Program-made: the position numbers and the translations under genes
Assembly: GCA_018434685.1 (NCBI GenBank)
Contig: JAHDOV010000003.1
Span: 340,302 to 404,301 of the forward strand
Direction: 5' to 3'
Length of the DNA: 64,000 nt
Origin: Deltaproteobacteria bacterium
GTDB taxonomy: Bacteria; Desulfobacterota; Desulfomonilia; UBA1062
Notes under the pieces: generated by a model
Told to the model about the DNA's origin: nothing
Databases searched by the model: none
The model's input: only the letters and a program-made list of their open reading frames with translations
Shown here: positions 1 through 64,000 of the stretch, in pieces
Numbering within the stretch: the stretch's first letter is position 1
Layout: each line of letters begins with the position of its first letter

Positions 1-2
1 GC

Positions 3-995
3 TATCCCATGGGAGCCATGCTCACGCACGGGAACCTGGAGCACAACTCGGATCTCGTCAGGATCTGTCTTGACGGAGACCACACCGATACGACCCTGAC
101 CCTGATCCCGTGTTTCCATTCCTTCAGTGCCAGCGCCAACCTGCTCTCCATGATCCGGCTGGGCGGCACCGCTTACCTCATGAAGAAGCTCGATTTCAAG
201 GAACTCCACCAGGTTCTCGCCGATGGCGTCATTACCCTGATCAGCGCGGTTCCGACGCTCTTCTTCGGCCTCCTGCACCACCCTGATCTGCAGGATATCG
301 ACTATACCCGTATGAAGGCATTGATTGCCGGCGGGTCTGCACTGTCCCTGGATCTCTATAACGGGTTCAAACAGCGGTTCAACGCCGAGATCAGGCAGGG
401 ATACGGTATTACCGAGGCATCGCCGGTGTGCGCTGCCAATTACCTCCACGTAAAGATAAAACCCGAGTCCATCGGCCCGTGCATCCCCGGGGTTGAGGCA
501 CGGATCGTCGACGATGCAGGCAACACCCTTGGTGCCAATGAACACGGGGAGATCCTGTTCAAGGGTCCCAACATCATGAAGGGCTACTACAAGAAGGAAA
601 AGGAAACGGCCGAGATCATCAAGGACGGGTGGCTCTATACCGGAGATCTGGGTTATATGGATGAGGACGGGTATATCTATATCACCGGATACAAGAAGGA
701 CATGATCATCACCTCCGGATTCAACGTGTACTGCCAGGAGGTGGTCAATGTGCTCAAGTCCATACCCGGGATCGTGGACTGCGCCATCACGGGAGTGCCG
801 GACCTCATGCGGGGGGCTGTCGTCAAGGCCTATGTGGTGAGTGGCGACCCGGAGCTGACGGAAAACGACATAAAGAAGACTGCACGCAAGATGCTCGCCT
901 CGTTCAAGAACCCGAGGAAGGTCGTCTTCGTCAGCGAAATACCGAGGGATTCAGACGGGCGGCCCCTTCTGGGGGGGCTCGATGACGAACAGTGA
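3..995 (+). CDS. AMP-dependent acyl-CoA synthetase, 5' end cut by window
   Basis: C-terminal part of an adenylate-forming acyl-CoA ligase (ANL superfamily), which activates a carboxylic acid with ATP and CoA. The visible reading frame opens inside the A3 motif (YPMGAMLTHGN) and continues through the A5 motif GYGITEASP, the A7 motif TGDLGYMDEDGY and the A8 hinge GYKKDMI. Two usually conserved lysines differ: the A3 motif has Met where PKG is normal, and the A10 motif near the C-terminus reads SDGRPLL where a Gly-Lys pair is expected. About 330 residues are visible of the usual 500-560. The stop overlaps the start of the next gene. The acyl substrate cannot be told. Confidence 0.9.
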   Translation, partial: YPMGAMLTHGNLEHNSDLVRICLDGDHTDTTLTLIPCFHSFSASANLLSMIRLGGTAYLMKKLDFKELHQVLADGVITLISAVPTLFFGLLHHPDLQDIDYTRMKALIAGGSALSLDLYNGFKQRFNAEIRQGYGITEASPVCAANYLHVKIKPESIGPCIPGVEARIVDDAGNTLGANEHGEILFKGPNIMKGYYKKEKETAEIIKDGWLYTGDLGYMDEDGYIYITGYKKDMIITSGFNVYCQEVVNVLKSIPGIVDCAITGVPDLMRGAVVKAYVVSGDPELTENDIKKTARKMLASFKNPRKVVFVSEIPRDSDGRPLLGGLDDEQ

Positions 996-1894
996 GCGGA
1001 TGCAACCTCTGCCCGAGACAGTGTAACGTCGAGAGGTCACGGCGGGCAGGGCCCTGCACTGCCGGTAGTGAACTCCTCGTGGGGTCCATCGTGATCCACC
1101 GCGGGGAGGAGCCGCCCCTTGTCGGGGGGGCAGGGTCCGGGGCGATATTCTTCTCGGGCTGCCCGCTGCGGTGCAGCTACTGCCAGAACAGGCAGATCAG
1201 CCACAACGCCTGCGGCCGGCCACTGACACCGCCTGACCTGGCCTCGTACATGGCGAAGCTGCAGGACAGCGGCTGTTCGAACATCAACCTGGTAACCCCC
1301 ACCCACTATACGCCGCAGATCCTTGAGGCCCTGGAAATCGTCCGTGACCTCGGGCTGACGATCCCGGTCATGGTCAATTCGAGCGGGTATGAGTCCACCG
1401 GGACTCTGCGCAGGTGGAGGGGCCATGCCGAGATCTACCTCATGGACCTCAAGTACGGGGACAACGTCACCGGCGCACTCCTGAGCGAGGTCCCGGATTA
1501 CTGGGACAGGGCCAGGGAAGCAATAGAAGAGCTCTGGGAGTGGTGCGGGCCGCTTGTTGTTGATGAGAGGGGATGGGCGGCCAGGGGGCTTATCGTGCGG
1601 CACCTTGTCCTGCCCGGTATGTTCTCGAACCCGTTTGCCGTGCTTGAATTTCTCGCCGGGATTTCCTTGGATATCCCGGTGAGCATCATGTCGCAGTATA
1701 ACCCCGGCTTTTATCAGGGGGGCATTGGGGAAATGAAACGGGGGATTCTCCCGGGAGAATATTCGGTGGTGCTGGAGCGGGCCATGGAGCTGGGCTTCTC
1801 GACCATATTCTCCCAGGATATGGAGGCCCCTGGCATCTATGTGCCTGATTTCAAACAAGAGGCCCCCTTCGGGGATTTTCAGAAACTCCTGTAA
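992..1894 (+). CDS. Radical SAM protein of the PflA/PflX-like (COG1313) type
   Basis: 300-residue radical SAM enzyme. The N-terminus carries a Cys cluster (CNLCPRQC) followed by the SAM-cluster motif CPLRCSYC in the context FFSGCPLRCSYCQN, which is characteristic of pyruvate-formate-lyase-activase-related proteins of unknown substrate (PflX/COG1313). Start is GTG at 992, whose bases overlap the TGA of the preceding acyl-CoA synthetase, so the pair is translationally coupled. No glycyl radical enzyme is visible in the window, so a true activase role is not supported by context. It may instead modify another protein or metabolite. Confidence 0.85.
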   Translation: MSGCNLCPRQCNVERSRRAGPCTAGSELLVGSIVIHRGEEPPLVGGAGSGAIFFSGCPLRCSYCQNRQISHNACGRPLTPPDLASYMAKLQDSGCSNINLVTPTHYTPQILEALEIVRDLGLTIPVMVNSSGYESTGTLRRWRGHAEIYLMDLKYGDNVTGALLSEVPDYWDRAREAIEELWEWCGPLVVDERGWAARGLIVRHLVLPGMFSNPFAVLEFLAGISLDIPVSIMSQYNPGFYQGGIGEMKRGILPGEYSVVLERAMELGFSTIFSQDMEAPGIYVPDFKQEAPFGDFQKLL

Positions 1895-1920
1895 GTGCCT
1901 TCAGTGCCGCTGCCACGCTT

Positions 1921-1970
1921 CATGAACCACAGGGCGTGCCGCAGGCCATGAGCCCTTGAAGGAGTTCATG
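1921..1970. terminator. Nested inverted repeat between convergent genes
   Basis: Outer arms CATGAAC (1921-1927) and GTTCATG (1964-1970) enclose inner arms AGGGC (1931-1935) and GCCCT (1952-1956). It lies between the 3' ends of the radical SAM gene and the convergent chemoreceptor gene. No T-run follows, so a terminator role is inferred from position only. Confidence 0.4.
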
Positions 1971-1987
1971 GCCGGTAGCGGTACCCC

Positions 1988-3748
1988 TCAGAAATCCTGG
2001 AACCCCTCGGCGGTCTTCATGGCAGAGGTGAGTTCCTGCCCAGAGGAACGGGCAGGGTGCTGCAGCGGGCTCTTCCTCGAGGATCCTCCGGGAGTAGTGT
2101 TGTTCGATACCCTGAAGATCCGGATATTCTCCGAGAGCTTTTGTGATCCGAAGCTCAGGTGATTGGAGGTGCTGTTGAGCTCTTCGGCTGTGGACGCGTT
2201 GTGCTGGGTGCCGGAATCGATTTCCTCCATGGCGATCTGCAGTTCCTCGATATTGGAGGCCTGTTCGGAAGACGACCGGGCGATCTCGCTGATAGTACCC
2301 GAGAGGTCAGTGATGTGTCTGATGATCTGCTCGAGCACCTCTCCGGATTTCCTGGCCATGGCATCGCCGGCGGTAATCTTGTTGACCGTATCCTCGATCA
2401 GCGAGCGGATCTCTCTGGATGCATCAGCCGAGCGTTGTGCCAGCGAGCGGACCTCTTCAGCCACCACGGCAAAGCCTTTGCCGTGTTCTCCGGCCCGGGC
2501 CGCCTCCACCGCAGCATTGAGCGCCAGGAGGTTTGTCTGGAAGGCAACATCGTTTACCGTGCCCACGATAGTGCCGATTTTCATGGACGCCGCTGAGATC
2601 TCATCCATTGCCCGGATGAGTTCGTTTGACATCTTGCCGCTCTCGCTGGCGATCTGCACCATCTCCCTGGTCTTCTCAAGTCCTTTTTCCGCATTGCCGG
2701 CGTTGTGCCTGATGGCCGAGGTCATCTCCTCGATCGAGGCGGAGAGCTCTTCGATGGATGACGCCTGCTGGGAAGAAGACTGGGAGAGCCCCTGAGACCC
2801 TGCCAGGATCTCTCTGGTGGCTGAATCGAGCTCGTTCGAGGTCTGCTTGACCTCGCTTATGATGGTATCGAGGTTTGTAATGAACCGGTTGAACCAGCGG
2901 GCAAGATCGCCGAGTTCATCCAGGGTGTTCACCTTGAGCCTCATGGTCAGGTCTCCCACACCATGGGTGATATTCTTGAGCATGACGGACATGCCATTGA
3001 TCGATGACCACATGGTGCTGCTGAACAGGTAGCCGTTCAAGAAAATGATCAGGAGGGTCTGTCCGGCCAGGATCAGGAATCCGAGCTGGATCGATTCGAG
3101 GGTCACCAGTCCGAAGATGGACAGGTAGATGATGCCGAGCAGGATAGCCATGGGAGGAAGCGAGATACACAGGATCATCAGGAGGATCTTCGTCTTGAAA
3201 TTCATCCTCCAGAGGGTGAGATCGGGGTAGGACTTGCCGGTCCGTCCCGACATCCTGACAAAGGGGACGAGGCTGTTTTCCGAGACAAGGAAGTACAGTG
3301 CCATGTCCGAGATCCCTGACATCAGGAGGACATCCTCGGCGATGAGGGTCTCTGCCAGGGTGATCCTGCCGGTAGCGTAGAACGGGAGTATGATGGTGGC
3401 GCTGGCTACCACGGACCATCTGAAGAAAATGGCGATCCCCTCGACGGCAGGGATGATGGAGGCATTCTTCAGGGCCTTTTTATGGAGTTCGATGTCCATA
3501 TGGCCCTGTGCATAATTCTCCATCCATCGCACCACGGGCCTGGTGAGATGGTATTTCAGCCACACCCCGAATGCGCACGATACTATGGTCTGTCCGATCA
3601 GATATGCCAGGAACTCCGAGAGGTATTCCCGTGAGAAATCCACGGCAAAGAACGAGAAATACACGACGATCGGAACGACCACTACATAGGTGATGAACTC
3701 CTGGAAAACAACCGGCTTGAGAAACAGATGCCCATTGTAATCTTTCAT
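1988..3748 (-). CDS. Methyl-accepting chemotaxis protein
   Basis: 586-residue chemoreceptor. The N-terminal ~245 residues are hydrophobic with about five or six predicted membrane spans (roughly 17-40, 43-65, 105-130, 188-212, 218-243) and no large periplasmic ligand domain. A HAMP-like segment follows (about 244-300, LKNITHGVGDLTMRL). The cytoplasmic coiled coil has the family hairpin tip (DVAFQTNLLALNAAVEAARA, near 400) and typical adaptation-site sequence. The C-terminus ends in a short tail without an NWETF-like CheR/CheB docking pentapeptide. No che or fli genes adjoin. A sigma-28-like promoter lies about 60 bases upstream of the ATG. It probably senses a membrane-associated or energetic signal. 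Confidence 0.93.
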   Translation of the reverse strand: MKDYNGHLFLKPVVFQEFITYVVVVPIVVYFSFFAVDFSREYLSEFLAYLIGQTIVSCAFGVWLKYHLTRPVVRWMENYAQGHMDIELHKKALKNASIIPAVEGIAIFFRWSVVASATIILPFYATGRITLAETLIAEDVLLMSGISDMALYFLVSENSLVPFVRMSGRTGKSYPDLTLWRMNFKTKILLMILCISLPPMAILLGIIYLSIFGLVTLESIQLGFLILAGQTLLIIFLNGYLFSSTMWSSINGMSVMLKNITHGVGDLTMRLKVNTLDELGDLARWFNRFITNLDTIISEVKQTSNELDSATREILAGSQGLSQSSSQQASSIEELSASIEEMTSAIRHNAGNAEKGLEKTREMVQIASESGKMSNELIRAMDEISAASMKIGTIVGTVNDVAFQTNLLALNAAVEAARAGEHGKGFAVVAEEVRSLAQRSADASREIRSLIEDTVNKITAGDAMARKSGEVLEQIIRHITDLSGTISEIARSSSEQASNIEELQIAMEEIDSGTQHNASTAEELNSTSNHLSFGSQKLSENIRIFRVSNNTTPGGSSRKSPLQHPARSSGQELTSAMKTAEGFQDF

Positions 3749-3806
3749 TATGCGAAAATCCCCCCTTTTTTCTCAAAAAAAATGCAATAATGATACAGTA
3801 TGGTTC

Positions 3807-3833
3807 TTATCGGGAGAGTGGATTATAAAATTA
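3807..3833 (-). promoter_or_regulatory. Sigma-28 (FliA)-like promoter for the chemoreceptor gene
   Basis: On the minus strand the sequence reads TAATTTTA, an 11-base spacer, then CCCGATAA. The flagellar sigma-28 consensus is TAAAGTTT-N11-GCCGATAA, so the -10 matches 7 of 8 and the -35 matches 5 of 8 with the exact spacer. The expected transcript start is about 50 bases before the ATG at 3748. Chemoreceptor genes are common sigma-28 targets. Confidence 0.45.
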
Positions 3834-4017
3834 ATCAATTCATAGCATTACATGCTGAAAATGATATGAGGCTTGAGGTGGAGAGCCGGTGGATCCTGTC
3901 CAAACGATAATAGGTATAACAAAAACAGATAGTTAAAAGGTACTCAACCGGCATGGTTGTTTTTTGCGGCAAGGGGAGGCGGCACGCTTGAACATGTCCG
4001 TGAAGAAAAAAAATGTG

Positions 4018-4044
4018 TTGACAGGGGCCGGAATATCATACATT
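4018..4044 (+). promoter_or_regulatory. Possible sigma-70 promoter for the ald cluster
   Basis: A perfect -35 hexamer TTGACA (4018-4023) is followed after 15 bases by TACATT (4039-4044), a weak -10. The spacing is short, so the exact -10 is uncertain. It is the only good -35 element in the 333-bp spacer on this strand. Confidence 0.35.
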
Positions 4045-4060
4045 AGTTGGTTGACTAACT
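4045..4060. promoter_or_regulatory. Palindromic operator candidate upstream of ald
   Basis: AGTTGGT-TG-ACTAACT forms a 16-bp imperfect palindrome (6 of 7 arm positions symmetrical), and the shifted pair TTAGT...ACTAA at 4043-4058 is perfect. It sits at the expected -10/+1 zone of the ald promoter, 22 bases before the ATG. It could bind the TetR-family regulator encoded at the end of the same cluster. Confidence 0.4.
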
Positions 4061-4081
4061 TTGATAGAAAGAGGGAGGGGT

Positions 4082-5191
4082 ATGAAGATTGGTATTCCGA
4101 AGGAGATCAAGACCCGGGAAGGACGGGTTGCGCTGACCCCTGCCGGGGTAATGGCCCTGGTCGAGAGGGGGCACAGGGTACTTGTCGAGAAGGCAGCAGG
4201 CAACGGTTCCGGGATTATCGATGAACAGTTCGAGCGGGCAGGCGGGGCAATAATGGATACGCCCGAGGAGGTCTGGGACAATGCAGACATGATCCTGAAG
4301 GTGAAGGAGCCGGTGGAGTCTGAATTCAAGTATCTGCACGAGGGGCAGCTACTCTTTACCTACCTGCACCTGGCAGCCAACGAGAACCTCACCAGGGAGC
4401 TCATGGAGAGGAAGATCATCGGCATTGCGTACGAGACGATCCAGCTCGAAGATGGCTCCCTGCCCCTTCTTGCGCCCATGAGTGCCGTTGCCGGCAGGCT
4501 GGCGATCCAGATGGGCTGTGCATGTCTCGAGGCCAAGTACGGCGGAAAAGGTATCCTCCTGTCCGGCGTACCCGGGGTTAGGCCCGCAAAGGTGACCATC
4601 CTCGGGGCGGGGATCTCCGGACTCAACGCCGCCCACCTCGCCGTGGGCATGGGGGCGCTGGTCACCATCATCGACATCAACCAGGGCCGGCTCAACTATT
4701 TGGAGGACCTGTTCCACTCCCGTGCCGTGACCCTCATGTCGAACCCCACCAATGTAGAGGAGAGCGTGGCCGAGGCCGACCTTGTCATTGGTTCGGTACT
4801 CATTCCCGGGGCAAAGACACCACGGCTCATAACCAGAGACCTGCTCAGGAAGATGGGGGAAGGGTCGGCCTTTGTGGATATCGCCATCGACCAGGGCGGA
4901 TGCTCCGAGACGAGCAGGCCCACCACGCACGATACCCCGATGTTTGTCGAGGAGGGCATCGTACACTACTGTGTTGCAAACATGCCGGGCGCTGTTCCCC
5001 GGACCTCGACATATGCGCTCACCAACCTGACCTTGCCGTTTGCGTGCGAACTTGCAGACAAGGGCTGGGTGAGGGCACTGAGAGAGAACCGGTCCCTGAC
5101 GAAGGGGCTGAATGTACTGAACGGTTCCCTCATGAACAGGAACGTGGCTGATGCCTTTGGCTGGGACTGTGTAGAATACGCAGCAGCCTGA
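4082..5191 (+). CDS. ald: Alanine dehydrogenase
   Basis: 369-residue NAD-dependent L-alanine dehydrogenase, which interconverts alanine and pyruvate plus ammonia in the cytoplasm. The N-terminus MKIGIPKEIKTREGRVALTP is diagnostic, the Rossmann glycine motif is VTILGAGISGLNAAHLA (about residue 170), and the family stretch DVAIDQGG-like sequence (DIAIDQGGCSET) and HYCVANMPGAVPRTST follow. The start at 4082 is preferred over one seven codons earlier because GAGGGAGGGG directly precedes it and the family begins here. It heads a same-strand cluster with an amidohydrolase and two class III aminotransferases. An obvious job is recycling alanine formed by a pyruvate-dependent aminotransferase. A second paralogue lies at 24641-25747. 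Confidence 0.95.
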   Translation: MKIGIPKEIKTREGRVALTPAGVMALVERGHRVLVEKAAGNGSGIIDEQFERAGGAIMDTPEEVWDNADMILKVKEPVESEFKYLHEGQLLFTYLHLAANENLTRELMERKIIGIAYETIQLEDGSLPLLAPMSAVAGRLAIQMGCACLEAKYGGKGILLSGVPGVRPAKVTILGAGISGLNAAHLAVGMGALVTIIDINQGRLNYLEDLFHSRAVTLMSNPTNVEESVAEADLVIGSVLIPGAKTPRLITRDLLRKMGEGSAFVDIAIDQGGCSETSRPTTHDTPMFVEEGIVHYCVANMPGAVPRTSTYALTNLTLPFACELADKGWVRALRENRSLTKGLNVLNGSLMNRNVADAFGWDCVEYAAA

Positions 5192-5243
5192 GGATTCTCC
5201 CGGTCCCTGTCATGCGGATGATCATTTGAGAGGGAGGTTTAGC

Positions 5244-6884
5244 ATGAAAATGCAGAAAGAAGTGGTATTCAAGAATGCCATGCTCTGGGCAAACAACCCC
5301 ATCAGAAAGATATATGGGAGCATGCGGATCAGGGATGGAAAGATCGCGGAGATATTTCATGACGGCCGGAATACGCAGGGGGCGGATACGGCCGTAGACC
5401 TGGGAGGGAAGCACATAATTCCGGGGCTCATCGACGCTCACCGGCATTTTTTCATATCCGCAATGGGTACGCTGCCTGGTGATGCCAGCCTGTGGACTTC
5501 AAAACACGATGCGCTCGACGCCATCGATGCGGCCTGCAGGATGCATCAGTCGGACGGCAGATGGATCTTCTTCTTGGGGATGGACCACACCAAATGGAAG
5601 ATACCGTCGGTCCCCACGATTGAGGAGATCGATGCGGTTGCCAGGGGGTTACCAGTAGCGGCTGTTGATATTTCCTGCCATCGTGGCGTCGTATCGACAG
5701 AAGCCCTCAGGCGGACCTCGCTGAAGAGAGAGACACTGCGGTGCAAGGGCGATATGGATATTCGCAGAGACGGCTCGCTCAATGGGCTCATATGGGAGGA
5801 TGCAATCGGCAGAGTCCTCTTCGCGGTGTGCCGGGAAAGCCTTCTCTCATGCAGTGACGAGGAGAAGAAAAAGATCATCCTCGACGAGGCTGACCGTTGT
5901 CTGAAGCTGGGGCTGACCCACATCCATGACCCGGGAATTCCCTTTGATGTTCAGAGGATCATGAAGGATGCGCAACAGGATACCCCGCTGAAGATGAGCT
6001 GGTCCGTAACTGCATACGAGGGCCTGTGCGCCCCTCCCGAGATGAGGGATCACGAGGAGGCCTTTCATTCGGACCATGCACCCAAGAGCGTGAAGTTTTT
6101 CCTGGACGGCGCCCACAGGACCGCGGCCAGCATGCCTCTCACAGCAGGATTGAAGGCTACATACAGGGCTGCCCTCGACAGCGTCTCCAGTTTGAGCCTC
6201 TGGCCGTTCAAGTTGCTTCTGGAACAGAAAATCATTCTCAAGGACGGCAAGCTAGTCCTGCCCTACCAGCGGTTCGATGATACCGGGGAACTTATGAGGC
6301 GTGCCAGGTTCTTCACGGAAAAGGGGTATCGCCTGGTAATGCATGCCCTGGGAAATGTCGCTGCAGTCCAGGCATCCGAGGTGGTGAAGACGCTGGGCAT
6401 GGGAGGGTGTGCGTCGATAGAGCACCTGCTGATCATGGACAGCGAAGGTCTGGACTCCTTCGCGCGCTGCGGTGCGGTTGCGTCGATCCAGCCCGGATTC
6501 ATACCGGGATATGCCGATACCATCGAGCGGATGGAGATATTCCCTTATTTGAAGGCCTTCCCCCTGAAGAGTCTCATCGCCAGGGGTGTGCCGGTCTGTA
6601 TCAGTTCCGACGGCCCCTGTGCTGTGGACGATCCGTTACACAACATCAGGCGGGCAGTGGACAGGAAAAAGAACGATGGAACGATGCTTGATCCGGATGA
6701 AAGGATCAGCGAAGAGATGGCCGTCTTTGCGGGGACTTTCGGCTCCAGCAGTTCGCTCGGGATCAGGAATGACGGTCTTGCCGATGGCGCCCCGGCCACT
6801 TTTTGCATCGTGGACGGCGACCCGTTTACGGATTCGAGCCGTGTCAGCCAGACCTGGATTGACGGGGTGAGAGTCTATGGATAA
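5244..6884 (+). CDS. Amidohydrolase family 3 (YtcJ-like) metal-dependent hydrolase
   Basis: 546-residue amidohydrolase. The metal-binding start is HIIPGLIDAHRHFF (His-x-His). Later family landmarks are THIHDPGIPF, the FFLDGAHRTAASMP loop, VMHALGNVAAVQ, SIEHLLIMDSEG and ISSDGPCAVDDP with the metal-binding Asp. The C-terminal composite beta domain ends with DGAPATFCIVDGDPF. The start is placed at the Met preceded by GGGAGG, six codons inside the longest frame. It would cleave an amide or cyclic amide. In this cluster it could release an amine or omega-amino acid for the aminotransferase that follows. Substrate unknown. Confidence 0.88.
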   Translation: MKMQKEVVFKNAMLWANNPIRKIYGSMRIRDGKIAEIFHDGRNTQGADTAVDLGGKHIIPGLIDAHRHFFISAMGTLPGDASLWTSKHDALDAIDAACRMHQSDGRWIFFLGMDHTKWKIPSVPTIEEIDAVARGLPVAAVDISCHRGVVSTEALRRTSLKRETLRCKGDMDIRRDGSLNGLIWEDAIGRVLFAVCRESLLSCSDEEKKKIILDEADRCLKLGLTHIHDPGIPFDVQRIMKDAQQDTPLKMSWSVTAYEGLCAPPEMRDHEEAFHSDHAPKSVKFFLDGAHRTAASMPLTAGLKATYRAALDSVSSLSLWPFKLLLEQKIILKDGKLVLPYQRFDDTGELMRRARFFTEKGYRLVMHALGNVAAVQASEVVKTLGMGGCASIEHLLIMDSEGLDSFARCGAVASIQPGFIPGYADTIERMEIFPYLKAFPLKSLIARGVPVCISSDGPCAVDDPLHNIRRAVDRKKNDGTMLDPDERISEEMAVFAGTFGSSSSLGIRNDGLADGAPATFCIVDGDPFTDSSRVSQTWIDGVRVYG

Positions 6885-6965
6885 GGGCCCATTGCCCGGG
6901 GTTGAAACGCTGTGGGCACTGGCTACAGACATCAGCACAAATAATATGCACTGAAGGAGGATAGC

Positions 6966-8372
6966 ATGGCACAAGGAACAGTTGGAAAGATGGCACGGCA
7001 GGAGGGTGATTACATCAAGTACCTGTTCGGCAGGCACATCTCTCACGGCCAGGTGAGGTACCTGCGGTGCGCCCACCTGGACATCTTCGAACAATCGAGG
7101 CAGGGGTGCACCTTTGTCGACCCCGCCTCGGGCAGGAAGTTCTATGACTGCTTCAGTTCGGCAGGGTGTTTCAATGTGGGCAGGAGCAACCCGCAGATCC
7201 TGCAGACGCTCTCTGATACCCTGGACGAGCATGACATGGGCTCTTTCCAGATGCTCTCCACGGCAAAGATAGAATTCGCACTGAAACTCGCATCGCTCAG
7301 CCCGGGCGACCTCAACCGGGTCATGCTCTGCGCGAGCGGTGCCGACGCCTTTGCCGGTGCCATCAAGCTTGCAAAGGGTGCCACCGGCAGGAACGAGGTC
7401 ATCTCCATGAACAAGGCTTACCACGGGCATGACGGGTTCAGCCTCTCGGCAAACGGCAAGGACTACTACAAGCACCTCTTCGTGCCCCTGATGCCGGGGG
7501 TCCATTTCGCGGACTTCAACGACCTGGAGGCGGTGAAGCGCCTGGCATCGAAGAAGACAGCCGCAATCGTCCTGGAGCCTGTTCAGGGGGAGGGCGGCAT
7601 TCACGTGGCAACCGGGCAATACATGACCGGCTTGAGGAAGATCTGCGACGAGAACGGGATCATGCTCATCTTCGACGAGGTGCAGACCGGGTTCGGCCGC
7701 ACCGGGAAGATGTGGGCATCGGAGCACTACGGTATCCTGCCCGACATCATGTTTATCGCCAAGTCCATGAGCGGCGGGGCCTATCCCAACGGCGCAGTGG
7801 TCTACCGGGATATCGAGCCGCTGACAGGCTATGTGGAGAAAAACCCCCTGTTCCACACCTCTCATGCAGGGGGGACGGATCTCGGCTGCATCGTCTCGAG
7901 CAGGGTCATCGACTTTCTCGTGGAAAACAGGGTGTGGGAGAATGCGGCGAGTGTGGGCAAGCGTTTCAAGGACGGGCTTCTTGAACTCCAGCGGGAAAAC
8001 AGCGACATCATCAAGGAGGTCAGGGGTGTTGGGCTCATGATCGGCATGGAATATGAGTATGAGTTCGTGGGTGCGCTCATGGCGGAGTGTCTCGCCAAAC
8101 AGGGCGTGTGGGCTGCCTACTCGGGCAATGCCCCGCAGGTCATGCGGTTCCAGATCCCCATCACGGCGAGCCTGGAGGATGTCGAGGACCTTCTCTCTAA
8201 GATACGCTCGGCCGTTCGGGCCATGAGGTGGTATCTTTTCCTGCTGCTTCCCCTTGCCCGCGTGCCTCTCTTCAGGGGCATCCTCGACAATCTGAAGGTG
8301 CAGATATTCTCGTTCAATCTCGTGCGGGACATCGAAGAGTTCATCCTCGGACGTGTCCTGAGAAGATCATAA
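6966..8372 (+). CDS. Class III PLP-dependent aminotransferase with hydrophobic C-terminal extension
   Basis: 468-residue fold-type I aminotransferase of class III (omega-amino acid, acetylornithine, taurine and related families). All expected sites are visible: phosphate-binding CASGADAFAGAIKLAK, aromatic/His AYHGHDG, the PLP-ring Asp in FDEVQTGFGRTG, and the Schiff-base lysine at residue 266 in IAKSMSGG. Unlike most relatives it carries about 50 extra C-terminal residues, beginning YLFLLLPLARVPLF, which could attach it to membrane or to the next protein. A GAAGGAGG site precedes the ATG. The adjacent alanine dehydrogenase suggests pyruvate as amino acceptor (inference). Confidence 0.92.
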   Translation: MAQGTVGKMARQEGDYIKYLFGRHISHGQVRYLRCAHLDIFEQSRQGCTFVDPASGRKFYDCFSSAGCFNVGRSNPQILQTLSDTLDEHDMGSFQMLSTAKIEFALKLASLSPGDLNRVMLCASGADAFAGAIKLAKGATGRNEVISMNKAYHGHDGFSLSANGKDYYKHLFVPLMPGVHFADFNDLEAVKRLASKKTAAIVLEPVQGEGGIHVATGQYMTGLRKICDENGIMLIFDEVQTGFGRTGKMWASEHYGILPDIMFIAKSMSGGAYPNGAVVYRDIEPLTGYVEKNPLFHTSHAGGTDLGCIVSSRVIDFLVENRVWENAASVGKRFKDGLLELQRENSDIIKEVRGVGLMIGMEYEYEFVGALMAECLAKQGVWAAYSGNAPQVMRFQIPITASLEDVEDLLSKIRSAVRAMRWYLFLLLPLARVPLFRGILDNLKVQIFSFNLVRDIEEFILGRVLRRS

Positions 8373-8385
8373 GGAGGGCGGTGAC

Positions 8386-9642
8386 ATGAAAAAAGCTACA
8401 ACCGAAAAAAAAGGAACAGTCGATGATCTGTTCAAGGCCGCCGAAGGGGTATTCTCCCGGAGCTACGTGCAGATGATCCGGGAGAGGGGCCATGGTTTTC
8501 TCGAGGGAAGGTGCGAAGGGAGCTTCGTCTATGATGCCGAGGGAAAGAGCTACCTCGACTGCTATACGTCCGGCGGGGCCTTCAATCTCGGCAGGAGGAA
8601 TCCGGTCCTCGTCGGGCGCTTCAAGAAGGCTCTGTATGAGACGGATCAGGGGAATTTCGTCATGCTCTCCGAGGAGAAGGCACGCCTTGCGCAGAAGATA
8701 GCCGGGTTTGTCCCCGGGAACCTCGAGTGTCTGCTCTTCGGGGTTTCGCGGGGCGAGTCGATGGAGGCTGCATGCAAGCTGGTCCGGGGCTTTACCGGGA
8801 GATCAATGCTCATCACGGTGGACGGCGGCTGCTACGGTGAGACAGGGTTTGCCCTGTCGCTGTCGGAGAGGCCCGGCAAGGAGCAGTTCGGCGATCTGAT
8901 ACCGGATGTGAAGACCATACCGTTCGGCGATATCGATGCCGCCAAAAAGGCGCTCAGCTTTAGGACCGCTGCGCTCGTCATGGAGCCGATACAGGCGGAA
9001 AACCACTGCAGTGAGGCAGGTGCGGACTACTACCGTGCGGTGCGTGCCCTGTGCGACCAGTATGGGGTGAAGCTCATATTCGATGAGACCCAGAGCGGGT
9101 TCGGCAGGACGGGCAAGAAGTTCTATTTTGAGCATACAGGCGTGGAGCCGGACATCCTCATCATCGGCGAGGCCATCACCAGCGGCCTGTTCCCCATGAC
9201 CGCCATGGTGTTCACCCCCGAGCTCAAGGCGTTCTTCGACGAGCATCCGCTCATCCACCTGTGCACCTTCGGGGGGCATGATCTCGGGTGCCGGGTCGCC
9301 ATGGCGGCCATCGACGAGTATGAACTGAAGATGCCCTGGGACAACGCCCGGGATCTCGGAGAGAACCTGCTCGAGGATCTCAGGAAGATCGCGGCCGGGC
9401 ACAAGGAGATCATCGTGTCCGTAAGCGGCAAGGGTCTGCTCATCTCGCTCAAATTCGCGAACGAGAACGCGGCCGGTGCGTTCTGCCGGAAGGCATCGGA
9501 AAGCGGCCTCCTCGTGAACACCGGCAGGGTGGATGCATCGACGGTCCTCATCAGGCCGAGCCTGCTCATAACCGCTGAAGATGCCCGGCAGATTGCGGGT
9601 GCAGTGGCAGAAACGCTCGAGAATCTCAAAAAAACGGCATAA
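8386..9642 (+). CDS. Class III aminotransferase paralogue lacking the PLP lysine (probable pseudoenzyme)
   Basis: 418-residue protein, clearly of the class III aminotransferase fold and a diverged neighbour-paralogue of the preceding enzyme (matching landmarks such as FDETQSGFGRTGKKF). The position of the catalytic lysine is Glu: PDILIIGEAITSG, Glu262, codon GAG at 9169-9171. The phosphate-binding region reads GVSRGESMEAACK instead of a SGAEA-type loop, and the usual YHG/FHG is CYGETG. The frame is intact and well conserved elsewhere, so it looks selected rather than decaying. It starts 13 bases after the previous stop with an AAGGAGG site. Likely roles are a non-catalytic partner subunit or a binding protein. 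Confidence 0.9.
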   Translation: MKKATTEKKGTVDDLFKAAEGVFSRSYVQMIRERGHGFLEGRCEGSFVYDAEGKSYLDCYTSGGAFNLGRRNPVLVGRFKKALYETDQGNFVMLSEEKARLAQKIAGFVPGNLECLLFGVSRGESMEAACKLVRGFTGRSMLITVDGGCYGETGFALSLSERPGKEQFGDLIPDVKTIPFGDIDAAKKALSFRTAALVMEPIQAENHCSEAGADYYRAVRALCDQYGVKLIFDETQSGFGRTGKKFYFEHTGVEPDILIIGEAITSGLFPMTAMVFTPELKAFFDEHPLIHLCTFGGHDLGCRVAMAAIDEYELKMPWDNARDLGENLLEDLRKIAAGHKEIIVSVSGKGLLISLKFANENAAGAFCRKASESGLLVNTGRVDASTVLIRPSLLITAEDARQIAGAVAETLENLKKTA

Positions 9643-9651
9643 GCTCCCCTG

Positions 9652-9685
9652 CCAGGGCCGGGGGACTGCAGCCCTCCGGCCCTGG
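9652..9685 (+). terminator. Strong stem-loop after the aminotransferase pair
   Basis: Perfect 10-bp arms CCAGGGCCGG (9652-9661) and CCGGCCCTGG (9676-9685) with an inner GGG/CCC pair. It begins 10 bases after the aminotransferase stop. No U-tract follows, so it may be a transcript-stabilising hairpin or a factor-assisted terminator. It separates the enzyme genes from the regulator. Confidence 0.55.
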
Positions 9686-9812
9686 TGCGGCCTCAGTGCA
9701 GGAGCAGGAACGTACTGATCGGCTCATGCCGCACCCACACAGGGATGGCTTGATTGTCGATGGTTATTGTGCAATAGAGCAGGACAGCTTCGCAGGGGTA
9801 AGGGTCCGGGAC

Positions 9813-10406
9813 ATGGCGCGCAAACGGGTACAGGAAGAACGCAAGCAGCAGATTCTGGAGGCGCTCAACACGTGTCTCCAGGAAAAATCCTTCCAGCAGA
9901 CATCCATCAAGGATATCGCCCGGGTTGCCGGCGTGAACCATGGGGTGCTCCACTACTATTTCACCGGCAAGGAGGACATCCTCCTCCAGTATATCGACTA
10001 CGTTATTGAGTACTATCAGACCCAGATGCGGGAATGGCTCGGCACGAAGGACTTGAGCCTGTACGGGAAGAAGGAATTCATCGAGGAGATCTTCGGTTTC
10101 ATCAACAACCGGATAACCCTGAACCTGAACCTTTCCAGGATATTCGTGGAGATCTGGGAGATCTCACTGTACAACGCTGCGGTCAGGGACAAGCTGCGCC
10201 ATGCATACCGCCACTGGATGACGGAGCTGACCTCCATGGTCTCCCGGTTTATCGATGACGACGATGCCTTTGCCTCCAATGTCAGCATCTCCATGATCGC
10301 CTTCTGGGAGGGCATGGCCCTGTTCTCCACGATCTTCGAACCGGGGTCTCTCGATACCGTCGAGGTGCTCCGCAGGTTTCAGGAGCGGATCCTCGAGATC
10401 CTCTAG
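9813..10406 (+). CDS. TetR/AcrR-family transcriptional regulator
   Basis: 197-residue TetR-type repressor. The N-terminal helix-turn-helix is evident in ILEALNTCLQEKSFQQTSIK followed by DIARVAGVNHGVLHYYFTGKEDIL (residues about 13-57). The rest is an all-helical ligand/dimer domain. The Met at 9813 (MARKRVQEE) is chosen because the DNA-binding domain begins right after it. Upstream in-frame sequence lacks family similarity. It lies 170 bp behind the two aminotransferases on the same strand and is the likely local regulator. The palindrome at 4045-4060 is a candidate operator. Confidence 0.85.
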   Translation: MARKRVQEERKQQILEALNTCLQEKSFQQTSIKDIARVAGVNHGVLHYYFTGKEDILLQYIDYVIEYYQTQMREWLGTKDLSLYGKKEFIEEIFGFINNRITLNLNLSRIFVEIWEISLYNAAVRDKLRHAYRHWMTELTSMVSRFIDDDDAFASNVSISMIAFWEGMALFSTIFEPGSLDTVEVLRRFQERILEIL

Positions 10407-10418
10407 CGAGACGCTCCG

Positions 10419-10438
10419 AGCCTGATCTTTATCGGGCT
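10419..10438. terminator. Hairpin between convergent TetR and ahbC genes
   Basis: AGCCTGAT, CTTT loop, ATCGGGCT: an 8-bp stem with one G-T pair, centred in the 54-bp gap between two convergent genes. It has no long T-run. A bidirectional terminator is inferred from position. Confidence 0.4.
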
Positions 10439-10460
10439 GTCCGGTTCGCAAGGCGGGTCT

Positions 10461-11633
10461 TCAGGAGATCTCCTCGTCGCTCAGGTAGCAGGCAGGGTCT
10501 TCTCCCCACGGATCGTCGGTGGCAGCCTCGGCGCGTGCCCTGAAATTGCCGGCGCAGACATCGAGCCATGTGCAGGAACGGCATCTCCCCTTGACGTGGT
10601 CCTTCTTGGTCTTGAGCTTCTGAAGGAACTCGTTGTCCGGGTCGTCCCAGATATCGGAAAAGTGCCTCGTGGTGACATTGCCCAGCACGTGGTGACGCCA
10701 GAACTGGTCCGGGTGCACATCGCCGTCCCAGTTTATGCAGCCGATCCCCAGACCGGTCGAATTGCCGCCGTTCATCTTCAGGAGCTCGAGGACATCGTCA
10801 GCCCGGGCATCTCCCTGCTCCTTCATGCGCAGGTAAACATAGGGTCCGTCCGCATGGTTGTCCACGGTGAGCACCTCCACGCCCAGGCCCTCGTCGATCA
10901 TGGCCTTTGTCCTGTCCATGATGAGGTCGAGGGTGTCCCTGGTCTGTTCGTGCGTCAGGTCCTCTTCCATGAGTTCCTTTGCCCTGCCCGTATAGACCAG
11001 GTGGTAGAAGCAGATCCTGGGCACCCCCTCTGCCCTCATGAGGTCGAATATCTTGGGGATCTCGGCGACATTGCCCCGGTGCATGGTGAATCTGAGGCCC
11101 ACCTTGATACCCTGGTGCATGGCGTTGTAGATCCCCTTCATGGCCTGGGCGAATGCCCCGTCCATGCCGCGGAATTTGTCGTTGACCTCCTGAAGCCCGT
11201 CCAGGCTCACCCCGACATAGGAGAGTCCGAGGTCGCGGAGTTCCATGGCGACATCGCGGGTGATCAGCGTCCCGTTGGTGGAGATCACGGCCCTGATCTC
11301 GCTCCTGACCGCTTGATTGATGAGCTTCGGAAGGTCCTTGCGCATGAGCGGTTCCCCGCCGGAAAACAGGATCACCGGGCAGCCGTAGTCCTTGAGGTTT
11401 TCTATGAGCTCGAGACCCTGCCGGGTGTCGAGCTCTGTCGATGCCTTCCCGGCAGATGCATAGCAGTGTACGCACCTGAGGTTGCATGCGCTCGTGACGT
11501 TCCAGACAACCACCGGCTTCTTGTCTCGAGAGAACTGGAGGAGGTGTGAGGGCAGCTCTTTTGAGGCCCTGCCGTAGCGCAGGGGGTCGGATGCCTCCAC
11601 CGTGCCGCAGTATAATTTCGATATCCCGATCAA
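10461..11633 (-). CDS. ahbC: Radical SAM haem-biosynthesis enzyme AhbC (12,18-didecarboxysiroheme deacetylase)
   Basis: 390-residue radical SAM/SPASM protein of the AhbC/NirJ family. The N-terminus MIGISKLYCGTVEASDPLRY is typical of AhbC. The SAM cluster is in TSACNLRCVHCYA (CxxxCxxC, near residue 51) and SAM-binding SGGEP follows. The C-terminal auxiliary-cluster cysteines appear in GCINWDGD and CRSCTWLDVCAGNFR with a final CYLSDEE. In the alternative haem route AhbC removes acetate side chains from didecarboxysiroheme to give Fe-coproporphyrin III. Context supports this over NirJ: it is translationally coupled (4-base overlap) to cobA-hemD in a tetrapyrrole operon and no nir genes are present. 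ahbA, ahbB and ahbD are not in the window. Confidence 0.87.
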   Translation of the reverse strand: MIGISKLYCGTVEASDPLRYGRASKELPSHLLQFSRDKKPVVVWNVTSACNLRCVHCYASAGKASTELDTRQGLELIENLKDYGCPVILFSGGEPLMRKDLPKLINQAVRSEIRAVISTNGTLITRDVAMELRDLGLSYVGVSLDGLQEVNDKFRGMDGAFAQAMKGIYNAMHQGIKVGLRFTMHRGNVAEIPKIFDLMRAEGVPRICFYHLVYTGRAKELMEEDLTHEQTRDTLDLIMDRTKAMIDEGLGVEVLTVDNHADGPYVYLRMKEQGDARADDVLELLKMNGGNSTGLGIGCINWDGDVHPDQFWRHHVLGNVTTRHFSDIWDDPDNEFLQKLKTKKDHVKGRCRSCTWLDVCAGNFRARAEAATDDPWGEDPACYLSDEEIS

Positions 11634-13111
11634 ACTACTTCTCCTTTCAAGGCGCGTATAATCCCTTCATCCGTGTACTCCTGTGCCACGAGGTGCGGGA
11701 GGAGACCGCGGCTCTCCATGGCCTGTGCCGTGACCGGACCGATGGCAATGAGCTGCTTTCCGGCCAGCACGGACAGGTCCCCATCGAGCAGCCTGACTGC
11801 ATTGCCGAAGCCCGAGGGGCTCGTGAAGACAACGCTGCAGGCATCACCGAGGGCCTGGGAAAAGTCTGCAGGTGTTGCCTCTCGTGGCAGGATGGTCTCG
11901 TACACGAAGATCTCGTCCACTGCTGCGCCCCGCTCGAGCAGGGCGTCCCTGAGGTAGGACCGTGCCCCCTTTGCCCGGGGCAGGCACACCCTCCTGCCGG
12001 CAAGGTCCCGGTCGCTCAGCAGTTCCATGATGCCTTCGGCCCGGAATTCCTCTGCCACGGCATCGGCAATGAGGCCATAACCCAGGAGGGCATCGCGCGT
12101 CTTGGGGCCGATACACACGAGTTGCTTGCCGGAAAGTGCCCGGGCATCCATGCCGGAGGAGAACATCCTGTCGAGAAAGAGCGGCACCGCGTTCTGGGAG
12201 GTGAAGATGAACAGGTCGTAGGAGGCCAGGTCCGGGAGCGCGAATTCCAGGGGGGCGATCTCCACCAGCGGGTAGACGATGCAGCGTGCTCCCTGGGAGG
12301 CAAAGAGCGATGCTGTCTTCATCGCCAGGTGGGCCGGCCTCGTAATGAGGACACTCTTGCCGGAAAGGGGCAGTGCCTCCCTCGTGTAGAGCGTGCTGCT
12401 CAGGGTCGCCACCTTGCCCACCACCATGATGCATGGTGATGAGATCTTATGCTCAATGGCATCGTCCCCGACCCGCTCGAGCACGGAGACCACGTGGCGC
12501 TGGCTAAAGGTGGTGGCATCCTTTACCAGTGCACAGGCTGTATCGCCCGGCATGCCCTCTGCCATGAGTTTTTCCGCTATGGAGGCGATCCTCCTGGCAC
12601 CCATGAGGAAGACGATGGTGCCGGAGTCGGCAGCGAGGTTGGCCCAGTCGAGGAAGCCCGACTCCTTTGCGGGGTCCTCGTGGGCGGTGACGAATTTCAC
12701 GGATGCGGCATATCCCCGGTGCGTGGGAGGGATGCCCGCACTTATGGGACCGGCGACGGCAGAGCTGATGCCGGGTATGATCTCGAAGGGGATCTGATGT
12801 TCATGGAGGTAGAGGGCCTCTTCACCGCCTCTGCCGAATATGCACGGGTCTCCTCCCTTGAGTCGGGCGACGGTGTGGCCTTCTTGAGCGAGGCTCACGA
12901 GCAGCTCGTTTATCTCCGGCTGCTTCATGTATTTCCTCCCGCCCCTCTTGCCCACGTAGATCTTTGTCGCACCGGGGCGTGCCGTAAGGAGGATCTCCGT
13001 GGGGATGAGATCGTCATAGACTACGACATCACACGCTGCAATGAGGCGGCTCGCCTTGAGCGTGATCAGTTCGGGGTCTCCGGGGCCTGCCCCGATGAGG
13101 TAGACCTTCAT
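11630..13111 (-). CDS. cobA-hemD: Fused uroporphyrinogen-III C-methyltransferase / uroporphyrinogen-III synthase
   Basis: 493-residue fusion. Residues about 1-245 are the SAM-dependent methyltransferase that makes precorrin-2 (VYLIGAGPGDPELITLKA at the start, VVYDDLIPTEIL, then the GGDPCIFGRGGEE loop). Residues about 250-493 form uroporphyrinogen-III synthase (SVLITRPAHLAMKTASLF ... FTSQNAVPLFL ... VVFTSPSGFGNAV ... AIGPVTAQAME). It therefore closes hydroxymethylbilane to uroporphyrinogen III and methylates it toward siroheme. This fusion is common in Desulfobacterota and Clostridia. The ATG overlaps the hemC stop by four bases and the stop overlaps the ahbC start, giving tight coupling. Confidence 0.95.
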   Translation of the reverse strand: MKVYLIGAGPGDPELITLKASRLIAACDVVVYDDLIPTEILLTARPGATKIYVGKRGGRKYMKQPEINELLVSLAQEGHTVARLKGGDPCIFGRGGEEALYLHEHQIPFEIIPGISSAVAGPISAGIPPTHRGYAASVKFVTAHEDPAKESGFLDWANLAADSGTIVFLMGARRIASIAEKLMAEGMPGDTACALVKDATTFSQRHVVSVLERVGDDAIEHKISSPCIMVVGKVATLSSTLYTREALPLSGKSVLITRPAHLAMKTASLFASQGARCIVYPLVEIAPLEFALPDLASYDLFIFTSQNAVPLFLDRMFSSGMDARALSGKQLVCIGPKTRDALLGYGLIADAVAEEFRAEGIMELLSDRDLAGRRVCLPRAKGARSYLRDALLERGAAVDEIFVYETILPREATPADFSQALGDACSVVFTSPSGFGNAVRLLDGDLSVLAGKQLIAIGPVTAQAMESRGLLPHLVAQEYTDEGIIRALKGEVV

Positions 13112-13998
13112 GGTGCCGTCTCCGGGTGGACGCGCTCCATCAGGGCGCGGGCGAGCCGGTCGCCCACCGACGGGGAGGTACCCTTCATGCTCATCCTTTC
13201 CATCCTCGTTTCATCCATTGTACCCAGCATACCGAGTATTAATATACCATCTTCTCCCACGGTTGCATATGCCCCTGCAGGCAGGTTGCAGTCCTGGCCC
13301 AGGGCTGCGAGAAATGTCCGCTCAGCCTCTGCGCAGATGCGGGTCTCGCCGTGGTCGAGGACCCTGAGAAGGGCATTGACCGCGTCGTTGTCGATCCTGC
13401 TCTGAACCGCTATGATGCCCTGGCCGGGTGAAGGGATCACTGAGGAGATATCCACCGGAATGCCCGGCGGCATGTCGAGCCGGATCACCCCGGCTGCTGC
13501 AAGGAGAACCGCATCCACCGTGTCTCCCACTTTTTTCAGCCGGGTGGGGACGTTTCCCCTGATCTCCATGATCTTCAGGTCCGGCCTCAGGAACCGCACC
13601 TGGCACCTGCGCCGCATGCTCGAAGTTCCGAGCGATGACCCCTCGGGCAGGGTATCGAGGGTGTGATTCCCTTGGGAAAAGATCATGTCCTGCGGGTTCT
13701 CCCTCTTGAGGTATGCGCCGATGGTGAGACCTTCTGGCAACACGGCCTGCATGTCCTTGAGGCTGTGCACCGCAAGGTCGATGGTGCCGGAGAGGAGCTC
13801 GCGTTCGATATCCTTGACGAAGACCCCCTTGCCGCCGATGGCGTCGAGAGGGGCATCGGAGAGGATGTCCCCCTGCGTCCTCACGACGCATATCTCCGGG
13901 AGGATATCCGGATGCACCCGCCTCAGGGCAGCACACACCATTTCCGTCTGCACCAGGGCGAGCCTGCTACCTCTTGTGCCGATCCTGATAGTCTTCAT
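13108..13998 (-). CDS. hemC: Hydroxymethylbilane synthase (porphobilinogen deaminase)
   Basis: 296-residue HemC, which joins four porphobilinogens into hydroxymethylbilane. The start MKTIRIGTRGSRLALVQTE is diagnostic. A Met ten codons upstream is in frame but lies outside the family homology. Visible landmarks are VHSLKDMQ (substrate-binding Lys-Asp), GTSSMRRRCQ and the dipyrromethane-cofactor region GQDCNLPAGAYA with its Cys. The gene overlaps hemA by 32 bases at its 5' end and cobA-hemD by four at its 3' end. Confidence 0.95.
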   Translation of the reverse strand: MKTIRIGTRGSRLALVQTEMVCAALRRVHPDILPEICVVRTQGDILSDAPLDAIGGKGVFVKDIERELLSGTIDLAVHSLKDMQAVLPEGLTIGAYLKRENPQDMIFSQGNHTLDTLPEGSSLGTSSMRRRCQVRFLRPDLKIMEIRGNVPTRLKKVGDTVDAVLLAAAGVIRLDMPPGIPVDISSVIPSPGQGIIAVQSRIDNDAVNALLRVLDHGETRICAEAERTFLAALGQDCNLPAGAYATVGEDGILILGMLGTMDETRMERMSMKGTSPSVGDRLARALMERVHPETAP

Positions 13999-15202
13999 CG
14001 AGTTGGAATATCCTCCGCGTATTTTCAATGTGATCGATCCCGGGGTGGGCCTTCAGGAAGCTCACCGGCCTGTGGATAAACCGCTTCAGCGACGTTCGCA
14101 ATACCTTTTCTACAACGGCCCTTTCCTGTTCATCAAGTGTTAATTCCTCGAGCTGCTCCTCCAGATATCCCTCCAGCATGGTGAAGAGGTCCCTGATGGT
14201 GGATTGGGCATCCAGTGCGCCGATCCACTGCTCGAAACGGTCTACCTCGTAATCGATGATATCGAGGGCCTTGCGGGCCTGTTCCTCCCGGTGGGAGAAG
14301 TTCCGGTCCACGATTGTGGTGAGCGAATCTATGTCGTAGAGGTAGCAGTTGTAGCACCTGCCCACATCAGGGGCCACGTCCCTGGGCACCGCGATGTCGA
14401 TGATGAACAGGGGGCTGTTGCGCCTGCGTTTCATGACGGACTCGATCATGTCCCGGGTGATGATGGGCTGTGGAGAGCCGGTAGAAGAGATGACGATATC
14501 ACTCTGGGCAAGCTCATCGTTGAGGCACTCGAAGGGTTTGGCTGTGCCTCCCAGCTCCTCTGCCAGATCGCAGGCAACCCGGTGGGTGCGGTTGATGATA
14601 TTCAACCTTTTTACGCCGCGGGTTTTCAGCCTCTTGGCAGCGATGCTTGCCATGTCCCCGGCCCCGATGATGAGGGCCGTGCTGGAATTCATATCCCCGA
14701 AGATACGGCTGGCGAGCTCCACGGCCTCGGAGGCAACGGACACGGGATATCTGCCGATATCCGTCTCGGTGCGGATGCGTTTTGCTACCCTGAATGACCG
14801 GTGCAGGGCCTTGTTGAGGAGGGTTCCCGGTGTATTGAGTGCAAGACAATCCCGGTAGGCCTCCTTCACCTGGCCGAGGATCTGCGGTTCGCCGATCACG
14901 AGGGAATCGAGCCCCGAGGCCACCATGAAGAGGTGCCGGACAGCGTCTCTGCCGGTGAGATGCTCCGAGACCTCCCGGAGGGTATCTCCTGCAATCCCGG
15001 ACAGAGACGAGAGATGCGCATACACAGCCGAGGCATCCAGCTCTCTCCAGTAGATCTCTGTGCGGTTGCAGGTGCTGAGGGTATATGCCTCGGAATCCTT
15101 GTGCAGAAGCGGCAGGATATCGCCTGGAGCTATGCGGATCTGCTCCCTGAGTTCCACCGGGGCGTGCTTGTGGTTTATGCTGATGCAGCCGACGAGGTTC
15201 AT
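13967..15202 (-). CDS. hemA: Glutamyl-tRNA reductase
   Basis: 411-residue HemA, the first committed enzyme of the C5 pathway (glutamyl-tRNA to glutamate-1-semialdehyde). The N-terminus is MNLVGCISINHKHAPVELRE; the catalytic Cys is in the motif TLSTCNRTEIY (near residue 50). Other landmarks are GLDSLVIGEPQILGQVK, the NADPH fold VIGAGDM-like IIGAGDMASIAAKRL, and IDIAVPRDVAPDV. The ATG overlaps the stop of the upstream CcsA/HemX-like gene (ATGA), which fixes the start well inside the longest frame. The next pathway enzymes, HemL and HemB, are not in the window. Confidence 0.96.
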   Translation of the reverse strand: MNLVGCISINHKHAPVELREQIRIAPGDILPLLHKDSEAYTLSTCNRTEIYWRELDASAVYAHLSSLSGIAGDTLREVSEHLTGRDAVRHLFMVASGLDSLVIGEPQILGQVKEAYRDCLALNTPGTLLNKALHRSFRVAKRIRTETDIGRYPVSVASEAVELASRIFGDMNSSTALIIGAGDMASIAAKRLKTRGVKRLNIINRTHRVACDLAEELGGTAKPFECLNDELAQSDIVISSTGSPQPIITRDMIESVMKRRRNSPLFIIDIAVPRDVAPDVGRCYNCYLYDIDSLTTIVDRNFSHREEQARKALDIIDYEVDRFEQWIGALDAQSTIRDLFTMLEGYLEEQLEELTLDEQERAVVEKVLRTSLKRFIHRPVSFLKAHPGIDHIENTRRIFQLDEDYQDRHKR

Positions 15203-16014
15203 AGGATAAGTCCTATTCCGTGGGCGTGGGGGAAGACGATGTTGATCCCGATGAACCCGATGATCATCACGAAAAACCCGATCACGGTGATGATGGCGGT
15301 GCGGCTCCCTTTCCAGCCGATGGCGAATCTCTGGTGGAGGGTGAATGCAAAGACGAACCACATGATGGCCCCGGCCGAGACCTTCGGTGCGATGCTCACG
15401 AACGAAAGGTCAAGGCTCGATGCCCACAGGCCGCCCAAGATCATGCCGACGGTAATGGAAACGAAACCGGCGCACAGGCATGCATAGAGGATCCTGTCGA
15501 GGATGGCCAGGGGCGGCAGGGAGGACGCGGCGGTGTGGATGGTGCCCTTCCTGATGATCCGCTCGTGGATGAGATAGATCACCGAGGTGATGAACGCCAC
15601 GACGAACAGGGCCTCTCCGCTGATCACGCTCAGGGTGTGGAGCGGATACCAGTAGCGGGACGATTCGATGAAGAGGCCGGGCTCATAGGTGAGCGACGGC
15701 GCGACGAGTCCGAGGCTAAAGGTGGCAACCGGCAGAAAGAAGGCAGCCATCACGGTCGTGGCTCTCCTCCATATGAGGGGGGTGAACACGACCGAGGCGA
15801 GGAAGATCATCATATTCAGTGCCTGCGGCGGCGATACTACGGGGAGGTGATACATCCTCATGCCCAGGGAGACGATAAAGCACAGGTGCACGATCACGCA
15901 GAGGATGAACAGCCCGCGCGCCACCCCCAGCAGTGTTTTGTTCGTGGTGAACAGGTAGAGGATGAACCCGATGCTTGCCAGGAAATAGAGGCTGAGGACC
16001 GCTAATACTGCCAT
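15199..16014 (-). CDS. CcsA/HemX-family integral membrane protein
   Basis: 271-residue protein with about eight hydrophobic spans, related to the cytochrome c assembly protein family (CcsA/CcmC/HemX). The final conserved region reads GGLWASSLDLSFVSIAPK then SAGAIMWFVFAFTLHQRF. The Trp-rich haem-handling motif of true CcsA (WGxxWxWD) is not present, so it resembles HemX, a membrane protein encoded beside hemA in other bacteria and reported to influence HemA levels. The start at 16014 lies inside the end of sirC, and the stop overlaps hemA. Function here is inferred from neighbours. Confidence 0.8.
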   Translation of the reverse strand: MAVLAVLSLYFLASIGFILYLFTTNKTLLGVARGLFILCVIVHLCFIVSLGMRMYHLPVVSPPQALNMMIFLASVVFTPLIWRRATTVMAAFFLPVATFSLGLVAPSLTYEPGLFIESSRYWYPLHTLSVISGEALFVVAFITSVIYLIHERIIRKGTIHTAASSLPPLAILDRILYACLCAGFVSITVGMILGGLWASSLDLSFVSIAPKVSAGAIMWFVFAFTLHQRFAIGWKGSRTAIITVIGFFVMIIGFIGINIVFPHAHGIGLIL

Positions 16015-16673
16015 GGGACGATTCCCTCCAGATCGATATGTTCTCCGAGGGCCTCCAGGAGGATATGTTCCGCCAGCTCCCGGTCCTGTGCCCGGATGGC
16101 ATCGATCAGTTCGGAGTTCACCAGCACATCGAAGACCCGTTTGTGGTCTTCGTGCCCCCCTTCCTGGGCGAGCACCAGGGGGCGGATCTTTCCCATGATG
16201 AGTGCCAGGGTCGCATACTCGTCTCCGATGAGAGATCCGATGACCATGCGCATTTTCCGGGAAAGGGCAGGCGAGACACCGCCGGTGGAGATGGCGATCT
16301 TGATGGGGCCCTTTTCCACCACCGAGGGGACGATGAAGCTGCACAGCTGCGGGATGTCCACCACGTTGCAGAATATGCCCAGGGAACGTGCATCCGAACT
16401 CACCAAGGCATTCGTTGCCATATCGTCGGTGGCGGCAATGACGAGCATGGCGCCTTCGAGATCTCCCTGCGTATAATCCCGCCGGACGATCTCGATACCG
16501 GTCAATGTCTCGATCTCTTCATTGACGTCAGGGGCAATGACCCGTACCTGCGCGCCTGCGGCGAGCAGGGGATCGATCTTCCTGCAGGCCACGAGGCCTC
16601 CGCCGACCACGACGATGACGCTGCCCCTGAGGTCGACAAAAAGAGGATAGTAGAAATTTTCTCGATATTCCAT
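16002..16673 (-). CDS. sirC: Precorrin-2 dehydrogenase (siroheme synthase N-terminal type)
   Basis: 223-residue SirC/CysG-N protein that oxidises precorrin-2 to sirohydrochlorin with NAD. Evident are the N-terminal FYYPLFVDLRGSVIVVVGGG nucleotide-binding turn, VACRKIDPLLAAGAQVRVIAP, and the central FCNVVDIPQLCSFIVPS followed by ISTGGVSPALSRKMR. No methyltransferase domain is attached; that step is supplied by cobA-hemD. The start at 16673 is chosen for the family N-terminus, although an in-frame Met at 16703 overlaps the upstream hydrolase stop and is possible. It leads directly into hemX/hemA (13-bp overlap). Confidence 0.92.
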   Translation of the reverse strand: MEYRENFYYPLFVDLRGSVIVVVGGGLVACRKIDPLLAAGAQVRVIAPDVNEEIETLTGIEIVRRDYTQGDLEGAMLVIAATDDMATNALVSSDARSLGIFCNVVDIPQLCSFIVPSVVEKGPIKIAISTGGVSPALSRKMRMVIGSLIGDEYATLALIMGKIRPLVLAQEGGHEDHKRVFDVLVNSELIDAIRAQDRELAEHILLEALGEHIDLEGIVPWQY

Positions 16674-16689
16674 ACGATCGCTCGCGTGA

Positions 16690-17448
16690 TTATCTGACTT
16701 CATTGAGCCAGTCCCTGATGATTCCGGCTGTCCTCGGGTCTTTCCTGAGCTGATGAGTGGCGCCCTCGAGCATGGTGATCTTCTTGGGGTGGCATGCCGA
16801 TTCGAACAGGAGCCGGGCATGCTCGGGCGGTACGGTCTCATCCTTCTCTCCATGCACTATTGACACTTTCCGGGGTGAAATGAAGGGGAGTGACCTCTCC
16901 GGGGAGAGGGCGAGGAAGTCTGCATACCACCCCTCCAGGTCCGGGGGAAAATCGGCGTCGCGGATGACGCCTATCTGTCTGAAATGTTCCCTGAGCAGGC
17001 GGGGATCATCCGGGAGTATGTCGGAGAAATTTTGCGGTGTTGCCATGAGCAGTACGCTCTGGATCTTCTTCTCGAATGAAGCGAACCTGGAGGCTATGGC
17101 CCCTCCGGCGGAAAAGGCGATACAGTGGATGGATGAGGGATCGATGCCCGGGGTATTGTAGACCTTGCGGAAAACCACGCTGAGATCATCGAACCAGCCC
17201 CGCATGTCGATATTGCCGCCAGATTCTCCGCATCCACGGAAGTTGAAGACCGTGCAGCAGAATCCCTCAGAGACAATCTCCTGAGCCAGGCTCACATATC
17301 CTGAATCGGACGGGTCCGGCCTGGAACCTGGTATGCCGTGGCACAGGATAACGACGGGACGCAATCCCCTGAAGTGATCATCAGGACAGTAGAGCGATGC
17401 CCTGATGTTTATCCCCCCCCGAGCCAACAGAAACTCGTTCGATTTCAT
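16690..17448 (-). CDS. Alpha/beta hydrolase (serine hydrolase)
   Basis: 252-residue alpha/beta hydrolase. The oxyanion strand is VVILCHGIPGSRPD, the nucleophile elbow is AFSAGGA (Ser, with Ala in place of the first Gly of GxSxG), the acid is in VHGEKDETVPPEH and the His in GATHQLRKD near the C-terminus. The lid between elbow and acid includes GWYADFLALSPERS, suggesting a short-acyl esterase or similar. The ATG at 17448 lies inside the 3' end of the upstream TPR gene (68-bp overlap). A TTG at 17478 with a better-spaced GGAGA site is an alternative. It precedes sirC, so it may share the haem operon transcript. Substrate unknown. Confidence 0.82.
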   Translation of the reverse strand: MKSNEFLLARGGINIRASLYCPDDHFRGLRPVVILCHGIPGSRPDPSDSGYVSLAQEIVSEGFCCTVFNFRGCGESGGNIDMRGWFDDLSVVFRKVYNTPGIDPSSIHCIAFSAGGAIASRFASFEKKIQSVLLMATPQNFSDILPDDPRLLREHFRQIGVIRDADFPPDLEGWYADFLALSPERSLPFISPRKVSIVHGEKDETVPPEHARLLFESACHPKKITMLEGATHQLRKDPRTAGIIRDWLNEVR

Positions 17449-18520
17449 CTTCAAGTAAGTTGTATCTCCTGTAAACAAAGGCCCACGATTTTAATTCCTG
17501 TTCATCCACTATAAGCTCATCGTTATCCGAGTATGTCCTCACCGGGATCCTGTTGCTCGATGCGAGCAGCCGGATGGTGTGTACAGGGATTCCAAGCAGC
17601 TTGGATGTCTTTTCAAAGGAGGTCTTCTTGTGTTTGCTGCCGCTTACCTTCTTGAAGACGAACGTCTGGAGGATCGCCTTCTGGGTGGCCTGGATATCAA
17701 GGGAAAAGGCCCGGTCAAGGGTATTGATGTACTGGTTCTCCATCTGATACCTGATGTTCGCGATTTCCACCAGCGCCCTGATATCATCGGGATATTCCGT
17801 GAGCATCAACTTGAGGATCTGCTGAGCGTCTTCCATGTTGTTCATGAAGAAATTGATTTCAGCCAGGTAGAGGTAGGTGTCCCTCTCCTTGTCGCCGAGA
17901 TCCATGGCCTTGGAAAACATTTCCAGGGCAAGATCCAGATGGCCGATTTCCCTGTGGCAGATACCGATGAGCTTGTAGATGAGCGGAGATGTGGAGCACA
18001 GGATGTTCGCCTTTTCCAGATCGTCTGCCGCGATGGTATAGTACCCCTGTTCCATCTTGTCTTTTGCCCGGGACATGAAGATTTTGAACCGCTCTTCGAA
18101 CTCCTTGTTGGAGAGGCTTTCCTGAGGGTCTTTGAAGTGAAAGCCCGACGTGCACAAGTCGAGATACTCCCGGTTCTCGTTCAGGGCATCGTCCGAGCCC
18201 AGCACATCGATGACCCGCTGGCAGAGATTCTTGATAGGCAGCATGGAATATATCTTGTTGGACACGTTGAGCCCGACCCCGCAGATATCGCTCTTGTCTA
18301 TCTCGGAGAGGTTCTTTGCCTCCCCGATCAATTCCTTGAAGAAGACATTGGTCATTTCTCTTGAATTGCTGATAGGGAGCACCATGGCTGATTTATATTG
18401 TCCCCCGGGACAGGTGTATTCATAGCTGAGCCACAACTCCCGGTATTCGGTGTCGATTCTCTCCACCTCTACGGAGAGCAGCTCGATTAATCCCTTGGGC
18501 TGTTCTAATTTTCCACGCAT
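17381..18520 (-). CDS. TPR protein with C-terminal excisionase/MerR-like helix-turn-helix
   Basis: 379-residue protein I cannot assign to a named family. Residues about 1-130 form a mixed domain of unknown type (MRGKLEQPKGLIELLSVEV). About 150-300 are TPR-like helical pairs (YYTIAADDLEKANILC, LIYKLIGICHREIGHLDLAL, TYLYLAEINFFMNNMEDAQ). Residues about 318-365 look like an excisionase/MerR-type DNA-binding helix-turn-helix (TSKLLGIPVHTIRLLASSN then a basic wing and VDEQELKSWAFVYRR). A cytoplasmic regulator that joins protein-protein repeats to DNA binding is a fair reading. The start is the only Met at the 5' end of coherent sequence. It is divergent from the selenoprotein candidate. Confidence 0.75.
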   Translation of the reverse strand: MRGKLEQPKGLIELLSVEVERIDTEYRELWLSYEYTCPGGQYKSAMVLPISNSREMTNVFFKELIGEAKNLSEIDKSDICGVGLNVSNKIYSMLPIKNLCQRVIDVLGSDDALNENREYLDLCTSGFHFKDPQESLSNKEFEERFKIFMSRAKDKMEQGYYTIAADDLEKANILCSTSPLIYKLIGICHREIGHLDLALEMFSKAMDLGDKERDTYLYLAEINFFMNNMEDAQQILKLMLTEYPDDIRALVEIANIRYQMENQYINTLDRAFSLDIQATQKAILQTFVFKKVSGSKHKKTSFEKTSKLLGIPVHTIRLLASSNRIPVRTYSDNDELIVDEQELKSWAFVYRRYNLLEDEIERVSVGSGGDKHQGIALLS

Positions 18521-18635
18521 GGCTAAAGATCTATTCCTTGGGAGGCGAAAAGTCAACAGGAAGGGGACTGCCAGGGGACAAATACGTATGGAAACCTTAA
18601 GGGTTTTATGATAGCTCAATGGCGGAGGTGAGGTA

Positions 18636-19367
18636 ATGCTGAGAGTTCTCTCGATCGTGGGCATGTGTGCTGCTCTCTTGGTGTTTCTGACTGCCGGGGC
18701 CGTGTACGGTGCGCCGAAGGTGCGGATCGACAACTCCGGGTATGATGCAGGAGATATTCCCCAGGGAAAAGAGATATCCCACGAGTTCACCATAGAAAAT
18801 ATCGGAGACGCCCCGCTGAGCATACAGGTCAAGCCGTGTTGAGGAGTCAGGATTACTGCCCCGGGAGGGCAGAATCTGGAATCACAGGATCAGACCATTG
18901 CTCCGGGACAGAACCTGAAGCTCCTCGTGAGCATGTCGACCCAGGGATATTCCAAGACCCTGAACAAGAAGATCAAGATACAGACCAACGATCCGGACAC
19001 GGGATTGGTGACGCTTACCATGAGTGCACAGATTCTCGAACTGCTGAGCGTCAGTCCGCGTATGGTGGACTTCGGCAAGGTGCTCAAGGGTTCGGTCCAT
19101 ACCCGCGAACTGACGATCGCCAATACCGGCAGAGAAGCCATCGCCATAACCGGCGTCACGGCCAAACCGGATACCCTGATCGCGATCGCTCCCGCCGGGC
19201 CCTTCACCCTGGGGCCGGGGGAGGAGCAACGATTGGCGCTCACGCTCACCACCGGCTCTTCAAAGGGTCATACCGGCGGTTATGTGAGCATCGAGACCAC
19301 CATGGAGTATCTCCAGAAGAAGATCGTTCGAGTTCGGGCCCAGGTTGTTGAAAAGAACACACCATAG
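18636..19367 (+). CDS. Exported DUF1573-like protein, candidate selenoprotein (UGA at codon 69)
   Basis: One continuous frame of 243 codons if the TGA at 18840-18842 is read as selenocysteine. Residues 1-26 are a signal peptide (LLVFLTAGAVYGA). Residues 30-80 match the DUF1573 pattern (DAGDIPQGKEISHEFTIENI, then GDAPLSI and a Cys motif). In the family a CGC-type motif follows this strand; here it reads KPC-UGA-GVRIT, giving a vicinal Cys68-Sec69. A second beta domain of the same kind follows (about 145-240, MVDFGKVLKGSVHTRELTIA). There is no frame shift or other stop, and a SECIS-like hairpin starts nine bases after the UGA. GGAGGTGAGG precedes the ATG. Otherwise this is a nonsense-split gene; a 68-residue product would be a bare fragment. 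sel genes are not in the window. Confidence 0.8.
18851..18876 (+). promoter_or_regulatory. Bacterial SECIS-like stem-loop
   Basis: Arms GATT-A-CTGCCC (18851-18861) and GGGCAGAATC (18867-18876) pair over 10 bp with a single bulged A and enclose the loop CGGGA (18862-18866). The upper 6-5-6 unit is 17 nt, the size of the minimal fdhF element. Nineteen bases separate the UGA from the apical loop, inside the 16-37 window described for bacterial SECIS elements, and G occupies the second loop position. It lies within the coding sequence, as in other bacteria. Confidence 0.72.
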
Positions 19368-19395
19368 GGGCTGAGATGGTTTCGATGACAGTGGC

Positions 19396-20922
19396 ATGAA
19401 AATACGGACGAAGAATATCGCCACAGTATCGGGACTCACCGGCATCAGCCGTATCCTGGGATTTGTCCGTGACATGGTGCTTGCCTGGCTTCTGGGGGCC
19501 GGCTACCTGGCCGATGCCTTTATTGTCGCCTTCAGGATTCCGAACCTGCTGCGCAGGTTCATGGCGGAAGGCGCTGTGAGCGTTGCCTTTGTACCGGTTT
19601 TTTCCGAGGCACGGGAACGGGACGGTCTCGAGAAGGCCTTCGACCTGGCCCGTGGCGTATTCACGCTCATGTTCTTCTCCCTGGCCGCTGTGGTGATAAT
19701 CGGAGAAATCGTAGCCCCGGCTCTGGTTGCGGCAATTGCGCCCGGCTTTATCCATGACGAGGCCTTTGAGACCGCGGTACGGCTTACCCGGATCATGTTC
19801 CCGTACATACTGCTGATCGGTATCGTGGCACTCTTCATGGGAATCCTGAACTCCATGGGGCACTTTTCTGCGCCTGCAGGCGCCCCCATCCTCCTCAACG
19901 TATTCATGATCGGCGTGCCCGTGGGGTTTTATGTGCTGATCCCGGTATTTTCTTCGCCGGCCGATGCCTTTGCCTGGGGGGTCATCCTCGGTGGGGTCGC
20001 CCAGGTCGTCCTCCACGTGATCCCCTTGAAGATGATGCATGTCCCGCTCGCCTTCACGCGCAACTTTTATCATCCCCGGCTCAGACAGGTCGCCTCTCTC
20101 ATGGGGGTTGCGGCCATCGGTGCTTCCGTATACCAGATCAATGTATTTGTCGGGACCCTGCTGGCGTCACTGCTCCAGACCGGGAGTGTTTCCTACCTCT
20201 ACTATGCCAACAGGATCACCGAGCTGCCGCTGGGGTTGTTTGCCTTTGCCGTGGGCAACGTGATGCTCCCTGCCATGAGCACCGCCCATGCCAGGGCGGA
20301 CACTGAGGGGCTGACCAGACTCATGGGCGAATCGGTTGCAGCCGTACTGGTATTCACCATACCGGCCACCGTCGGTATCATGGTCCTTGCGGAGCCCATC
20401 TTCGGCATCCTCTTCATGCGCGGGGCCTTTACCCTGCAGGACAGCCTCTCCTGTGCCTATGCGCTCAGGATGTACGCGCTGGGCCTGTGCGCGGTGGGTG
20501 TCTCCAGGATTCTCACCCAGACGCTCTACGCCATGCAGCAGGCCCGTTCGGTGGTGAAGACGGCGTGGCTGACGCTGGGGATAAATGTGCTGTTCTGTCT
20601 CGGTCTCATGCCGTTCATGAACCATGCAGGGATCGCCCTGGCAAGCAGTGTCTCCGTGTGCCTGCAGGTGGTTATCCTGTATCGTATCCTGGCAAAGAAA
20701 GGGGTGCGCCTCGCCGGGAGCCCCTTCATGCAGTATGCCAGGATGCTCATCGCTGCTGCGGCCATGGGTGCCTGTCTCGTGCCGTTCCTCTCCATGGGAT
20801 TCTGGGAGAACGGGTTTTCCCTCGGGAGTCTGACAGTACTCTTCGTCAGTATTATCGCCGGTGCTGTCGTGTATTTCGGTCTCCTGTGGCTCCTGGGATT
20901 CAGGCAGGTGTTCAGACGGTGA
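19396..20922 (+). CDS. murJ: Lipid II flippase MurJ (MviN family)
   Basis: 508-residue polytopic membrane protein with about 14 spans. It carries the MurJ N-terminal signature ISRILGFVRDMVLAWLLGAG followed by ADAFIVAFRIPNLLRRFMAE, including the conserved Arg residues, and the repeat of the MATE-like fold around QTGSVSYLYYANRITELPLG. MurJ moves lipid-linked peptidoglycan precursors across the inner membrane. It lies 28 bp behind the DUF1573-like gene and may be cotranscribed with it. Confidence 0.94.
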   Translation: MKIRTKNIATVSGLTGISRILGFVRDMVLAWLLGAGYLADAFIVAFRIPNLLRRFMAEGAVSVAFVPVFSEARERDGLEKAFDLARGVFTLMFFSLAAVVIIGEIVAPALVAAIAPGFIHDEAFETAVRLTRIMFPYILLIGIVALFMGILNSMGHFSAPAGAPILLNVFMIGVPVGFYVLIPVFSSPADAFAWGVILGGVAQVVLHVIPLKMMHVPLAFTRNFYHPRLRQVASLMGVAAIGASVYQINVFVGTLLASLLQTGSVSYLYYANRITELPLGLFAFAVGNVMLPAMSTAHARADTEGLTRLMGESVAAVLVFTIPATVGIMVLAEPIFGILFMRGAFTLQDSLSCAYALRMYALGLCAVGVSRILTQTLYAMQQARSVVKTAWLTLGINVLFCLGLMPFMNHAGIALASSVSVCLQVVILYRILAKKGVRLAGSPFMQYARMLIAAAAMGACLVPFLSMGFWENGFSLGSLTVLFVSIIAGAVVYFGLLWLLGFRQVFRR

Positions 20923-21159
20923 GGAGTGCCACGAACATGATGGAATGCTGTGCAAGGGTTTGCTTTTTCTGTGCACACTGTACAGTATGAAATTTCTTTC
21001 TTATTAAGAGTAACAAAATTTCTATTGTGCAAAATAGTTCGTTCTCTCAATTCGGGCATTTTCAAACAACAGATAGTTATATCGGTTGGTTAGGGCTGAT
21101 GCTGTTTGTGGCATTATGTTTGCAGTCTCTGAAAAGAAGTTGATGGGGTGGTGACAGCT
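20923..21159. other. A/T-rich spacer with sigma-54 control elements
   Basis: This 237-bp stretch is clearly richer in A and T than its neighbours. It has three TGTGCA words (20949, 20970, 21026), one of them inside the palindrome CTATT-GTGCAA-AATAG (21022-21037), about 75 bp before a sigma-54-type promoter. These could be activator sites. I see no coding sequence in it. Confidence 0.4.
21109..21124 (+). promoter_or_regulatory. Sigma-54 (RpoN) promoter
   Basis: TGGCATTATGTTTGCA matches the -24/-12 consensus TGGCACG-N4-TTGCW at 10 of 12 defined positions with exact spacing between GG and GC. Transcription would begin near 21136, about 25 bases before the small ORF. A sigma-54-dependent activator is encoded just beyond, at 23176-24546. 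Confidence 0.6.
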
Positions 21160-21285
21160 ATGAGGCTCACACGCAGAGAAATCCTTGAACAGCTCGGCAG
21201 ACTCGGAATAAAAGAGATCTGTGATCTCAAGAGGGCATGCCGGGAGTTTGAAGCATACTGGAACTGTGTACGGTGTAGATTTTGA
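21160..21285 (+). CDS. Small ORF, 41 residues, CxxC near C-terminus
   Basis: Starts MRLTRREILEQLGRLGIKEI and ends with YWNCVRCRF. It has a highly charged amphipathic helical half and a short Cys-x-x-Cys tail. A GGGGTGG site lies about eight bases before the ATG. It is positioned right after a sigma-54-type promoter and 47 bp before the GAF/HD-GYP-like gene, so it could be a small regulatory or leader peptide of that transcript. I do not recognise a family. Reality is uncertain given its size. Confidence 0.45.
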   Translation: MRLTRREILEQLGRLGIKEICDLKRACREFEAYWNCVRCRF

Positions 21286-21332
21286 GCCCTCATGTGGTGT
21301 CATACATATGATGGAGGTGGCCTTGTATTGCC

Positions 21333-23189
21333 ATGTGTAATGATAGACTAAAACACTGTGTAATTGACCAGACATTGGAGCTTTCGCCAGAATTTATCAA
21401 GGATAATTCTGAAGTCATACCTCTGCTTTTTCAAGTATTGCTTCTCAATGATATCGATGTGCGGGTCGAGAAGATATCAGACCTGTTCCTCAATTTCGTC
21501 GAACACATTACCCCCTACGATGCCGCACTGGTATACATCTGGTCCCCGGGCGATACCTGGTTCTGCAGGGGACTGCAGGGAGAGATCCCCGAGGAGATCG
21601 AAAAGGGGGATATCTTTACATCCACGATCAGGCGTGTTGCTCGACCGCTCCTGGTCAATGATGTGAGCGCCGCCGGGATCGAGTCGCAAGAACTTCCCAT
21701 GGCCTTCTCGTCCATGATAGGACTCCCCATCTACAAGGATACGAAAGTCATCGGGTGCCTCGAATTATTCAGAATGACAGGACCGAGCTTCTCTGTGAAC
21801 GATCTCGTTCTGGTAAAACACCTGCTCCTGAGTTCGGAAAACATCCTTCAGCAGGTCATCTCCCCCCACAGGGAGTTTGACGAGGCTCTGGATATCCGTA
21901 TGGATATACCGCAGCGGCACGTTCTTCTCGAAGTTCTCCACCAGTACGAGGAGCTTTCCAAGAGGTTGTCGTTCCCCCTGAGCGTGGCCATCATAGAGAT
22001 CGAAGACCGGAACAAATTCGGACTCTATCACCATATCCCCGAAGGAGTGAGAACGCTCAAGACCCTGGCCAAGAGGATCCACGATGGTCTGCGCTGTTAC
22101 GACAAGGTCCTCAGGTACGAAGAATTGAGCTTTTTCGTGATCCTGCCCGGCTGCTCCTCCCAGGATGCCATTACCGCATTGCATAATGCCACGTTGAACC
22201 TGGGCGCCGATCTGGCGAACAACATGACCATGGGGATCGCCACGCTGCCCGACGAGACGCAGGATGCAAAGGGTCTCATCAATATCGCCCATCAGGCCCT
22301 TTCCCATGCAAAGAAAAAGGGCATCCACATGGCGAAATTTGCTCAGACCGGATCCCTCAAGCTTACGAACCTCTCGCTGGAACTCCGGATGAAGAAGATT
22401 CTCCAGTCAGGTCCCCATGTCAGTGTCTTAAATGAACTCTTGGACCTGTTCAGGATCCAGTGTCAGGCCGACGATATCTCGCTTCGGTATGAACCCCCGG
22501 GTTATGCGGTCAGCTGGGAGGGCTTTGATCTGGGCTATATCAATCATCAGGGCCTGTCCAATGACATCCCCGAATGGATTGCAACGTACCTGTCGCCGGC
22601 ATGGGCGGTTTCTCTGGGTGTGGATACCGATATCCGGAACTGGTACCTGGGCATCCTCTCCACCGCATCGATCCTCAGCGATCTCAGGGCAGGGTACCCC
22701 ATGGGATATTCCCTCAAGGTCGCCGACCAGATGTATACCCTTGCAAAGGAACTGGGCAAAGGCGATATTCAGGCCTCCCAATGGGCACACTCATCGCTTG
22801 CGGCCAATCTCGGTTATCTCGGCGTTCCCACCACGATCTTTACCAAGGGAGAGATAACGCCCTTTGACAAGAAGAAGATCGACGCCCATACCCTTATCAC
22901 CTCGAGGATACTCAAGGATGTTGCCGTGCTGGATATCGATTCCGAAATCCTGTTGTATCACCATGAAAACATGGATGGAAGCGGGTATCCGCGGGGGCTC
23001 AAGGGTGAGGAGATCCCGCTTGGGGCGCGGGCCATGAGGATCGTCGATGCGTTTAACGCCATGACCTCTCCACGGCTCTACCGGTTCCAGATGGAACCAC
23101 AGGAGGCATTGAGGGAACTGTGCTCGATGAGCGGCAGGGTTCTGGATCCTGATGTGACATCACTCTACGTGGATCTCATCGGTTTTTGA
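21333..23189 (+). CDS. GAF, degenerate GGDEF and degenerate HD-GYP domain protein
   Basis: 618-residue soluble signalling protein. Residues about 35-185 form a GAF sensor (YDAALVYIWSPG, GLPIYKDTKVIGCLELFRM). About 205-345 resemble a diguanylate cyclase fold whose signature is replaced (RYEELSFFVILPG in place of GGDEF). About 460-615 form an HD-GYP-like domain that keeps HHENMDGSGYPRGLKG and VDAFNAM, but the HD dyad is Ala491-Asn492 (LAANLGYLGVP versus the usual LHDIGKIGVP). So both cyclic-di-GMP domains look catalytically impaired, and a binding or adaptor role is likely. GGAGGTGG precedes the ATG. It is downstream of a sigma-54-type promoter and overlaps the convergent regulator by 14 bases. 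Confidence 0.85.
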   Translation: MCNDRLKHCVIDQTLELSPEFIKDNSEVIPLLFQVLLLNDIDVRVEKISDLFLNFVEHITPYDAALVYIWSPGDTWFCRGLQGEIPEEIEKGDIFTSTIRRVARPLLVNDVSAAGIESQELPMAFSSMIGLPIYKDTKVIGCLELFRMTGPSFSVNDLVLVKHLLLSSENILQQVISPHREFDEALDIRMDIPQRHVLLEVLHQYEELSKRLSFPLSVAIIEIEDRNKFGLYHHIPEGVRTLKTLAKRIHDGLRCYDKVLRYEELSFFVILPGCSSQDAITALHNATLNLGADLANNMTMGIATLPDETQDAKGLINIAHQALSHAKKKGIHMAKFAQTGSLKLTNLSLELRMKKILQSGPHVSVLNELLDLFRIQCQADDISLRYEPPGYAVSWEGFDLGYINHQGLSNDIPEWIATYLSPAWAVSLGVDTDIRNWYLGILSTASILSDLRAGYPMGYSLKVADQMYTLAKELGKGDIQASQWAHSSLAANLGYLGVPTTIFTKGEITPFDKKKIDAHTLITSRILKDVAVLDIDSEILLYHHENMDGSGYPRGLKGEEIPLGARAMRIVDAFNAMTSPRLYRFQMEPQEALRELCSMSGRVLDPDVTSLYVDLIGF

Positions 23190-24546
23190 TCCACCGGGGA
23201 TGGGTGATGCCGTATTTCCTGATCTTGTAGTGGATCACCCGTTTGCTTATCCCCAGTTCATTGGCCGCCTCTTTCTGAATCCAGTCATTGTTCTTCAGGG
23301 CATTGAGGATGATCTCTTTCTCGCTCACGGCAAGAGAAGAGAGCCGTGAGGCCTCTTCGGCCACCGTGTCGGTTCCGCAGGGATGAGTTATGGCAATATC
23401 CTGCTGCCGTATGACGTTTCCGTCTGCAAGCAGGACTGCCCGTTCCACGCAGTTGCGAATCTCACGGACATTGCCCGGCCAGTCGTATTCAAGCATGTAT
23501 TCGAGGGCAGCCCTGTCGATATCCATCTCGGCCTTGTTGAATTCCAGGGAGTATTTCCTGATGAAGTACCGGGTCAGGGGCTCGATGTCCTCTTTGCGCT
23601 GCCTGATGGGCGGCAGGTGGATATTGACTACGTTTATCCGGTAATAGAGGTCCTCTCTGAATTTGCCCTCCTGGACCAGGGTATAGAGGTTCTTGTTCGT
23701 GGCCGTGATGACGCGGACATCCACCTTGATTGTCCGTTCGCCGCCAACCCGCTCGAACTCCCTCTCCTCGAGTACGCGCAGGATCTTGGATTGCAGAGAG
23801 AGGTCCATGTCGCCTATCTCGTCGAGAAAGATGGTACCCATGTTGGCCTGCTCCACTCTCCCGATCCGCATCTTCACTGCGCCGGTAAAGGCGCCTTTTT
23901 CATGGCCGAAGAGCTCGCTTTCCAGGATGTTCTGCGGCAGAGCCGCGCAGTTGACCTGCACGAAGTTGTTTGCCGCCCGGTTGGAATTATGATGGATGGC
24001 CCCTGCTATGAGACCTTTTCCGACGCCGGTCTCTCCGGTAATGAGCAGGGTGGAGTCGGCCGATGCCACCTTTTCCGCCATCTTCAGGACCTTCGTGAGC
24101 GCCTGGCTCCCGCCTATGATGTCGGAGGTGCGGTAAATGACGTCTTCCTGGGTATGTCTGAGGTAGTCGATCTCGTTCTTCATGCGTTTGAGTGCCAGGG
24201 CGTCGTCGATCTTCTGGACGATCTCATGGAGGCCGAAGGGCTTCTGGATAAAGTCCTGCGCACCGTTCTTCATCGCCACCACCGCGGTATCCACCGATGC
24301 ATATCCGGTCATGACAATCACGATGGTGGTGGGATTGGTCGTCTTTATCTTCTTGAGCAGTTCGATGCCGTCCATGCCGGGGAGTTTGAGGTCGGTGAGC
24401 ATGAGATCGTAGATGTACCTGTTTACCCGCGCGAGGGCGGCTTCGGCATTCTCCACGAGTTCTACATCGTGGTTATTCTTTTTCAGTTCCTGAAAAAGGA
24501 TCTGTCCAAGATTAATATCGTCTTCGACTATAAGTATATGTGCCAT
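23176..24546 (-). CDS. NtrC-family sigma-54-dependent response regulator
   Basis: 456-residue regulator. Residues 1-120 are a receiver (AHILIVEDDINLGQIL, phospho-Asp in LMLTDLKLPGMDG, Lys in FIQKPFG). About 145-380 are the AAA+ domain with Walker A GETGVGKG, the sigma-54 contact loop GAFTGA (EKGAFTGAVKMR), Walker B TIFLDEIGDM and the arginine-finger region. The C-terminus has a Fis-like helix-turn-helix (IQKEAANELGISKRVIHYKI). The start at MAHILIVEDD is preferred over a Met 17 codons earlier because the receiver begins there. No histidine kinase adjoins. It may act at the sigma-54 promoter at 21109. Confidence 0.94.
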   Translation of the reverse strand: MAHILIVEDDINLGQILFQELKKNNHDVELVENAEAALARVNRYIYDLMLTDLKLPGMDGIELLKKIKTTNPTTIVIVMTGYASVDTAVVAMKNGAQDFIQKPFGLHEIVQKIDDALALKRMKNEIDYLRHTQEDVIYRTSDIIGGSQALTKVLKMAEKVASADSTLLITGETGVGKGLIAGAIHHNSNRAANNFVQVNCAALPQNILESELFGHEKGAFTGAVKMRIGRVEQANMGTIFLDEIGDMDLSLQSKILRVLEEREFERVGGERTIKVDVRVITATNKNLYTLVQEGKFREDLYYRINVVNIHLPPIRQRKEDIEPLTRYFIRKYSLEFNKAEMDIDRAALEYMLEYDWPGNVREIRNCVERAVLLADGNVIRQQDIAITHPCGTDTVAEEASRLSSLAVSEKEIILNALKNNDWIQKEAANELGISKRVIHYKIRKYGITHPRWIKNR

Positions 24547-24640
24547 ATCTAATCGAGTTGATCGGTTAGATGAGGGCAAAACTTTAAATGAGGTCAAAGG
24601 ACCGGGTCACCTGCCGGAATCCCTGAAGGAAGAAGGAGGA

Positions 24641-25747
24641 TCACTGGCCCCATGAGCGGTCAAAGGGCATGCCGAGACTGGTTGCCACATCAGGGTGGGT
24701 GAGCGATCCTTGATAAACGTTTACCCCCCGTCTCAGCGCGCGGTCGTTCGACGCCTCTTTGATGCCCATGTTTGCAATCTTCAGCGCATAGGGCAGGGTC
24801 GCATTCGTCAGGGCCTGGGTGGAGGTCAGCGGAACCGAGCCCGGTATGTTCGCCACGCAGTAGTGAACAATGCCGTCCACCACGAAGATGGGGTCGTCAT
24901 GAAAGGTGGGGTGAGTGGTTTCGCAGCTCCCGCCCTGGTCAACGGCAACATCCACGATCACGGCACCTTTTTTCATGAGACCCAGGTGTGCCCTGGTGAT
25001 GATCCTGGGGGCAGAGGCACCGGGTTTCAGGACTGCCCCGATGAGCACGTCGGCAATCCCGAGGCTCTGCTCTATCGCGTCCGGGGACGAGTGCAGGGTC
25101 TCCACGGAGTTGCCGAACAGGTTGTCGAGCCTGACGAGCTTTGCCCTGTCGATATCGAGGACCCGGACATGGGCCCCGAGCCCTGCGGCAATCCTCGCGG
25201 CATTCAATCCGACCGTGCCCCCGCCGATGATGACCACATGCCCGCGGGCAAGACCGGGTATGCCGCCCAGGAGAATCCCCCTGCCGCCGTAGCTCTTCTC
25301 GAGGTATTTGGCCCCCTCCTGGGGTGCCAGTCTGCCGGCAATCTCGCTCATGGGTTCGAGAAGCGGCAGCGTGGAGTCTGCTGTCTGAACCGTCTCCAAT
25401 GCGATGCCGGTAACGCCGCGTGCGATCAGGACCTTGGCCAGGTCACGGTCAGCGGCCAGGTGGAGAAAGGAAAAGAGGATCTGTCCGTCTCTGAGGAGCT
25501 CATATTCGCTCGGGATCAATTCTTTGACCTTTAAGATCAGGTCTGCCTTCTCAAAGACCTCTTCATGGGAGTCGATGCAGTGTGCGCCAAAATGCTCGTA
25601 TTCATCATCGCTGAAACCGCACCCTTGGCCGGCCCCCTTCTCGATAAACACGCTATGTCCGCATACACAAAAGGCCTTCACTCCTCCTGGCGTGACCGCA
25701 ACCCGGTATTCGCACCGTTTTATCTCAGTGGGCACCCCGATATTCAT
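24641..25747 (-). CDS. ald: Alanine dehydrogenase (second copy)
   Basis: 368-residue NAD-dependent alanine dehydrogenase, with [20 protein letters not shown] at the N-terminus, the dinucleotide motif [17 protein letters not shown], and [17 protein letters not shown]. It diverges considerably from the copy at 4082-5191 (for example CFVCG-type cysteines here: [10 protein letters not shown]), so this is not a recent duplication. The ATG at 25747 follows GGGAGGTGATT and fits the family start. It is alone on its strand, which suggests general alanine metabolism, while the first copy belongs to a dedicated cluster. Confidence 0.95.
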
Positions 25748-25919
25748 GGAATCACCTCCCTGAAGTAGTATAATAACAGCTTCGATGGCAGATTGAACTG
25801 CAGGGGGTGAAAAATATCGGACCTGCGAGAAGACCGAAGACCCCAGGCCCGGCATGAAAAACGCACCGGCTGGGAGAATCCGGCGGGCAACCACCAGAGG
25901 GCCTCAAGGGTTATGCCTG

Positions 25920-25948
25920 TTGACCAAACCACCGTGGTATACTATGGT
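25920..25948 (+). promoter_or_regulatory. Possible sigma-70 promoter for the metallo-hydrolase gene
   Basis: TTGACC (25920-25925), a 17-base spacer and TATGGT (25943-25948). The spacer contains the perfect 5-bp-arm palindrome ACCAC-C-GTGGT (25928-25938), a possible operator. It lies about 70 bp before the ATG at 26018. Confidence 0.35.
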
Positions 25949-26017
25949 ATATCCATGGATCGCCTCTAGGTGATTGACGATCAATGGTTCATGCTTCAAA
26001 GGACAGAGGGAGGGAAT

Positions 26018-26641
26018 ATGCTTCTGAGCACGGTTGTGGTCACTGAATTTATGACCAATTGTTTTATCGTCGGTGACGATGTCACGAACGAGGCGATTGT
26101 CATAGATCCGGGAGGGGAATCAGAGAAAATTCTGCAGGAGATCGAGAAGCTGGGTGTCAAGGTTGTGGCCATCGTCAACACCCATGCCCATGTCGACCAC
26201 GTAGGCGCGCTGGGAGATATTAAGAAGGCCTCTGATGCCGAGATCATGCTCCATAACCTGGAACTGCCTATCCTGCAGACCGCATCGAAGATGGGCAGGC
26301 TTTTCGGGGTGAGCATCGACCAGCCTCCCGAACCCGACCGGTTCCTTGCCGACGGAGACGAGATCAGCTGCGGGAGTATTACCCTTACCGTCATAGAGAC
26401 CCCCGGACATTCTCCCGGCGGGATATCCCTGGTTACTGCCGATGGGCGGTACTGTTTTGCCGGGGACACCCTCTTCGCCGGATCCATCGGGCGGACTGAC
26501 CTGCCCGGCGGGGATTACCACACCCTGATTCAGTCCATCAAGACACGGCTCATAGTGCTGGGTGATGATGTAAAAGTGCTGCCGGGCCATGGCCCAGCCA
26601 CCACTATTGGCTCGGAACGCAGATACAACCCATTTCTCTAA
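26018..26641 (+). CDS. Metallo-beta-lactamase-fold hydrolase, glyoxalase II-like
   Basis: 207-residue MBL-fold protein. The metal motif NTHAHVDHVGAL supplies HxHxDH, the next His is in ETPGHSPGG, the bridging Asp in CFAGDTLFAGSIGRTDLPGG and the last His in VLPGHGPATTIG. This pattern is that of small GloB-like thioesterases (hydroxyacyl-thiol hydrolases) with di-metal centres. The start is set at MLLSTVVVTEF because GAGGGAGGG stands just before it. Substrate may be an acyl-thiol other than glutathione. It is followed after about 10 bp by a lipoprotein gene. Confidence 0.9.
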   Translation: MLLSTVVVTEFMTNCFIVGDDVTNEAIVIDPGGESEKILQEIEKLGVKVVAIVNTHAHVDHVGALGDIKKASDAEIMLHNLELPILQTASKMGRLFGVSIDQPPEPDRFLADGDEISCGSITLTVIETPGHSPGGISLVTADGRYCFAGDTLFAGSIGRTDLPGGDYHTLIQSIKTRLIVLGDDVKVLPGHGPATTIGSERRYNPFL

Positions 26642-26653
26642 GGGAGATTGATG

Positions 26654-27082
26654 ATGAAGAGATTTTTGCCCTACGCGTTGATTGTTCCCGTCGCGATTCT
26701 GCTGGTACTCTCAGGCTGTGAAAAGGTCAAGGAAACCTTCTCGCAATCATCTTCATCTGTGGAGATTAAACCGTCTCCCAGGTACCTGGACTTCAATGAT
26801 GTCCTGATCCCTGCCGATCTGATCAAGGACAGCAAAGACAGCGTCATCACGAACGGACACGGACGACTCGTACTCTCCGGACGCGTCCAGAGCGAATCCC
26901 TGGCCCAGTTCTTTGTAACCTCCATGTACTCCGATGGCTGGACAGCCCTGAACCAGTACAAGTATCAGAGCTCCATTAAGCTCTTTTTCAAGAAAAGCGA
27001 GAGGATCGCGACCATCCTGATAGCAGAGAATCCTCTCGGCACGAGGGTGGAGATATGGGTAATACCACAGGGGAAGATCTAG
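26654..27082 (+). CDS. Lipoprotein of unknown function
   Basis: 142-residue protein with a lipoprotein signal peptide (MKRFLPYALIVPVAILLVLS, lipobox LSGC). The mature part is a small alpha/beta domain with the stretches SPRYLDFNDVLIPADL, GRLVLSGRVQSESLAQFF and RVEIWVIPQG. The Met at 26654 has AGGGAG at seven bases; an adjacent Met at 26651 is equally in frame. It overlaps the start of coaBC by 28 bases. I do not recognise a characterised family. An outer-membrane or inner-membrane lipid anchor is expected. Confidence 0.75.
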   Translation: MKRFLPYALIVPVAILLVLSGCEKVKETFSQSSSSVEIKPSPRYLDFNDVLIPADLIKDSKDSVITNGHGRLVLSGRVQSESLAQFFVTSMYSDGWTALNQYKYQSSIKLFFKKSERIATILIAENPLGTRVEIWVIPQGKI

Positions 27083-28269
27083 GCACAAAAAATGTTCTGC
27101 TCGGGATCACCGGAGGCATCGCGGCATACAAGGCACCCCTGATCGCCCGGGGACTCACGAACCTCGGCTTTGAGGTTCATGTCATCATGAGCGAGTCGGC
27201 ACAGCAGTTTGTAACGCCGCTCACGCTCAGGACACTCACCGGCAGGCCTGTCTATTCCGAGATGTTCCCGGAGCTGCCGCCGAATGCCTGTGAGGTCGAG
27301 CATATTGCCCTGGCAGACAGGGCAGACCTCTTTCTGATTGCTCCGGCCACTGCAAACTGCATGGCAAAGCTGGCACACGGCATTGCAGACGATCTGCTCA
27401 CCTGTGTCGCCCTGGCTACCAAGGCGCCCATTCTCCTGTGCCCGTCCATGAATGTGAACATGCTCTCCCACCGGGCCACCCAGGAGAATATGCGCACCCT
27501 TCGTGCGCGCGGGGTGTCCATACTTGAACCTGCCATCGGCGAGCTCGCCTGCGGCTGGGAGGGCGCCGGACGGCTGCCTGAACCGGGCAGGATCGTGGAC
27601 GAGGTCAGGAGGGTGCTCTACCAGAAGGATCTCGAAGGCGTGAAGGTGCTGATCACGTGCGGCCCGACGTGTGAAGACATCGATCCCGTCAGGTTCATCA
27701 CGAACAGATCCACCGGCAAGATGGGCAGTGCGCTCGCAGAGGCCGCGTGTCTGAGGGGTGCTCTGGTGAAGGTGATCAGCGGGCCTGTAAGCATCGAGTA
27801 TGCACCATGGGCCGAGGTGGTGGAGGTGCGCTCGGCCCGCCAGATGCTCCATGCCGTACAGGAGGGTCTCACGGATGCCGATGTGCTCATCATGGCCGCT
27901 GCCGTTGCAGATTATGTCCCGAGTGTGTACCGGGATTCCAAGATCAAGAAGGGGGACAGGCTGCAATCCATTGAGCTCTCTTCGAGTCCTGACATCCTCT
28001 CTACCATCAGGCCGCTCAAAGAGGAGAGGTTCTTTGTGGGCTTTGCCGCGGAAACAGAGAATGTCGCTGATTTTGCAAAAGACAAGATGATCAGGAAGGG
28101 TCTCGACATGATTGTCGCAAACAGGGTCGGACAGCCCGGGAGCGGCTTTGCCTCCGATACCAACAGCGGGGTCATCATTACCCCGGAAGGGGTGCTGGAT
28201 GATTTCGAGCAGATGGGGAAAGACTCCCTGGCACACAAGATACTCGATTTCATAAGGGAACGATTGTGA
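27055..28269 (+). CDS. coaBC: Bifunctional phosphopantothenoylcysteine decarboxylase / phosphopantothenate-cysteine ligase
   Basis: 404-residue CoaBC (Dfp), making 4'-phosphopantetheine for CoA. The flavin decarboxylase half (about 10-190) shows NVLLGITGGIAAYKAP, EHIALADRADLFLIAPATAN, the PxMNxxM motif CPSMNVNMLSH and the substrate-flap Cys in GELACGWEGAGRLPE. The ligase half (about 195-400) has TCGPTCEDIDPVRFITNRST then GKMGSALAEAA and a C-terminal TGVIITPEG-like strand (SGVIITPEGVLDDF). The ATG lies inside the upstream lipoprotein gene, and the stop overlaps the next gene, so the three are probably cotranscribed. Confidence 0.95.
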   Translation: MGNTTGEDLGTKNVLLGITGGIAAYKAPLIARGLTNLGFEVHVIMSESAQQFVTPLTLRTLTGRPVYSEMFPELPPNACEVEHIALADRADLFLIAPATANCMAKLAHGIADDLLTCVALATKAPILLCPSMNVNMLSHRATQENMRTLRARGVSILEPAIGELACGWEGAGRLPEPGRIVDEVRRVLYQKDLEGVKVLITCGPTCEDIDPVRFITNRSTGKMGSALAEAACLRGALVKVISGPVSIEYAPWAEVVEVRSARQMLHAVQEGLTDADVLIMAAAVADYVPSVYRDSKIKKGDRLQSIELSSSPDILSTIRPLKEERFFVGFAAETENVADFAKDKMIRKGLDMIVANRVGQPGSGFASDTNSGVIITPEGVLDDFEQMGKDSLAHKILDFIRERL

Positions 28270-28922
28270 GAGACCTCATAGCACAGGTCTTGCGCGATGA
28301 AGCCCTCTGGGTGGGCAGATTCCTCATCCTTGGGCAGCCCTCTGATTGCTCTGAACCGGTTCCTGATCTGGCTGCCATCCGTAAGGCCATGGGCGAATGT
28401 GAACGGTGTGGTCTGTGCCGGACACGAAAGAACATCGTCTTCGGTCAGGGCAATGCCAGGGCCGAGCTCATGTTCGTCGGAGAGGCCCCTGGTGCAGTCG
28501 AGGATGAGACCGGCAGACCGTTTGTCGGTCCTGCCGGGAACCTCCTCACCGACATTATCGAAAAGGGCATGGGACTCAAGAGGGACGAGGTCTATATCGC
28601 CAATATCCTCAAGTGCAGGCCTCCGGGCAATCGGGATCCCGAGCCGGAGGAGGTGGAGCAGTGTATCGGATTCCTGGATGCCCAGATAAGGGCCGTTGCG
28701 CCGAAGATTATCGTTGCCCTGGGAAGGATCGCCGCACAGAACCTTCTGGAGACGGCGACACCCATAAGCCGGTTGCGGGGGGTGTTCCACGAGTACAAGG
28801 GTGTTGCGCTGATGCCCACCTTCCACCCGAGTTATCTCCTGCAAAATCCATCAAAAAAGAGGGATGTATGGGAAGATATACAGAAAGTAATGGAGTATCT
28901 GCATATTCCGCGGCCACATTAG
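28266..28922 (+). CDS. Family 4 uracil-DNA glycosylase (Fe-S type)
   Basis: 218-residue UDG of the type 4/5 group. Motif 1 is FVGEAPGAVEDETGRPFVGP (GExPG), motif 3 is HPSYLL near the C-terminus. Cluster-ligand cysteines are visible in CERCGLCRTRK and IANILKCRPPGNRDPEPEE, with another Cys about 15 residues on. It excises uracil from DNA. Start is GTG at 28266, overlapping the coaBC stop. The 3' end overlaps the beginning of the NfeD gene by 55 bases. Confidence 0.93.
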   Translation: MRDLIAQVLRDEALWVGRFLILGQPSDCSEPVPDLAAIRKAMGECERCGLCRTRKNIVFGQGNARAELMFVGEAPGAVEDETGRPFVGPAGNLLTDIIEKGMGLKRDEVYIANILKCRPPGNRDPEPEEVEQCIGFLDAQIRAVAPKIIVALGRIAAQNLLETATPISRLRGVFHEYKGVALMPTFHPSYLLQNPSKKRDVWEDIQKVMEYLHIPRPH

Positions 28923-30238
28923 GGGAGTATATCGTCCTTTTCTGTGCTGCCCTGATCCTCATTCCCCACATGCTCTGGGCATCGGAGATTCTTGTCGTGG
29001 AGGTGAAAGATGCCATCAGCCCTCCCATTGCCTCATATCTTATCGAGAACATCGACGAGGCCTTTGCCAGGGACATGAGCGCCATCGTCATTCGTCTCGA
29101 CACGCCCGGGGGGCTCGATACCGCCATGCGGGATATTATCCAGCGGGAGATGAACGCGAATATCCCGGTCATTGTCTATGTCTCGCCCAAGGGCGCCCGT
29201 GCAGCCTCTGCCGGTGCGATCATCACCCTGGCAGCGGATATTGCGGCCATGGCGCCGGGCACGAACATCGGGGCGGCCCATCCGGTCAACATCGGCAAGA
29301 CCGAGGACAAGGAGGGGCAGAGCGATACCATGGTGGAGAAGGTCACGAACGATGCCGTGGCATATGCCCGGAGCATTGCGAAGGAGCGCGGCAGGAACGA
29401 GCAGTGGGCCGAGGACGCCGTTCGCAAGAGCATCTCCACGCCGGCGAATGAGGCCCTCGATCTGGGAGTGGTTGACATCGTGGCGGAGAATATGGACGAC
29501 CTCCTTGCCCAACTTGACGGCCGAGTGGTCAAGAAGAACTCGAGTACGTTTACGCTCAGCACGAAAGACGTGCTCCTCATCGAAAACCCCATGGGGCTGA
29601 GGTATCGGCTGCTGGCCGCCATATCCAATCCCAATGTGGCCTACATCCTCATGCTTATCGGGCTTGCCGGCATCTACTTCGAACTCTCGAGCCCCGGTGC
29701 GATCCTGCCCGGGGTCATCGGCGGCATATCGCTCATCCTCGCGTTCTTCGCATTCCAGACCCTGCCGGTGAATTTCGCCGGTGTGGCCCTGATCATCCTG
29801 GCGGTCATCCTCTTCATCGCCGAGATCAAGGTGCCCAGTTTCGGTCTGCTCACCGTGGGAGGGGTCGTGTCCATGGTCCTGGGCTCCATTCTGCTGTTTA
29901 GGACCCCGGAACTCTATGCGCAGGTATCGCTCCTGGTGATCCTGCCGATAACGCTCTTCTTTGCGGCATTCTTCGTGGCGTGCCTCTACCTCATCGTGAA
30001 GGTGCACAGGACTGCCCCCAGGAGCGGCACCGGGAGCATGAAAGGCGAACATGCCGAGGTCTATACCTGGGATGGCCGGGGCAGGGGCAAGGTCTTCTGT
30101 CACGGGGAATACTGGAACGCCCAGGGCCCAGCCGTGCTCAATCCGGGGGACCGGGTGGAGGTGGTGGATCTCGCCGGGATGGATCTCGTGGTCAGATCAG
30201 TTGCTGAAAAAGAGGATCCCCGAGACACGAGCCAATGA
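28868..30238 (+). CDS. NfeD-family membrane-bound ClpP-class serine protease
   Basis: 456-residue long-form NfeD protein. An N-terminal signal/TM (about 20-40) precedes a ClpP-like domain (about 42-240) with DTPGGLDTAMRDIIQREM, the catalytic Ser in PKGARAASAGAIIT, GTNIGAAHPV and a Lys further on. About four membrane spans follow (roughly 250-390, AYILMLIGLAGIYFELSSPG), and the C-terminus is the NfeD OB-fold (GEHAEVYTW ... DRVEVVDLAGMDLVV). Such proteins cut stomatin-like membrane proteins; no stomatin gene adjoins here. The start is inferred from the signal sequence and is uncertain. The stop overlaps mnmA (ATGA). Confidence 0.9.
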   Translation: MGRYTESNGVSAYSAATLGEYIVLFCAALILIPHMLWASEILVVEVKDAISPPIASYLIENIDEAFARDMSAIVIRLDTPGGLDTAMRDIIQREMNANIPVIVYVSPKGARAASAGAIITLAADIAAMAPGTNIGAAHPVNIGKTEDKEGQSDTMVEKVTNDAVAYARSIAKERGRNEQWAEDAVRKSISTPANEALDLGVVDIVAENMDDLLAQLDGRVVKKNSSTFTLSTKDVLLIENPMGLRYRLLAAISNPNVAYILMLIGLAGIYFELSSPGAILPGVIGGISLILAFFAFQTLPVNFAGVALIILAVILFIAEIKVPSFGLLTVGGVVSMVLGSILLFRTPELYAQVSLLVILPITLFFAAFFVACLYLIVKVHRTAPRSGTGSMKGEHAEVYTWDGRGRGKVFCHGEYWNAQGPAVLNPGDRVEVVDLAGMDLVVRSVAEKEDPRDTSQ

Positions 30239-31272
30239 TCGCAGTGGGACTTTCCGGCGGTGCCGACTCTGCAGCCGCAGCCATCGTTCTGCACGAATCC
30301 GGATTGCCGGTCTGCGGCATGACCGCATGGTTCGGGGAATCCAATCCCTCGGCACACCATCTGGACCGGGCAGCGTATATCTGCCGTTACCTGGGCATGG
30401 AACATCACGTGATCGATGTCAGGAGAGAGTTCGAATCCATCAAGAGATATTTCTGCGATGAATACCTTGCAGGTGGCACCCCGAACCCGTGCATTATCTG
30501 CAACAGGGACATCAAGTTCGATGTGCTCTCCGAGCGGGCACGGCAGTTCGGGGCAGATACCATTGCCACGGGGCACTACGTGAAAAAGGGGTACGATGCG
30601 GGGAGATACTATGTTGCACGGGCCCGTGAGAAGAATTCGCAGGAATACTTTCTCGGCCTCCTGCCCCAGGAGGCCCTTGAGCGGAGCATGTTTCCGCTGG
30701 ACGACATGTCCAAGGCGGATGCACACGCACTTATTGAGAAGAGCGGGCTTACAATCCCGAGAAATGAGACCTCCCAGGATGTGTGTTTTATCGATTCCGG
30801 CGGATACGTGCTTTTTATCCGGTCTTATGCAGGCTATCAACCAGTGCCCGGGCCTGTCCTGAACAGGAAGGGCAGGGTCATCGGACAGCACAGAGGGGCT
30901 CTGTACTATACCATAGGGCAGAGGAAGGGCCTTGGCATGGGGTTCGGGAAGAAGGTGTACGTGCTCGGCATCGATCCGGCATTGAACACCGTCACCGTGG
31001 GGAGCCTGGGTGAATGGCCGTACCGGGGGTTTATCCTCGAGAAGGTCAATTACATGAGGATACCGTATATCGAAGGGCCCCTGGAGGCACTGGTAAAGGT
31101 GAGGTATCGCCAGGAGGGAGAGGAGGCACGGATCGAGCCCCGAGCCGGCGGCGGGCTCACGGTGCACTACCGGGGCCTGTTTTCACCCGGTCAGCTCGCC
31201 GTGGTGTATGACCCCGACAGCGCGGTGCTGTGTGCGGGGATCATCGGTTCGGCCTTCGGTCAGACAGGGTAG
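30235..31272 (+). CDS. mnmA: tRNA-specific 2-thiouridylase MnmA
   Basis: 345-residue MnmA that thiolates U34 of tRNA-Lys, Glu and Gln. The PP-loop is VGLSGGADSAAAAIVL, slightly unusual (Ala-Asp-Ser where Val-Asp-Ser is common). Both catalytic cysteines are present: TPNPCIICNRDIKF and SQDVCFIDSGG. The C-terminal barrel begins near GRVIGQHRGALYYTIGQRKG. The ATG overlaps the nfeD stop, so it is probably in the coaBC-udg-nfeD-mnmA transcript. Confidence 0.94.
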   Translation: MIAVGLSGGADSAAAAIVLHESGLPVCGMTAWFGESNPSAHHLDRAAYICRYLGMEHHVIDVRREFESIKRYFCDEYLAGGTPNPCIICNRDIKFDVLSERARQFGADTIATGHYVKKGYDAGRYYVARAREKNSQEYFLGLLPQEALERSMFPLDDMSKADAHALIEKSGLTIPRNETSQDVCFIDSGGYVLFIRSYAGYQPVPGPVLNRKGRVIGQHRGALYYTIGQRKGLGMGFGKKVYVLGIDPALNTVTVGSLGEWPYRGFILEKVNYMRIPYIEGPLEALVKVRYRQEGEEARIEPRAGGGLTVHYRGLFSPGQLAVVYDPDSAVLCAGIIGSAFGQTG

Positions 31273-31353
31273 AAGAATTTTCACGGCAGGAGCAGGCCGG
31301 GGGTATCAGGGACGTTCCTTACCTGCGCCGGCACCGTGCCCGGACAGGATGCG

Positions 31354-31920
31354 ATGGAGATTGTACTGAAGCTCGTTCTTGTTGTCTTTCTGGTTCTCTT
31401 CGTGGTGCTGTTTATCTTTTCCCTGGTCGTGCTCGCGATACATCACAAGACAGGGGGCGCGCTCTTTGTCCCCACGCCCAAGGTCATGATACGGGAGTTG
31501 ATCCGGTCCATAGACTTTTCCTCCTTCCACGACATCAGGGAGCTCGGATGCGGGGACGGGAGATTCATCCGGGCTGTCGAGCAGGGCTACGGCGTTACCG
31601 TCACGGGCTATGAGATAAATCCCCTGGCCTTCATGGTCTCTTATCTGATGCTCTGGAACAGGAGATCCCGGGTGCTGTTCAGGAGCTTCTGGGAAGAAGA
31701 CCTCTCTGGTGTGGACTGTATCTACTGCTACCTCTTCCCCGATCTCATGGAAAGGCTCGGGGAAAAACTGGGCCGGGAGCTGCCCGAAGGGGCCAGGGTC
31801 ATAAGCTCAAATTTTCCCATACCTCTCTGGCAGGAGGACCGGATCATCAAGGCGCAGGACACCATCTTCGACGATCCCATCTATGTGTATGTCAAGGGAC
31901 GACACCTGCCAAACGGGTGA
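31354..31920 (+). CDS. Membrane-anchored class I SAM-dependent methyltransferase-like protein
   Basis: 188-residue protein with one strongly hydrophobic N-terminal span (residues about 3-30, KLVLVVFLVLFVVLFIFSL) followed by a Rossmann methyltransferase core. The SAM motif I is IRELGCGDGRFIRAV, the ribose-binding acid is in TGYEINPLAFM, and motif IV-like sequence is CIYCYLFPDLMERL. Similar short proteins have been annotated as class I methyltransferases without known substrates. The ATG at 31354 is preferred over a GTG six codons before. It is the last gene before a clear hairpin. Confidence 0.82.
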   Translation: MEIVLKLVLVVFLVLFVVLFIFSLVVLAIHHKTGGALFVPTPKVMIRELIRSIDFSSFHDIRELGCGDGRFIRAVEQGYGVTVTGYEINPLAFMVSYLMLWNRRSRVLFRSFWEEDLSGVDCIYCYLFPDLMERLGEKLGRELPEGARVISSNFPIPLWQEDRIIKAQDTIFDDPIYVYVKGRHLPNG

Positions 31921-31930
31921 GGCAGTGTCT

Positions 31931-31955
31931 CCTGACCGCACCAGGCACGGTCAGG
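31931..31955. terminator. Bidirectional terminator hairpin
   Basis: Perfect 8-bp arms CCTGACCG (31931-31938) and CGGTCAGG (31948-31955) with a nine-base loop, between the convergent methyltransferase and ClC genes. The right arm includes the ClC stop codon. No U-tract is present. Confidence 0.55.
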
Positions 31956-33768
31956 ACGTGCCCTTGGCGGAAAGCTCCAGGTTATAGGCATTGATGAGGT
32001 GACGTCTGGTGATCATGCCGATGACCTTTTTCGGGTCGGCCGAATCCACCACGGGCAGTTCTTCCAGGTTCTTTATGGTGAATTTCATGAGGGCGGTCTT
32101 CAGATCATCGCCGGGCATGACGGTTATCACGTCCTCCACGGCGATATCCCGGGCGATTACCAGGTGGGGCAGGAATTCATCGGAGAGAATCCTCCTGACG
32201 TCATGAATGTCGAAGATGCCCGAGAGGGAGCCCTGTGCGTTCACGACTGGGAAATAGGAAGACCTGCTCATGGTGATGAGCTTGACGATATCTTTGAGCG
32301 AGGTGTCTTCTCTCACAATGGAGACCTGGTTTGGTATCGTTACGGCATCCTCCACCGTGAGCCCCTCGAGCACGTCCATGAGAAACTCCCCCCGGTGGGC
32401 AGGGGATTCGGTACGGGACGGGACCTGCTTGGAATAGATAGTGAAGCCCCTGCTGAAGAGTATTGCGCAGACACTCACGAGCATGAGGGGAGGCAGGAGA
32501 CCGTAGTTGCCGCTCAGTTCGCATACCATGATCAGGGTCGAGATGGGTGTGTTGGCCACCCCGGCGAAGAACCCGGCCATCCCGACGATTACATAGGCTG
32601 CAGGTTGAGTGGCGATGCCGGGTGCGATGTGGTGCACGATTCCTCCGAATGCCCCGCCAAGCATGGCACCGATTACCAGCGATGGGGCGAATACACCGCC
32701 GCTGCCCCCGGAGGAGATGGTAAAGGAGGTCGCCAGGATCTTTGCAAAGGCAAGGACCAGCATCAACCCTACGGCCATTTTCCCGTAGATTGCGAGCTGT
32801 ACCCAGCCATATCCTGAGCCGAGGATCTGGGGATAGGCCAGGGCCAGGCAGCCGATCATCAGCCCGCCGATTGCCGGGCGGAAATGGGGGGCGATGGGCA
32901 GTTTCTTGAAGAACGACTCCTTCATGCCGTAGAAGATCTTGACATAGACATAGCCGAGGCCGCTGCAGAATATGGCGAGGATAAAGTAGAAGACCAGTTC
33001 TATGGGATCGCGGAAGACAAGTGCCGGGGTATGGAACAGGGACCCCCAGCCGATAATGGAGGAAAATACCGAGTACCCGACGATGGATGAAATGATTGCG
33101 GGGATAATCGCCTCATACTCGAAGTCGGCTTCACTGTAGAGCACCTCTGTGGCAAAGAGCGCACCCCCTAAGGGGGCACGGAAAATGCTCCCGATTCCTC
33201 CGCCCATGCCGGCAAGCAGCATGATCCTCCGTTCCTGATCGGTGAGGTTCAGCTTTGTCGAGAGATAGGACGCAAACCCCGCACCTATCTGAGCAATCGG
33301 TCCCTCCCTCCCTGCAGACCCCCCGGAACCTATGGTGATGGCAGAGGTGATTGTCTTGATGAAAGGCACCCGTGGCCGGATCTTCCCCTTTTTGTTGTGG
33401 AAGGCGTCGATTGCCGCGTCAGTTCCGTGCCCTTCCGCCTCGGGTGCCCAGGTGTAGACTATAAGACCCGTGATGAGGCCCCCCACGGCAGGGATGAGGG
33501 CGAGGTACCAGGGAACGCCGGTATGGAGAGAAAAGATCTTGTCTATGAGCTCTGTATGAACAGGTGACACGACCCCGGTAGATTCATTGATCGCCGGCTG
33601 GGTGAATGCGCCGGTGCGGACGAGGAAAAGATAATTGCCCAACTGGATCAGGTAATAGAATACAACGGCACCAAGGCCTGAAACTACGCCGATAATCGAA
33701 CTGATGGAGATCAGCTTGGTGATGCGTTTCAGGTCAAAGGATGAATTTTTCAGAGATTTACCCCTCAT
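31951..33768 (-). CDS. ClC-family chloride channel/transporter with CBS pair
   Basis: 605-residue ClC protein. The ion-pathway motifs are GSGGSAGREGPIAQIGAG (with the gating Glu of REGP) and SGGSGGVFAPSLVIGAMLGG, in a transmembrane region of about 20-430. A cytoplasmic CBS pair occupies about 465-600 (VSIVREDTSLKDIVKLI, VEDVITVMPGDDLKTALMKF, VIGMITRRHLINAYN). The selectivity Ser-Gly-Gly-Ser variant differs from the GSGIP of EcClC, as in several CBS-linked bacterial members. It would carry chloride or another anion across the inner membrane. It stands alone on its strand. Confidence 0.93.
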   Translation of the reverse strand: MRGKSLKNSSFDLKRITKLISISSIIGVVSGLGAVVFYYLIQLGNYLFLVRTGAFTQPAINESTGVVSPVHTELIDKIFSLHTGVPWYLALIPAVGGLITGLIVYTWAPEAEGHGTDAAIDAFHNKKGKIRPRVPFIKTITSAITIGSGGSAGREGPIAQIGAGFASYLSTKLNLTDQERRIMLLAGMGGGIGSIFRAPLGGALFATEVLYSEADFEYEAIIPAIISSIVGYSVFSSIIGWGSLFHTPALVFRDPIELVFYFILAIFCSGLGYVYVKIFYGMKESFFKKLPIAPHFRPAIGGLMIGCLALAYPQILGSGYGWVQLAIYGKMAVGLMLVLAFAKILATSFTISSGGSGGVFAPSLVIGAMLGGAFGGIVHHIAPGIATQPAAYVIVGMAGFFAGVANTPISTLIMVCELSGNYGLLPPLMLVSVCAILFSRGFTIYSKQVPSRTESPAHRGEFLMDVLEGLTVEDAVTIPNQVSIVREDTSLKDIVKLITMSRSSYFPVVNAQGSLSGIFDIHDVRRILSDEFLPHLVIARDIAVEDVITVMPGDDLKTALMKFTIKNLEELPVVDSADPKKVIGMITRRHLINAYNLELSAKGTS

Positions 33769-34033
33769 GGCACAAGCTCAATGGTCCAAGTGAAACATGT
33801 TGTCATACCCCACGTTCAATACTGTTCCCGCAACTCTGTGAAGAAGGCGGCATGAAAGGAATGCAGGATTCTCCCTTCCGGACAGAAGACCATGTATAAC
33901 AAGAAAAAAATATGGTCAAGCCTTGATCGGAATCAGCCCGCTGATGCCTGAACCTGTTCACTCAAGGCTCGTTATATGCTATGGGTAGGGTGCTAAGTGT
34001 ACGATGAAATACTATGCATGAAAGGTGTTCATC

Positions 34034-34774
34034 ATGGTGATTATTGGAGGGCGGGCGCACAACCTAGCGCAGATACACGAGGTAGGCAGGCTGGGCTACC
34101 CGTATGCAGAGATCTCCCTGAACGATCCTGACGAGGTGGAGCAGCAGATCCCCGAACTGTTGCGGCTCAAGGATACCTACGGGATATCTTTCCTGGCTCA
34201 TTATCCCAACGAGGATAACCCGTTCGATGCAGGCGTTCTGAGGAGGCAGTTTCTTCCTAAGATAAAGCGGCTCCTGGAGCTCTCGCATCGCCTGGATATC
34301 TCAAAGGGGACCATACATTTCTGGATTGACAGGAGATGGGCTCCGCCGGGGCTGATCCCCGAGAAGATCGTTCTCCTTGGCGAGATGGCAGCCTATGCCG
34401 AAGACCAGGGTACGGTCTTGTGTATCGAGAACCTCACCGAGCGTTATGACAGCTTCATGGATGCATTCGATGCCGTTGAGGCGTTGAGAATGACGCTCGA
34501 TATCGGTCATGCGCAGCTCCTCTCCAGGGAGAACACCTCCTTCAGGTTCATCGAACATGTATTTGAGAAGATCGCCCATGTGCACGTTCACGATAACCGT
34601 GGGGGGACGAGTGTCAAAGATGATCTTCACCTTGCCCTCGGGGAGGGGATTGTCGATTATCCGGCAATCCTGAGCCGCCTGAAGGAGAGGGGGTACTCAT
34701 CGACCATAACCATGGAAGTGAAACCCGTTGATATGCCCAGGACCAGAGAAGCCCTCGACCGGTATCTTTCCTGA
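34034..34774 (+). CDS. Xylose isomerase-like TIM-barrel protein
   Basis: 246-residue member of the sugar phosphate isomerase/epimerase (AP endonuclease family 2) superfamily. Metal-binding positions fit FLAHYPNE (His), LCIENLTERYDSF (Glu), MTLDIGHAQL (Asp/His), HVHVHDNRG (His) and ITMEVKP (Glu). The fold is plain but the reaction is not identifiable. ATG at 34034 is chosen with AAGGTG upstream; a GTG three codons earlier is possible. It is followed by recJ after about 54 bp, a neighbour that gives no clear clue. Confidence 0.82.
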   Translation: MVIIGGRAHNLAQIHEVGRLGYPYAEISLNDPDEVEQQIPELLRLKDTYGISFLAHYPNEDNPFDAGVLRRQFLPKIKRLLELSHRLDISKGTIHFWIDRRWAPPGLIPEKIVLLGEMAAYAEDQGTVLCIENLTERYDSFMDAFDAVEALRMTLDIGHAQLLSRENTSFRFIEHVFEKIAHVHVHDNRGGTSVKDDLHLALGEGIVDYPAILSRLKERGYSSTITMEVKPVDMPRTREALDRYLS

Positions 34775-34828
34775 TGCCGATGGCTTTACGGGTGTTCCTT
34801 GACTAAATTCCCTCCCAGGGTTAAGTAA

Positions 34829-36520
34829 ATGGCCATGGTATGCATTTCTCTTGAGTGGTTGATACGAGGACAGGTTGATCAGGGTATCCTGCCCGGGCTC
34901 AAGTTTTCGCCGGTATTCAAGGCATTGATGCATCTGCGGGGTATGGCCAGTCCCGATGATGCGATGAGTTTCCTTTCACCCAATCTGGGACAGCTCAGGG
35001 ACCCCCGCACGATGAAAGACATGGACACGGCCTGTGTAAGGATAGCCCAGGCCATAGAGAACAGGGAGCCGATCGGTGTATTTACCGACTACGATGTCGA
35101 CGGTGTCTGCTCCGCTGCCCTGATTCATCGGTTTCTCACGGGCGTCGGGCAAACCCCGCCGGCCGTATTCATTCCGGATAGGACATCGGACGGATATGGT
35201 CTCAACAGCCGGGGAATAGACGAGTTGCACCGGCAGGGGGTGACGTTGCTGATCACTGCAGACTGCGGCATCACCGCCTATAAAGAGGTGGAGCACGCAA
35301 AGGCTCTGGGCATGGATGTGATCATAACGGATCACCATGAACCAGGCAACGATACCCCTGCTGCATTGTCCGTGATCAATCCGAAGCAGCCCGAGTGCCC
35401 CTTCTATGGAGAAGATCTGTGCGGGGCAGGTGTCGTCTTTCATCTTATCGTGGCATTGCGGGCACTCTTGAGAGACAGGGGCATGCAAGAACTCCCCAAT
35501 CTCAGGGATGAGCTCGACCTTGTGGCCCTGGCGACCGTCACCGACGTGGTATCGGTCTCGGGCATCAACAGGATTCTGGTCAAAGAGGGGCTGAATGTCC
35601 TGAATACCGGCGGCCGGCCGGGGATCTCGGCACTGGCCAGGATTTCAGGGGTCAAGCAGGAGGTCTTCGCCCGGGATATCGGGTTTCTCCTGGGTCCGAG
35701 GATCAATGCTGCGGGAAGGGTGGCAGATGCCCGGAAGGCCTTCGAACTGTTGACGACCGATGATGAAAAAAGGGCCCAGAACCTGGCGCGGGAACTGGAT
35801 GGGTTTAACAGGCACCGGCAGATTCAGGAGCAGAAGGTGTTGAAAGAGACGCTGCTCATGCTGGAGGGGGGTGCTCATATCGGCAATGTGATCGTGGTCG
35901 CGGGAACGAACTGGCATCTGGGCGTAATTGGGATTGTCGCCTCGAGACTGACGTCGATCTTTTCCCGGCCGGCCATTGTCATATCCATCACCGACGGGGT
36001 CGGCATAGGATCCGGGAGGTCTGTTCCCGGGGTGGATCTTCATACAGCCGTTTCCCGCGTGTCTGAATTGCTCAATGATTTCGGGGGACACAAGATGGCC
36101 GTCGGGCTCAACATAGAGGAAGGCAACATCCTGCCGTTTGCCGGCATGCTTGACCGGATGATCGATATCCCAACGGAGCGGAAAGAAAGCTTCGAGGTGG
36201 ACCTGAAGATATCTCCCTTGGATATCACCCCGGTCTTGCTCGAGGAACTGGAGATGCTCGGCCCCTTTGGCGAGGGGAATCCAGAGCCGGTATTCATGAT
36301 CCCGTCCATGGAAGTCATTGGTAAAAAGAAGTATGCCAGAGGTCAGTTCAAGCTCTTCCTGAAGCACTCAGAGCGGGTGTTTCATACACTCAGGTGCAGT
36401 ATCGACCTCGACTCGAAAGAATTGAGCAGGTTTGTGGATGTTGCCTTTACTCCGGTGAAGATGCGGGGTGGCGGACATAACTATCTGTATCTAGCCTTGA
36501 AAGCCATATCTCCTGCTTAG
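34829..36520 (+). CDS. recJ: Single-stranded-DNA-specific exonuclease RecJ
   Basis: 563-residue RecJ of the DHH phosphoesterase family. Visible motifs are FTDYDVDGVCSAALIH (motif I), LITADCGITAYKEVEHAKAL (motif II), the DHH motif VIITDHHEPG, CGAGVVFHL, and the DHHA1 GGHKMAVGLNIEEG. The DHHA1 region also has GIGSGRSVPGVDLHTAV. It digests 5'-ended single strands in recombination and repair. The C-terminal 74 bp overlap the 3' end of the convergent DUF4388 gene. GTG or an internal Met two codons on are alternative starts. Confidence 0.95.
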   Translation: MAMVCISLEWLIRGQVDQGILPGLKFSPVFKALMHLRGMASPDDAMSFLSPNLGQLRDPRTMKDMDTACVRIAQAIENREPIGVFTDYDVDGVCSAALIHRFLTGVGQTPPAVFIPDRTSDGYGLNSRGIDELHRQGVTLLITADCGITAYKEVEHAKALGMDVIITDHHEPGNDTPAALSVINPKQPECPFYGEDLCGAGVVFHLIVALRALLRDRGMQELPNLRDELDLVALATVTDVVSVSGINRILVKEGLNVLNTGGRPGISALARISGVKQEVFARDIGFLLGPRINAAGRVADARKAFELLTTDDEKRAQNLARELDGFNRHRQIQEQKVLKETLLMLEGGAHIGNVIVVAGTNWHLGVIGIVASRLTSIFSRPAIVISITDGVGIGSGRSVPGVDLHTAVSRVSELLNDFGGHKMAVGLNIEEGNILPFAGMLDRMIDIPTERKESFEVDLKISPLDITPVLLEELEMLGPFGEGNPEPVFMIPSMEVIGKKKYARGQFKLFLKHSERVFHTLRCSIDLDSKELSRFVDVAFTPVKMRGGGHNYLYLALKAISPA

Positions 36521-37436
36521 CGTACTGAGCGGCAATGTTCTTCTGCTCTTCAATAGGGCCCCTGATCTCCCCTGGGATAAAGCCCCCTTTGATGATTCTT
36601 GGATTGCCTGCCATGATGAGTCCTGCAATGCAGATAATCAGGAGCACATAGACCGATGCGCTCTTGAGATGTCCGAGGAAGACTTTTCGGGCAAGGGATG
36701 AATCCCGGCTGTCTCTCGTTCCCTGCGGGAATACCTCCACGAGTCCGGCGTCGATCAGTCTCACGATGGATCCCAGCGCCTCGATAGGGGGTTCGAGAGA
36801 CTCCCGGACGATATACTCCACGGTCTTCTTCTCATCGATGAGATCGAACAGCTGCATATCCACATCCGCCAGGGAATTCTTACGGACAATATCCTCGGTC
36901 AGGGGCATGATGGTGACGGGACAGTAATCCACCGGGGGGATCTTCTGCTTTATGAGCGGCCACTCGTCAATGATGCGCAGTGTGTTGAGGATAACCCCCT
37001 CGCTCTGGATATGGCAGGAGAGCATGCTCTCCTTTTCCACGACCCAGTCCTCAAACCGGTAGCCCCCCTCCTTCCACTGGAATATTTCCAGGAGGATATC
37101 CTTTATTACGACATTGGTGGCCTTTTCCAGGAAGGTTTTCTTCAGTTTTCCCTGGGATATGAGGATGTCAACCCAGGTGTTGGAATTCTTTTTCTCTCCC
37201 TCAAAGGCGATTTTCAGCTGTTTCTCGTGGATGAATCCACCCTTGATGAGGACTTCAGCCCGGGGATCCATGGTCCACTGGTCCGAGGTCATACCCACGA
37301 TAACGCCGTCTTCGAATGCGATCATCACGTTGGCCTTCGGGGAGTTGAGGACAAGGGTCCCTGTCTTCATCTGCTGGGAGATGAGCTGAAAAATCTCGGT
37401 TACCCCGAAGCCTTTTAACGTACCAAGTAGTGCCAT
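36447..37436 (-). CDS. DUF4388/PATAN domain protein with one C-terminal membrane span
   Basis: 329-residue protein. Residues 1-100 form a DUF4388 (PATAN) domain (MALLGTLKGFGVTEIFQLIS, then GTLVLNSPKANVMIAFEDG). The middle (100-260) is a second mostly alpha/beta section of unknown family. A single membrane span is at about 273-292 (VYVLLIICIAGLIM) with a C-terminal tail of about 45 residues. PATAN domains occur in bacterial signalling proteins linked to small GTPases and motility. It is the last gene in a four-gene operon with an MglA-like GTPase and starts two bases after the previous stop. Function unknown. Its 3' end overlaps recJ. Confidence 0.8.
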   Translation of the reverse strand: MALLGTLKGFGVTEIFQLISQQMKTGTLVLNSPKANVMIAFEDGVIVGMTSDQWTMDPRAEVLIKGGFIHEKQLKIAFEGEKKNSNTWVDILISQGKLKKTFLEKATNVVIKDILLEIFQWKEGGYRFEDWVVEKESMLSCHIQSEGVILNTLRIIDEWPLIKQKIPPVDYCPVTIMPLTEDIVRKNSLADVDMQLFDLIDEKKTVEYIVRESLEPPIEALGSIVRLIDAGLVEVFPQGTRDSRDSSLARKVFLGHLKSASVYVLLIICIAGLIMAGNPRIIKGGFIPGEIRGPIEEQKNIAAQYAKQEIWLSRLDTDSYVRHPASSPE

Positions 37437-37438
37437 GC

Positions 37439-38920
37439 TTATACCCCGTACCTGATGGGAGGCGATTTGTAACTCCGCCAATACACGAGGGCCGCTATGC
37501 AGATTCCTGCGATTCTCATGGGACCGGTAAGATGAATGCCGGAGGGGACTATGGAATAAATGAACTGTCCGCCTGTCAGCATGAGTATCAGTGCGGAGCT
37601 CAGGATGAACATCCTCAGGATGCCTTTCATCGTCTTGTTGCCTGCAAAAGAACCGAGCCCGGGAAAAATGAGTTCGAGCTTCGATGTGTTGCTGGTGTTG
37701 TCGATCCTGAACTGTTTGACTTCCTCTGCCTTGTTATGCAGGATCGTGTTCACCTGTTTCTTTGCCTTGGTCTCGATCCAGTGACACTGGAGACACATGG
37801 GATATCCCGACTTCGACATGGTCCCCGAGTAGTAGAGATTTCCGCACCTGTTGCACCGTTTCGTAAACTTGTCTTCGGGTATATGACCGAACAGGAACAG
37901 CATCATAACGGCTGCGATGCTTATGATTATGGCACGGTTTCGGTTAAAGATACCGAATGCCATATTCCACAGGGCATCGGCCGCCCTGCTGAGGTTCCCT
38001 GATTGCCGCATCTGTCGTGCCAGGAGTCTGGTTACCGGCACCTCTTCGGTGATATACCGGGCATGCCGGCCTGCTGCTTCGTTATCCAGGAAATGACGCA
38101 CACCCTTGGGATCGATACTGCTGGCCTTCCGGACTGACCGCTCCGCCTCAAAGAGGTTATAGGTGGCCTGATAGAGTCTGCTCAGGTTATAGTGGTACAC
38201 GATGTTGTCGGGTTCGAGGGTTATGGCGTTCTGAAAGGCCTTGACCGCCTCCCGGTTCCTCTCGATGCCTGCCAGGGCGATGCCGAGATGGTTGTAGAAT
38301 CTGAAGCTGTCAGGCTCCAGATCGAGGCTGCGGCTGAGCAGGGTTACGGCTTCCGTGTTATTCCCCTTTTTCAGCTCGATCAGTGCCTTGGTATTCAGGG
38401 GTTCTGCATCTGCGGGATTGTTCTGGATCCAGGATGCTATTGCCAGGCTGTCTTTCGTGGAGCCGATGTTGTGTTCGATGTTGAATATTTCTCTATTCAC
38501 CTGTGTCTGCGCATAGGTGATGAACCCCGCGCCGATATGAGCCATCCAGCTGGACATAAAGATGAAGGAGATGAAGACAAAGGCGAGTCGTTTTTCCGAT
38601 TTGTTCAGATACCCCCAGAACACGATGAACCACCACAACACAAACCACAGGGGACCTGCATCGAAGAAGACCGGCAGCAGGAGGATAAAAGCCAGCCACA
38701 GTTTGAGACCCAGGGCCGGGAACTCATTGTTGGTGCTGTTGCCGAGGTCATGGATGAGATTCGGGGTATACTTTACCAGCAGGCAGATACCGACCAGACA
38801 CAATGTCAGAATCGTAGCGGTGATTACGAGAAAGTAACCGTTGCCGAGAAGCGTCGATACAAGAGGCCAGTAGGTATGGAGGCCTTTCATGGATGATATG
38901 GACAGGATGCCTGTAGACAT
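37439..38920 (-). CDS. Polytopic membrane protein with TPR and Cys4 zinc-ribbon
   Basis: 493 residues I cannot assign to a named family. The first ~145 residues hold three or four membrane spans (YFLVITATILTLCLVGICLL, LKLWLAFILLLPVFFDAG, LAFVFISFIFMSSW). About 155-260 are TPR repeats (EPLNTKALIELKKGNNTEAV, SFRFYNHLGIALAGIERNRE). A further span (near 340) precedes a zinc ribbon, CNRCGNLYYSG with CLQCH, on the cytoplasmic side, and two more spans end the protein. A TPR region outside the membrane flanked by a ribbon suggests a membrane assembly factor. It sits between the GTPase and DUF4388 genes in a compact operon. Confidence 0.78.
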   Translation of the reverse strand: MSTGILSISSMKGLHTYWPLVSTLLGNGYFLVITATILTLCLVGICLLVKYTPNLIHDLGNSTNNEFPALGLKLWLAFILLLPVFFDAGPLWFVLWWFIVFWGYLNKSEKRLAFVFISFIFMSSWMAHIGAGFITYAQTQVNREIFNIEHNIGSTKDSLAIASWIQNNPADAEPLNTKALIELKKGNNTEAVTLLSRSLDLEPDSFRFYNHLGIALAGIERNREAVKAFQNAITLEPDNIVYHYNLSRLYQATYNLFEAERSVRKASSIDPKGVRHFLDNEAAGRHARYITEEVPVTRLLARQMRQSGNLSRAADALWNMAFGIFNRNRAIIISIAAVMMLFLFGHIPEDKFTKRCNRCGNLYYSGTMSKSGYPMCLQCHWIETKAKKQVNTILHNKAEEVKQFRIDNTSNTSKLELIFPGLGSFAGNKTMKGILRMFILSSALILMLTGGQFIYSIVPSGIHLTGPMRIAGICIAALVYWRSYKSPPIRYGV

Positions 38921-38939
38921 TTCTCCCTCATGTACCTTC

Positions 38940-39860
38940 CTAATCCTCGGGCAAGAGGCTGTCGAGCTTGATTGCCAGGTCCATCGTAAACATTCGTTTA
39001 TCCCCTTCGATCTTCAGCCGGATCGGGATGCTTATCGCATTGGCTGAGATGATCTTAGCATTTTCTGTGCCTACTATCTGTATCCGTCCGCCGAAAGAGG
39101 CCTGCTCCCCCGGGGATTCGGCCATGCTCTGGTGCTGGGGAGAGACGGATGAGGGTGATGGTTCAAGCCCCGGGGGTGGTGCATAGTCGTTGTTCTGCTG
39201 ATGCTGCTGCGTCGGGGCGGATTCCACCGGTCTTCTCTCGGGGACAGGTTCCGGGGCGCGCTGCTGTTTTCCGCTTGTGCCCATCTCGATATGCTTGAGC
39301 ACCTGTTTCGTTATCCTGGTCAGGGTCTGCAGTACCCCTTCGCCCGTGGGTGCCACTGCCTCGCAGTACGGATAGCCGTCGGGGTTGAGGATCTGTTCCA
39401 TTTCTGCAACCGGGGTCGCATCGGGGAGATCCCGCTTATTGTACTGTATCACCAGGGGGAGGGTCTTGATGCTCTTCCCGTAATAGTTGAGGTTTTCCTC
39501 CAGATTGGACAGACTCTCGATATTTTCCTCCATCTTGTCCCTTTGGGAGTCCGCCACGAACACGATCCCGTCGACACCGGTAAGGACAGCCCTTCGAGTC
39601 GAATTATAGTACACCTGTCCGGGCACGGTATAGAAGTGCAGCCTTGTCTTGAATCCCCGTATGTTTTCAATCTCTATGGGAAGGAAATCAAAGAACAGGG
39701 TTCGGTCAGCCTCGGTAGCAAGGGATACGAGCTTACCCTTCTGGTCGGGTTTGATGCTGGAATATATGGACTGGATATTGGTGGTCTTCCCGCACAGGGA
39801 GGGGCCATAGTATACAATCTTTGCCGATATCTCCTTCTTTGAATAATTGATGACAGCCAT
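38940..39860 (-). CDS. MglA-like small Ras-family GTPase with C-terminal extension
   Basis: 306 residues. Residues 1-190 are an MglA-type GTPase: P-loop VYYGPSLCGKTTNIQSIY, switch/DxxG region TVPGQVYYNSTRRAVLTG and the base-recognition NKRDLP in VIQYNKRDLPDAT. Unlike MglA (about 195 residues) it adds a Pro/Gln-rich linker (about 200-250) and a small beta domain (about 255-306, RIQIVGTENAKIISANAI). The ATG at 39860 follows GGAGG in the end of the upstream TPR gene, one base from its stop. No Roadblock/MglB gene is visible. In an operon with TPR and DUF4388 proteins, it may control a membrane or surface machine. Confidence 0.88.
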   Translation of the reverse strand: MAVINYSKKEISAKIVYYGPSLCGKTTNIQSIYSSIKPDQKGKLVSLATEADRTLFFDFLPIEIENIRGFKTRLHFYTVPGQVYYNSTRRAVLTGVDGIVFVADSQRDKMEENIESLSNLEENLNYYGKSIKTLPLVIQYNKRDLPDATPVAEMEQILNPDGYPYCEAVAPTGEGVLQTLTRITKQVLKHIEMGTSGKQQRAPEPVPERRPVESAPTQQHQQNNDYAPPPGLEPSPSSVSPQHQSMAESPGEQASFGGRIQIVGTENAKIISANAISIPIRLKIEGDKRMFTMDLAIKLDSLLPED

Positions 39861-39861
39861 G

Positions 39862-40884
39862 TTATCCTCCACCCGCCAGTCTTACGATTTCGAGCTCTAC
39901 GTCTTTGAAATCTCTGTGTTCTTTCTGAATCTCCCTGAATATCTTCAGGGCGCTCTGGTTATCTCCGAGGGACTTGTAGGTCTGGGCTATCTCATAGAGA
40001 ATCCCCACCTTCATATCGGTTGAGGCCTCCTCCAGGCAGGCTCCTTCCTTGAGGGATCGGAGCGATTCCTGGAACATCCCCTGTTCCCTGTAGGAGATCC
40101 CGAGCATGATATAGGCATCAAAAAGCTTTTCTCCGGTTACAATGACCTTTCTGAATGACTCTATGGCCTCATCCAGCAAACCGGTTTCCCGGTAGGCAAG
40201 GCCCATGTTGTACAGGAAGAGCGGATCATCCTTGCCATCTTCCACGGCGTTTTCCTCCAGGGCCTTGAACACGGATTCCACCCCGGTATCGTCCACAAGG
40301 TTTTCAGCGGAGGCATCAATGTTGAGTTCTTCAATCTCCCTGTCGAGCTCGTCATGGAGATCGTAGAAATCCGTTCTTCTCACCTCGGGCTGTGATGAGG
40401 CCTTCGGGAGGGGATCCATCATGCCCGCTTCGCGTACGTCGAATGCCTGTGCCTTTTTATTTACGGTCCTGTGTGCGGGGTCGAGCTCTGCCGCCTTCTG
40501 CATGAAGGCCGTTGCCTCGTCGCTCTCGCCGGTCTTTTCCAGGATCTCGGAGAGCTTGACATACTGTGAAGCCGCTTCCCGGGTAAATCCCTGGACCTGG
40601 TAGAGCTCGGCCAGTTTCTCATGCGGCTTCTCCCATCCGGGATTGATCTTTATGGCCTGTTTGTACAGGGCAATGGCCTTGGGGTAGAACCCCCTGTCGT
40701 TATACGTATCGCCCAGTCGCACATAGACATCTGCTGCATGCTCATGTTTATTCGCTTTCAGGTAGAGGTCTCCCATCTTTTTCAGGAGAACGGAGTCGTC
40801 GGGACGTTTCTCGAGAGCAGCCTCACAGGCACGAATTTCTTTCGACGCCTTCTTTTTTCCAAAGAGGATGTCGAACAGGCTCAT
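39862..40884 (-). CDS. TPR protein upstream of MglA-like GTPase
   Basis: 340-residue soluble protein built mainly of tetratricopeptide repeats: N-terminal block at about 20-150 (VLLKKMGDLYLKANKHEHAA, GFYPKAIALYKQAIKINPGW, GFTREAASQYVKLSEILEKT), an acidic linker at about 150-205, and a C-terminal block (NMGLAYRETGLLDEAIESF, LGISYREQGMFQESLRSLKE). It begins with MSLFDILFGKKKASKE, a start shared by TPR proteins found near MglA-like GTPases in several deltaproteobacteria as I recall. First gene of the operon; likely an effector or scaffold for the GTPase. Confidence 0.85.
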   Translation of the reverse strand: MSLFDILFGKKKASKEIRACEAALEKRPDDSVLLKKMGDLYLKANKHEHAADVYVRLGDTYNDRGFYPKAIALYKQAIKINPGWEKPHEKLAELYQVQGFTREAASQYVKLSEILEKTGESDEATAFMQKAAELDPAHRTVNKKAQAFDVREAGMMDPLPKASSQPEVRRTDFYDLHDELDREIEELNIDASAENLVDDTGVESVFKALEENAVEDGKDDPLFLYNMGLAYRETGLLDEAIESFRKVIVTGEKLFDAYIMLGISYREQGMFQESLRSLKEGACLEEASTDMKVGILYEIAQTYKSLGDNQSALKIFREIQKEHRDFKDVELEIVRLAGGG

Positions 40885-41100
40885 TTTCGAATACCTTTCA
40901 TTGTAGGATGTATCCCCCTTCTGCTCCTCGTCTGATCCATGATATATGGCTCATCGGTGGTCTCATATACAAACTTTAACCCAATTATCACTGGGTGAAA
41001 AGTCCCCTGGCAGGGATTGCCGCCAGACCGCCGGCACTTGACAAAATGCTGGAGCTGGGCATTTATGATAGAGAAACAGGCTCTGGGAGGGAGGGTTTTT

Positions 41101-41451
41101 ATGGAATTCTATCATCCTGCCCTGAATGAGGAGGTCAATGCCATCGGCGGACATTATATGTTCACGAAGGAGGCCCTCCTTCCACATCCGGGAGGCGACA
41201 TCCTCTATATAATCGGGTACGCGGCTACCGATACCTCCTGCTGTGGTGCCGGGGGATGCGGATATGCCCTCGTCCCGGGGCACGTCGGTTCGTTGCGTGG
41301 CCGCCTCAGTACGGACAACCGGTATATCTCCACGACTGCACCGGTGGACGAGCAGCACTATGGAGAGGTAGCCAGGGCCATACAAATGAGAGAGGGGGTC
41401 ACTCAGGTTCACTTTCTTCTCGCATCCGGCGGGAAGAAGGTGATGTTCTGA
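41101..41451 (+). CDS. Small protein with CCGxGGC motif, unknown function
   Basis: 116-residue cytoplasmic protein starting MEFYHPALNEEVNAIGGHYM, selected because GGGAGGG stands just before the ATG. The core is DILYIIGYAATDTSCCGAGG followed by CGYALVPGHV; the three cysteines in CCGAGGC could hold a metal or an iron-sulfur cluster. The second half has no recognisable motif. I believe similar short proteins occur in anaerobic Desulfobacterota, but I know of no function. It precedes recD2 by only 16 bp yet has its own -35-like TTGACA about 60 bases upstream. Confidence 0.72.
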   Translation: MEFYHPALNEEVNAIGGHYMFTKEALLPHPGGDILYIIGYAATDTSCCGAGGCGYALVPGHVGSLRGRLSTDNRYISTTAPVDEQHYGEVARAIQMREGVTQVHFLLASGGKKVMF

Positions 41452-41467
41452 GCGTTCAACCAAGGCC

Positions 41468-43642
41468 GTGGTGAGAGAAGATCAGATCGAGAACGAGGTA
41501 GAAGGTACCCTCGAGAAGATTGTCTACCGTGATGATCTCAGTGGCTGGTGTGTCCTGCGGCTGTCCGAACCGGAATCCTGTGAGATCATCACCGCGACCG
41601 GGATGTTTGTGGGCGTACAGCCCGGGGAGCGGCTCAGGATTTGGGGGAAGTGGACCGACAGCCCTGACTACGGGAGGCAGCTTCACATGGATTCATACGT
41701 GAGCCTGTCGCCCCGGACACTCGACGGGATTCAGCGGTATCTCGCCTCCGGGCTCATCGACGGAATCGGCGAAGAAATGTCCAGGAGGCTCGTGGGGGCG
41801 TTCGGCCTGGATCTCCTCGAGATCATGGACTCTCACCCACAACGGCTGACAGAGGTCGCAGGAATCGGGAGGGTGAGGGCGGGCAAGATCACCAGGGCCT
41901 GGAGACAGCACCGAGAGATCAAGGAGATCATGATCTTTCTCCAGTCCCATGGTATTCCCGCCGGCTACGCGGCAAGGATCATCAGGGCGTACGGTAAGAA
42001 GGCCATGACGGTCATAACCGAGAATCCGTACCGCCTCTGCAGAGATGTCTTCGGTATCGGCTTCAAGACAGCAGACAAGATCGCAGGGTGCCTCGGGGTA
42101 GATACCCTCTCCCCCCAGCGTGCCAGGGCAGGTCTTCTCTACGTTCTCGGCACCTTTTGTGAGAAGGGACATATGTGCTACCCCTGCGGGGCACTGGTGG
42201 AGGAGGCAGAGGGTATCCTCCGGATCCCTCCATCCCTTGTGCAGGAGGCCCTCGAGGCACTCAGGAGTGAAGAGCAGGTCGTTGTCGAGCAGAGAGGAAC
42301 CGAGACGCTTGTGTATCTCAAGGCCCTGCATGATGCGGAAGCAGGGATCGCCTGCATCCTGCAGAAGTTTCTGGATGCAGAAGCCCGCTCGATTTCTTTA
42401 GAGAGCGCCAGCGCCCTCTCCTGGTTCGAGTCCAGAGGTCAGATCACCCTGGCACCCGAGCAGCGCCATGCCATAACCGCGGCAATAGAGAAGAAGGCCC
42501 TGGTGGTCACCGGGGGGCCCGGCACGGGAAAGACCACCCTGATCAAGGGCATCATCTCGATATTCGAGAGAGAGGGCTCCCGCATACACCTGTGCGCGCC
42601 CACCGGCAGGGCTGCAAAACGCATGAGTGAGGCGACCGGAAGAGATGCCATGACCATACACCGCCTCTTCGAGTTCACCCCCGCTTCCATGGCCCGGGGA
42701 CAGGAACCGGCCAGGGAGCTCAAGACCGATGTGCTCATCATTGACGAGGCCTCCATGATGGACACTGTGCTTTTCTACCACGTGCTCAAAGGCCTCTCTC
42801 CCCATGCGCGGCTCATCCTCGTGGGTGACGCCGACCAGCTCCCGTCGGTCGGCCCGGGCAATGTGCTTGATGACATCATCAGTTCCGGCCTGGTCGAGAC
42901 CATACGGCTCGAGAGGATATTCCGGCAGGCGAAGAAGAGTCTGATCGTGGTGAATGCGCATCGGATAAACAAAGGACTGATGCCGTACCAGGCAAGCCCC
43001 CAGGCAGATCCGGACTATTTCTTCATAGCCCGGGACCGCCCCGAGGATGTTCTCGATGTCGTCAAGGAGCTGGTCTCGGTGAGGATTCCCCAGAGATTCG
43101 GATTCGATCCGGTAACCGACATCCAGGTGCTTTCCCCCATGCATCGCGGTATACTCGGTGTCGCGAACCTCAACGCAGAGCTGCAGAGGCTTCTCAATTC
43201 ATCCGGAAAGGCTCTCTCGAGGGGGTCGCTCCGGCTGTGTCAAGGAGACAAGGTGATGCAGATCCGGAACAATTACGATCTGGGGGTGTTCAATGGGGAT
43301 ACGGGGAAGATCGCCTGTGTTGACGCGGCAAACAAGATGCTCGACGTGGACTTCGACGGCAGACGGCTCAGGTACGAGAGTGAGGATCTCGATGAGCTCA
43401 CCCTGGCGTATGCCTGTTCCATTCACAAGGCACAGGGCAATGAATATCCTGCGGTGGTGGTCGTCCTGCATACGCAACACTATATCATGCTGCAGAGAAA
43501 TCTGTTATATACTGCGGTGACGAGGGGGAAATCCCTGGTGGTCGTGGTGGGAAACACAAAGGCCCTGGCCATAGCGACCGCCGGCATGACCAGGGCACAG
43601 AGATACACCATGCTCGCCGAGCGGCTCAGAAACCCCTGCTGA
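41468..43642 (+). CDS. recD2: RecD2-type ATP-dependent DNA helicase
   Basis: 724-residue superfamily-1B helicase. The N-terminal part (about 1-330) holds helix-hairpin-helix-like motifs (VAGIGRVRAGKITRAW, GIGFKTADKIAGCLGV) typical of RecD2. The motor has Walker A VTGGPGTGKTTLIKG (near 350), motif II VLIIDEASMMD, motif III LILVGDADQLPSVGPG and motif V/VI TLAYACSIHKAQGNEYPAVV. RecD2 unwinds DNA 5'-3' outside RecBCD, consistent with no recB or recC here. Start is GTG at 41468, with another GTG directly after it. Confidence 0.94.
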   Translation: MVREDQIENEVEGTLEKIVYRDDLSGWCVLRLSEPESCEIITATGMFVGVQPGERLRIWGKWTDSPDYGRQLHMDSYVSLSPRTLDGIQRYLASGLIDGIGEEMSRRLVGAFGLDLLEIMDSHPQRLTEVAGIGRVRAGKITRAWRQHREIKEIMIFLQSHGIPAGYAARIIRAYGKKAMTVITENPYRLCRDVFGIGFKTADKIAGCLGVDTLSPQRARAGLLYVLGTFCEKGHMCYPCGALVEEAEGILRIPPSLVQEALEALRSEEQVVVEQRGTETLVYLKALHDAEAGIACILQKFLDAEARSISLESASALSWFESRGQITLAPEQRHAITAAIEKKALVVTGGPGTGKTTLIKGIISIFEREGSRIHLCAPTGRAAKRMSEATGRDAMTIHRLFEFTPASMARGQEPARELKTDVLIIDEASMMDTVLFYHVLKGLSPHARLILVGDADQLPSVGPGNVLDDIISSGLVETIRLERIFRQAKKSLIVVNAHRINKGLMPYQASPQADPDYFFIARDRPEDVLDVVKELVSVRIPQRFGFDPVTDIQVLSPMHRGILGVANLNAELQRLLNSSGKALSRGSLRLCQGDKVMQIRNNYDLGVFNGDTGKIACVDAANKMLDVDFDGRRLRYESEDLDELTLAYACSIHKAQGNEYPAVVVVLHTQHYIMLQRNLLYTAVTRGKSLVVVVGNTKALAIATAGMTRAQRYTMLAERLRNPC

Positions 43643-43669
43643 GTGGGGAAGAGATCAGGATATCTTGGA

Positions 43670-44710
43670 ATGGCTACGGAAAAACCGGTGACAGAACAGT
43701 ATCAGGCAGATGCCTTCTCCCGGAGGAAGGACGATCTGCTCGTCATTCACGATCTGCACACCCATTTCTTTACCCCTGACGGGGTGGTCAGGGCCCTCGA
43801 CGGTGTAGACCTGCGGCTCAAGAAGGGCACGACCCTCGGGCTGGTGGGAGAATCCGGATGCGGGAAGACGGTTCTCGCTCTGTCTATCCTGCGTCTGATA
43901 CAGGATCCCCCCGGCAGGATTGTCAAGGGGAGCATCATCTTTGAGGGGACCGATCTCCTGGGTCTCGACGAGCAGGAAATCAGGAAGATCCGCGGCAACA
44001 AGATATCCATGATCTTTCAGGAACCCATGACGTCTCTCAATCCGGTATTTACCATAGGAGCTCAGATAGCAGAGGTGATCCTGCTCCACCAGCGTCACAG
44101 GGCGTCAACGAAGGGCCAGGCGATGGACATGGCGGTGGAGATGCTCAAGATGGTCGGCATCTCCTCTCCTGCCAGACGGATCAACGACTATCCCCATCAG
44201 CTCAGCGGCGGGATGTGCCAGCGGGTCATGATTGCCATGGCCCTGGCATGCAGGCCGTCTCTCATGATAGCCGACGAGCCCACGACCGCGCTTGATGTAA
44301 CCACCCAGGCGCAGATCCTCTGTCTTATGAAGGACCTCAAGGACGAGATCGACACCTCCATTCTCCTGGTTACCCACGACCTTGGCGTTGTAGCGCAGTC
44401 GTGTCAGGAGGTTGCCGTCATGTACACGGGCAATGTCGTGGAGTATGCCCTGGTGGAGGATATCTTCGCCCTGCCCCTGCATCCCTATACCAAGGGGCTC
44501 ATGAGGGCGATTCCCAGGATCGGCGCACGCCAGGAGGGGAAAACGCTCCACGCGATTGCCGGGAATGTGCCCACGGTAAGAGACATGCCCAAGGGGTGCA
44601 CCTTTCACAACAGATGCCCCGAGGTCATGGACATCTGCCGCACGGAATATCCCCCGGTATTTCGCCCGAAGGCAGACCACGTCGTGCGGTGCTGGAGGTA
44701 TGTAAACTGA
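43670..44710 (+). CDS. oppD: Oligopeptide/dipeptide ABC transporter ATP-binding protein (OppD/DppD)
   Basis: 346-residue ABC ATPase. Walker [18 protein letters not shown], signature [19 protein letters not shown] (Cys where Arg is usual), Walker [16 protein letters not shown]-loop [12 protein letters not shown]. The C-terminal oligopeptide-transport tail has the cysteines of [20 protein letters not shown]. The ATG at 43670 is used; an upstream GTG in the same frame lacks family similarity. It is followed directly by oppF, but no permease or binding-protein gene adjoins, so its membrane partners must be elsewhere. Confidence 0.92.
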
Positions 44711-45693
44711 TGGAGAATCTCCTCCAGGTGCGGGGGCTGCGGAAGTCCTTTGCCATAAGGTCAGGTATTTTCAGGAAGACGACAGGACACGTGCAGGCCG
44801 TCGACGGGGTGGACCTGGATGTGCACCCGAACGAGACCCTCGGCCTCGTGGGGGAATCGGGCTGTGGCAAGACCACGCTGGCCAAGATCATCCTGGCATT
44901 GGAAAGGCCGGATTCCGGCAGCGTCGTCTTTGACGGAACGGACATTCACTCGGCAAGGGGGCAGGCGCTCGAGCATGTACGAAGGGGCATCCAGGTCATA
45001 TTCCAGGATCCCTTCGGGTCGCTGAATCCGAGGAAAAAGGTCGCCTCCATCATTGCCGAGCCCATGATTATCCACAAGGTCGGTTCGAAGGCGCAGCGAT
45101 ACGACCGGTCTGCCGAGCTTCTCAAGCTGGTGGGGCTCAGCACGGATATGCTGGGCAGATACCCGCATGAATTCTCCGGGGGGCAGCGCCAGCGGATTTG
45201 CATCGCACGGGCCATGGCGGTCAATCCACGTCTCCTGGTATGTGATGAGCCCGTATCCGCGCTCGATGTATCGATACAGGCACAGGTGATCAATCTCCTG
45301 GTGGAGCTGCAGGCCGAGCTCAAGTTGTCCTATATCTTCATCTCCCACGATCTCTCCGTCGTCGGGTACATATCGCACCGCATCGCCGTGATGTACCGGG
45401 GACAGATTGTCGAGCTTGCCGATGCTCAGGAACTGTTCGACAACCCCCTGCATCCCTATACCCGCTGCCTCATGGATGCCGTTCCGGAGCCAGTGCCCGG
45501 AAAGATCGCGGCTGCAGCCCACGTGAGAGGGGATGAAGATTCGGTCTTGTTTCCCGCACGCGGATGTGCCTTCGGCAGTTCCTGCCCCTATCGCGAAGAG
45601 CCGTGTACGCGGGAAAAGCCGGTGCTCGCAGAGGCACTTCATGGGCATTATGTGGCGTGTCACCAGCACATCCCTCCTGATGAACAGGCATGA
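44710..45693 (+). CDS. oppF: Oligopeptide/dipeptide ABC transporter ATP-binding protein (OppF/DppF)
   Basis: 327-residue ABC ATPase, partner of OppD. Walker [21 protein letters not shown], signature [20 protein letters not shown], Walker [20 protein letters not shown]-loop [12 protein letters not shown]. The C-terminal tail has [20 protein letters not shown], the Cys pattern of peptide-transport ATPases. The ATG shares its A with the last base of the oppD stop (TGATG), so the two subunits are made in step. A strong hairpin follows the gene. Confidence 0.92.
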
Positions 45694-45703
45694 CCGGGAT
45701 GAC

Positions 45704-45737
45704 CCGGCCCGGGAGAAAGCTCCTGGCGTTGGGCCGG
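45704..45737 (+). terminator. Stem-loop after oppF
   Basis: Outer arms CCGGCCC (45704-45710) and GGGCCGG (45731-45737), with an inner GGAG/CTCC pair around an AAAG loop. It starts 11 bases after the oppF stop and ends transcription of the recD2-oppDF group before the rpsT promoter. No U-tract. Confidence 0.5.
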
Positions 45738-45818
45738 CAGGGGTTCCTCAGGGTGAACTACAGCACCGGGGAATTTATCTTTCCTGCGCACCCTTCATAG
45801 ACAGCTCGTACAAATGAC

Positions 45819-45847
45819 TTGACATATGAGGTAAGCGTAGCTAATAA
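45819..45847 (+). promoter_or_regulatory. Sigma-70-type promoter for rpsT
   Basis: Perfect TTGACA (45819-45824), 17-base spacer and an A/T-only -10 region TAATAA (45842-45847). Transcription would start near 45854, leaving a short leader of about 35 bases with the site AAAGGAGGAA before the ATG. Confidence 0.55.
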
Positions 45848-45887
45848 CAATCACCTCGGAAAAGAGATAAAGGAGGAATATAAATAC

Positions 45888-46154
45888 ATGGCCAATCATC
45901 CCTCGGCCCTCAAAAGGCAGAGACAAGACAAGAAGAGAAGACTGAGAAACAAGAGCTACCGGTCCACCATTAATACGACCGTTAAGAAGATATTCTCATC
46001 TGTTGATGACAAAGATATGGACGGCACACAGCAGAATTTCAAACAGGCTATTGCCATTTTGGACAGTGCGGTAAACAAAGGTGTCCTGCACCGGAAGACC
46101 GCGTCCAGAAGAATATCCCGGCTGACGAAAAGGGTCAACGCACTGAATTCGTAG
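45888..46154 (+). CDS. rpsT: 30S ribosomal protein S20
   Basis: 88-residue S20, a primary 16S rRNA-binding protein. The N-terminus MANHPSALKRQRQDKKRRLR is diagnostic, followed by TINTTVKKIFSSV and the C-terminal GVLHRKTASRRISRLTKRVN. The start at 45888 has AAAGGAGGAA nine bases before it; upstream in-frame codons are leader. Convergent with holA (12-bp gap). Confidence 0.97.
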   Translation: MANHPSALKRQRQDKKRRLRNKSYRSTINTTVKKIFSSVDDKDMDGTQQNFKQAIAILDSAVNKGVLHRKTASRRISRLTKRVNALNS

Positions 46155-46166
46155 GCCCGGCTTCTT

Positions 46167-47144
46167 TCAGGGGCGTCCTGAATCCTGATTCCTGCCTGCA
46201 ATGGACAGCGGGGCTATTGCTTCGCTCAAAGAAGCCCAAGCATGGAATGTTCGTCCCGACTTCAGGCCCCCTTCGATAAGGCGTATGTCTCTCAGCAGGT
46301 CTTTGAGCCGGGACCTGCTCCATGATGATCTGCGTGCGAGGATCTTCTTCTCCACGAACGGATGTACGCCTGCCTTCTTATCCTGACACCCGAAGAGTAC
46401 CTGATAATGCTGCAGGATTGCATTCTCAATCCGCGATATGATTTCCAGTTCGGGAATTCCCGAGGTCTCAAGCTCATGGAGCCTGAAGAGGGTGTCCTTT
46501 TTCCTGTCGAAGAGAGAATCCATGAAGGCAAATATGGATGGTTCATGGGAGCGCATGACCAGGTATTCAACGTCCTGTGAGGTGATGGTGGGTCGCGACC
46601 CCGCATACAGTGAGAGTTTTTCGATCTCGGTTGCGATGAACCAGGTGTTCCCTCCGGTGATGTCCGTGAGCAGGAAGGCGGCATCTTTATCGATCTTTTT
46701 GCCGTGGAGCTTGACCCTGTTCTGAACCCACTCGATGAGTGCTGCTCCCTTGAGGAGATCGAACCTGAGAATATCCACATTCTTCGGGACCTGCCGCACG
46801 AGCTTCTTGTCCTCTTTCTGGCCTTCCATGGTCATGATCAGCGTGGTGGACTCGGAGGGATTCCCTGCATATGCGAAGATCTTTTCCCGGGCCTTTGCCG
46901 TGAGCTTGTGGATGTTCCTCGCGACGATCAGTCTCCTGTCCGAGAGAAAAGGCATGGTGTTGCACAGATCGATGACCTCTTCGGTGTTCAGGCCTTCCTC
47001 TGCGTTAAAGCAGGCGTAGTTCATGGATGCGTTCTCCCCCAGCGATGTCCGTATGGATGAGAGTTGTTCCTCGAGGAGAAAGGTTTCTTCTCCCACGAAC
47101 AGGTAGGTGCTCTTCAGGGGGTGGTGTGTATGGTGAAGGGTCAT
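46167..47144 (-). CDS. holA: DNA polymerase III subunit delta
   Basis: 325-residue HolA, the clamp-loader subunit that opens the beta clamp. The AAA+-like N-terminal part is seen in STYLFVGEETFLLEEQLSSI and MPFLSDRRLIVARNIHKL; the linker has DLLKGAALIEWVQNRVK; the C-terminal collar has ASLSEAIAPL. The Met at 47144 overlaps the lptE stop (ATGA), and the family homology starts shortly after. The order leuS-lptE-holA-rpsT(convergent) is common in proteobacteria, which supports the calls. Confidence 0.93.
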   Translation of the reverse strand: MTLHHTHHPLKSTYLFVGEETFLLEEQLSSIRTSLGENASMNYACFNAEEGLNTEEVIDLCNTMPFLSDRRLIVARNIHKLTAKAREKIFAYAGNPSESTTLIMTMEGQKEDKKLVRQVPKNVDILRFDLLKGAALIEWVQNRVKLHGKKIDKDAAFLLTDITGGNTWFIATEIEKLSLYAGSRPTITSQDVEYLVMRSHEPSIFAFMDSLFDRKKDTLFRLHELETSGIPELEIISRIENAILQHYQVLFGCQDKKAGVHPFVEKKILARRSSWSRSRLKDLLRDIRLIEGGLKSGRTFHAWASLSEAIAPLSIAGRNQDSGRP

Positions 47145-47614
47145 AGGCTCAGCGACGCCAGTGCAAGCGCTATCTGAAGGGAGACAGCCGAGCATGCCTC
47201 ATCGAGTGCATCTTCGGGCTGGCCTCCCTGGGAATAGGTCCCGTCATCGGTGAAGGTCGACGACCACACCTTTTTCCCCTGGGCATCCAGGAGCTGTGCC
47301 GTTACCTGGATGGTGAGCCTGTAGCGATCCGTGGCCGAGAGCGAGGTGGAGGTTATGGTCTGCCGTGACGTGGAGGCCAGGGTGCATCGCAATACCGGAA
47401 TATCGGCCTTCGATTCGAGCATGCCCATGGACGAGAGTGTCTCTTCGAGATGAGAGTCCAGGATCATCCCGGCCTCCCTGAGCGTTGTCCGGTTGGCGCT
47501 GGGCTCCAGTTCGACCTTGACTGCCTGTGCATTCCTGTCAAGGACAAAGGAATAGCCGCAACCCCAAAGGCTAATGAGGGACAGCAATAATATTAATGAT
47601 CTTATTCGGAACAT
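47141..47614 (-). CDS. lptE: LPS-assembly lipoprotein LptE
   Basis: 157-residue lipoprotein with signal peptide [20 protein letters not shown] (lipobox SLWGC). The mature part has the LptE pattern of a small beta/alpha domain, including [39 protein letters not shown] and the C-terminal helix. LptE plugs the LptD barrel in the outer membrane during LPS export, indicating a Gram-negative envelope. Its position between leuS and holA is the usual one. The gene begins inside leuS (44-bp overlap). Confidence 0.88.
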
Positions 47615-50057
47615 AGATAATCCTTTTTATCGATGCCCCCTCGATGAAGCGTCTCACGTTCGAATCATCCAATGCCTTTGCCTCCACCTCGGACTGGTCT
47701 TCATCTTTCGGCATGGTAATGGTCGTCCTGAGTTTTCCGTTGACCTGGACCGCAATGGTTGTCTCGGTCTGTTCACACCACCTTGGATCATAGCCCGGCC
47801 AGGGGACGTTGAAGAGCATCTCGTCGTTATTGAGGATCTGCCACAATTCCTGGGCAATGTGAGGGACGAACGGGGAGAGCATGACCACCAGGGCGTCAAC
47901 CGCCTCTTTTATGGTGGAGAACTCCTCCGGGGTGGATGCCGCATCCCTGATCTTGTAGATATCGTTCACCAGTTCCATCATGGCTGCTATCGCGGTGTTG
48001 AACCTGAAGCGCTTGTCGATGTCTTCGGTGACCTTCTTGATGGTCTGGTGGAGCTTCCTCTTGAGGGGTTCCATGGAGGGGACAGCCTCGTCGGAGCTGT
48101 TCCCTGCGGCAAGAAGCTGTTCTTTCGAATCCGCCACGAGCCTCCAGAGTCTTCCCAGGAACCTGAATGCACCCTCGATGCCCTTGTCGCTCCAGTCCAA
48201 GTCTTTCTCGGGCGGCGCTGCAAACAGGCAGAAGAGACGGGTTGCGTCTGCGCCGTAGTTGCTGATGAGTGCCTCGGGATCCACGACATTGCCTTTGGAC
48301 TTGGACATCTTGGCGCCATCCTTGATCACCATGCCCTGGGTGAGGAGTTTCGCAAAGGGTTCTCCCAGGTCGATGTACCCGAGATCCCTGAGCACCTTGG
48401 TGTAGAAGCGTGCATACAACAGGTGCAGGATGGCATGCTCGATGCCTCCTATGTACTGGTCAACGGGCATCCAGTAATCGACCTCGCCCCTGTCGAAGGC
48501 CTTGTCCGGGTGGTTCGGGCTGCAGTAGCGGATAAAGTACCAGGACGACTCCACGAATGTGTCCATGGTATCGGTCTCCCTCCTGGCCTTGCCGCCGCAG
48601 ACCGGACAGCTCGTATTCACGAAGGACTCTGCCTGTGCGATAGGAGAGATGCCTGTTCCGGATATATCGATGTTTTCCGGCAGGATCACCGGGAGATCCT
48701 TTATCTTTACCGGCACGGTTCCGCAGTGCTCGCAGTGGACCATGGGGATCGGTGCCCCCCAGTAACGCTGCCGTGATATGCCCCAGTCTCGCAGGCGGAA
48801 GTTTACGGTGGCTTCTCCCCTGCCCAGTGTGCTGAGGTGTGCGGTGATGTTCTCGATGGCCTCGACGTTGGGCATGCCGTTGAACCGGTCCGAATTGACC
48901 AGCACCCCCTCTCCCTCCCAGGCGCAGTCCATGGTCCCTCCGTCAAGTTCTTCCCCTTCCGGCTGTATGACCACGATGATGGGGAGATCGTACTTCTTGG
49001 CGAACTCGAAGTCTCTCTGGTCGTGGGAGGGGACTGCCATTACCGCTCCGGTACCGTAGTCATACAGGACGAAATTGGCCACGAAGATGGGCATCTTCGA
49101 GCCGGTAACGGGATTTATGCAGTATCTTCCGGTAAAGACCCCCTCTTTTTCATAGAGATCCGATACGCGGGTATAGGTGTCCACCTTGAGGGTCTTGTCC
49201 GCAAACTCCCTGACCGGGCCTTCCTGATCGGTTCCTGCCGAGAGGGTCTTCACGCGGGGATGTTCCGGGGCAAGGCTCATGAACGTTGCACCGTAGAGGG
49301 TGTCCGGCCGGGTCGTGAACACCTCGATGTCTTCCGTGCTCCCCTCGATCTGGAAGCGGATAAGGGTCCCGGTGCTTCTGCCGATCCAGTTGCGCTGCAT
49401 GCTGAGTACGCGTTCGGGCCATCCATCCTTGAGTTTTTCGATATCGTCAAGTAATTCCTGGGCATACCGGGTGATCCTGAAGAACCACTGATCGTGTTCC
49501 TTGAGATAAACCTGGGACCCGCAACGCCAGCACTGACCTCCCTCCACCTGTTCGTTTGCCAGCACTGTCTTGCATTTGTCGCACCAGTTCAGGAATGTCC
49601 GGTCCTTGTACACCAGGCCCTTTTCAAACATCTTTATGAAGAAAAGCTGCTCCCACCGGTAATAGTCCTGATCGCAGGTGGCGATCTCCCGGTCCCAGTC
49701 ATAGCTGAAGCCCAGTTTTCTGAGCTGGGTTCTCATGTAGGCTATATTCTCGTAGGTCCATTTCTTGGGGTGGATTCTGCTGGCTATGGCGGCGTTCTCG
49801 GCAGGCAGGCCGAAGGCGTCCCATCCCATGGGGTGCAGCACGTTGAACCCGTTCATCTTCTTGTATCTGGCAACAACATCACCGATGGTATAGTTGCGGA
49901 CATGGCCCATGTGAATACGTCCGGAGGGGTAGGGAAACATCTCCAGCAGGTAATATTTCGGCTTGCTGCGATCAGCTTCCACCTTGAAGAGACTGATATC
50001 ATCCCAGTGTTTCTGCCATTTGGATTCAATAGACTGTGGGTTGTAGTCCGTGGTCAT
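47571..50057 (-). CDS. leuS: Leucyl-tRNA synthetase
   Basis: 828-residue class I synthetase. The HIGH motif is [13 protein letters not shown], the KMSKS loop is [15 protein letters not shown], and the CP1 editing domain contains the [12 protein letters not shown] threonine-rich region. The zinc-site cysteines are seen in [17 protein letters not shown]. The start [18 protein letters not shown] is 17 codons inside the longest frame and fits the family. The 3' end overlaps lptE. Confidence 0.96.
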
Positions 50058-50259
50058 CTTTGCCTCCCAGTAAATATTGGTTGTGTCCTTATCATATCCT
50101 TTCCTCAATAGTCCAGTATGGTATTGTGTATCCCGCCATATATAGTGCCTGTTTTCCTCTCCTTGCCGGCAGCGTCAGCAGGGACGTGACGAAAATCAGG
50201 GAGGGAGGCCCTTATTTCTCTTTGCATTTCATAACCATGCTGATATGAATGGCGAGAGT

Positions 50260-52545
50260 ATGAAATGGCTCAAGATTCTATTTGGTGTTGTCATTGTCCT
50301 GTGCCTCGCAGGTGGTATATGGATGTACTGGTTCATTTTCCAGGGACTCCCGTCCATTTACGAGCTCAAAAACATAGCGCCCACGAGACTCAGCAAGGTC
50401 ATAGCCGCCGAAGGGACAACCATTGCATATTTCCCGCCGGAAGGGCGGATCATCCTCAACGGCCAGGATATTCCGCTAAAGCTGAAACAGGCATTCATAG
50501 CGGCTGAGGATGCGACCTTTTATGAACATGCAGGCCTCGATCTCAAGAGGATCTTTAGCGCCCTGGTGGCAGATATCCGGGCCGCCTCATACGTGCAGGG
50601 TGCGTCCACCATTACGCAGCAGGTGGTTCGTTCGTACCTCCTGAGCAGGGAGAAGACGGTCACCAGGAAACTCAAGGAGATCGTCCTTGCCCTGCGGATC
50701 GAACAGGCCCTTTCCAAGGAGCAGATCATCAACCTCTACCTCGACCGGCTCTACCTCGGCAGCGGTGCGTACGGGGTTGGTGCTGCGGCGCTGCGCTACT
50801 TCGGGAAGGAGTGCAGGGAATTGACCCTGGGGGAGATGGCATTCCTCGCCGGTCTCGCCCCTGCCCCTGCCCGCTACTCCCCGTTGAACAATTTCCCTGC
50901 GGCGAGAACCCGGCAGAATTACGTGCTGAACCGAATGATCCAGGAGGGGTATATCACCGATACCGAGGCCTCCGATGCATTCCAGGAACCCCTGAGAATC
51001 ACCGGGGAGTCTGTTGCCCTGTTCACCCGGTATCCCTACATCTCGGATTATGTCAAGACACTGGTGGAACAGAGATACGGCGAGACGATATTCGATAAGG
51101 GTTTGAATATTCAGACCACCCTTTCTTCCCAGCTCCAGGACACCGCGATCCTTGCCATGAGGAAGGGTATCATCGATCTCGAGATGCGACAGGGCAATTA
51201 CCGGGGCACTGAAAAGGGGATCAGCCCGACACAGAAGGAGCGGATGTTCGGGTTCCAGGAAAATCAGATTGCCTGGAAGGGTCTTGAGCCCTACCGTTTC
51301 TATTGGGCAGAGGTGGTAAGTCTCACCCCCCTGATTGTGGATATCGGTGCGAAAAAGGTCGAGCTCGGCGAGGACAGCTATGCCTGGATAAACCCGAAAG
51401 GCAGCTGGAACCCTTCGGACACGTTCGAGATCTCGGATGTGATCCTGTTGTGTTACACGCCAAAAGGATTTGTCATCTCGCAGGAGCCGAAGGTTCAGGC
51501 TGCCTTGGTGGCCTTTGATCTGGAAAATTCCACGGTCCTAGCTCAGGTAGGCGGATTCGACTATTCCCAGAGCCAGTTCAACAGGGCGGTGTATGCCAAG
51601 AGACAGAGCGGCTCGGCCATAAAGCCATTTATCTATTCAGCTGCTATCGACAAGGGCCTCACCCCGGCCACGATCATCTTCGATACCCCGATAACCTACC
51701 AATCCGAGGAGGATGAGGAGATCTGGAAGCCGAAGAATTATGAGGACAAGTTCTACGGCGCTACCACGGTACGCACCGGGCTCGTTCTCTCGAGAAACGT
51801 GGTTACGATAAAGATCCTCAAGGATATCGGGCTCGGGTATACCTTATCGTACCTTCAGCGCTTCGATCTGGGCAGTGAGCTCCCGAGGGATCTTTCTCTC
51901 GCGCTGGGGTCCGGGGTCATTACCCCGTACAATCTCCTCAAGGCGTATGCAGCCTTTGCCACCTATGGCGTCCAGTTTGATCCCCACCTGATCGAGTACA
52001 TAACACAGGCCGACATAGGCCCGATATTCACCGCGAAGAACGGCCGTATCGTGGGGGATGAGCCGGGAGGGGAAAATGAGAAACGCTTAATATCGGAACA
52101 GACCGCCTATATCATCACCAATATCCTGAGCGAGGTCGTGCAGGAAGGGACCGGCTGGCGTGCCCGGGTGCTGAAGAGGCCGGTTGCAGGAAAGACGGGC
52201 ACCAGTGATGATAACCGGGATGCATGGTTTGTCGGCTACACCCCTGAGCTGCTCTGCGGCGTCTGGGTCGGGTACGACGATATGATGCCGCTGGGAGAAA
52301 ACGAGACCGGGAGCAGGGCAGCATGCCCGATCTTTGTGGATTTCATGGAGGTTGCACTCAAGGACCGACCGGTGCGTGATTTCAGGGTACCGGACGGGAT
52401 TGTGTTTGCCAGGGTTGATGTCAAGACCGGAAGGCTCGCCAATGAACGATCCGGGGATGTGCGGTTTGAGTGTTTCAAGGAAGATGCCCTGCCGCCGAAA
52501 GAACAGTCCGGGTATGACGAGCTTCTGCTCAAGGAGGTCTATTAA
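50260..52545 (+). CDS. Penicillin-binding protein 1A (bifunctional transglycosylase/transpeptidase)
   Basis: 761-residue class A PBP. One N-terminal membrane span (WLKILFGVVIVLCLAGGIWM). The GT51 domain (about 55-225) has EDATFYEHAGLDLKRI, GASTITQQVVRSYLL and LYLGSGAYGVGAAALRYFGK. The transpeptidase has the SxxK serine in RQSGSAIKPFIYS, the SxN motif LSRNVV and the KTG motif VAGKTGTSDDN. An OB-like domain lies between. Start at 50260 is favoured over a Met five codons earlier by a weak GGCGAGAG site. It overlaps the next LysM gene by one base (TAATG), implying cotranslation. Confidence 0.94.
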   Translation: MKWLKILFGVVIVLCLAGGIWMYWFIFQGLPSIYELKNIAPTRLSKVIAAEGTTIAYFPPEGRIILNGQDIPLKLKQAFIAAEDATFYEHAGLDLKRIFSALVADIRAASYVQGASTITQQVVRSYLLSREKTVTRKLKEIVLALRIEQALSKEQIINLYLDRLYLGSGAYGVGAAALRYFGKECRELTLGEMAFLAGLAPAPARYSPLNNFPAARTRQNYVLNRMIQEGYITDTEASDAFQEPLRITGESVALFTRYPYISDYVKTLVEQRYGETIFDKGLNIQTTLSSQLQDTAILAMRKGIIDLEMRQGNYRGTEKGISPTQKERMFGFQENQIAWKGLEPYRFYWAEVVSLTPLIVDIGAKKVELGEDSYAWINPKGSWNPSDTFEISDVILLCYTPKGFVISQEPKVQAALVAFDLENSTVLAQVGGFDYSQSQFNRAVYAKRQSGSAIKPFIYSAAIDKGLTPATIIFDTPITYQSEEDEEIWKPKNYEDKFYGATTVRTGLVLSRNVVTIKILKDIGLGYTLSYLQRFDLGSELPRDLSLALGSGVITPYNLLKAYAAFATYGVQFDPHLIEYITQADIGPIFTAKNGRIVGDEPGGENEKRLISEQTAYIITNILSEVVQEGTGWRARVLKRPVAGKTGTSDDNRDAWFVGYTPELLCGVWVGYDDMMPLGENETGSRAACPIFVDFMEVALKDRPVRDFRVPDGIVFARVDVKTGRLANERSGDVRFECFKEDALPPKEQSGYDELLLKEVY

Positions 52546-54461
52546 TGACGAATCCCAAGGCCTTGCTGGTCGTACTGTTGGTTGTTTTGCCCCTTGCCGG
52601 TTTTGCCGAAGATATCACGCTGGTAAAGCATGCACGGCGGGTGGAGACCGTAGAGACTGCTCCCTATAAGGTCCGCAGCGGAGATACCCTCTGGAAGATC
52701 TTTCTGCGCTCCTTCGATGCGAAGGACGAGGACATGCCCTATCTGTACAAGAAGTTCCGGGAGCTCAATCCCGGGGTGAAGAATCTCAACCATATCAGGG
52801 TGGGACAGAGGCTCGTGATCCCCCGCATGCCTGAGCAGGAACCGGAAATGACCGTGAAGTCCTCTCCGTCCGATATCTATGTAATCAAACAGGGACAACA
52901 CCTGGCCATGGTGCTCCGGGACGTGTACGGGCTGTCCGACAAGCTTATCTTTAACGAATATCTCAAACTCATACAGGAGCTCAATCCCGAGATCGGAGAT
53001 CTTGATCATGTGGAACCCGGGCAGGCGATAAAGATGCCGAAGCTGAAGGAGCTCGTCAGTGCCGTCCAGGAGGCGGAAGAGAAGCTGGCGCCGGTGGAGG
53101 AGGAAGAGGCCCGGATTCCCACAGAGGAACCCGTTGAGCCGGCGGTGAAGGTGGAAGAGGTTTCCGTTGTTGCACAGACTCCGAAGGGTCCCCCCAAGCC
53201 CAGAAAGGCAAAGATAACTGAGATCCTCACTGTGGATACACAAGAGGTTCCCGAGACGCCCCCCCCACAGGACGAGGTAAAACCACTGGCAGCAGTGCCG
53301 GCGGAAAATGTGCCGAATATCCCGGAATCCGCGAAGATCATAGAGCAGGAGCCTGATTTGTCGCCAACAGCACCGCAGGCAGGCCAGGAAAGTCTCACCA
53401 CGGAGGCAACACCCGTGGAACCTCAAGGGCGTGCGCTTGAGAGCGGGTCATCCGGACCGGCTACCGGTGAGGGTGCCCAGGCGACAGGAGAAAAACAGGA
53501 GCAGGCCGCCCGCCTCGTGCGGAATACCCTGATGCCTGCCCTGCAGGAGATGGGGGGCAAACAGCGGGACAAGGGGACCTATTTCATGCCCATGTCCGGA
53601 GGAAGCAGTATTTCCATCGATACGAGCGAGATCCCGGTCATGGAACTCGATACGGGAAAACGCATCATTCTCGATGTGAACAACAAGATCTCTAAAGAGA
53701 TCAAGGACCTCCTCGAAAAGACCTTCCCGTCCTGCAGGATCATCTCGGGTCCGTCAGGCGATCTTGCCGACCTCATGGACAGGGTACTGAACGTTTCAGG
53801 CTATTTCTCCATAAACAGGGATGCAGGACCACTCCTGGTGGGGGAAGAGGAAAAGGTGAGGTTCTTCGGCAAGTGGATAGTGTACAAGGATTTTTCACGG
53901 CACAATGTGTTTGTCGTCAATATTTTGTCTCCTGATGAAAAGCGCACCCCCTCATCGATCCGCAGCTATGCGGCACGATTCGGCATCGATCTCATCGAGG
54001 TGGGAGGCAGCGAGAATGTAGTGGAACTGCCCGGGGCGGACAGCATCAGGAATATGAACCACTCGTACAAGCTGCTGCTGGATGAACTGGGCGTCGCATA
54101 TGAGTCGGACAAGGTGCTGGATCTGGTGGCCCTCGATGCGGTAAAGATCGCATACCAGGCCCCTCTCGTGGTGGGCAGCGTTATCCTCACAGAGATCCTG
54201 CCGGAAGAGACCATGCTCGATCTGATCGGGAAGAAGCACTATACCGTGGTCCATACTGCCGACAAATCCCTGAAAGAGGTTCTGGTCGCCATCGGGTTTG
54301 CCCCTGAAGGTCCTCCTGTCAGGGTAGTGGCTGCAAAACAGAGGACCGAACTCGAGCTGCCTGCCCTGAAGGTCAGGGACCTCATCATCCTCGAGAGTGC
54401 CATTGACCGGGATATCGCGGAGTATCTTGCGATGCAGGGCCGACAGGTCCTCGCCTGGTAG
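52545..54461 (+). CDS. Exported protein with two LysM domains and a unique C-terminal domain
   Basis: 638 residues, with a signal peptide (LLVVLLVVLPLAGFAE). Two LysM peptidoglycan-binding domains follow: about 41-94 (YKVRSGDTLWKIFLRSF ... VGQRLVIP) and about 109-166 (IYVIKQGQHLAMVLRDVYGL ... PGQAIKMP). A Pro/Glu-rich linker (about 170-325) leads to a roughly 310-residue globular C-terminal region of no family I know (RIILDVNNKISKEIKDLLEK, VFVVNILSPDEKRTP, MLDLIGKKHYTVVHTADKSL). Translationally coupled to PBP1A, so a cell-wall accessory role in the periplasm is likely. Confidence 0.83.
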   Translation: MTNPKALLVVLLVVLPLAGFAEDITLVKHARRVETVETAPYKVRSGDTLWKIFLRSFDAKDEDMPYLYKKFRELNPGVKNLNHIRVGQRLVIPRMPEQEPEMTVKSSPSDIYVIKQGQHLAMVLRDVYGLSDKLIFNEYLKLIQELNPEIGDLDHVEPGQAIKMPKLKELVSAVQEAEEKLAPVEEEEARIPTEEPVEPAVKVEEVSVVAQTPKGPPKPRKAKITEILTVDTQEVPETPPPQDEVKPLAAVPAENVPNIPESAKIIEQEPDLSPTAPQAGQESLTTEATPVEPQGRALESGSSGPATGEGAQATGEKQEQAARLVRNTLMPALQEMGGKQRDKGTYFMPMSGGSSISIDTSEIPVMELDTGKRIILDVNNKISKEIKDLLEKTFPSCRIISGPSGDLADLMDRVLNVSGYFSINRDAGPLLVGEEEKVRFFGKWIVYKDFSRHNVFVVNILSPDEKRTPSSIRSYAARFGIDLIEVGGSENVVELPGADSIRNMNHSYKLLLDELGVAYESDKVLDLVALDAVKIAYQAPLVVGSVILTEILPEETMLDLIGKKHYTVVHTADKSLKEVLVAIGFAPEGPPVRVVAAKQRTELELPALKVRDLIILESAIDRDIAEYLAMQGRQVLAW

Positions 54462-54487
54462 AGGCGATCCCACGGTGTACGAGGCCC

Positions 54488-55852
54488 TCAGTCCCTGGCG
54501 AGAGCTGCCCGGATGAAGCACCCCCCGCCGCCGGAATCATCCGACGGTTCTGCTCTTGTGGTGAAGGTCCAGGTGTAGTCGGAGTCGTAGTCAATGCCGT
54601 AGCCGAACCGATCCTCGACAGCTGTGCTCAAGGTAGCCGTGTACGTGGTAGAGAAGGCGAGATCGGCATCCGGGGTGAATACGGCAATGGCGCCGTCTTC
54701 GTAGCTGACCGTGCCGGGCACGGCAGTGGTCCCGTCCTCAAGGGTGAAGGTGGCCGTCGTTATGGTGGCAGGATCCATCTCGGTGGAGAAGGCCGCAGCG
54801 ATGGGATCGTATTCTGCCACGCCCTCATCTCCGTCAGCCGGGATCGTGGCGCACACGAACGGATAGTCGGCGCCCTGCGTGTCATAGCGAATGACCGTGG
54901 CGTCAGCCCCCACTGCATAGATAGTCCTCATTGAATTGCCCCAGACGCCTGACAGGGGGGCAGGACTTACGGGCGATACCAGGTCAGTCTGTGCAGACCA
55001 GGTACTCCCGTCGAAGTAATGGATGGTTCCGTTCCCGGACACGTTTCCCACCACGTATACAGCGCATGCAGACGCCCCCCATACCGCATTGAGATTGACA
55101 GAGGGTGATATGCCGCTGGACAGGAGGGTCCAGGTCAGTCCGTTATAGGATAGAATAGTGCCCGATTCTCCCACGGCGAAGACATAGTCGGGTGATGAAC
55201 CCCAGACGGCGTTGAGCGTTATATTCTGAGGGGTCGACTGCAGTTCCCACCCCTGGCCGTCATAGTGAAGGATGGTTCTCTGATCCCCCACGGCAAAGAC
55301 ATCGGTTGAGGAACTGCCCCAGATGCCCTTGAGATTGTTGATGGTTCCGCTGGTCTGGGTTTGCCACTGCGTGCCGCTATAATGGAGGATGGTGCCGGAG
55401 TTTCCCACAGCGAAGACATCGGTTGAGGAACTGCCCCAGACCGCGTTCAGGGAAAGATTGGTTCCGCTGTCCTGGTGTTGCCATTGCGTGCCGTCATAAC
55501 GGATAATGGTACCGATGTTTCCCACGGCGTAGACATCGCTGGAAGAGGAGCCCCAGATCCCCTTGAGATCCTCTGGTGTGCCGCTGGGTGAGAGTTGTTC
55601 CCATTGGGTCCCGTCGAAGTGTATGGTGGTGCCCTGGTCTCCGGCACAGAATATCTCGATTGCGATGTTGTCTGGGAAAGGACTCTGGGTAAACGATGAG
55701 GTGGTCCAGACCGAGGTAAGGGATTGAAGGTTCACTGATGGCGGGATGTTTTCCTCGATCCAGCGCTCTGCAGTGGCTGTGCCCGATACGATCAGGATAA
55801 ATGCAAGGACAGAAACGATCCGGATAGATCTCTCATAGAGTATTCTCATCAT
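54488..55852 (-). CDS. Exported repeat protein (seven WGSS...VGN repeats), Ig-like domain, GGGGCFI C-terminus
   Basis: 454 residues with an N-terminal signal peptide (VSVLAFILIVSGTATA). About 50-320 are roughly 39-residue repeats around WGSSSTDVFAVGNSGTILHY; six clear copies plus one diverged copy (seven) fit a beta-propeller. About 345-450 form a bacterial Ig-like fold of the SbsA type (PADGDEGVAEYDPIAAAFST, FTPDADLAFSTTYTATLS). The end, SGGGGCFIRAALARD, resembles the GGGCFIATA sorting-type tails seen in anaerobic deltaproteobacteria, though here very short. The start is one of two adjacent Met codons. Probably a surface or periplasmic adhesion-like protein; no function claimed. Confidence 0.8.
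   Translation of the reverse strand: MMRILYERSIRIVSVLAFILIVSGTATAERWIEENIPPSVNLQSLTSVWTTSSFTQSPFPDNIAIEIFCAGDQGTTIHFDGTQWEQLSPSGTPEDLKGIWGSSSSDVYAVGNIGTIIRYDGTQWQHQDSGTNLSLNAVWGSSSTDVFAVGNSGTILHYSGTQWQTQTSGTINNLKGIWGSSSTDVFAVGDQRTILHYDGQGWELQSTPQNITLNAVWGSSPDYVFAVGESGTILSYNGLTWTLLSSGISPSVNLNAVWGASACAVYVVGNVSGNGTIHYFDGSTWSAQTDLVSPVSPAPLSGVWGNSMRTIYAVGADATVIRYDTQGADYPFVCATIPADGDEGVAEYDPIAAAFSTEMDPATITTATFTLEDGTTAVPGTVSYEDGAIAVFTPDADLAFSTTYTATLSTAVEDRFGYGIDYDSDYTWTFTTRAEPSDDSGGGGCFIRAALARD
55298..55440. repeat. Near-identical 117-bp-period DNA repeats
   Basis: A 26-base block is identical at 55298-55323 and 55415-55440, exactly 117 bp (39 codons) apart. It lies in the propeller-like repeats of the exported protein. 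High DNA identity suggests recent duplication or ongoing slippage in this part. Confidence 0.7.
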
Positions 55853-55984
55853 CTCACCTTCCTTTCCAAGTGATCTGTGGCCGGACAGACGCGGCAATCA
55901 CTGTGTGGTGCATACCGCTAATATAAAGATATGCCGAGAGGTTTTCAAATAGATTTTTGAGTCGGGGTGCGCGGGGCCCTGTCT

Positions 55985-57499
55985 TCAGCGGTGGTAGATG
56001 GTTATCTCGTCACCGGGATAGATCTGGGCCGTGTCGGTCAGCTGGTTCCAGCGCATGACGTCATTGGTTGAGACAGAGAACTGTTTGGAGATGCCCCAGA
56101 GGGTATCGCCCTTCTTCACCCGGTACTGCGTAAGTCGCTTATTTGACTCAGTCAGGGGTTTGGGGGGAATGTTGAGGACCATGTCAGGGTAGATCCGTCC
56201 GGGGTCTTTGAGGTTATTTACCGCCAGGATATCCGATGTGCTCACCCGGTAGGTCTTGGCGATGCTCCTGATGGTGTCTCCCCTGGCAACCACATGGGTA
56301 TGCTTGCTGCGCGGTTTGTCACTGAGGGAGTTCTTCGGGATGACGAGCACTTTGCCGATGGTGAGCACGCTGCCGGGGGCGATCCTGTTTGTCTGGGCGA
56401 TGTTCTTGACCGTGGAGGAGTATTTGTGCGCGATGGCCGAGAGGGTATCGCCACTGCTGATCGTATGGGTGATGTACTCCACGCGGGGATCGTGAATGCT
56501 TGAGAGGTACTGCGACACGATGCCGGCCGTACCCGGGGGGATCTTCAGCTTGTACTGGGGCGTCGCAGGCGGTGTGCACCCGCGGATAAGTTCGGGGTTC
56601 AGCTGTGCGAGATCTTTGTCCGGCACGCCGAGTATTTCTGCTATTTCATCGAGGTAGGTGAAGGTGTTGACGGTTATCGTGTCATGGCTTCGGTACGGGG
56701 ACCGGTCCGGATCATGAATCTGCAGGCCATACTGCTGCCTGTTCCGGGCCAGGATGAGGGTTGCGGTAAACTTCGGGACATAGGCAAGGGTTTCTCTCTT
56801 GATGGACATGTCGTCAGAGATATCCCAGAAGCAGGTAATATCGGGATGTCGTTTCATGATCCTGTTGATCGTTCCCTCGCCGGCATTATAGGCCGCACTG
56901 GCCAGGAGCCAGTCATCGAACAGGGAATAGAGATGCTTGAGGTACTCTGCGGCGGCAACGGTCGACTTCTCGAGGTCTCTGCGCTCATCGATCCACGGAT
57001 TTATCCGCAGTCCGTACCGTCTGGCAGTGCCCGACATGAACTGCCAGTACCCTGTGGCGCCTGCAGAGGAGATGGCATTGGGGTTTCCCCCGCTCTCCAC
57101 GAGGGAAAGATAGACGAGATCCTTGGGCAGTCCGCTGCTGAGGAAGATCTCCTCCATTTTCGGCCGGATCATGTCGAATCTGTAGAGGGTTTCCTTGAAA
57201 TACCGCTGGTCAATACCCGAGAGTCTGTCTACCCACTGCTGAACCTTATAATTGGACTCGAAGTCGATGCCGTAGGTGGGCTCGGTCTTGAGAACGAGGG
57301 ATTGAACCGGTTCTTCTCCTGCAGGTGACTGAACCGGGACATGTGCGGTCGTGGGGGCAGGTTCGACGGCCTTGTGGGGAGCCGTGGCCGCCTGTGGGAG
57401 GGAACCGGCCGGAGAACAGGTGTTCTTGACTGTGTGGGTACAGCCAAGGACAGACAACAATACTAACAGTGACAGGGCTGCCCGCAATCTCATGAACAC
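55985..57499 (-). CDS. mltD: MltD-like membrane-bound lytic transglycosylase with three LysM domains
   Basis: 504 residues. A lipoprotein signal (ALSLLVLLSVLGC) is followed by a low-complexity linker and an SLT domain (about 110-270) with the catalytic Glu in LSLVESGGNP and SAAYNAGEGTINRI. Three LysM domains end the protein: about 350-395 (HTISSGDTLSAIAHKYSS), 405-450 (HVVARGDTIRSIAKTYRV) and 458-504 (YRVKKGDTLWGISKQFSV). It cleaves peptidoglycan to anhydro-muropeptides from the inner face of the outer membrane. GTG at 57499, seven bases after GGAGG, seems a better-spaced start than the ATG two codons on. Confidence 0.93.
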   Translation of the reverse strand: MFMRLRAALSLLVLLSVLGCTHTVKNTCSPAGSLPQAATAPHKAVEPAPTTAHVPVQSPAGEEPVQSLVLKTEPTYGIDFESNYKVQQWVDRLSGIDQRYFKETLYRFDMIRPKMEEIFLSSGLPKDLVYLSLVESGGNPNAISSAGATGYWQFMSGTARRYGLRINPWIDERRDLEKSTVAAAEYLKHLYSLFDDWLLASAAYNAGEGTINRIMKRHPDITCFWDISDDMSIKRETLAYVPKFTATLILARNRQQYGLQIHDPDRSPYRSHDTITVNTFTYLDEIAEILGVPDKDLAQLNPELIRGCTPPATPQYKLKIPPGTAGIVSQYLSSIHDPRVEYITHTISSGDTLSAIAHKYSSTVKNIAQTNRIAPGSVLTIGKVLVIPKNSLSDKPRSKHTHVVARGDTIRSIAKTYRVSTSDILAVNNLKDPGRIYPDMVLNIPPKPLTESNKRLTQYRVKKGDTLWGISKQFSVSTNDVMRWNQLTDTAQIYPGDEITIYHR

Positions 57500-57569
57500 T
57501 CAGTAACCTCCAAAGGCTAGATATTTACATGGAATGGCTGAACCCTTCAACGCTTTTTTTCATCTAAAA

Positions 57570-57617
57570 TATCGGTATGAGTTATCCGATACTTGACGAG
57601 TATGTGATGATCGGTAT
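57570..57617 (+). promoter_or_regulatory. Repeated ATCGGTAT elements before rpoH
   Basis: TATCGG (57570-57575) and CCGATA (57586-57591) form perfect 6-bp arms 10 bases apart. The word ATCGGTAT occurs again at 57610-57617, partly overlapping the TATAAA that stands just before the ribosome-binding site. The pattern looks like regulator sites controlling rpoH. TTGACG-N16-TATAAA would be a sigma-70 match but would start transcription inside the Shine-Dalgarno region, so I do not rely on it. Confidence 0.35.
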
Positions 57618-57634
57618 AAAGGAGATGAAAAATT

Positions 57635-58492
57635 ATGAACTTGCCAGTTGTACAAAACAATACCGCATCTGAATTAATACGGAAATTTGATGCGATCCCT
57701 CTTTTGAGCAAAGAAGAAGAATATGATCTGGCCCTGCGCCTGAGGGAGCACAACGATATCGATGCGGCCCATACCCTGATTACTGCGAATCTGCGCAATG
57801 TGGTTCGCATCGCCATGGATTATGCCGGGTATGGCCTTCCCCTGGAGGATATCGTACAGGAGGGGACCATCGGGTTGATGGTTGCGGTCAAAAAATTCGA
57901 CCCGCACAAGGGCTACCGGCTCATGACCTATGCCGTATGGTGGGTAAAGGCCATGATCCACGATTACATCCTGAGATTTTTCTCTCAGGTGAAGCTGGGC
58001 ACGACCAAGCTGCAGAAGCGGCTGTTTTATGGTCTGAACAAGCTCTCTGCAGAGGAGGACGTTGTCGATGAGAACATCAATGGGCGTTCGCAGGCCATCT
58101 CTGCCCGGCTCGATGCAAGTCCGCAGCAGGTCGAGGAGATCATAACGAGGCTCACCTACCGGGACCAGTCCCTGGACAGTCCGATGGGTGAGGGCAGCGA
58201 TGCAAGCTTCATGGATTTCCTTGCGGATACCAGGGCAAATCCTGAAGACAGGGTCATGGAATCACAGAGGGCGACGTACGTGAAGAACCAGATCCAGCTG
58301 GCTCTGTCGAAACTGACTCCGCGGGAACAGGACATAGCCAGGCAGAGGCTCATGGCAGACAGCCCCCAGACCCTGGAGGATCTCGGCAGGCAGTATAATA
58401 TCTCCAAGGAACGGGTGAGGCAGATTGAAAACAATGTCAAGGTGAAACTGGAAAAGACCCTCGCCGGTGACATGGAATACATGATGAACTGA
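57635..58492 (+). CDS. rpoH: RNA polymerase sigma factor RpoH (sigma-32)
   Basis: 285-residue group 3 heat-shock sigma factor. Region 2 is seen in EDIVQEGTIGLMVAVKKFDP and YRLMTYAVWWVKAMIHDYIL, the RpoH-box-like segment is LQKRLFYGLNKL, and region 4 ends with TLEDLGRQYNISKERVRQIE. The RBS AAGGAG lies about seven bases before the ATG. It is followed after 11 bp by hsp20, so the sigma factor and a small heat-shock protein form one stress transcript. Confidence 0.93.
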   Translation: MNLPVVQNNTASELIRKFDAIPLLSKEEEYDLALRLREHNDIDAAHTLITANLRNVVRIAMDYAGYGLPLEDIVQEGTIGLMVAVKKFDPHKGYRLMTYAVWWVKAMIHDYILRFFSQVKLGTTKLQKRLFYGLNKLSAEEDVVDENINGRSQAISARLDASPQQVEEIITRLTYRDQSLDSPMGEGSDASFMDFLADTRANPEDRVMESQRATYVKNQIQLALSKLTPREQDIARQRLMADSPQTLEDLGRQYNISKERVRQIENNVKVKLEKTLAGDMEYMMN

Positions 58493-58503
58493 GGTGATAT
58501 TAA

Positions 58504-58944
58504 ATGAGCAGTGAGAGGAGACACCCATTGAAAGATATCCTGTACATGCAGGACAGAATGAATAGAGTGTTCGAGGAGAGTCTCAGGGACAGCGGCGTAT
58601 ACCGGACGCCCGGGCAGTGGATTCCCCACGTGGACGTCTTCGAGGACGATGCTGCGCTGACTATCAAGGCAGAACTCCCCGGGGTCAAGCGGGAGGATAT
58701 CATCCTTGACGTGAGCGACGGCATGCTCACCCTGACCGGCAAGAAACAGTTTGCCCACGACGATCAGACCGAGAGTTACCATATGATCGAACGGCAGTAC
58801 GGGTCGTTCCGGAGAACGTTCAACCTTCCTGAGATTGTGGACATCAACAAGGTTGATGCAAAGCTGGAGGCCGGGGTTCTCCAGATTGTCCTGCCGAAAC
58901 ACGGGCAGTCACAGACCAAGAGAATCCCTATTGTCGAGAAGTGA
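58504..58944 (+). CDS. Hsp20/alpha-crystallin small heat-shock protein
   Basis: 146-residue small heat-shock protein. The alpha-crystallin domain (about 35-125) has PHVDVFEDDAALTIKAELPG, DIILDVSDGMLTLTGKK and GSFRRTFNLPEIVD; the C-terminal AKLEAGVLQIVLPK and a flexible tail with IPI-like RIPIVEK (IxI/V anchor) are present. It binds unfolding proteins. It follows rpoH closely, and its last 17 bp overlap rsmG on the opposite strand. Confidence 0.95.
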   Translation: MSSERRHPLKDILYMQDRMNRVFEESLRDSGVYRTPGQWIPHVDVFEDDAALTIKAELPGVKREDIILDVSDGMLTLTGKKQFAHDDQTESYHMIERQYGSFRRTFNLPEIVDINKVDAKLEAGVLQIVLPKHGQSQTKRIPIVEK

Positions 58945-59479
58945 TCTCGTAGATATCCAGCTGCAGGGTATAATTCCTGAAGGTCCGCTCTTGGCGGCCC
59001 GCAAGGGAGAATGCCCGGTGTTCTATCGTGTTGGTCGTTCCGGTTGAGAGGTAGTAGAACCGGGCCCTCGGGGTACAGGTTTTCAGTACGATCTTTTCAA
59101 GGGTACTGCGCGGCGAGAAGGCCCGTGACATAAGCGCAGGGAAGGGGCCTGTTCCCGTTACGAGGGGGTCCGCCTCGACCAGTTCTATCTTCTCGAGTTT
59201 CAGTACATCGATGACGTGACGCAGGAAGATACATTTTTTCTGACTCCGTTCCAGCATGACCACGGATGAGTCCGGGTTCAGGATCTTGTACGGTATGGCC
59301 GGCAGGCCTGAACCGCTGCCGATGTCGGCGATAAGGGGCTCCTGTATGTACTGGAGGAGTTCCATGGTATTGTGTATATGCTCGACGATCTCAGGGAGCA
59401 TGGCCCCGCTCACGAGATGCAGTACTTGGTTGTACCGCCTGATTTCGTCTATCCAGAGATCGATGAGCCTGTTCATCAC
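58928..59479 (-). CDS. rsmG: 16S rRNA (guanine527-N7) methyltransferase RsmG
   Basis: 183-residue RsmG (GidB), short for the family (about 205). SAM-binding motif IADIGSGSGLPAIPYKILNP, then VVMLERSQKKCIFLRHVID and SRAFSPRSTLEKIV. The ATG overlaps the mnmE stop region (ATGA-like, four bases). This position after mnmE is the usual one near the origin. Confidence 0.93.
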   Translation of the reverse strand: MMNRLIDLWIDEIRRYNQVLHLVSGAMLPEIVEHIHNTMELLQYIQEPLIADIGSGSGLPAIPYKILNPDSSVVMLERSQKKCIFLRHVIDVLKLEKIELVEADPLVTGTGPFPALMSRAFSPRSTLEKIVLKTCTPRARFYYLSTGTTNTIEHRAFSLAGRQERTFRNYTLQLDIYEITSRQ

Positions 59480-60726
59480 TTGCCCACACAGAACTGCGAG
59501 AATATCTTTTCCAGGATGTCGGCATCCGCTTCTTTTCCGATGATTTGCCGGAGTGCTTCCACTGCATGGTTCAGATCAATGGTGATGACGTCTGCCGTTA
59601 CCGAGTCCAGAGCAGACTGACGGGCCTGCAGCAGCGAACCGCGGGCCTTTTCGAGAAGGCAGGCGTGCCGTTGGATGAAGATCTTCGGGATGATCCGCGG
59701 ATACGTATCCACCATGACGTTCATGAGTTCCTCGATGCCTGATTGGTATTTTGCCGAGACCCATACCGTGCGTTCCCGGGGATTATCCCGGGTCTGGCCA
59801 TCCAGCAGGTCCATCTTGTTCATGACCACAACGGTTTTCTTTCCGAGATCGAGCCAGGGCTGCTCCTCCGGCTGTAAGCCCTTGCGGGCATCCACCACAT
59901 AGAGCACGAGATCCGATTGAGAGAGTTGCTCGATGGTCCGCTGGACGCCGATCTGTTCGGGACCCGAGGAGGTGTTGCGTATGCCGGCGGTATCGTGAAA
60001 GATGAAATCGATACCGTCGATGGTGACCTGTTCCCGTATGATGTCCCGGGTTGTCCCGCCCTCATCGTGCACGATGGACCGGGGATAGCCCAGGATGGCA
60101 TTGAACAGGGACGACTTGCCGGCATTGGGGAGTCCTGCAATGGTGGTTGCAATGCCGCCGAAGACAGCGGGAGAGACATCGCTGCCCTCCAGCAGGGAAT
60201 CGAGCCGGTTCAGTGCGTGGCCGACTGCCTCCAGGATAGCGTCTCCACTCACGTCCACATCCTCCATGATGAAGGATGCCTCTATCCGTGTCGTGATCGC
60301 CAGGAGGTCATGCTCTATCTCGTGCACCGTGCGGGAGAGATCACCATCGAGGAGGGCTGTTGCCATTTCTATCCCGGCCCCGCTGCCTGCCCTGATCATG
60401 GCCCCCACGGCCTCGGCCTGGGCAAGGTCGATCTTTCGGTTCAGGAACGCCCGTTTCGTGAATTCGCCTTTCTGGGCCTGCCGGGCAAGACGGGTTGTGG
60501 CGATGAGAGCGAGGATCCTGTCGACGACCAGGGGATTGCCGTGGCAGCTGATCTCGGCCACGTCCTCCCCGGTAAAAGACCGGGGAGCAGGATGGAAGAC
60601 CGCCATGGCCTGATCGATGACCGCGCCTGTGCGATCCCGCACATGGGTAAAGAGATGCGTGTGGGGAGGCCAGGTTTCCTGCAGGGTTATCCTCTTGAGA
60701 ATCTCGAGGGTCTCAGCCCCGCTCAC
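59476..60726 (-). CDS. mnmE: tRNA uridine-5-carboxymethylaminomethyl modification GTPase MnmE
   Basis: 416 residues from the GTG at 60726. The GTPase sites are GLPNAGKSSLFNAILGYPRS (G1), DEGGTTRDIIRE (G2), DTAGIRNTSSG (G3) and NKMDLLD (G4), and the C-terminus has the family CVGK (SQFCVGK). The conserved family N-terminus, equivalent to T-x-Y-A-x-S-T-P-x-G-x-GG-I-x-x-x-R-V-S-G, is encoded in frame upstream for 22 codons (60727-60792) but has no ATG, GTG or TTG there. Translation may therefore start at the ATA at 60790-60792, giving about 438 residues. It works with MnmG to modify U34 of tRNA. Confidence 0.92.
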   Translation of the reverse strand: MSGAETLEILKRITLQETWPPHTHLFTHVRDRTGAVIDQAMAVFHPAPRSFTGEDVAEISCHGNPLVVDRILALIATTRLARQAQKGEFTKRAFLNRKIDLAQAEAVGAMIRAGSGAGIEMATALLDGDLSRTVHEIEHDLLAITTRIEASFIMEDVDVSGDAILEAVGHALNRLDSLLEGSDVSPAVFGGIATTIAGLPNAGKSSLFNAILGYPRSIVHDEGGTTRDIIREQVTIDGIDFIFHDTAGIRNTSSGPEQIGVQRTIEQLSQSDLVLYVVDARKGLQPEEQPWLDLGKKTVVVMNKMDLLDGQTRDNPRERTVWVSAKYQSGIEELMNVMVDTYPRIIPKIFIQRHACLLEKARGSLLQARQSALDSVTADVITIDLNHAVEALRQIIGKEADADILEKIFSQFCVGK

Positions 60727-60788
60727 CCGTATCGTGCTGATTCCACCGTACCCCCTGGGGGTCGATTCTGCATAGATCGTATCGGTGA

Positions 60789-61508
60789 CTATTTCGATGC
60801 CTTCCTCGGTACGATGACGACCTTCTTGTAGATGCCGTCGCCTATACTCATCGTATTTACCCGGCTGTCGTTTTTCAGGGCAAGGTGTATGATGCGCCGG
60901 TCGTAGGGGTTCATCCGTTCCAGGGATACAGACTGCCCGGTGCGGCGAGCCTTCTGGCTCATCTTGATAGCCAGGGACTTGAGATGACTCATGTGCCTCT
61001 GGCGGTATCCTTCTGTGTCGAGGGTGATGTAACGGGGTTCCTGCCTGTCCTTGTTCAATATCCTGTTGACGATGAACTGCAGCGAATCCAGGGTCTGTCC
61101 GCGCTTGCCGATAATGAGGCCTGACCCGTCGCCCACGATCTCGATGGTGCTGTCCTCGTGAACCCGCAGTTGGCAGGGTATGTTCATGCGACCGAGGATC
61201 TCCGTGATGATCCCTTTTGCCTCTTCCACCAGGGCAGGGTCTTCGGGGGTGGCCGGCGAGGGTTCCTCGTCCGGTTCCGGAGCAGGTACGAATTCACCAG
61301 GTGTCTGTGATACGGGCGCCTCGAGCCGGCTTGCCGGCCGGGCGAGAATTTTTGCTGCTTTGGCCCCCACAAGGCCGAACAACCCCTTGGATCCTTCGGA
61401 GATCACCTGTATCTCGAGATTCTCGAACTTCGCCCTAAACGTCTTCATGGCTGCGACAATAGCTTCGTCTACAGTTTTTGCTTCAAACTCCTGGTATTGC
61501 TCTTCCAT
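60789..61508 (-). CDS. jag: Jag/KhpB-type RNA-binding protein
   Basis: 239 residues. The N-terminal Jag-N domain (about 1-55) has EFEAKTVDEAIVAAMKTFRA and GLFGLVGAKAAKI. A linker rich in Pro and Glu follows. The KH domain is at about 110-165 (DGSGLIIGKRGQTLDSLQFI, GxxG loop), and the R3H domain ends the protein (LERMNPYDRRIIHLAL). Jag/KhpB is an RNA chaperone acting in cell-wall and small-RNA regulation in Firmicutes; role in Gram-negatives is less clear. Position between yidC and mnmE is the conserved one. Confidence 0.93.
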   Translation of the reverse strand: MEEQYQEFEAKTVDEAIVAAMKTFRAKFENLEIQVISEGSKGLFGLVGAKAAKILARPASRLEAPVSQTPGEFVPAPEPDEEPSPATPEDPALVEEAKGIITEILGRMNIPCQLRVHEDSTIEIVGDGSGLIIGKRGQTLDSLQFIVNRILNKDRQEPRYITLDTEGYRQRHMSHLKSLAIKMSQKARRTGQSVSLERMNPYDRRIIHLALKNDSRVNTMSIGDGIYKKVVIVPRKASK

Positions 61509-61520
61509 GTTCGAATTCTC

Positions 61521-63107
61521 CTATGTGTGTTTCCTGTTTATATAGGCCTGCTGGGCGATCGAAAGCGTGTTGCTCACAAGCCAGTAAATGACGAGTCCGG
61601 AGGGGAAATTCAGGAACAGAACGGTAAAGAAGACAGGCATGAAGAGCATGATCTTCTGCTGGGTCGGGTCGCCTGTCGTGGGAGTCATTTTTTGCATGAC
61701 GAACTGGCTCAGGCCCATGAGGATAGGGGTGATGTAGTACGGATCCTTTGCAGAGAGATCGGGCAGCCAGGTGCCGAAGATATAGAACGATGTGTGCCTC
61801 AGTTCGATTGCCGAATAGAAAACCCGGTAGAGGGCAAAGAGGATCGGGATCTGGAGGAGCATGGGGAGACATCCGCCCATCGGATTGATCTTGTGCTCGG
61901 AGTAGAGTTTCATCATCTCCTGGTTTAACTTCTGTTTGTCGTCCTTGTACTGTTCCTGAAGCTCCTTCATGAGAGGCTGGATCTTCTGCAATCCTTTCAT
62001 GGAGGTGAAGCTCTTGAGCGTCAGGGGGTACAGGAGGATCTTTATGATGATCGTGAGCAGGATGATGGACCAGCCGTAGCTGTTCGTGAAGGAGTAGATC
62101 CAGTTCATGGATACGAGCATGGGTTTTGCAATGATGTCGAAGAATCCGAAATCAAGGGCCTTCTTGAGGCCATACCCCGACTCCTTGAGGGTTTCGAGTT
62201 CCTTTGGGCCGGCGAAGATGAGGAAGTCTCTCGAATAGCGGGATCCCGGTGCGATGTCTGCGGCGAGGGCCCCGTAATTGAGTTCCACGGTCTGTTCGTC
62301 GATGCGTTTGATCCTCAGCATTGTCTCCTGGGGGTCTTTCGCGATGAGGGCCTTCAGGAAGTACTTGTCCTCAAAGCCGAACCAGTTGATCTCGCCTGGA
62401 AATTCCCGGTACGCCCCGGTCTTTTTCACCTTGGAGGTCTTGAACTCCTCGAGGCGTTTGCCATTGAGCAGCACCGGGCCTTCGAAGGTGTAGCTGCTCC
62501 CCTTTTCGTCGACGGGATAGATTTCGTTCACCTTGAGCGACACATTCAGGGCCATGCCCTCGGACGTGGTGTTCTCTATGGCGGTCGTGTATCCGATCGT
62601 GTAGGTGTTGGGATCCAGGGTATAGATCTTGTGTAAGACAAGGCCCTGGGCAGCCTGGGCGCTCATGATCAGTTCCAGGGGGGTATCTTCGGTGCTGCTG
62701 GTTGCGGGCCTCGTCACCTGGTACATGAGGTTTTCATCCGAGAACTGGTCATTGAGGCTCAAGGTGGGCATGGGTGTTTTAATGAGCTCGACGAGCGGGG
62801 CCTCAGGCTCCATGCTCTCCTGGTATTTTTTGAGTTTCACGGAGACGAGCCTGCCGCCCTTCGTATCCCACGTGGCACGGTAGAGCGGGGTCTCCAGGGT
62901 TATGGTCTGCTCCTGGCCAGCAGGGGCCGGGGTACTCACCGGGGCGGGCAGCACCACGGTCGGAGATGCCGACGCCTGATTTCCGATCTCCTGCTGTTCG
63001 GTAACCTCCTGGGGGGTGTTGTCCTGGTTGGGCCGGATGACGAACAGATCCCAGATCAAGAGGATCGAGATCGATATGATTATGGCCAGTAATGTCTTCT
63101 TTTCCAT
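61521..63107 (-). CDS. yidC: Membrane protein insertase YidC
   Basis: 528-residue Gram-negative-type YidC. One N-terminal span, a large periplasmic beta-supersandwich domain (about 50-330, with TPAGQEQTITLETPLYRATW-like sequence), then five C-terminal spans (about 330-525) with MNWIYSFTNSYGWSIILLTI, the coiled hairpin LKSFTSMKGLQKIQPLMKEL and NPMGGCLPMLLQIPILFALY. Ends in a short basic tail. It inserts membrane proteins alone or with SecYEG. Follows yidD and precedes jag. Confidence 0.96.
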   Translation of the reverse strand: MEKKTLLAIIISISILLIWDLFVIRPNQDNTPQEVTEQQEIGNQASASPTVVLPAPVSTPAPAGQEQTITLETPLYRATWDTKGGRLVSVKLKKYQESMEPEAPLVELIKTPMPTLSLNDQFSDENLMYQVTRPATSSTEDTPLELIMSAQAAQGLVLHKIYTLDPNTYTIGYTTAIENTTSEGMALNVSLKVNEIYPVDEKGSSYTFEGPVLLNGKRLEEFKTSKVKKTGAYREFPGEINWFGFEDKYFLKALIAKDPQETMLRIKRIDEQTVELNYGALAADIAPGSRYSRDFLIFAGPKELETLKESGYGLKKALDFGFFDIIAKPMLVSMNWIYSFTNSYGWSIILLTIIIKILLYPLTLKSFTSMKGLQKIQPLMKELQEQYKDDKQKLNQEMMKLYSEHKINPMGGCLPMLLQIPILFALYRVFYSAIELRHTSFYIFGTWLPDLSAKDPYYITPILMGLSQFVMQKMTPTTGDPTQQKIMLFMPVFFTVLFLNFPSGLVIYWLVSNTLSIAQQAYINRKHT

Positions 63108-63130
63108 GTAATCAAGTCTCCTTGGATGAA

Positions 63131-63340
63131 TTAAACCGGGTCATAGCCGCCAGGATGAAAAGGATTGCATTTCAGCACCCGTAAGGAGGTCTTCAGGAGA
63201 CCCTTCGCCAGGCCGTAGGTATTGATTGCCTCGAGAGCATACTCTGAACAGGTCGGGCAGAATCTGCACGTTCTCGGGAAGGACGGAGAGATGACCCTCT
63301 GATAGAATCGTATGAAAGCGAGAACAAGCCTTTTTACCAT
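63131..63340 (-). CDS. yidD: YidD membrane protein insertion efficiency factor
   Basis: 69-residue membrane-associated protein with the family pattern LAFIRFYQRVISPSFPRTCR, FCPTCSEYALEAI, and the ending CNPFHPGGYDPV. It lies between rnpA and yidC as usual and overlaps rnpA by seven bases. Confidence 0.95.
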   Translation of the reverse strand: MVKRLVLAFIRFYQRVISPSFPRTCRFCPTCSEYALEAINTYGLAKGLLKTSLRVLKCNPFHPGGYDPV

Positions 63341-63681
63341 GTACGTGACCCCAAGGCATGTGCAATCTCTTGAAAGAGAATCTCATAGCGGGGGTTGATG
63401 CCGTGCTTCCGCGCTATAAGGACAAAATCATACCCCGATGGAAAGAGCTCTTTATGCCTGCGATAAATCTCTCGTAAGAGTCTTTTATACCTGTTTCTCT
63501 CTACAGCGGTTCCTACCCTTTTACTCACCGTGACGCCAACACGGGAATGATTGCTTGAGTTGCCGGCAACCAGGATGACAAGATGCTCCGTGAGGATCCT
63601 GAATTCCTTGTCTGCGTCAACCCGTATAAAATCTTTGCGTTTTCTCAGCCGCTCGCATTTAGGGAATTTCTCGTCTGACAT
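63334..63681 (-). CDS. rnpA: Ribonuclease P protein component
   Basis: 115-residue RnpA, protein subunit of RNase P. The RNR motif is VERNRYKRLLREIYRRHKEL, preceded by VGVTVSKRVGTA. The ATG overlaps the rpmH stop (TAATG), giving coupling between the two. The RNA subunit rnpB is not in the window. Confidence 0.95.
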   Translation of the reverse strand: MSDEKFPKCERLRKRKDFIRVDADKEFRILTEHLVILVAGNSSNHSRVGVTVSKRVGTAVERNRYKRLLREIYRRHKELFPSGYDFVLIARKHGINPRYEILFQEIAHALGSRTW

Positions 63682-63815
63682 TATACAGCCAAACGTTTGC
63701 GCCCCTTGGCCCTCCTTCGACTGATAACACTTTTGCCGCCCTGGGTGCGCATACGAACGAGAAATCCATGCGTACGCTTCCGTCTTGTATTATGTGGTTG
63801 AAATGTGCGCTTCAT
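63681..63815 (-). CDS. rpmH: 50S ribosomal protein L34
   Basis: 44-residue L34, too short for routine ORF lists. The translation begins [20 protein letters not shown] and ends with [23 protein letters not shown] lies upstream of the ATG at 63815. It leads the rpmH-rnpA-yidD-yidC-jag-mnmE-rsmG series. Its stop shares bases with the rnpA start. Confidence 0.97.
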
Positions 63816-63848
63816 TAATTACCTCAATCAACAGATTTAGGGGCATAC

Positions 63849-63876
63849 TAATTACATACCACTTATTTCTTGTCAA
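63849..63876 (-). promoter_or_regulatory. Proximal rpmH promoter
   Basis: On the minus strand TTGACA (63871-63876), 16-base spacer and TAATTA (63849-63854). Transcription would start near 63842, about 27 bases before the rpmH ATG. Confidence 0.55.
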
Positions 63877-63911
63877 GCAGCAAAAGGCAAATGAGATCCG
63901 AACTGTATTCT

Positions 63912-63946
63912 TTCCCCATATAGGGGAACAGCGCACGCCTTGTCAA
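63912..63946 (-). promoter_or_regulatory. Distal rpmH promoter with overlapping palindrome
   Basis: TTGACA (63941-63946), 17-base spacer and CTATAT (63918-63923) on the minus strand. The perfect palindrome TTCCCC-ATATA-GGGGAA (63912-63928) covers the -10 region and could be an operator. I saw no convincing DnaA box up to 64000. Confidence 0.4.
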
Positions 63947-64000
63947 TAGGGGCACTTATAATGTATTACTACCGTACCATGAGAGGAATTCATTGCACGA

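Follow-up and report, generated by a model that had tools for sequence, protein, structure and literature searches.

Predicted selenoproteins with the DUF1573 domain have been described under two names. OS_HP2 denotes a pfam07610 selenoprotein family with the motif UxC (PMC2398784), and the DUF1573 selenoprotein has been listed with the motif UGC (PMC9312934, PMC13188914). The latter two papers credit the family to Zhang and Gladyshev 2007. It is also represented by the NCBIfam model NF041425. Different Sec motifs on one architecture are treated as separate subfamilies, and the DUF1573 entry contains only the UGC motif (PMC13188914).

The gene considered here lies in a 64-kb window, i.e., the whole stretch of DNA that was analyzed, and carries the motif CUGV. 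The initial annotation proposed it as a new selenoprotein family. This proposal does not hold, since the DUF1573/OS_HP2 family already appears in the three papers cited above and has its own NCBIfam model. What the gene very probably represents is an undescribed subtype of the DUF1573/OS_HP2 selenoproteins, referred to below as the CUG subtype.

Gene Organization and Neighborhood

The reading frame of the CUG gene extends from the ATG at 18636 to the TAG at 19365-19367, and its sole in-frame TGA is located at 18840-18842. The sequence GGAGGTGAGG stands immediately 5' of the start codon. When the TGA is read as Sec, the Pfam match to DUF1573 covers residues 30-132 and runs uninterrupted across residue 69. 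The protein scores 71.6 bits with this model (PF07610), against a gathering cut-off of 26.1, and reaches an approximately equal score of 72.7 bits with the HYDIN-like Ig model PF22544. Cys68, the single Cys of the mature protein, adjoins residue 69. The initial annotation described a frame broken by the TGA alone, whose second half completes the protein; this description is borne out, as a single 243-aa DUF1573 protein with an N-terminal signal sequence is obtained, and the motif given at that time, KPC-UGA-GVRIT, is exact. The features of the locus are collected in Table 1.

Table 1. Features of the CUG locus (positions are those of the window; assignments involving Sec are predicted).
Feature	Position	Strand	Remarks
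DUF1573 selenoprotein gene, CUG subtype	18636..19367	+	243 aa including predicted Sec69, stop TAG
Signal sequence, approximately residues 1-26	18636..18713	+	model helix 2-24, then AGAVYGA followed by PKV; cleavage site by eye
First Ig-like domain (DUF1573), approximately residues 30-134	18723..19037	+	contains the Cys-Sec loop
Cys68 (TGT) and predicted Sec69 (TGA) codons	18837..18842	+	loop between strands 61-65 and 71-75
SECIS hairpin CUGCCC-CGGGA-GGGCAG	18856..18872	+	6-bp stem, 5-nt loop, G at loop position 2
Second Ig-like domain (ASH / choice-of-anchor D), approximately residues 137-238	19044..19349	+	without Cys or Sec
murJ (lipid II flippase)	19396..20922	+	28 nt downstream of the CUG gene; ends at an ordinary TGA stop
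TPR-repeat gene, divergent, upstream of the CUG gene	17384..18520	-	start by eye

Of the 22 genomes with a CUG gene, 20 have murJ directly downstream of it, and no murJ was seen beside UGC genes in the stretches examined. This gene order suggests that the CUG gene is co-transcribed with murJ, with no shared function implied; the neighboring position is no functional proof. Elsewhere in the window, on the minus strand at 13108-16853, haem/sirohaem biosynthesis genes were recognized by eye, namely hemC-like and hemA-like genes, a gene for a CcsA-like membrane protein, and a sirohaem synthase-like gene.

Conservation of the TGA and Distribution

Other genomes contain this frame as well, again interrupted by exactly one TGA, and their proteins are 34-58% identical over the full length. 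Relatives of the CUG protein were found in all 23 genomes of the same family that were searched, nearly all with one TGA. With the source genome included, the TGA of the clade is kept in 24 of 24 searched family genomes, of which 22 carry CUG and two carry TUG (G007 and G013). Across the clade, the motif is CUG[VA] or TUG. All 37 TGAs recovered from the CUG and UGC groups fall into one alignment column, and every aligned homologue without Sec has Cys in that column. Recurrence at such identity, combined with 37 TGAs in one column, indicates that the interrupted frame is not a product of chance. Values of dN/dS range from 0.06 to 0.22 before the TGA and from 0.15 to 0.26 after it, which points to purifying selection on both sides.

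Several genomes contain variant or additional copies. One genome (G003) has three CUG copies (L029, L048, L053), two of them in tandem, while the third runs off the contig end. Another (G008; L035, L049, L050) combines one CUG copy with two Cys copies whose motifs are widened to CESC and CGC. In the TUG form (L039:1486-2196 and L040:532-1257), Sec is retained, the neighboring Cys position is Thr, and a His stands two residues before Sec. The source genome additionally contains a classical UGC-type DUF1573 paralogue (L047:1909-2622, G000:C14), which scores 129.8 bits with NF041425, above the cut-off of that model.

A DNA pattern was searched for in 395 genomes sampled from the phylum; it matched 10 of 12 genomes of the same family, plus five others. 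The five matches outside the family were rejected as chance, their translations not being DUF1573. The best profile matches outside the family (18 loci read) carry CGC or UGC. As far as sampled, the CUG subtype is restricted to one bacterial family. The related records are deltaproteobacterial MAGs, some of which are labelled Syntrophaceae UBA1062 and UBA6087.

SECIS Hairpin

The hairpin listed in Table 1 occupies nucleotides 14-30 after the UGA, and the spacing from the UGA to the start of its loop is 19 nt. Across the alignment, 94.2% of cells are paired, and double changes occur at four of the six pairs. The covariation score was reached by none of 500 shuffles, and sliding the partner abolishes the covariation. 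Just after the codon, the mean hairpin energy is -11.3 kcal/mol in Sec genes versus -4.0 kcal/mol in Cys genes; elsewhere in Sec genes it is about -3 to -5 kcal/mol.

The four published rules for bacterial SECIS elements (PMC13188914) were applied strictly, without bulges. The source gene conforms to all four. The rules are passed by 20 of 23 CUG genes versus 236 of 7019 control codons (3.4%), by none of three CxC genes, and by one of six CGC genes. In this strict gapless form they are failed by three CUG genes, both TUG genes, and all ten UGC genes tested. Because the UGC genes fail despite carrying hairpins, the strict rules are an imperfect test. The Rfam model SECIS_1 gave no match here, but it gave none in any control genome either, so that its silence carries no information.

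Decoding of the UGA Codon

The source genome contains selA (526 bits), selB (345 bits), selD (383 bits), and a tRNA-Sec(UCA) gene, selC, with the anticodon TCA (71.8 bits). Its selD (L068, G000:C22:160214-161134) has one in-frame TGA of its own and is itself probably a selenoprotein; many SelD proteins are known as such. Elsewhere in the genome, TGA serves as an ordinary stop, as at the end of murJ, so there has been no wholesale reassignment of the code. The remaining readthrough candidates of the window were inspected by eye, and none resembles a second selenoprotein.

The initial annotation suggested that the UGA is decoded as Sec and named an alignment of homologues, a search for the sel genes, and the exclusion of a sequencing error as ways of checking it. 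The alignment shows the Cys-for-Sec replacement at the TGA column with conservation on both sides, all four of selA, selB, selC and selD were found, and a sequencing error is excluded, as the TGA is common to many genomes. Decoding as Sec is thus strongly supported by column conservation, Cys replacement, the sel genes, and the shared TGA. Judged from the sequence, the UGA at 18840-18842 is almost certainly read as selenocysteine. In such a process, SelB and Sec-tRNA(Sec) would insert Sec at this codon, directed by the hairpin at 18856-18872.

The opposite reading takes the TGA as a real stop, with the locus being either a pseudogene or a split gene, or else as a sequencing error. TGA does end other genes here, including murJ, and an internal GTG-started frame is present. 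However, TGAs in the same column of many genomes, a hairpin that covaries, a second half under purifying selection, and the complete sel machinery all argue against a stop, which is extremely improbable. All three versions of this reading were consequently rejected as very unlikely.

Position within the DUF1573/OS_HP2 Family

The CUG protein has Sec at the OS_HP2 alignment column. All 26 members of the broad alignment A1 match NF041425 (best E-value 2.3e-26). The CUG protein scores 76.2 bits with this model, below the curated cut-off of 100. No CUG-clade member of the 26-member alignment reaches that cut-off, where members below 100 bits were determined from listed bits and score-to-E pairs. 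Because the cut-off of the OS_HP2 model misses them, CUG genes are likely annotated as truncated in public genomes. The UGC (UxC) motif of OS_HP2 is absent from both the source gene and its clade.

In a quick tree with the motif columns left in, the CUG, TUG, and CxC genes form one clade, apart from the UGC and CGC genes (SH-aLRT 100). The CUG subtype has a vicinal Cys-Sec pair and has lost the classical second Cys at +2. The Cys copies nested in the clade carry CxC (CGC) or CxxC (CESC), never CC. The functionally uncharacterized DUF1573 selenoprotein family thereby gains a further Sec subtype and presents an active-site series of UGC, CUG, lone U, CxC, and CxxC. The nested CxC and CxxC copies, in place of CC, constitute a natural experiment on the role of the vicinal Cys-Sec pair.

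Structure and Proposed Function

The structure model of the CUG protein is confident, with a mean pLDDT of 88.6, and shows an all-beta protein once the signal helix is passed. Its closest fold matches are HYDIN, MSP/VAP, CEP192, and PapD-like domains, as well as 2qsv, a Porphyromonas gingivalis protein of unknown function. Most of the matches are domains with scaffold, chaperone, or adhesion roles, or accessory parts of enzymes, which counts against a redox role; that no enzyme as such was matched is not taken as evidence. The product is predicted to be periplasmic, with two Ig-like (ASH/PapD-like) domains and Cys68-Sec69 in a loop of the first. In the most likely reading, the pair would cycle between the selenolthiol and selenenylsulfide forms and act as a periplasmic thiol/selenol redox center, chemically comparable to the Cys-Sec pair at the C terminus of animal thioredoxin reductase. 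Taken as a whole, the explanation by an exported, Sec-decoded protein with a vicinal Cys-Sec redox center is slightly favored.

A redox role is suggested because the only mature Cys adjoins Sec, and because the nested Cys copies (CGC, CESC) keep a pair that is disulfide-capable or metal-binding. A vicinal disulfide is strained, and a Cys-Sec link forms more easily; the occurrence of CxC or CxxC instead of CC therefore fits a redox pair. The two TUG genomes, which keep Sec without the neighboring Cys, indicate that the Cys-Sec pair is not indispensable. The series UGC, CUG, CGC, CESC, and lone U suggests that one reactive chalcogen may be essential and that a second nearby thiol may be favored.

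As the leading alternative, the Cys-Sec loop could be a soft metal or metalloid ligand site (Hg, Cu, As) of a periplasmic metal-binding protein into which Sec is inserted. CU motifs occur in HgcA, SaoL, SaoC, SaoB, MbdU, and a CopZ-like protein, several of which are mercury- or metal-linked, the CGC and CESC copies have motifs of the metal-binding type, and the His of the TUG form could belong to such a site. However, metal-handling genes are absent among the six neighboring genes scanned, and the conserved neighbor of the CUG gene is murJ. A metal-site protein is regarded as unlikely, while the choice of redox chemistry for Cys68-Sec69 over metal binding or another role is, on the sequence evidence, evenly balanced.

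The fold matches to HYDIN, MSP, CEP192, and PapD, as scaffold and chaperone domains, and the conserved gene order with murJ would also suit a mainly structural or scaffolding envelope factor, involved for example in cell wall synthesis via murJ, in which Cys or Sec covalently links a partner. However, the Sec/Cys column is invariant in all aligned homologues, as would rather be expected of a reactive site, and the UGC paralogues have no murJ neighbor in the stretches examined. A mainly scaffolding role is quite improbable.

Returning to the redox reading, its most novel form, a thioredoxin-reductase-like Cys-Sec center in an exported Ig-like domain of an undescribed subfamily, possibly tied to cell wall building via murJ, is put forward only tentatively. 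If true, a fold that is not usually catalytic would here carry a selenol redox site.

Comparison with Known Systems

The closest described proteins are the OS_HP2 UGC selenoproteins, which share with the CUG protein the Pfam domain, the Sec column, and export. They differ in the partner Cys, which is located at +2 in UGC proteins and at -1 in CUG proteins, and the two groups form separate clades. Of the UGC members scored, most lie above the NF041425 cut-off, whereas the CUG clade stays below it. The Cys-type DUF1573 proteins (CGCT), found for example in a sister family of the same class, have the same domain with Cys at the Sec column. Unlike the CUG gene, they are without Sec, lack the SECIS hairpin in five of six cases tested, and have a second Cys at +2.

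The vicinal Cys-Sec pair is also present in the bacterial CU-motif selenoproteins SaoL, SaoC, SaoB, HgcA, MbdU, and KCU-star (PMC13188914), although these families differ from DUF1573 by the domain identifiers given in that paper.

Animal thioredoxin reductase ends in GCUG. It resembles the CUG protein in having a vicinal Cys-Sec followed by Gly and in the selenenylsulfide chemistry proposed for the latter. However, its fold is unrelated and its pair is carried by a mobile C-terminal tail, whereas that of the CUG protein lies in an internal loop, so that the likeness is an analogy only.
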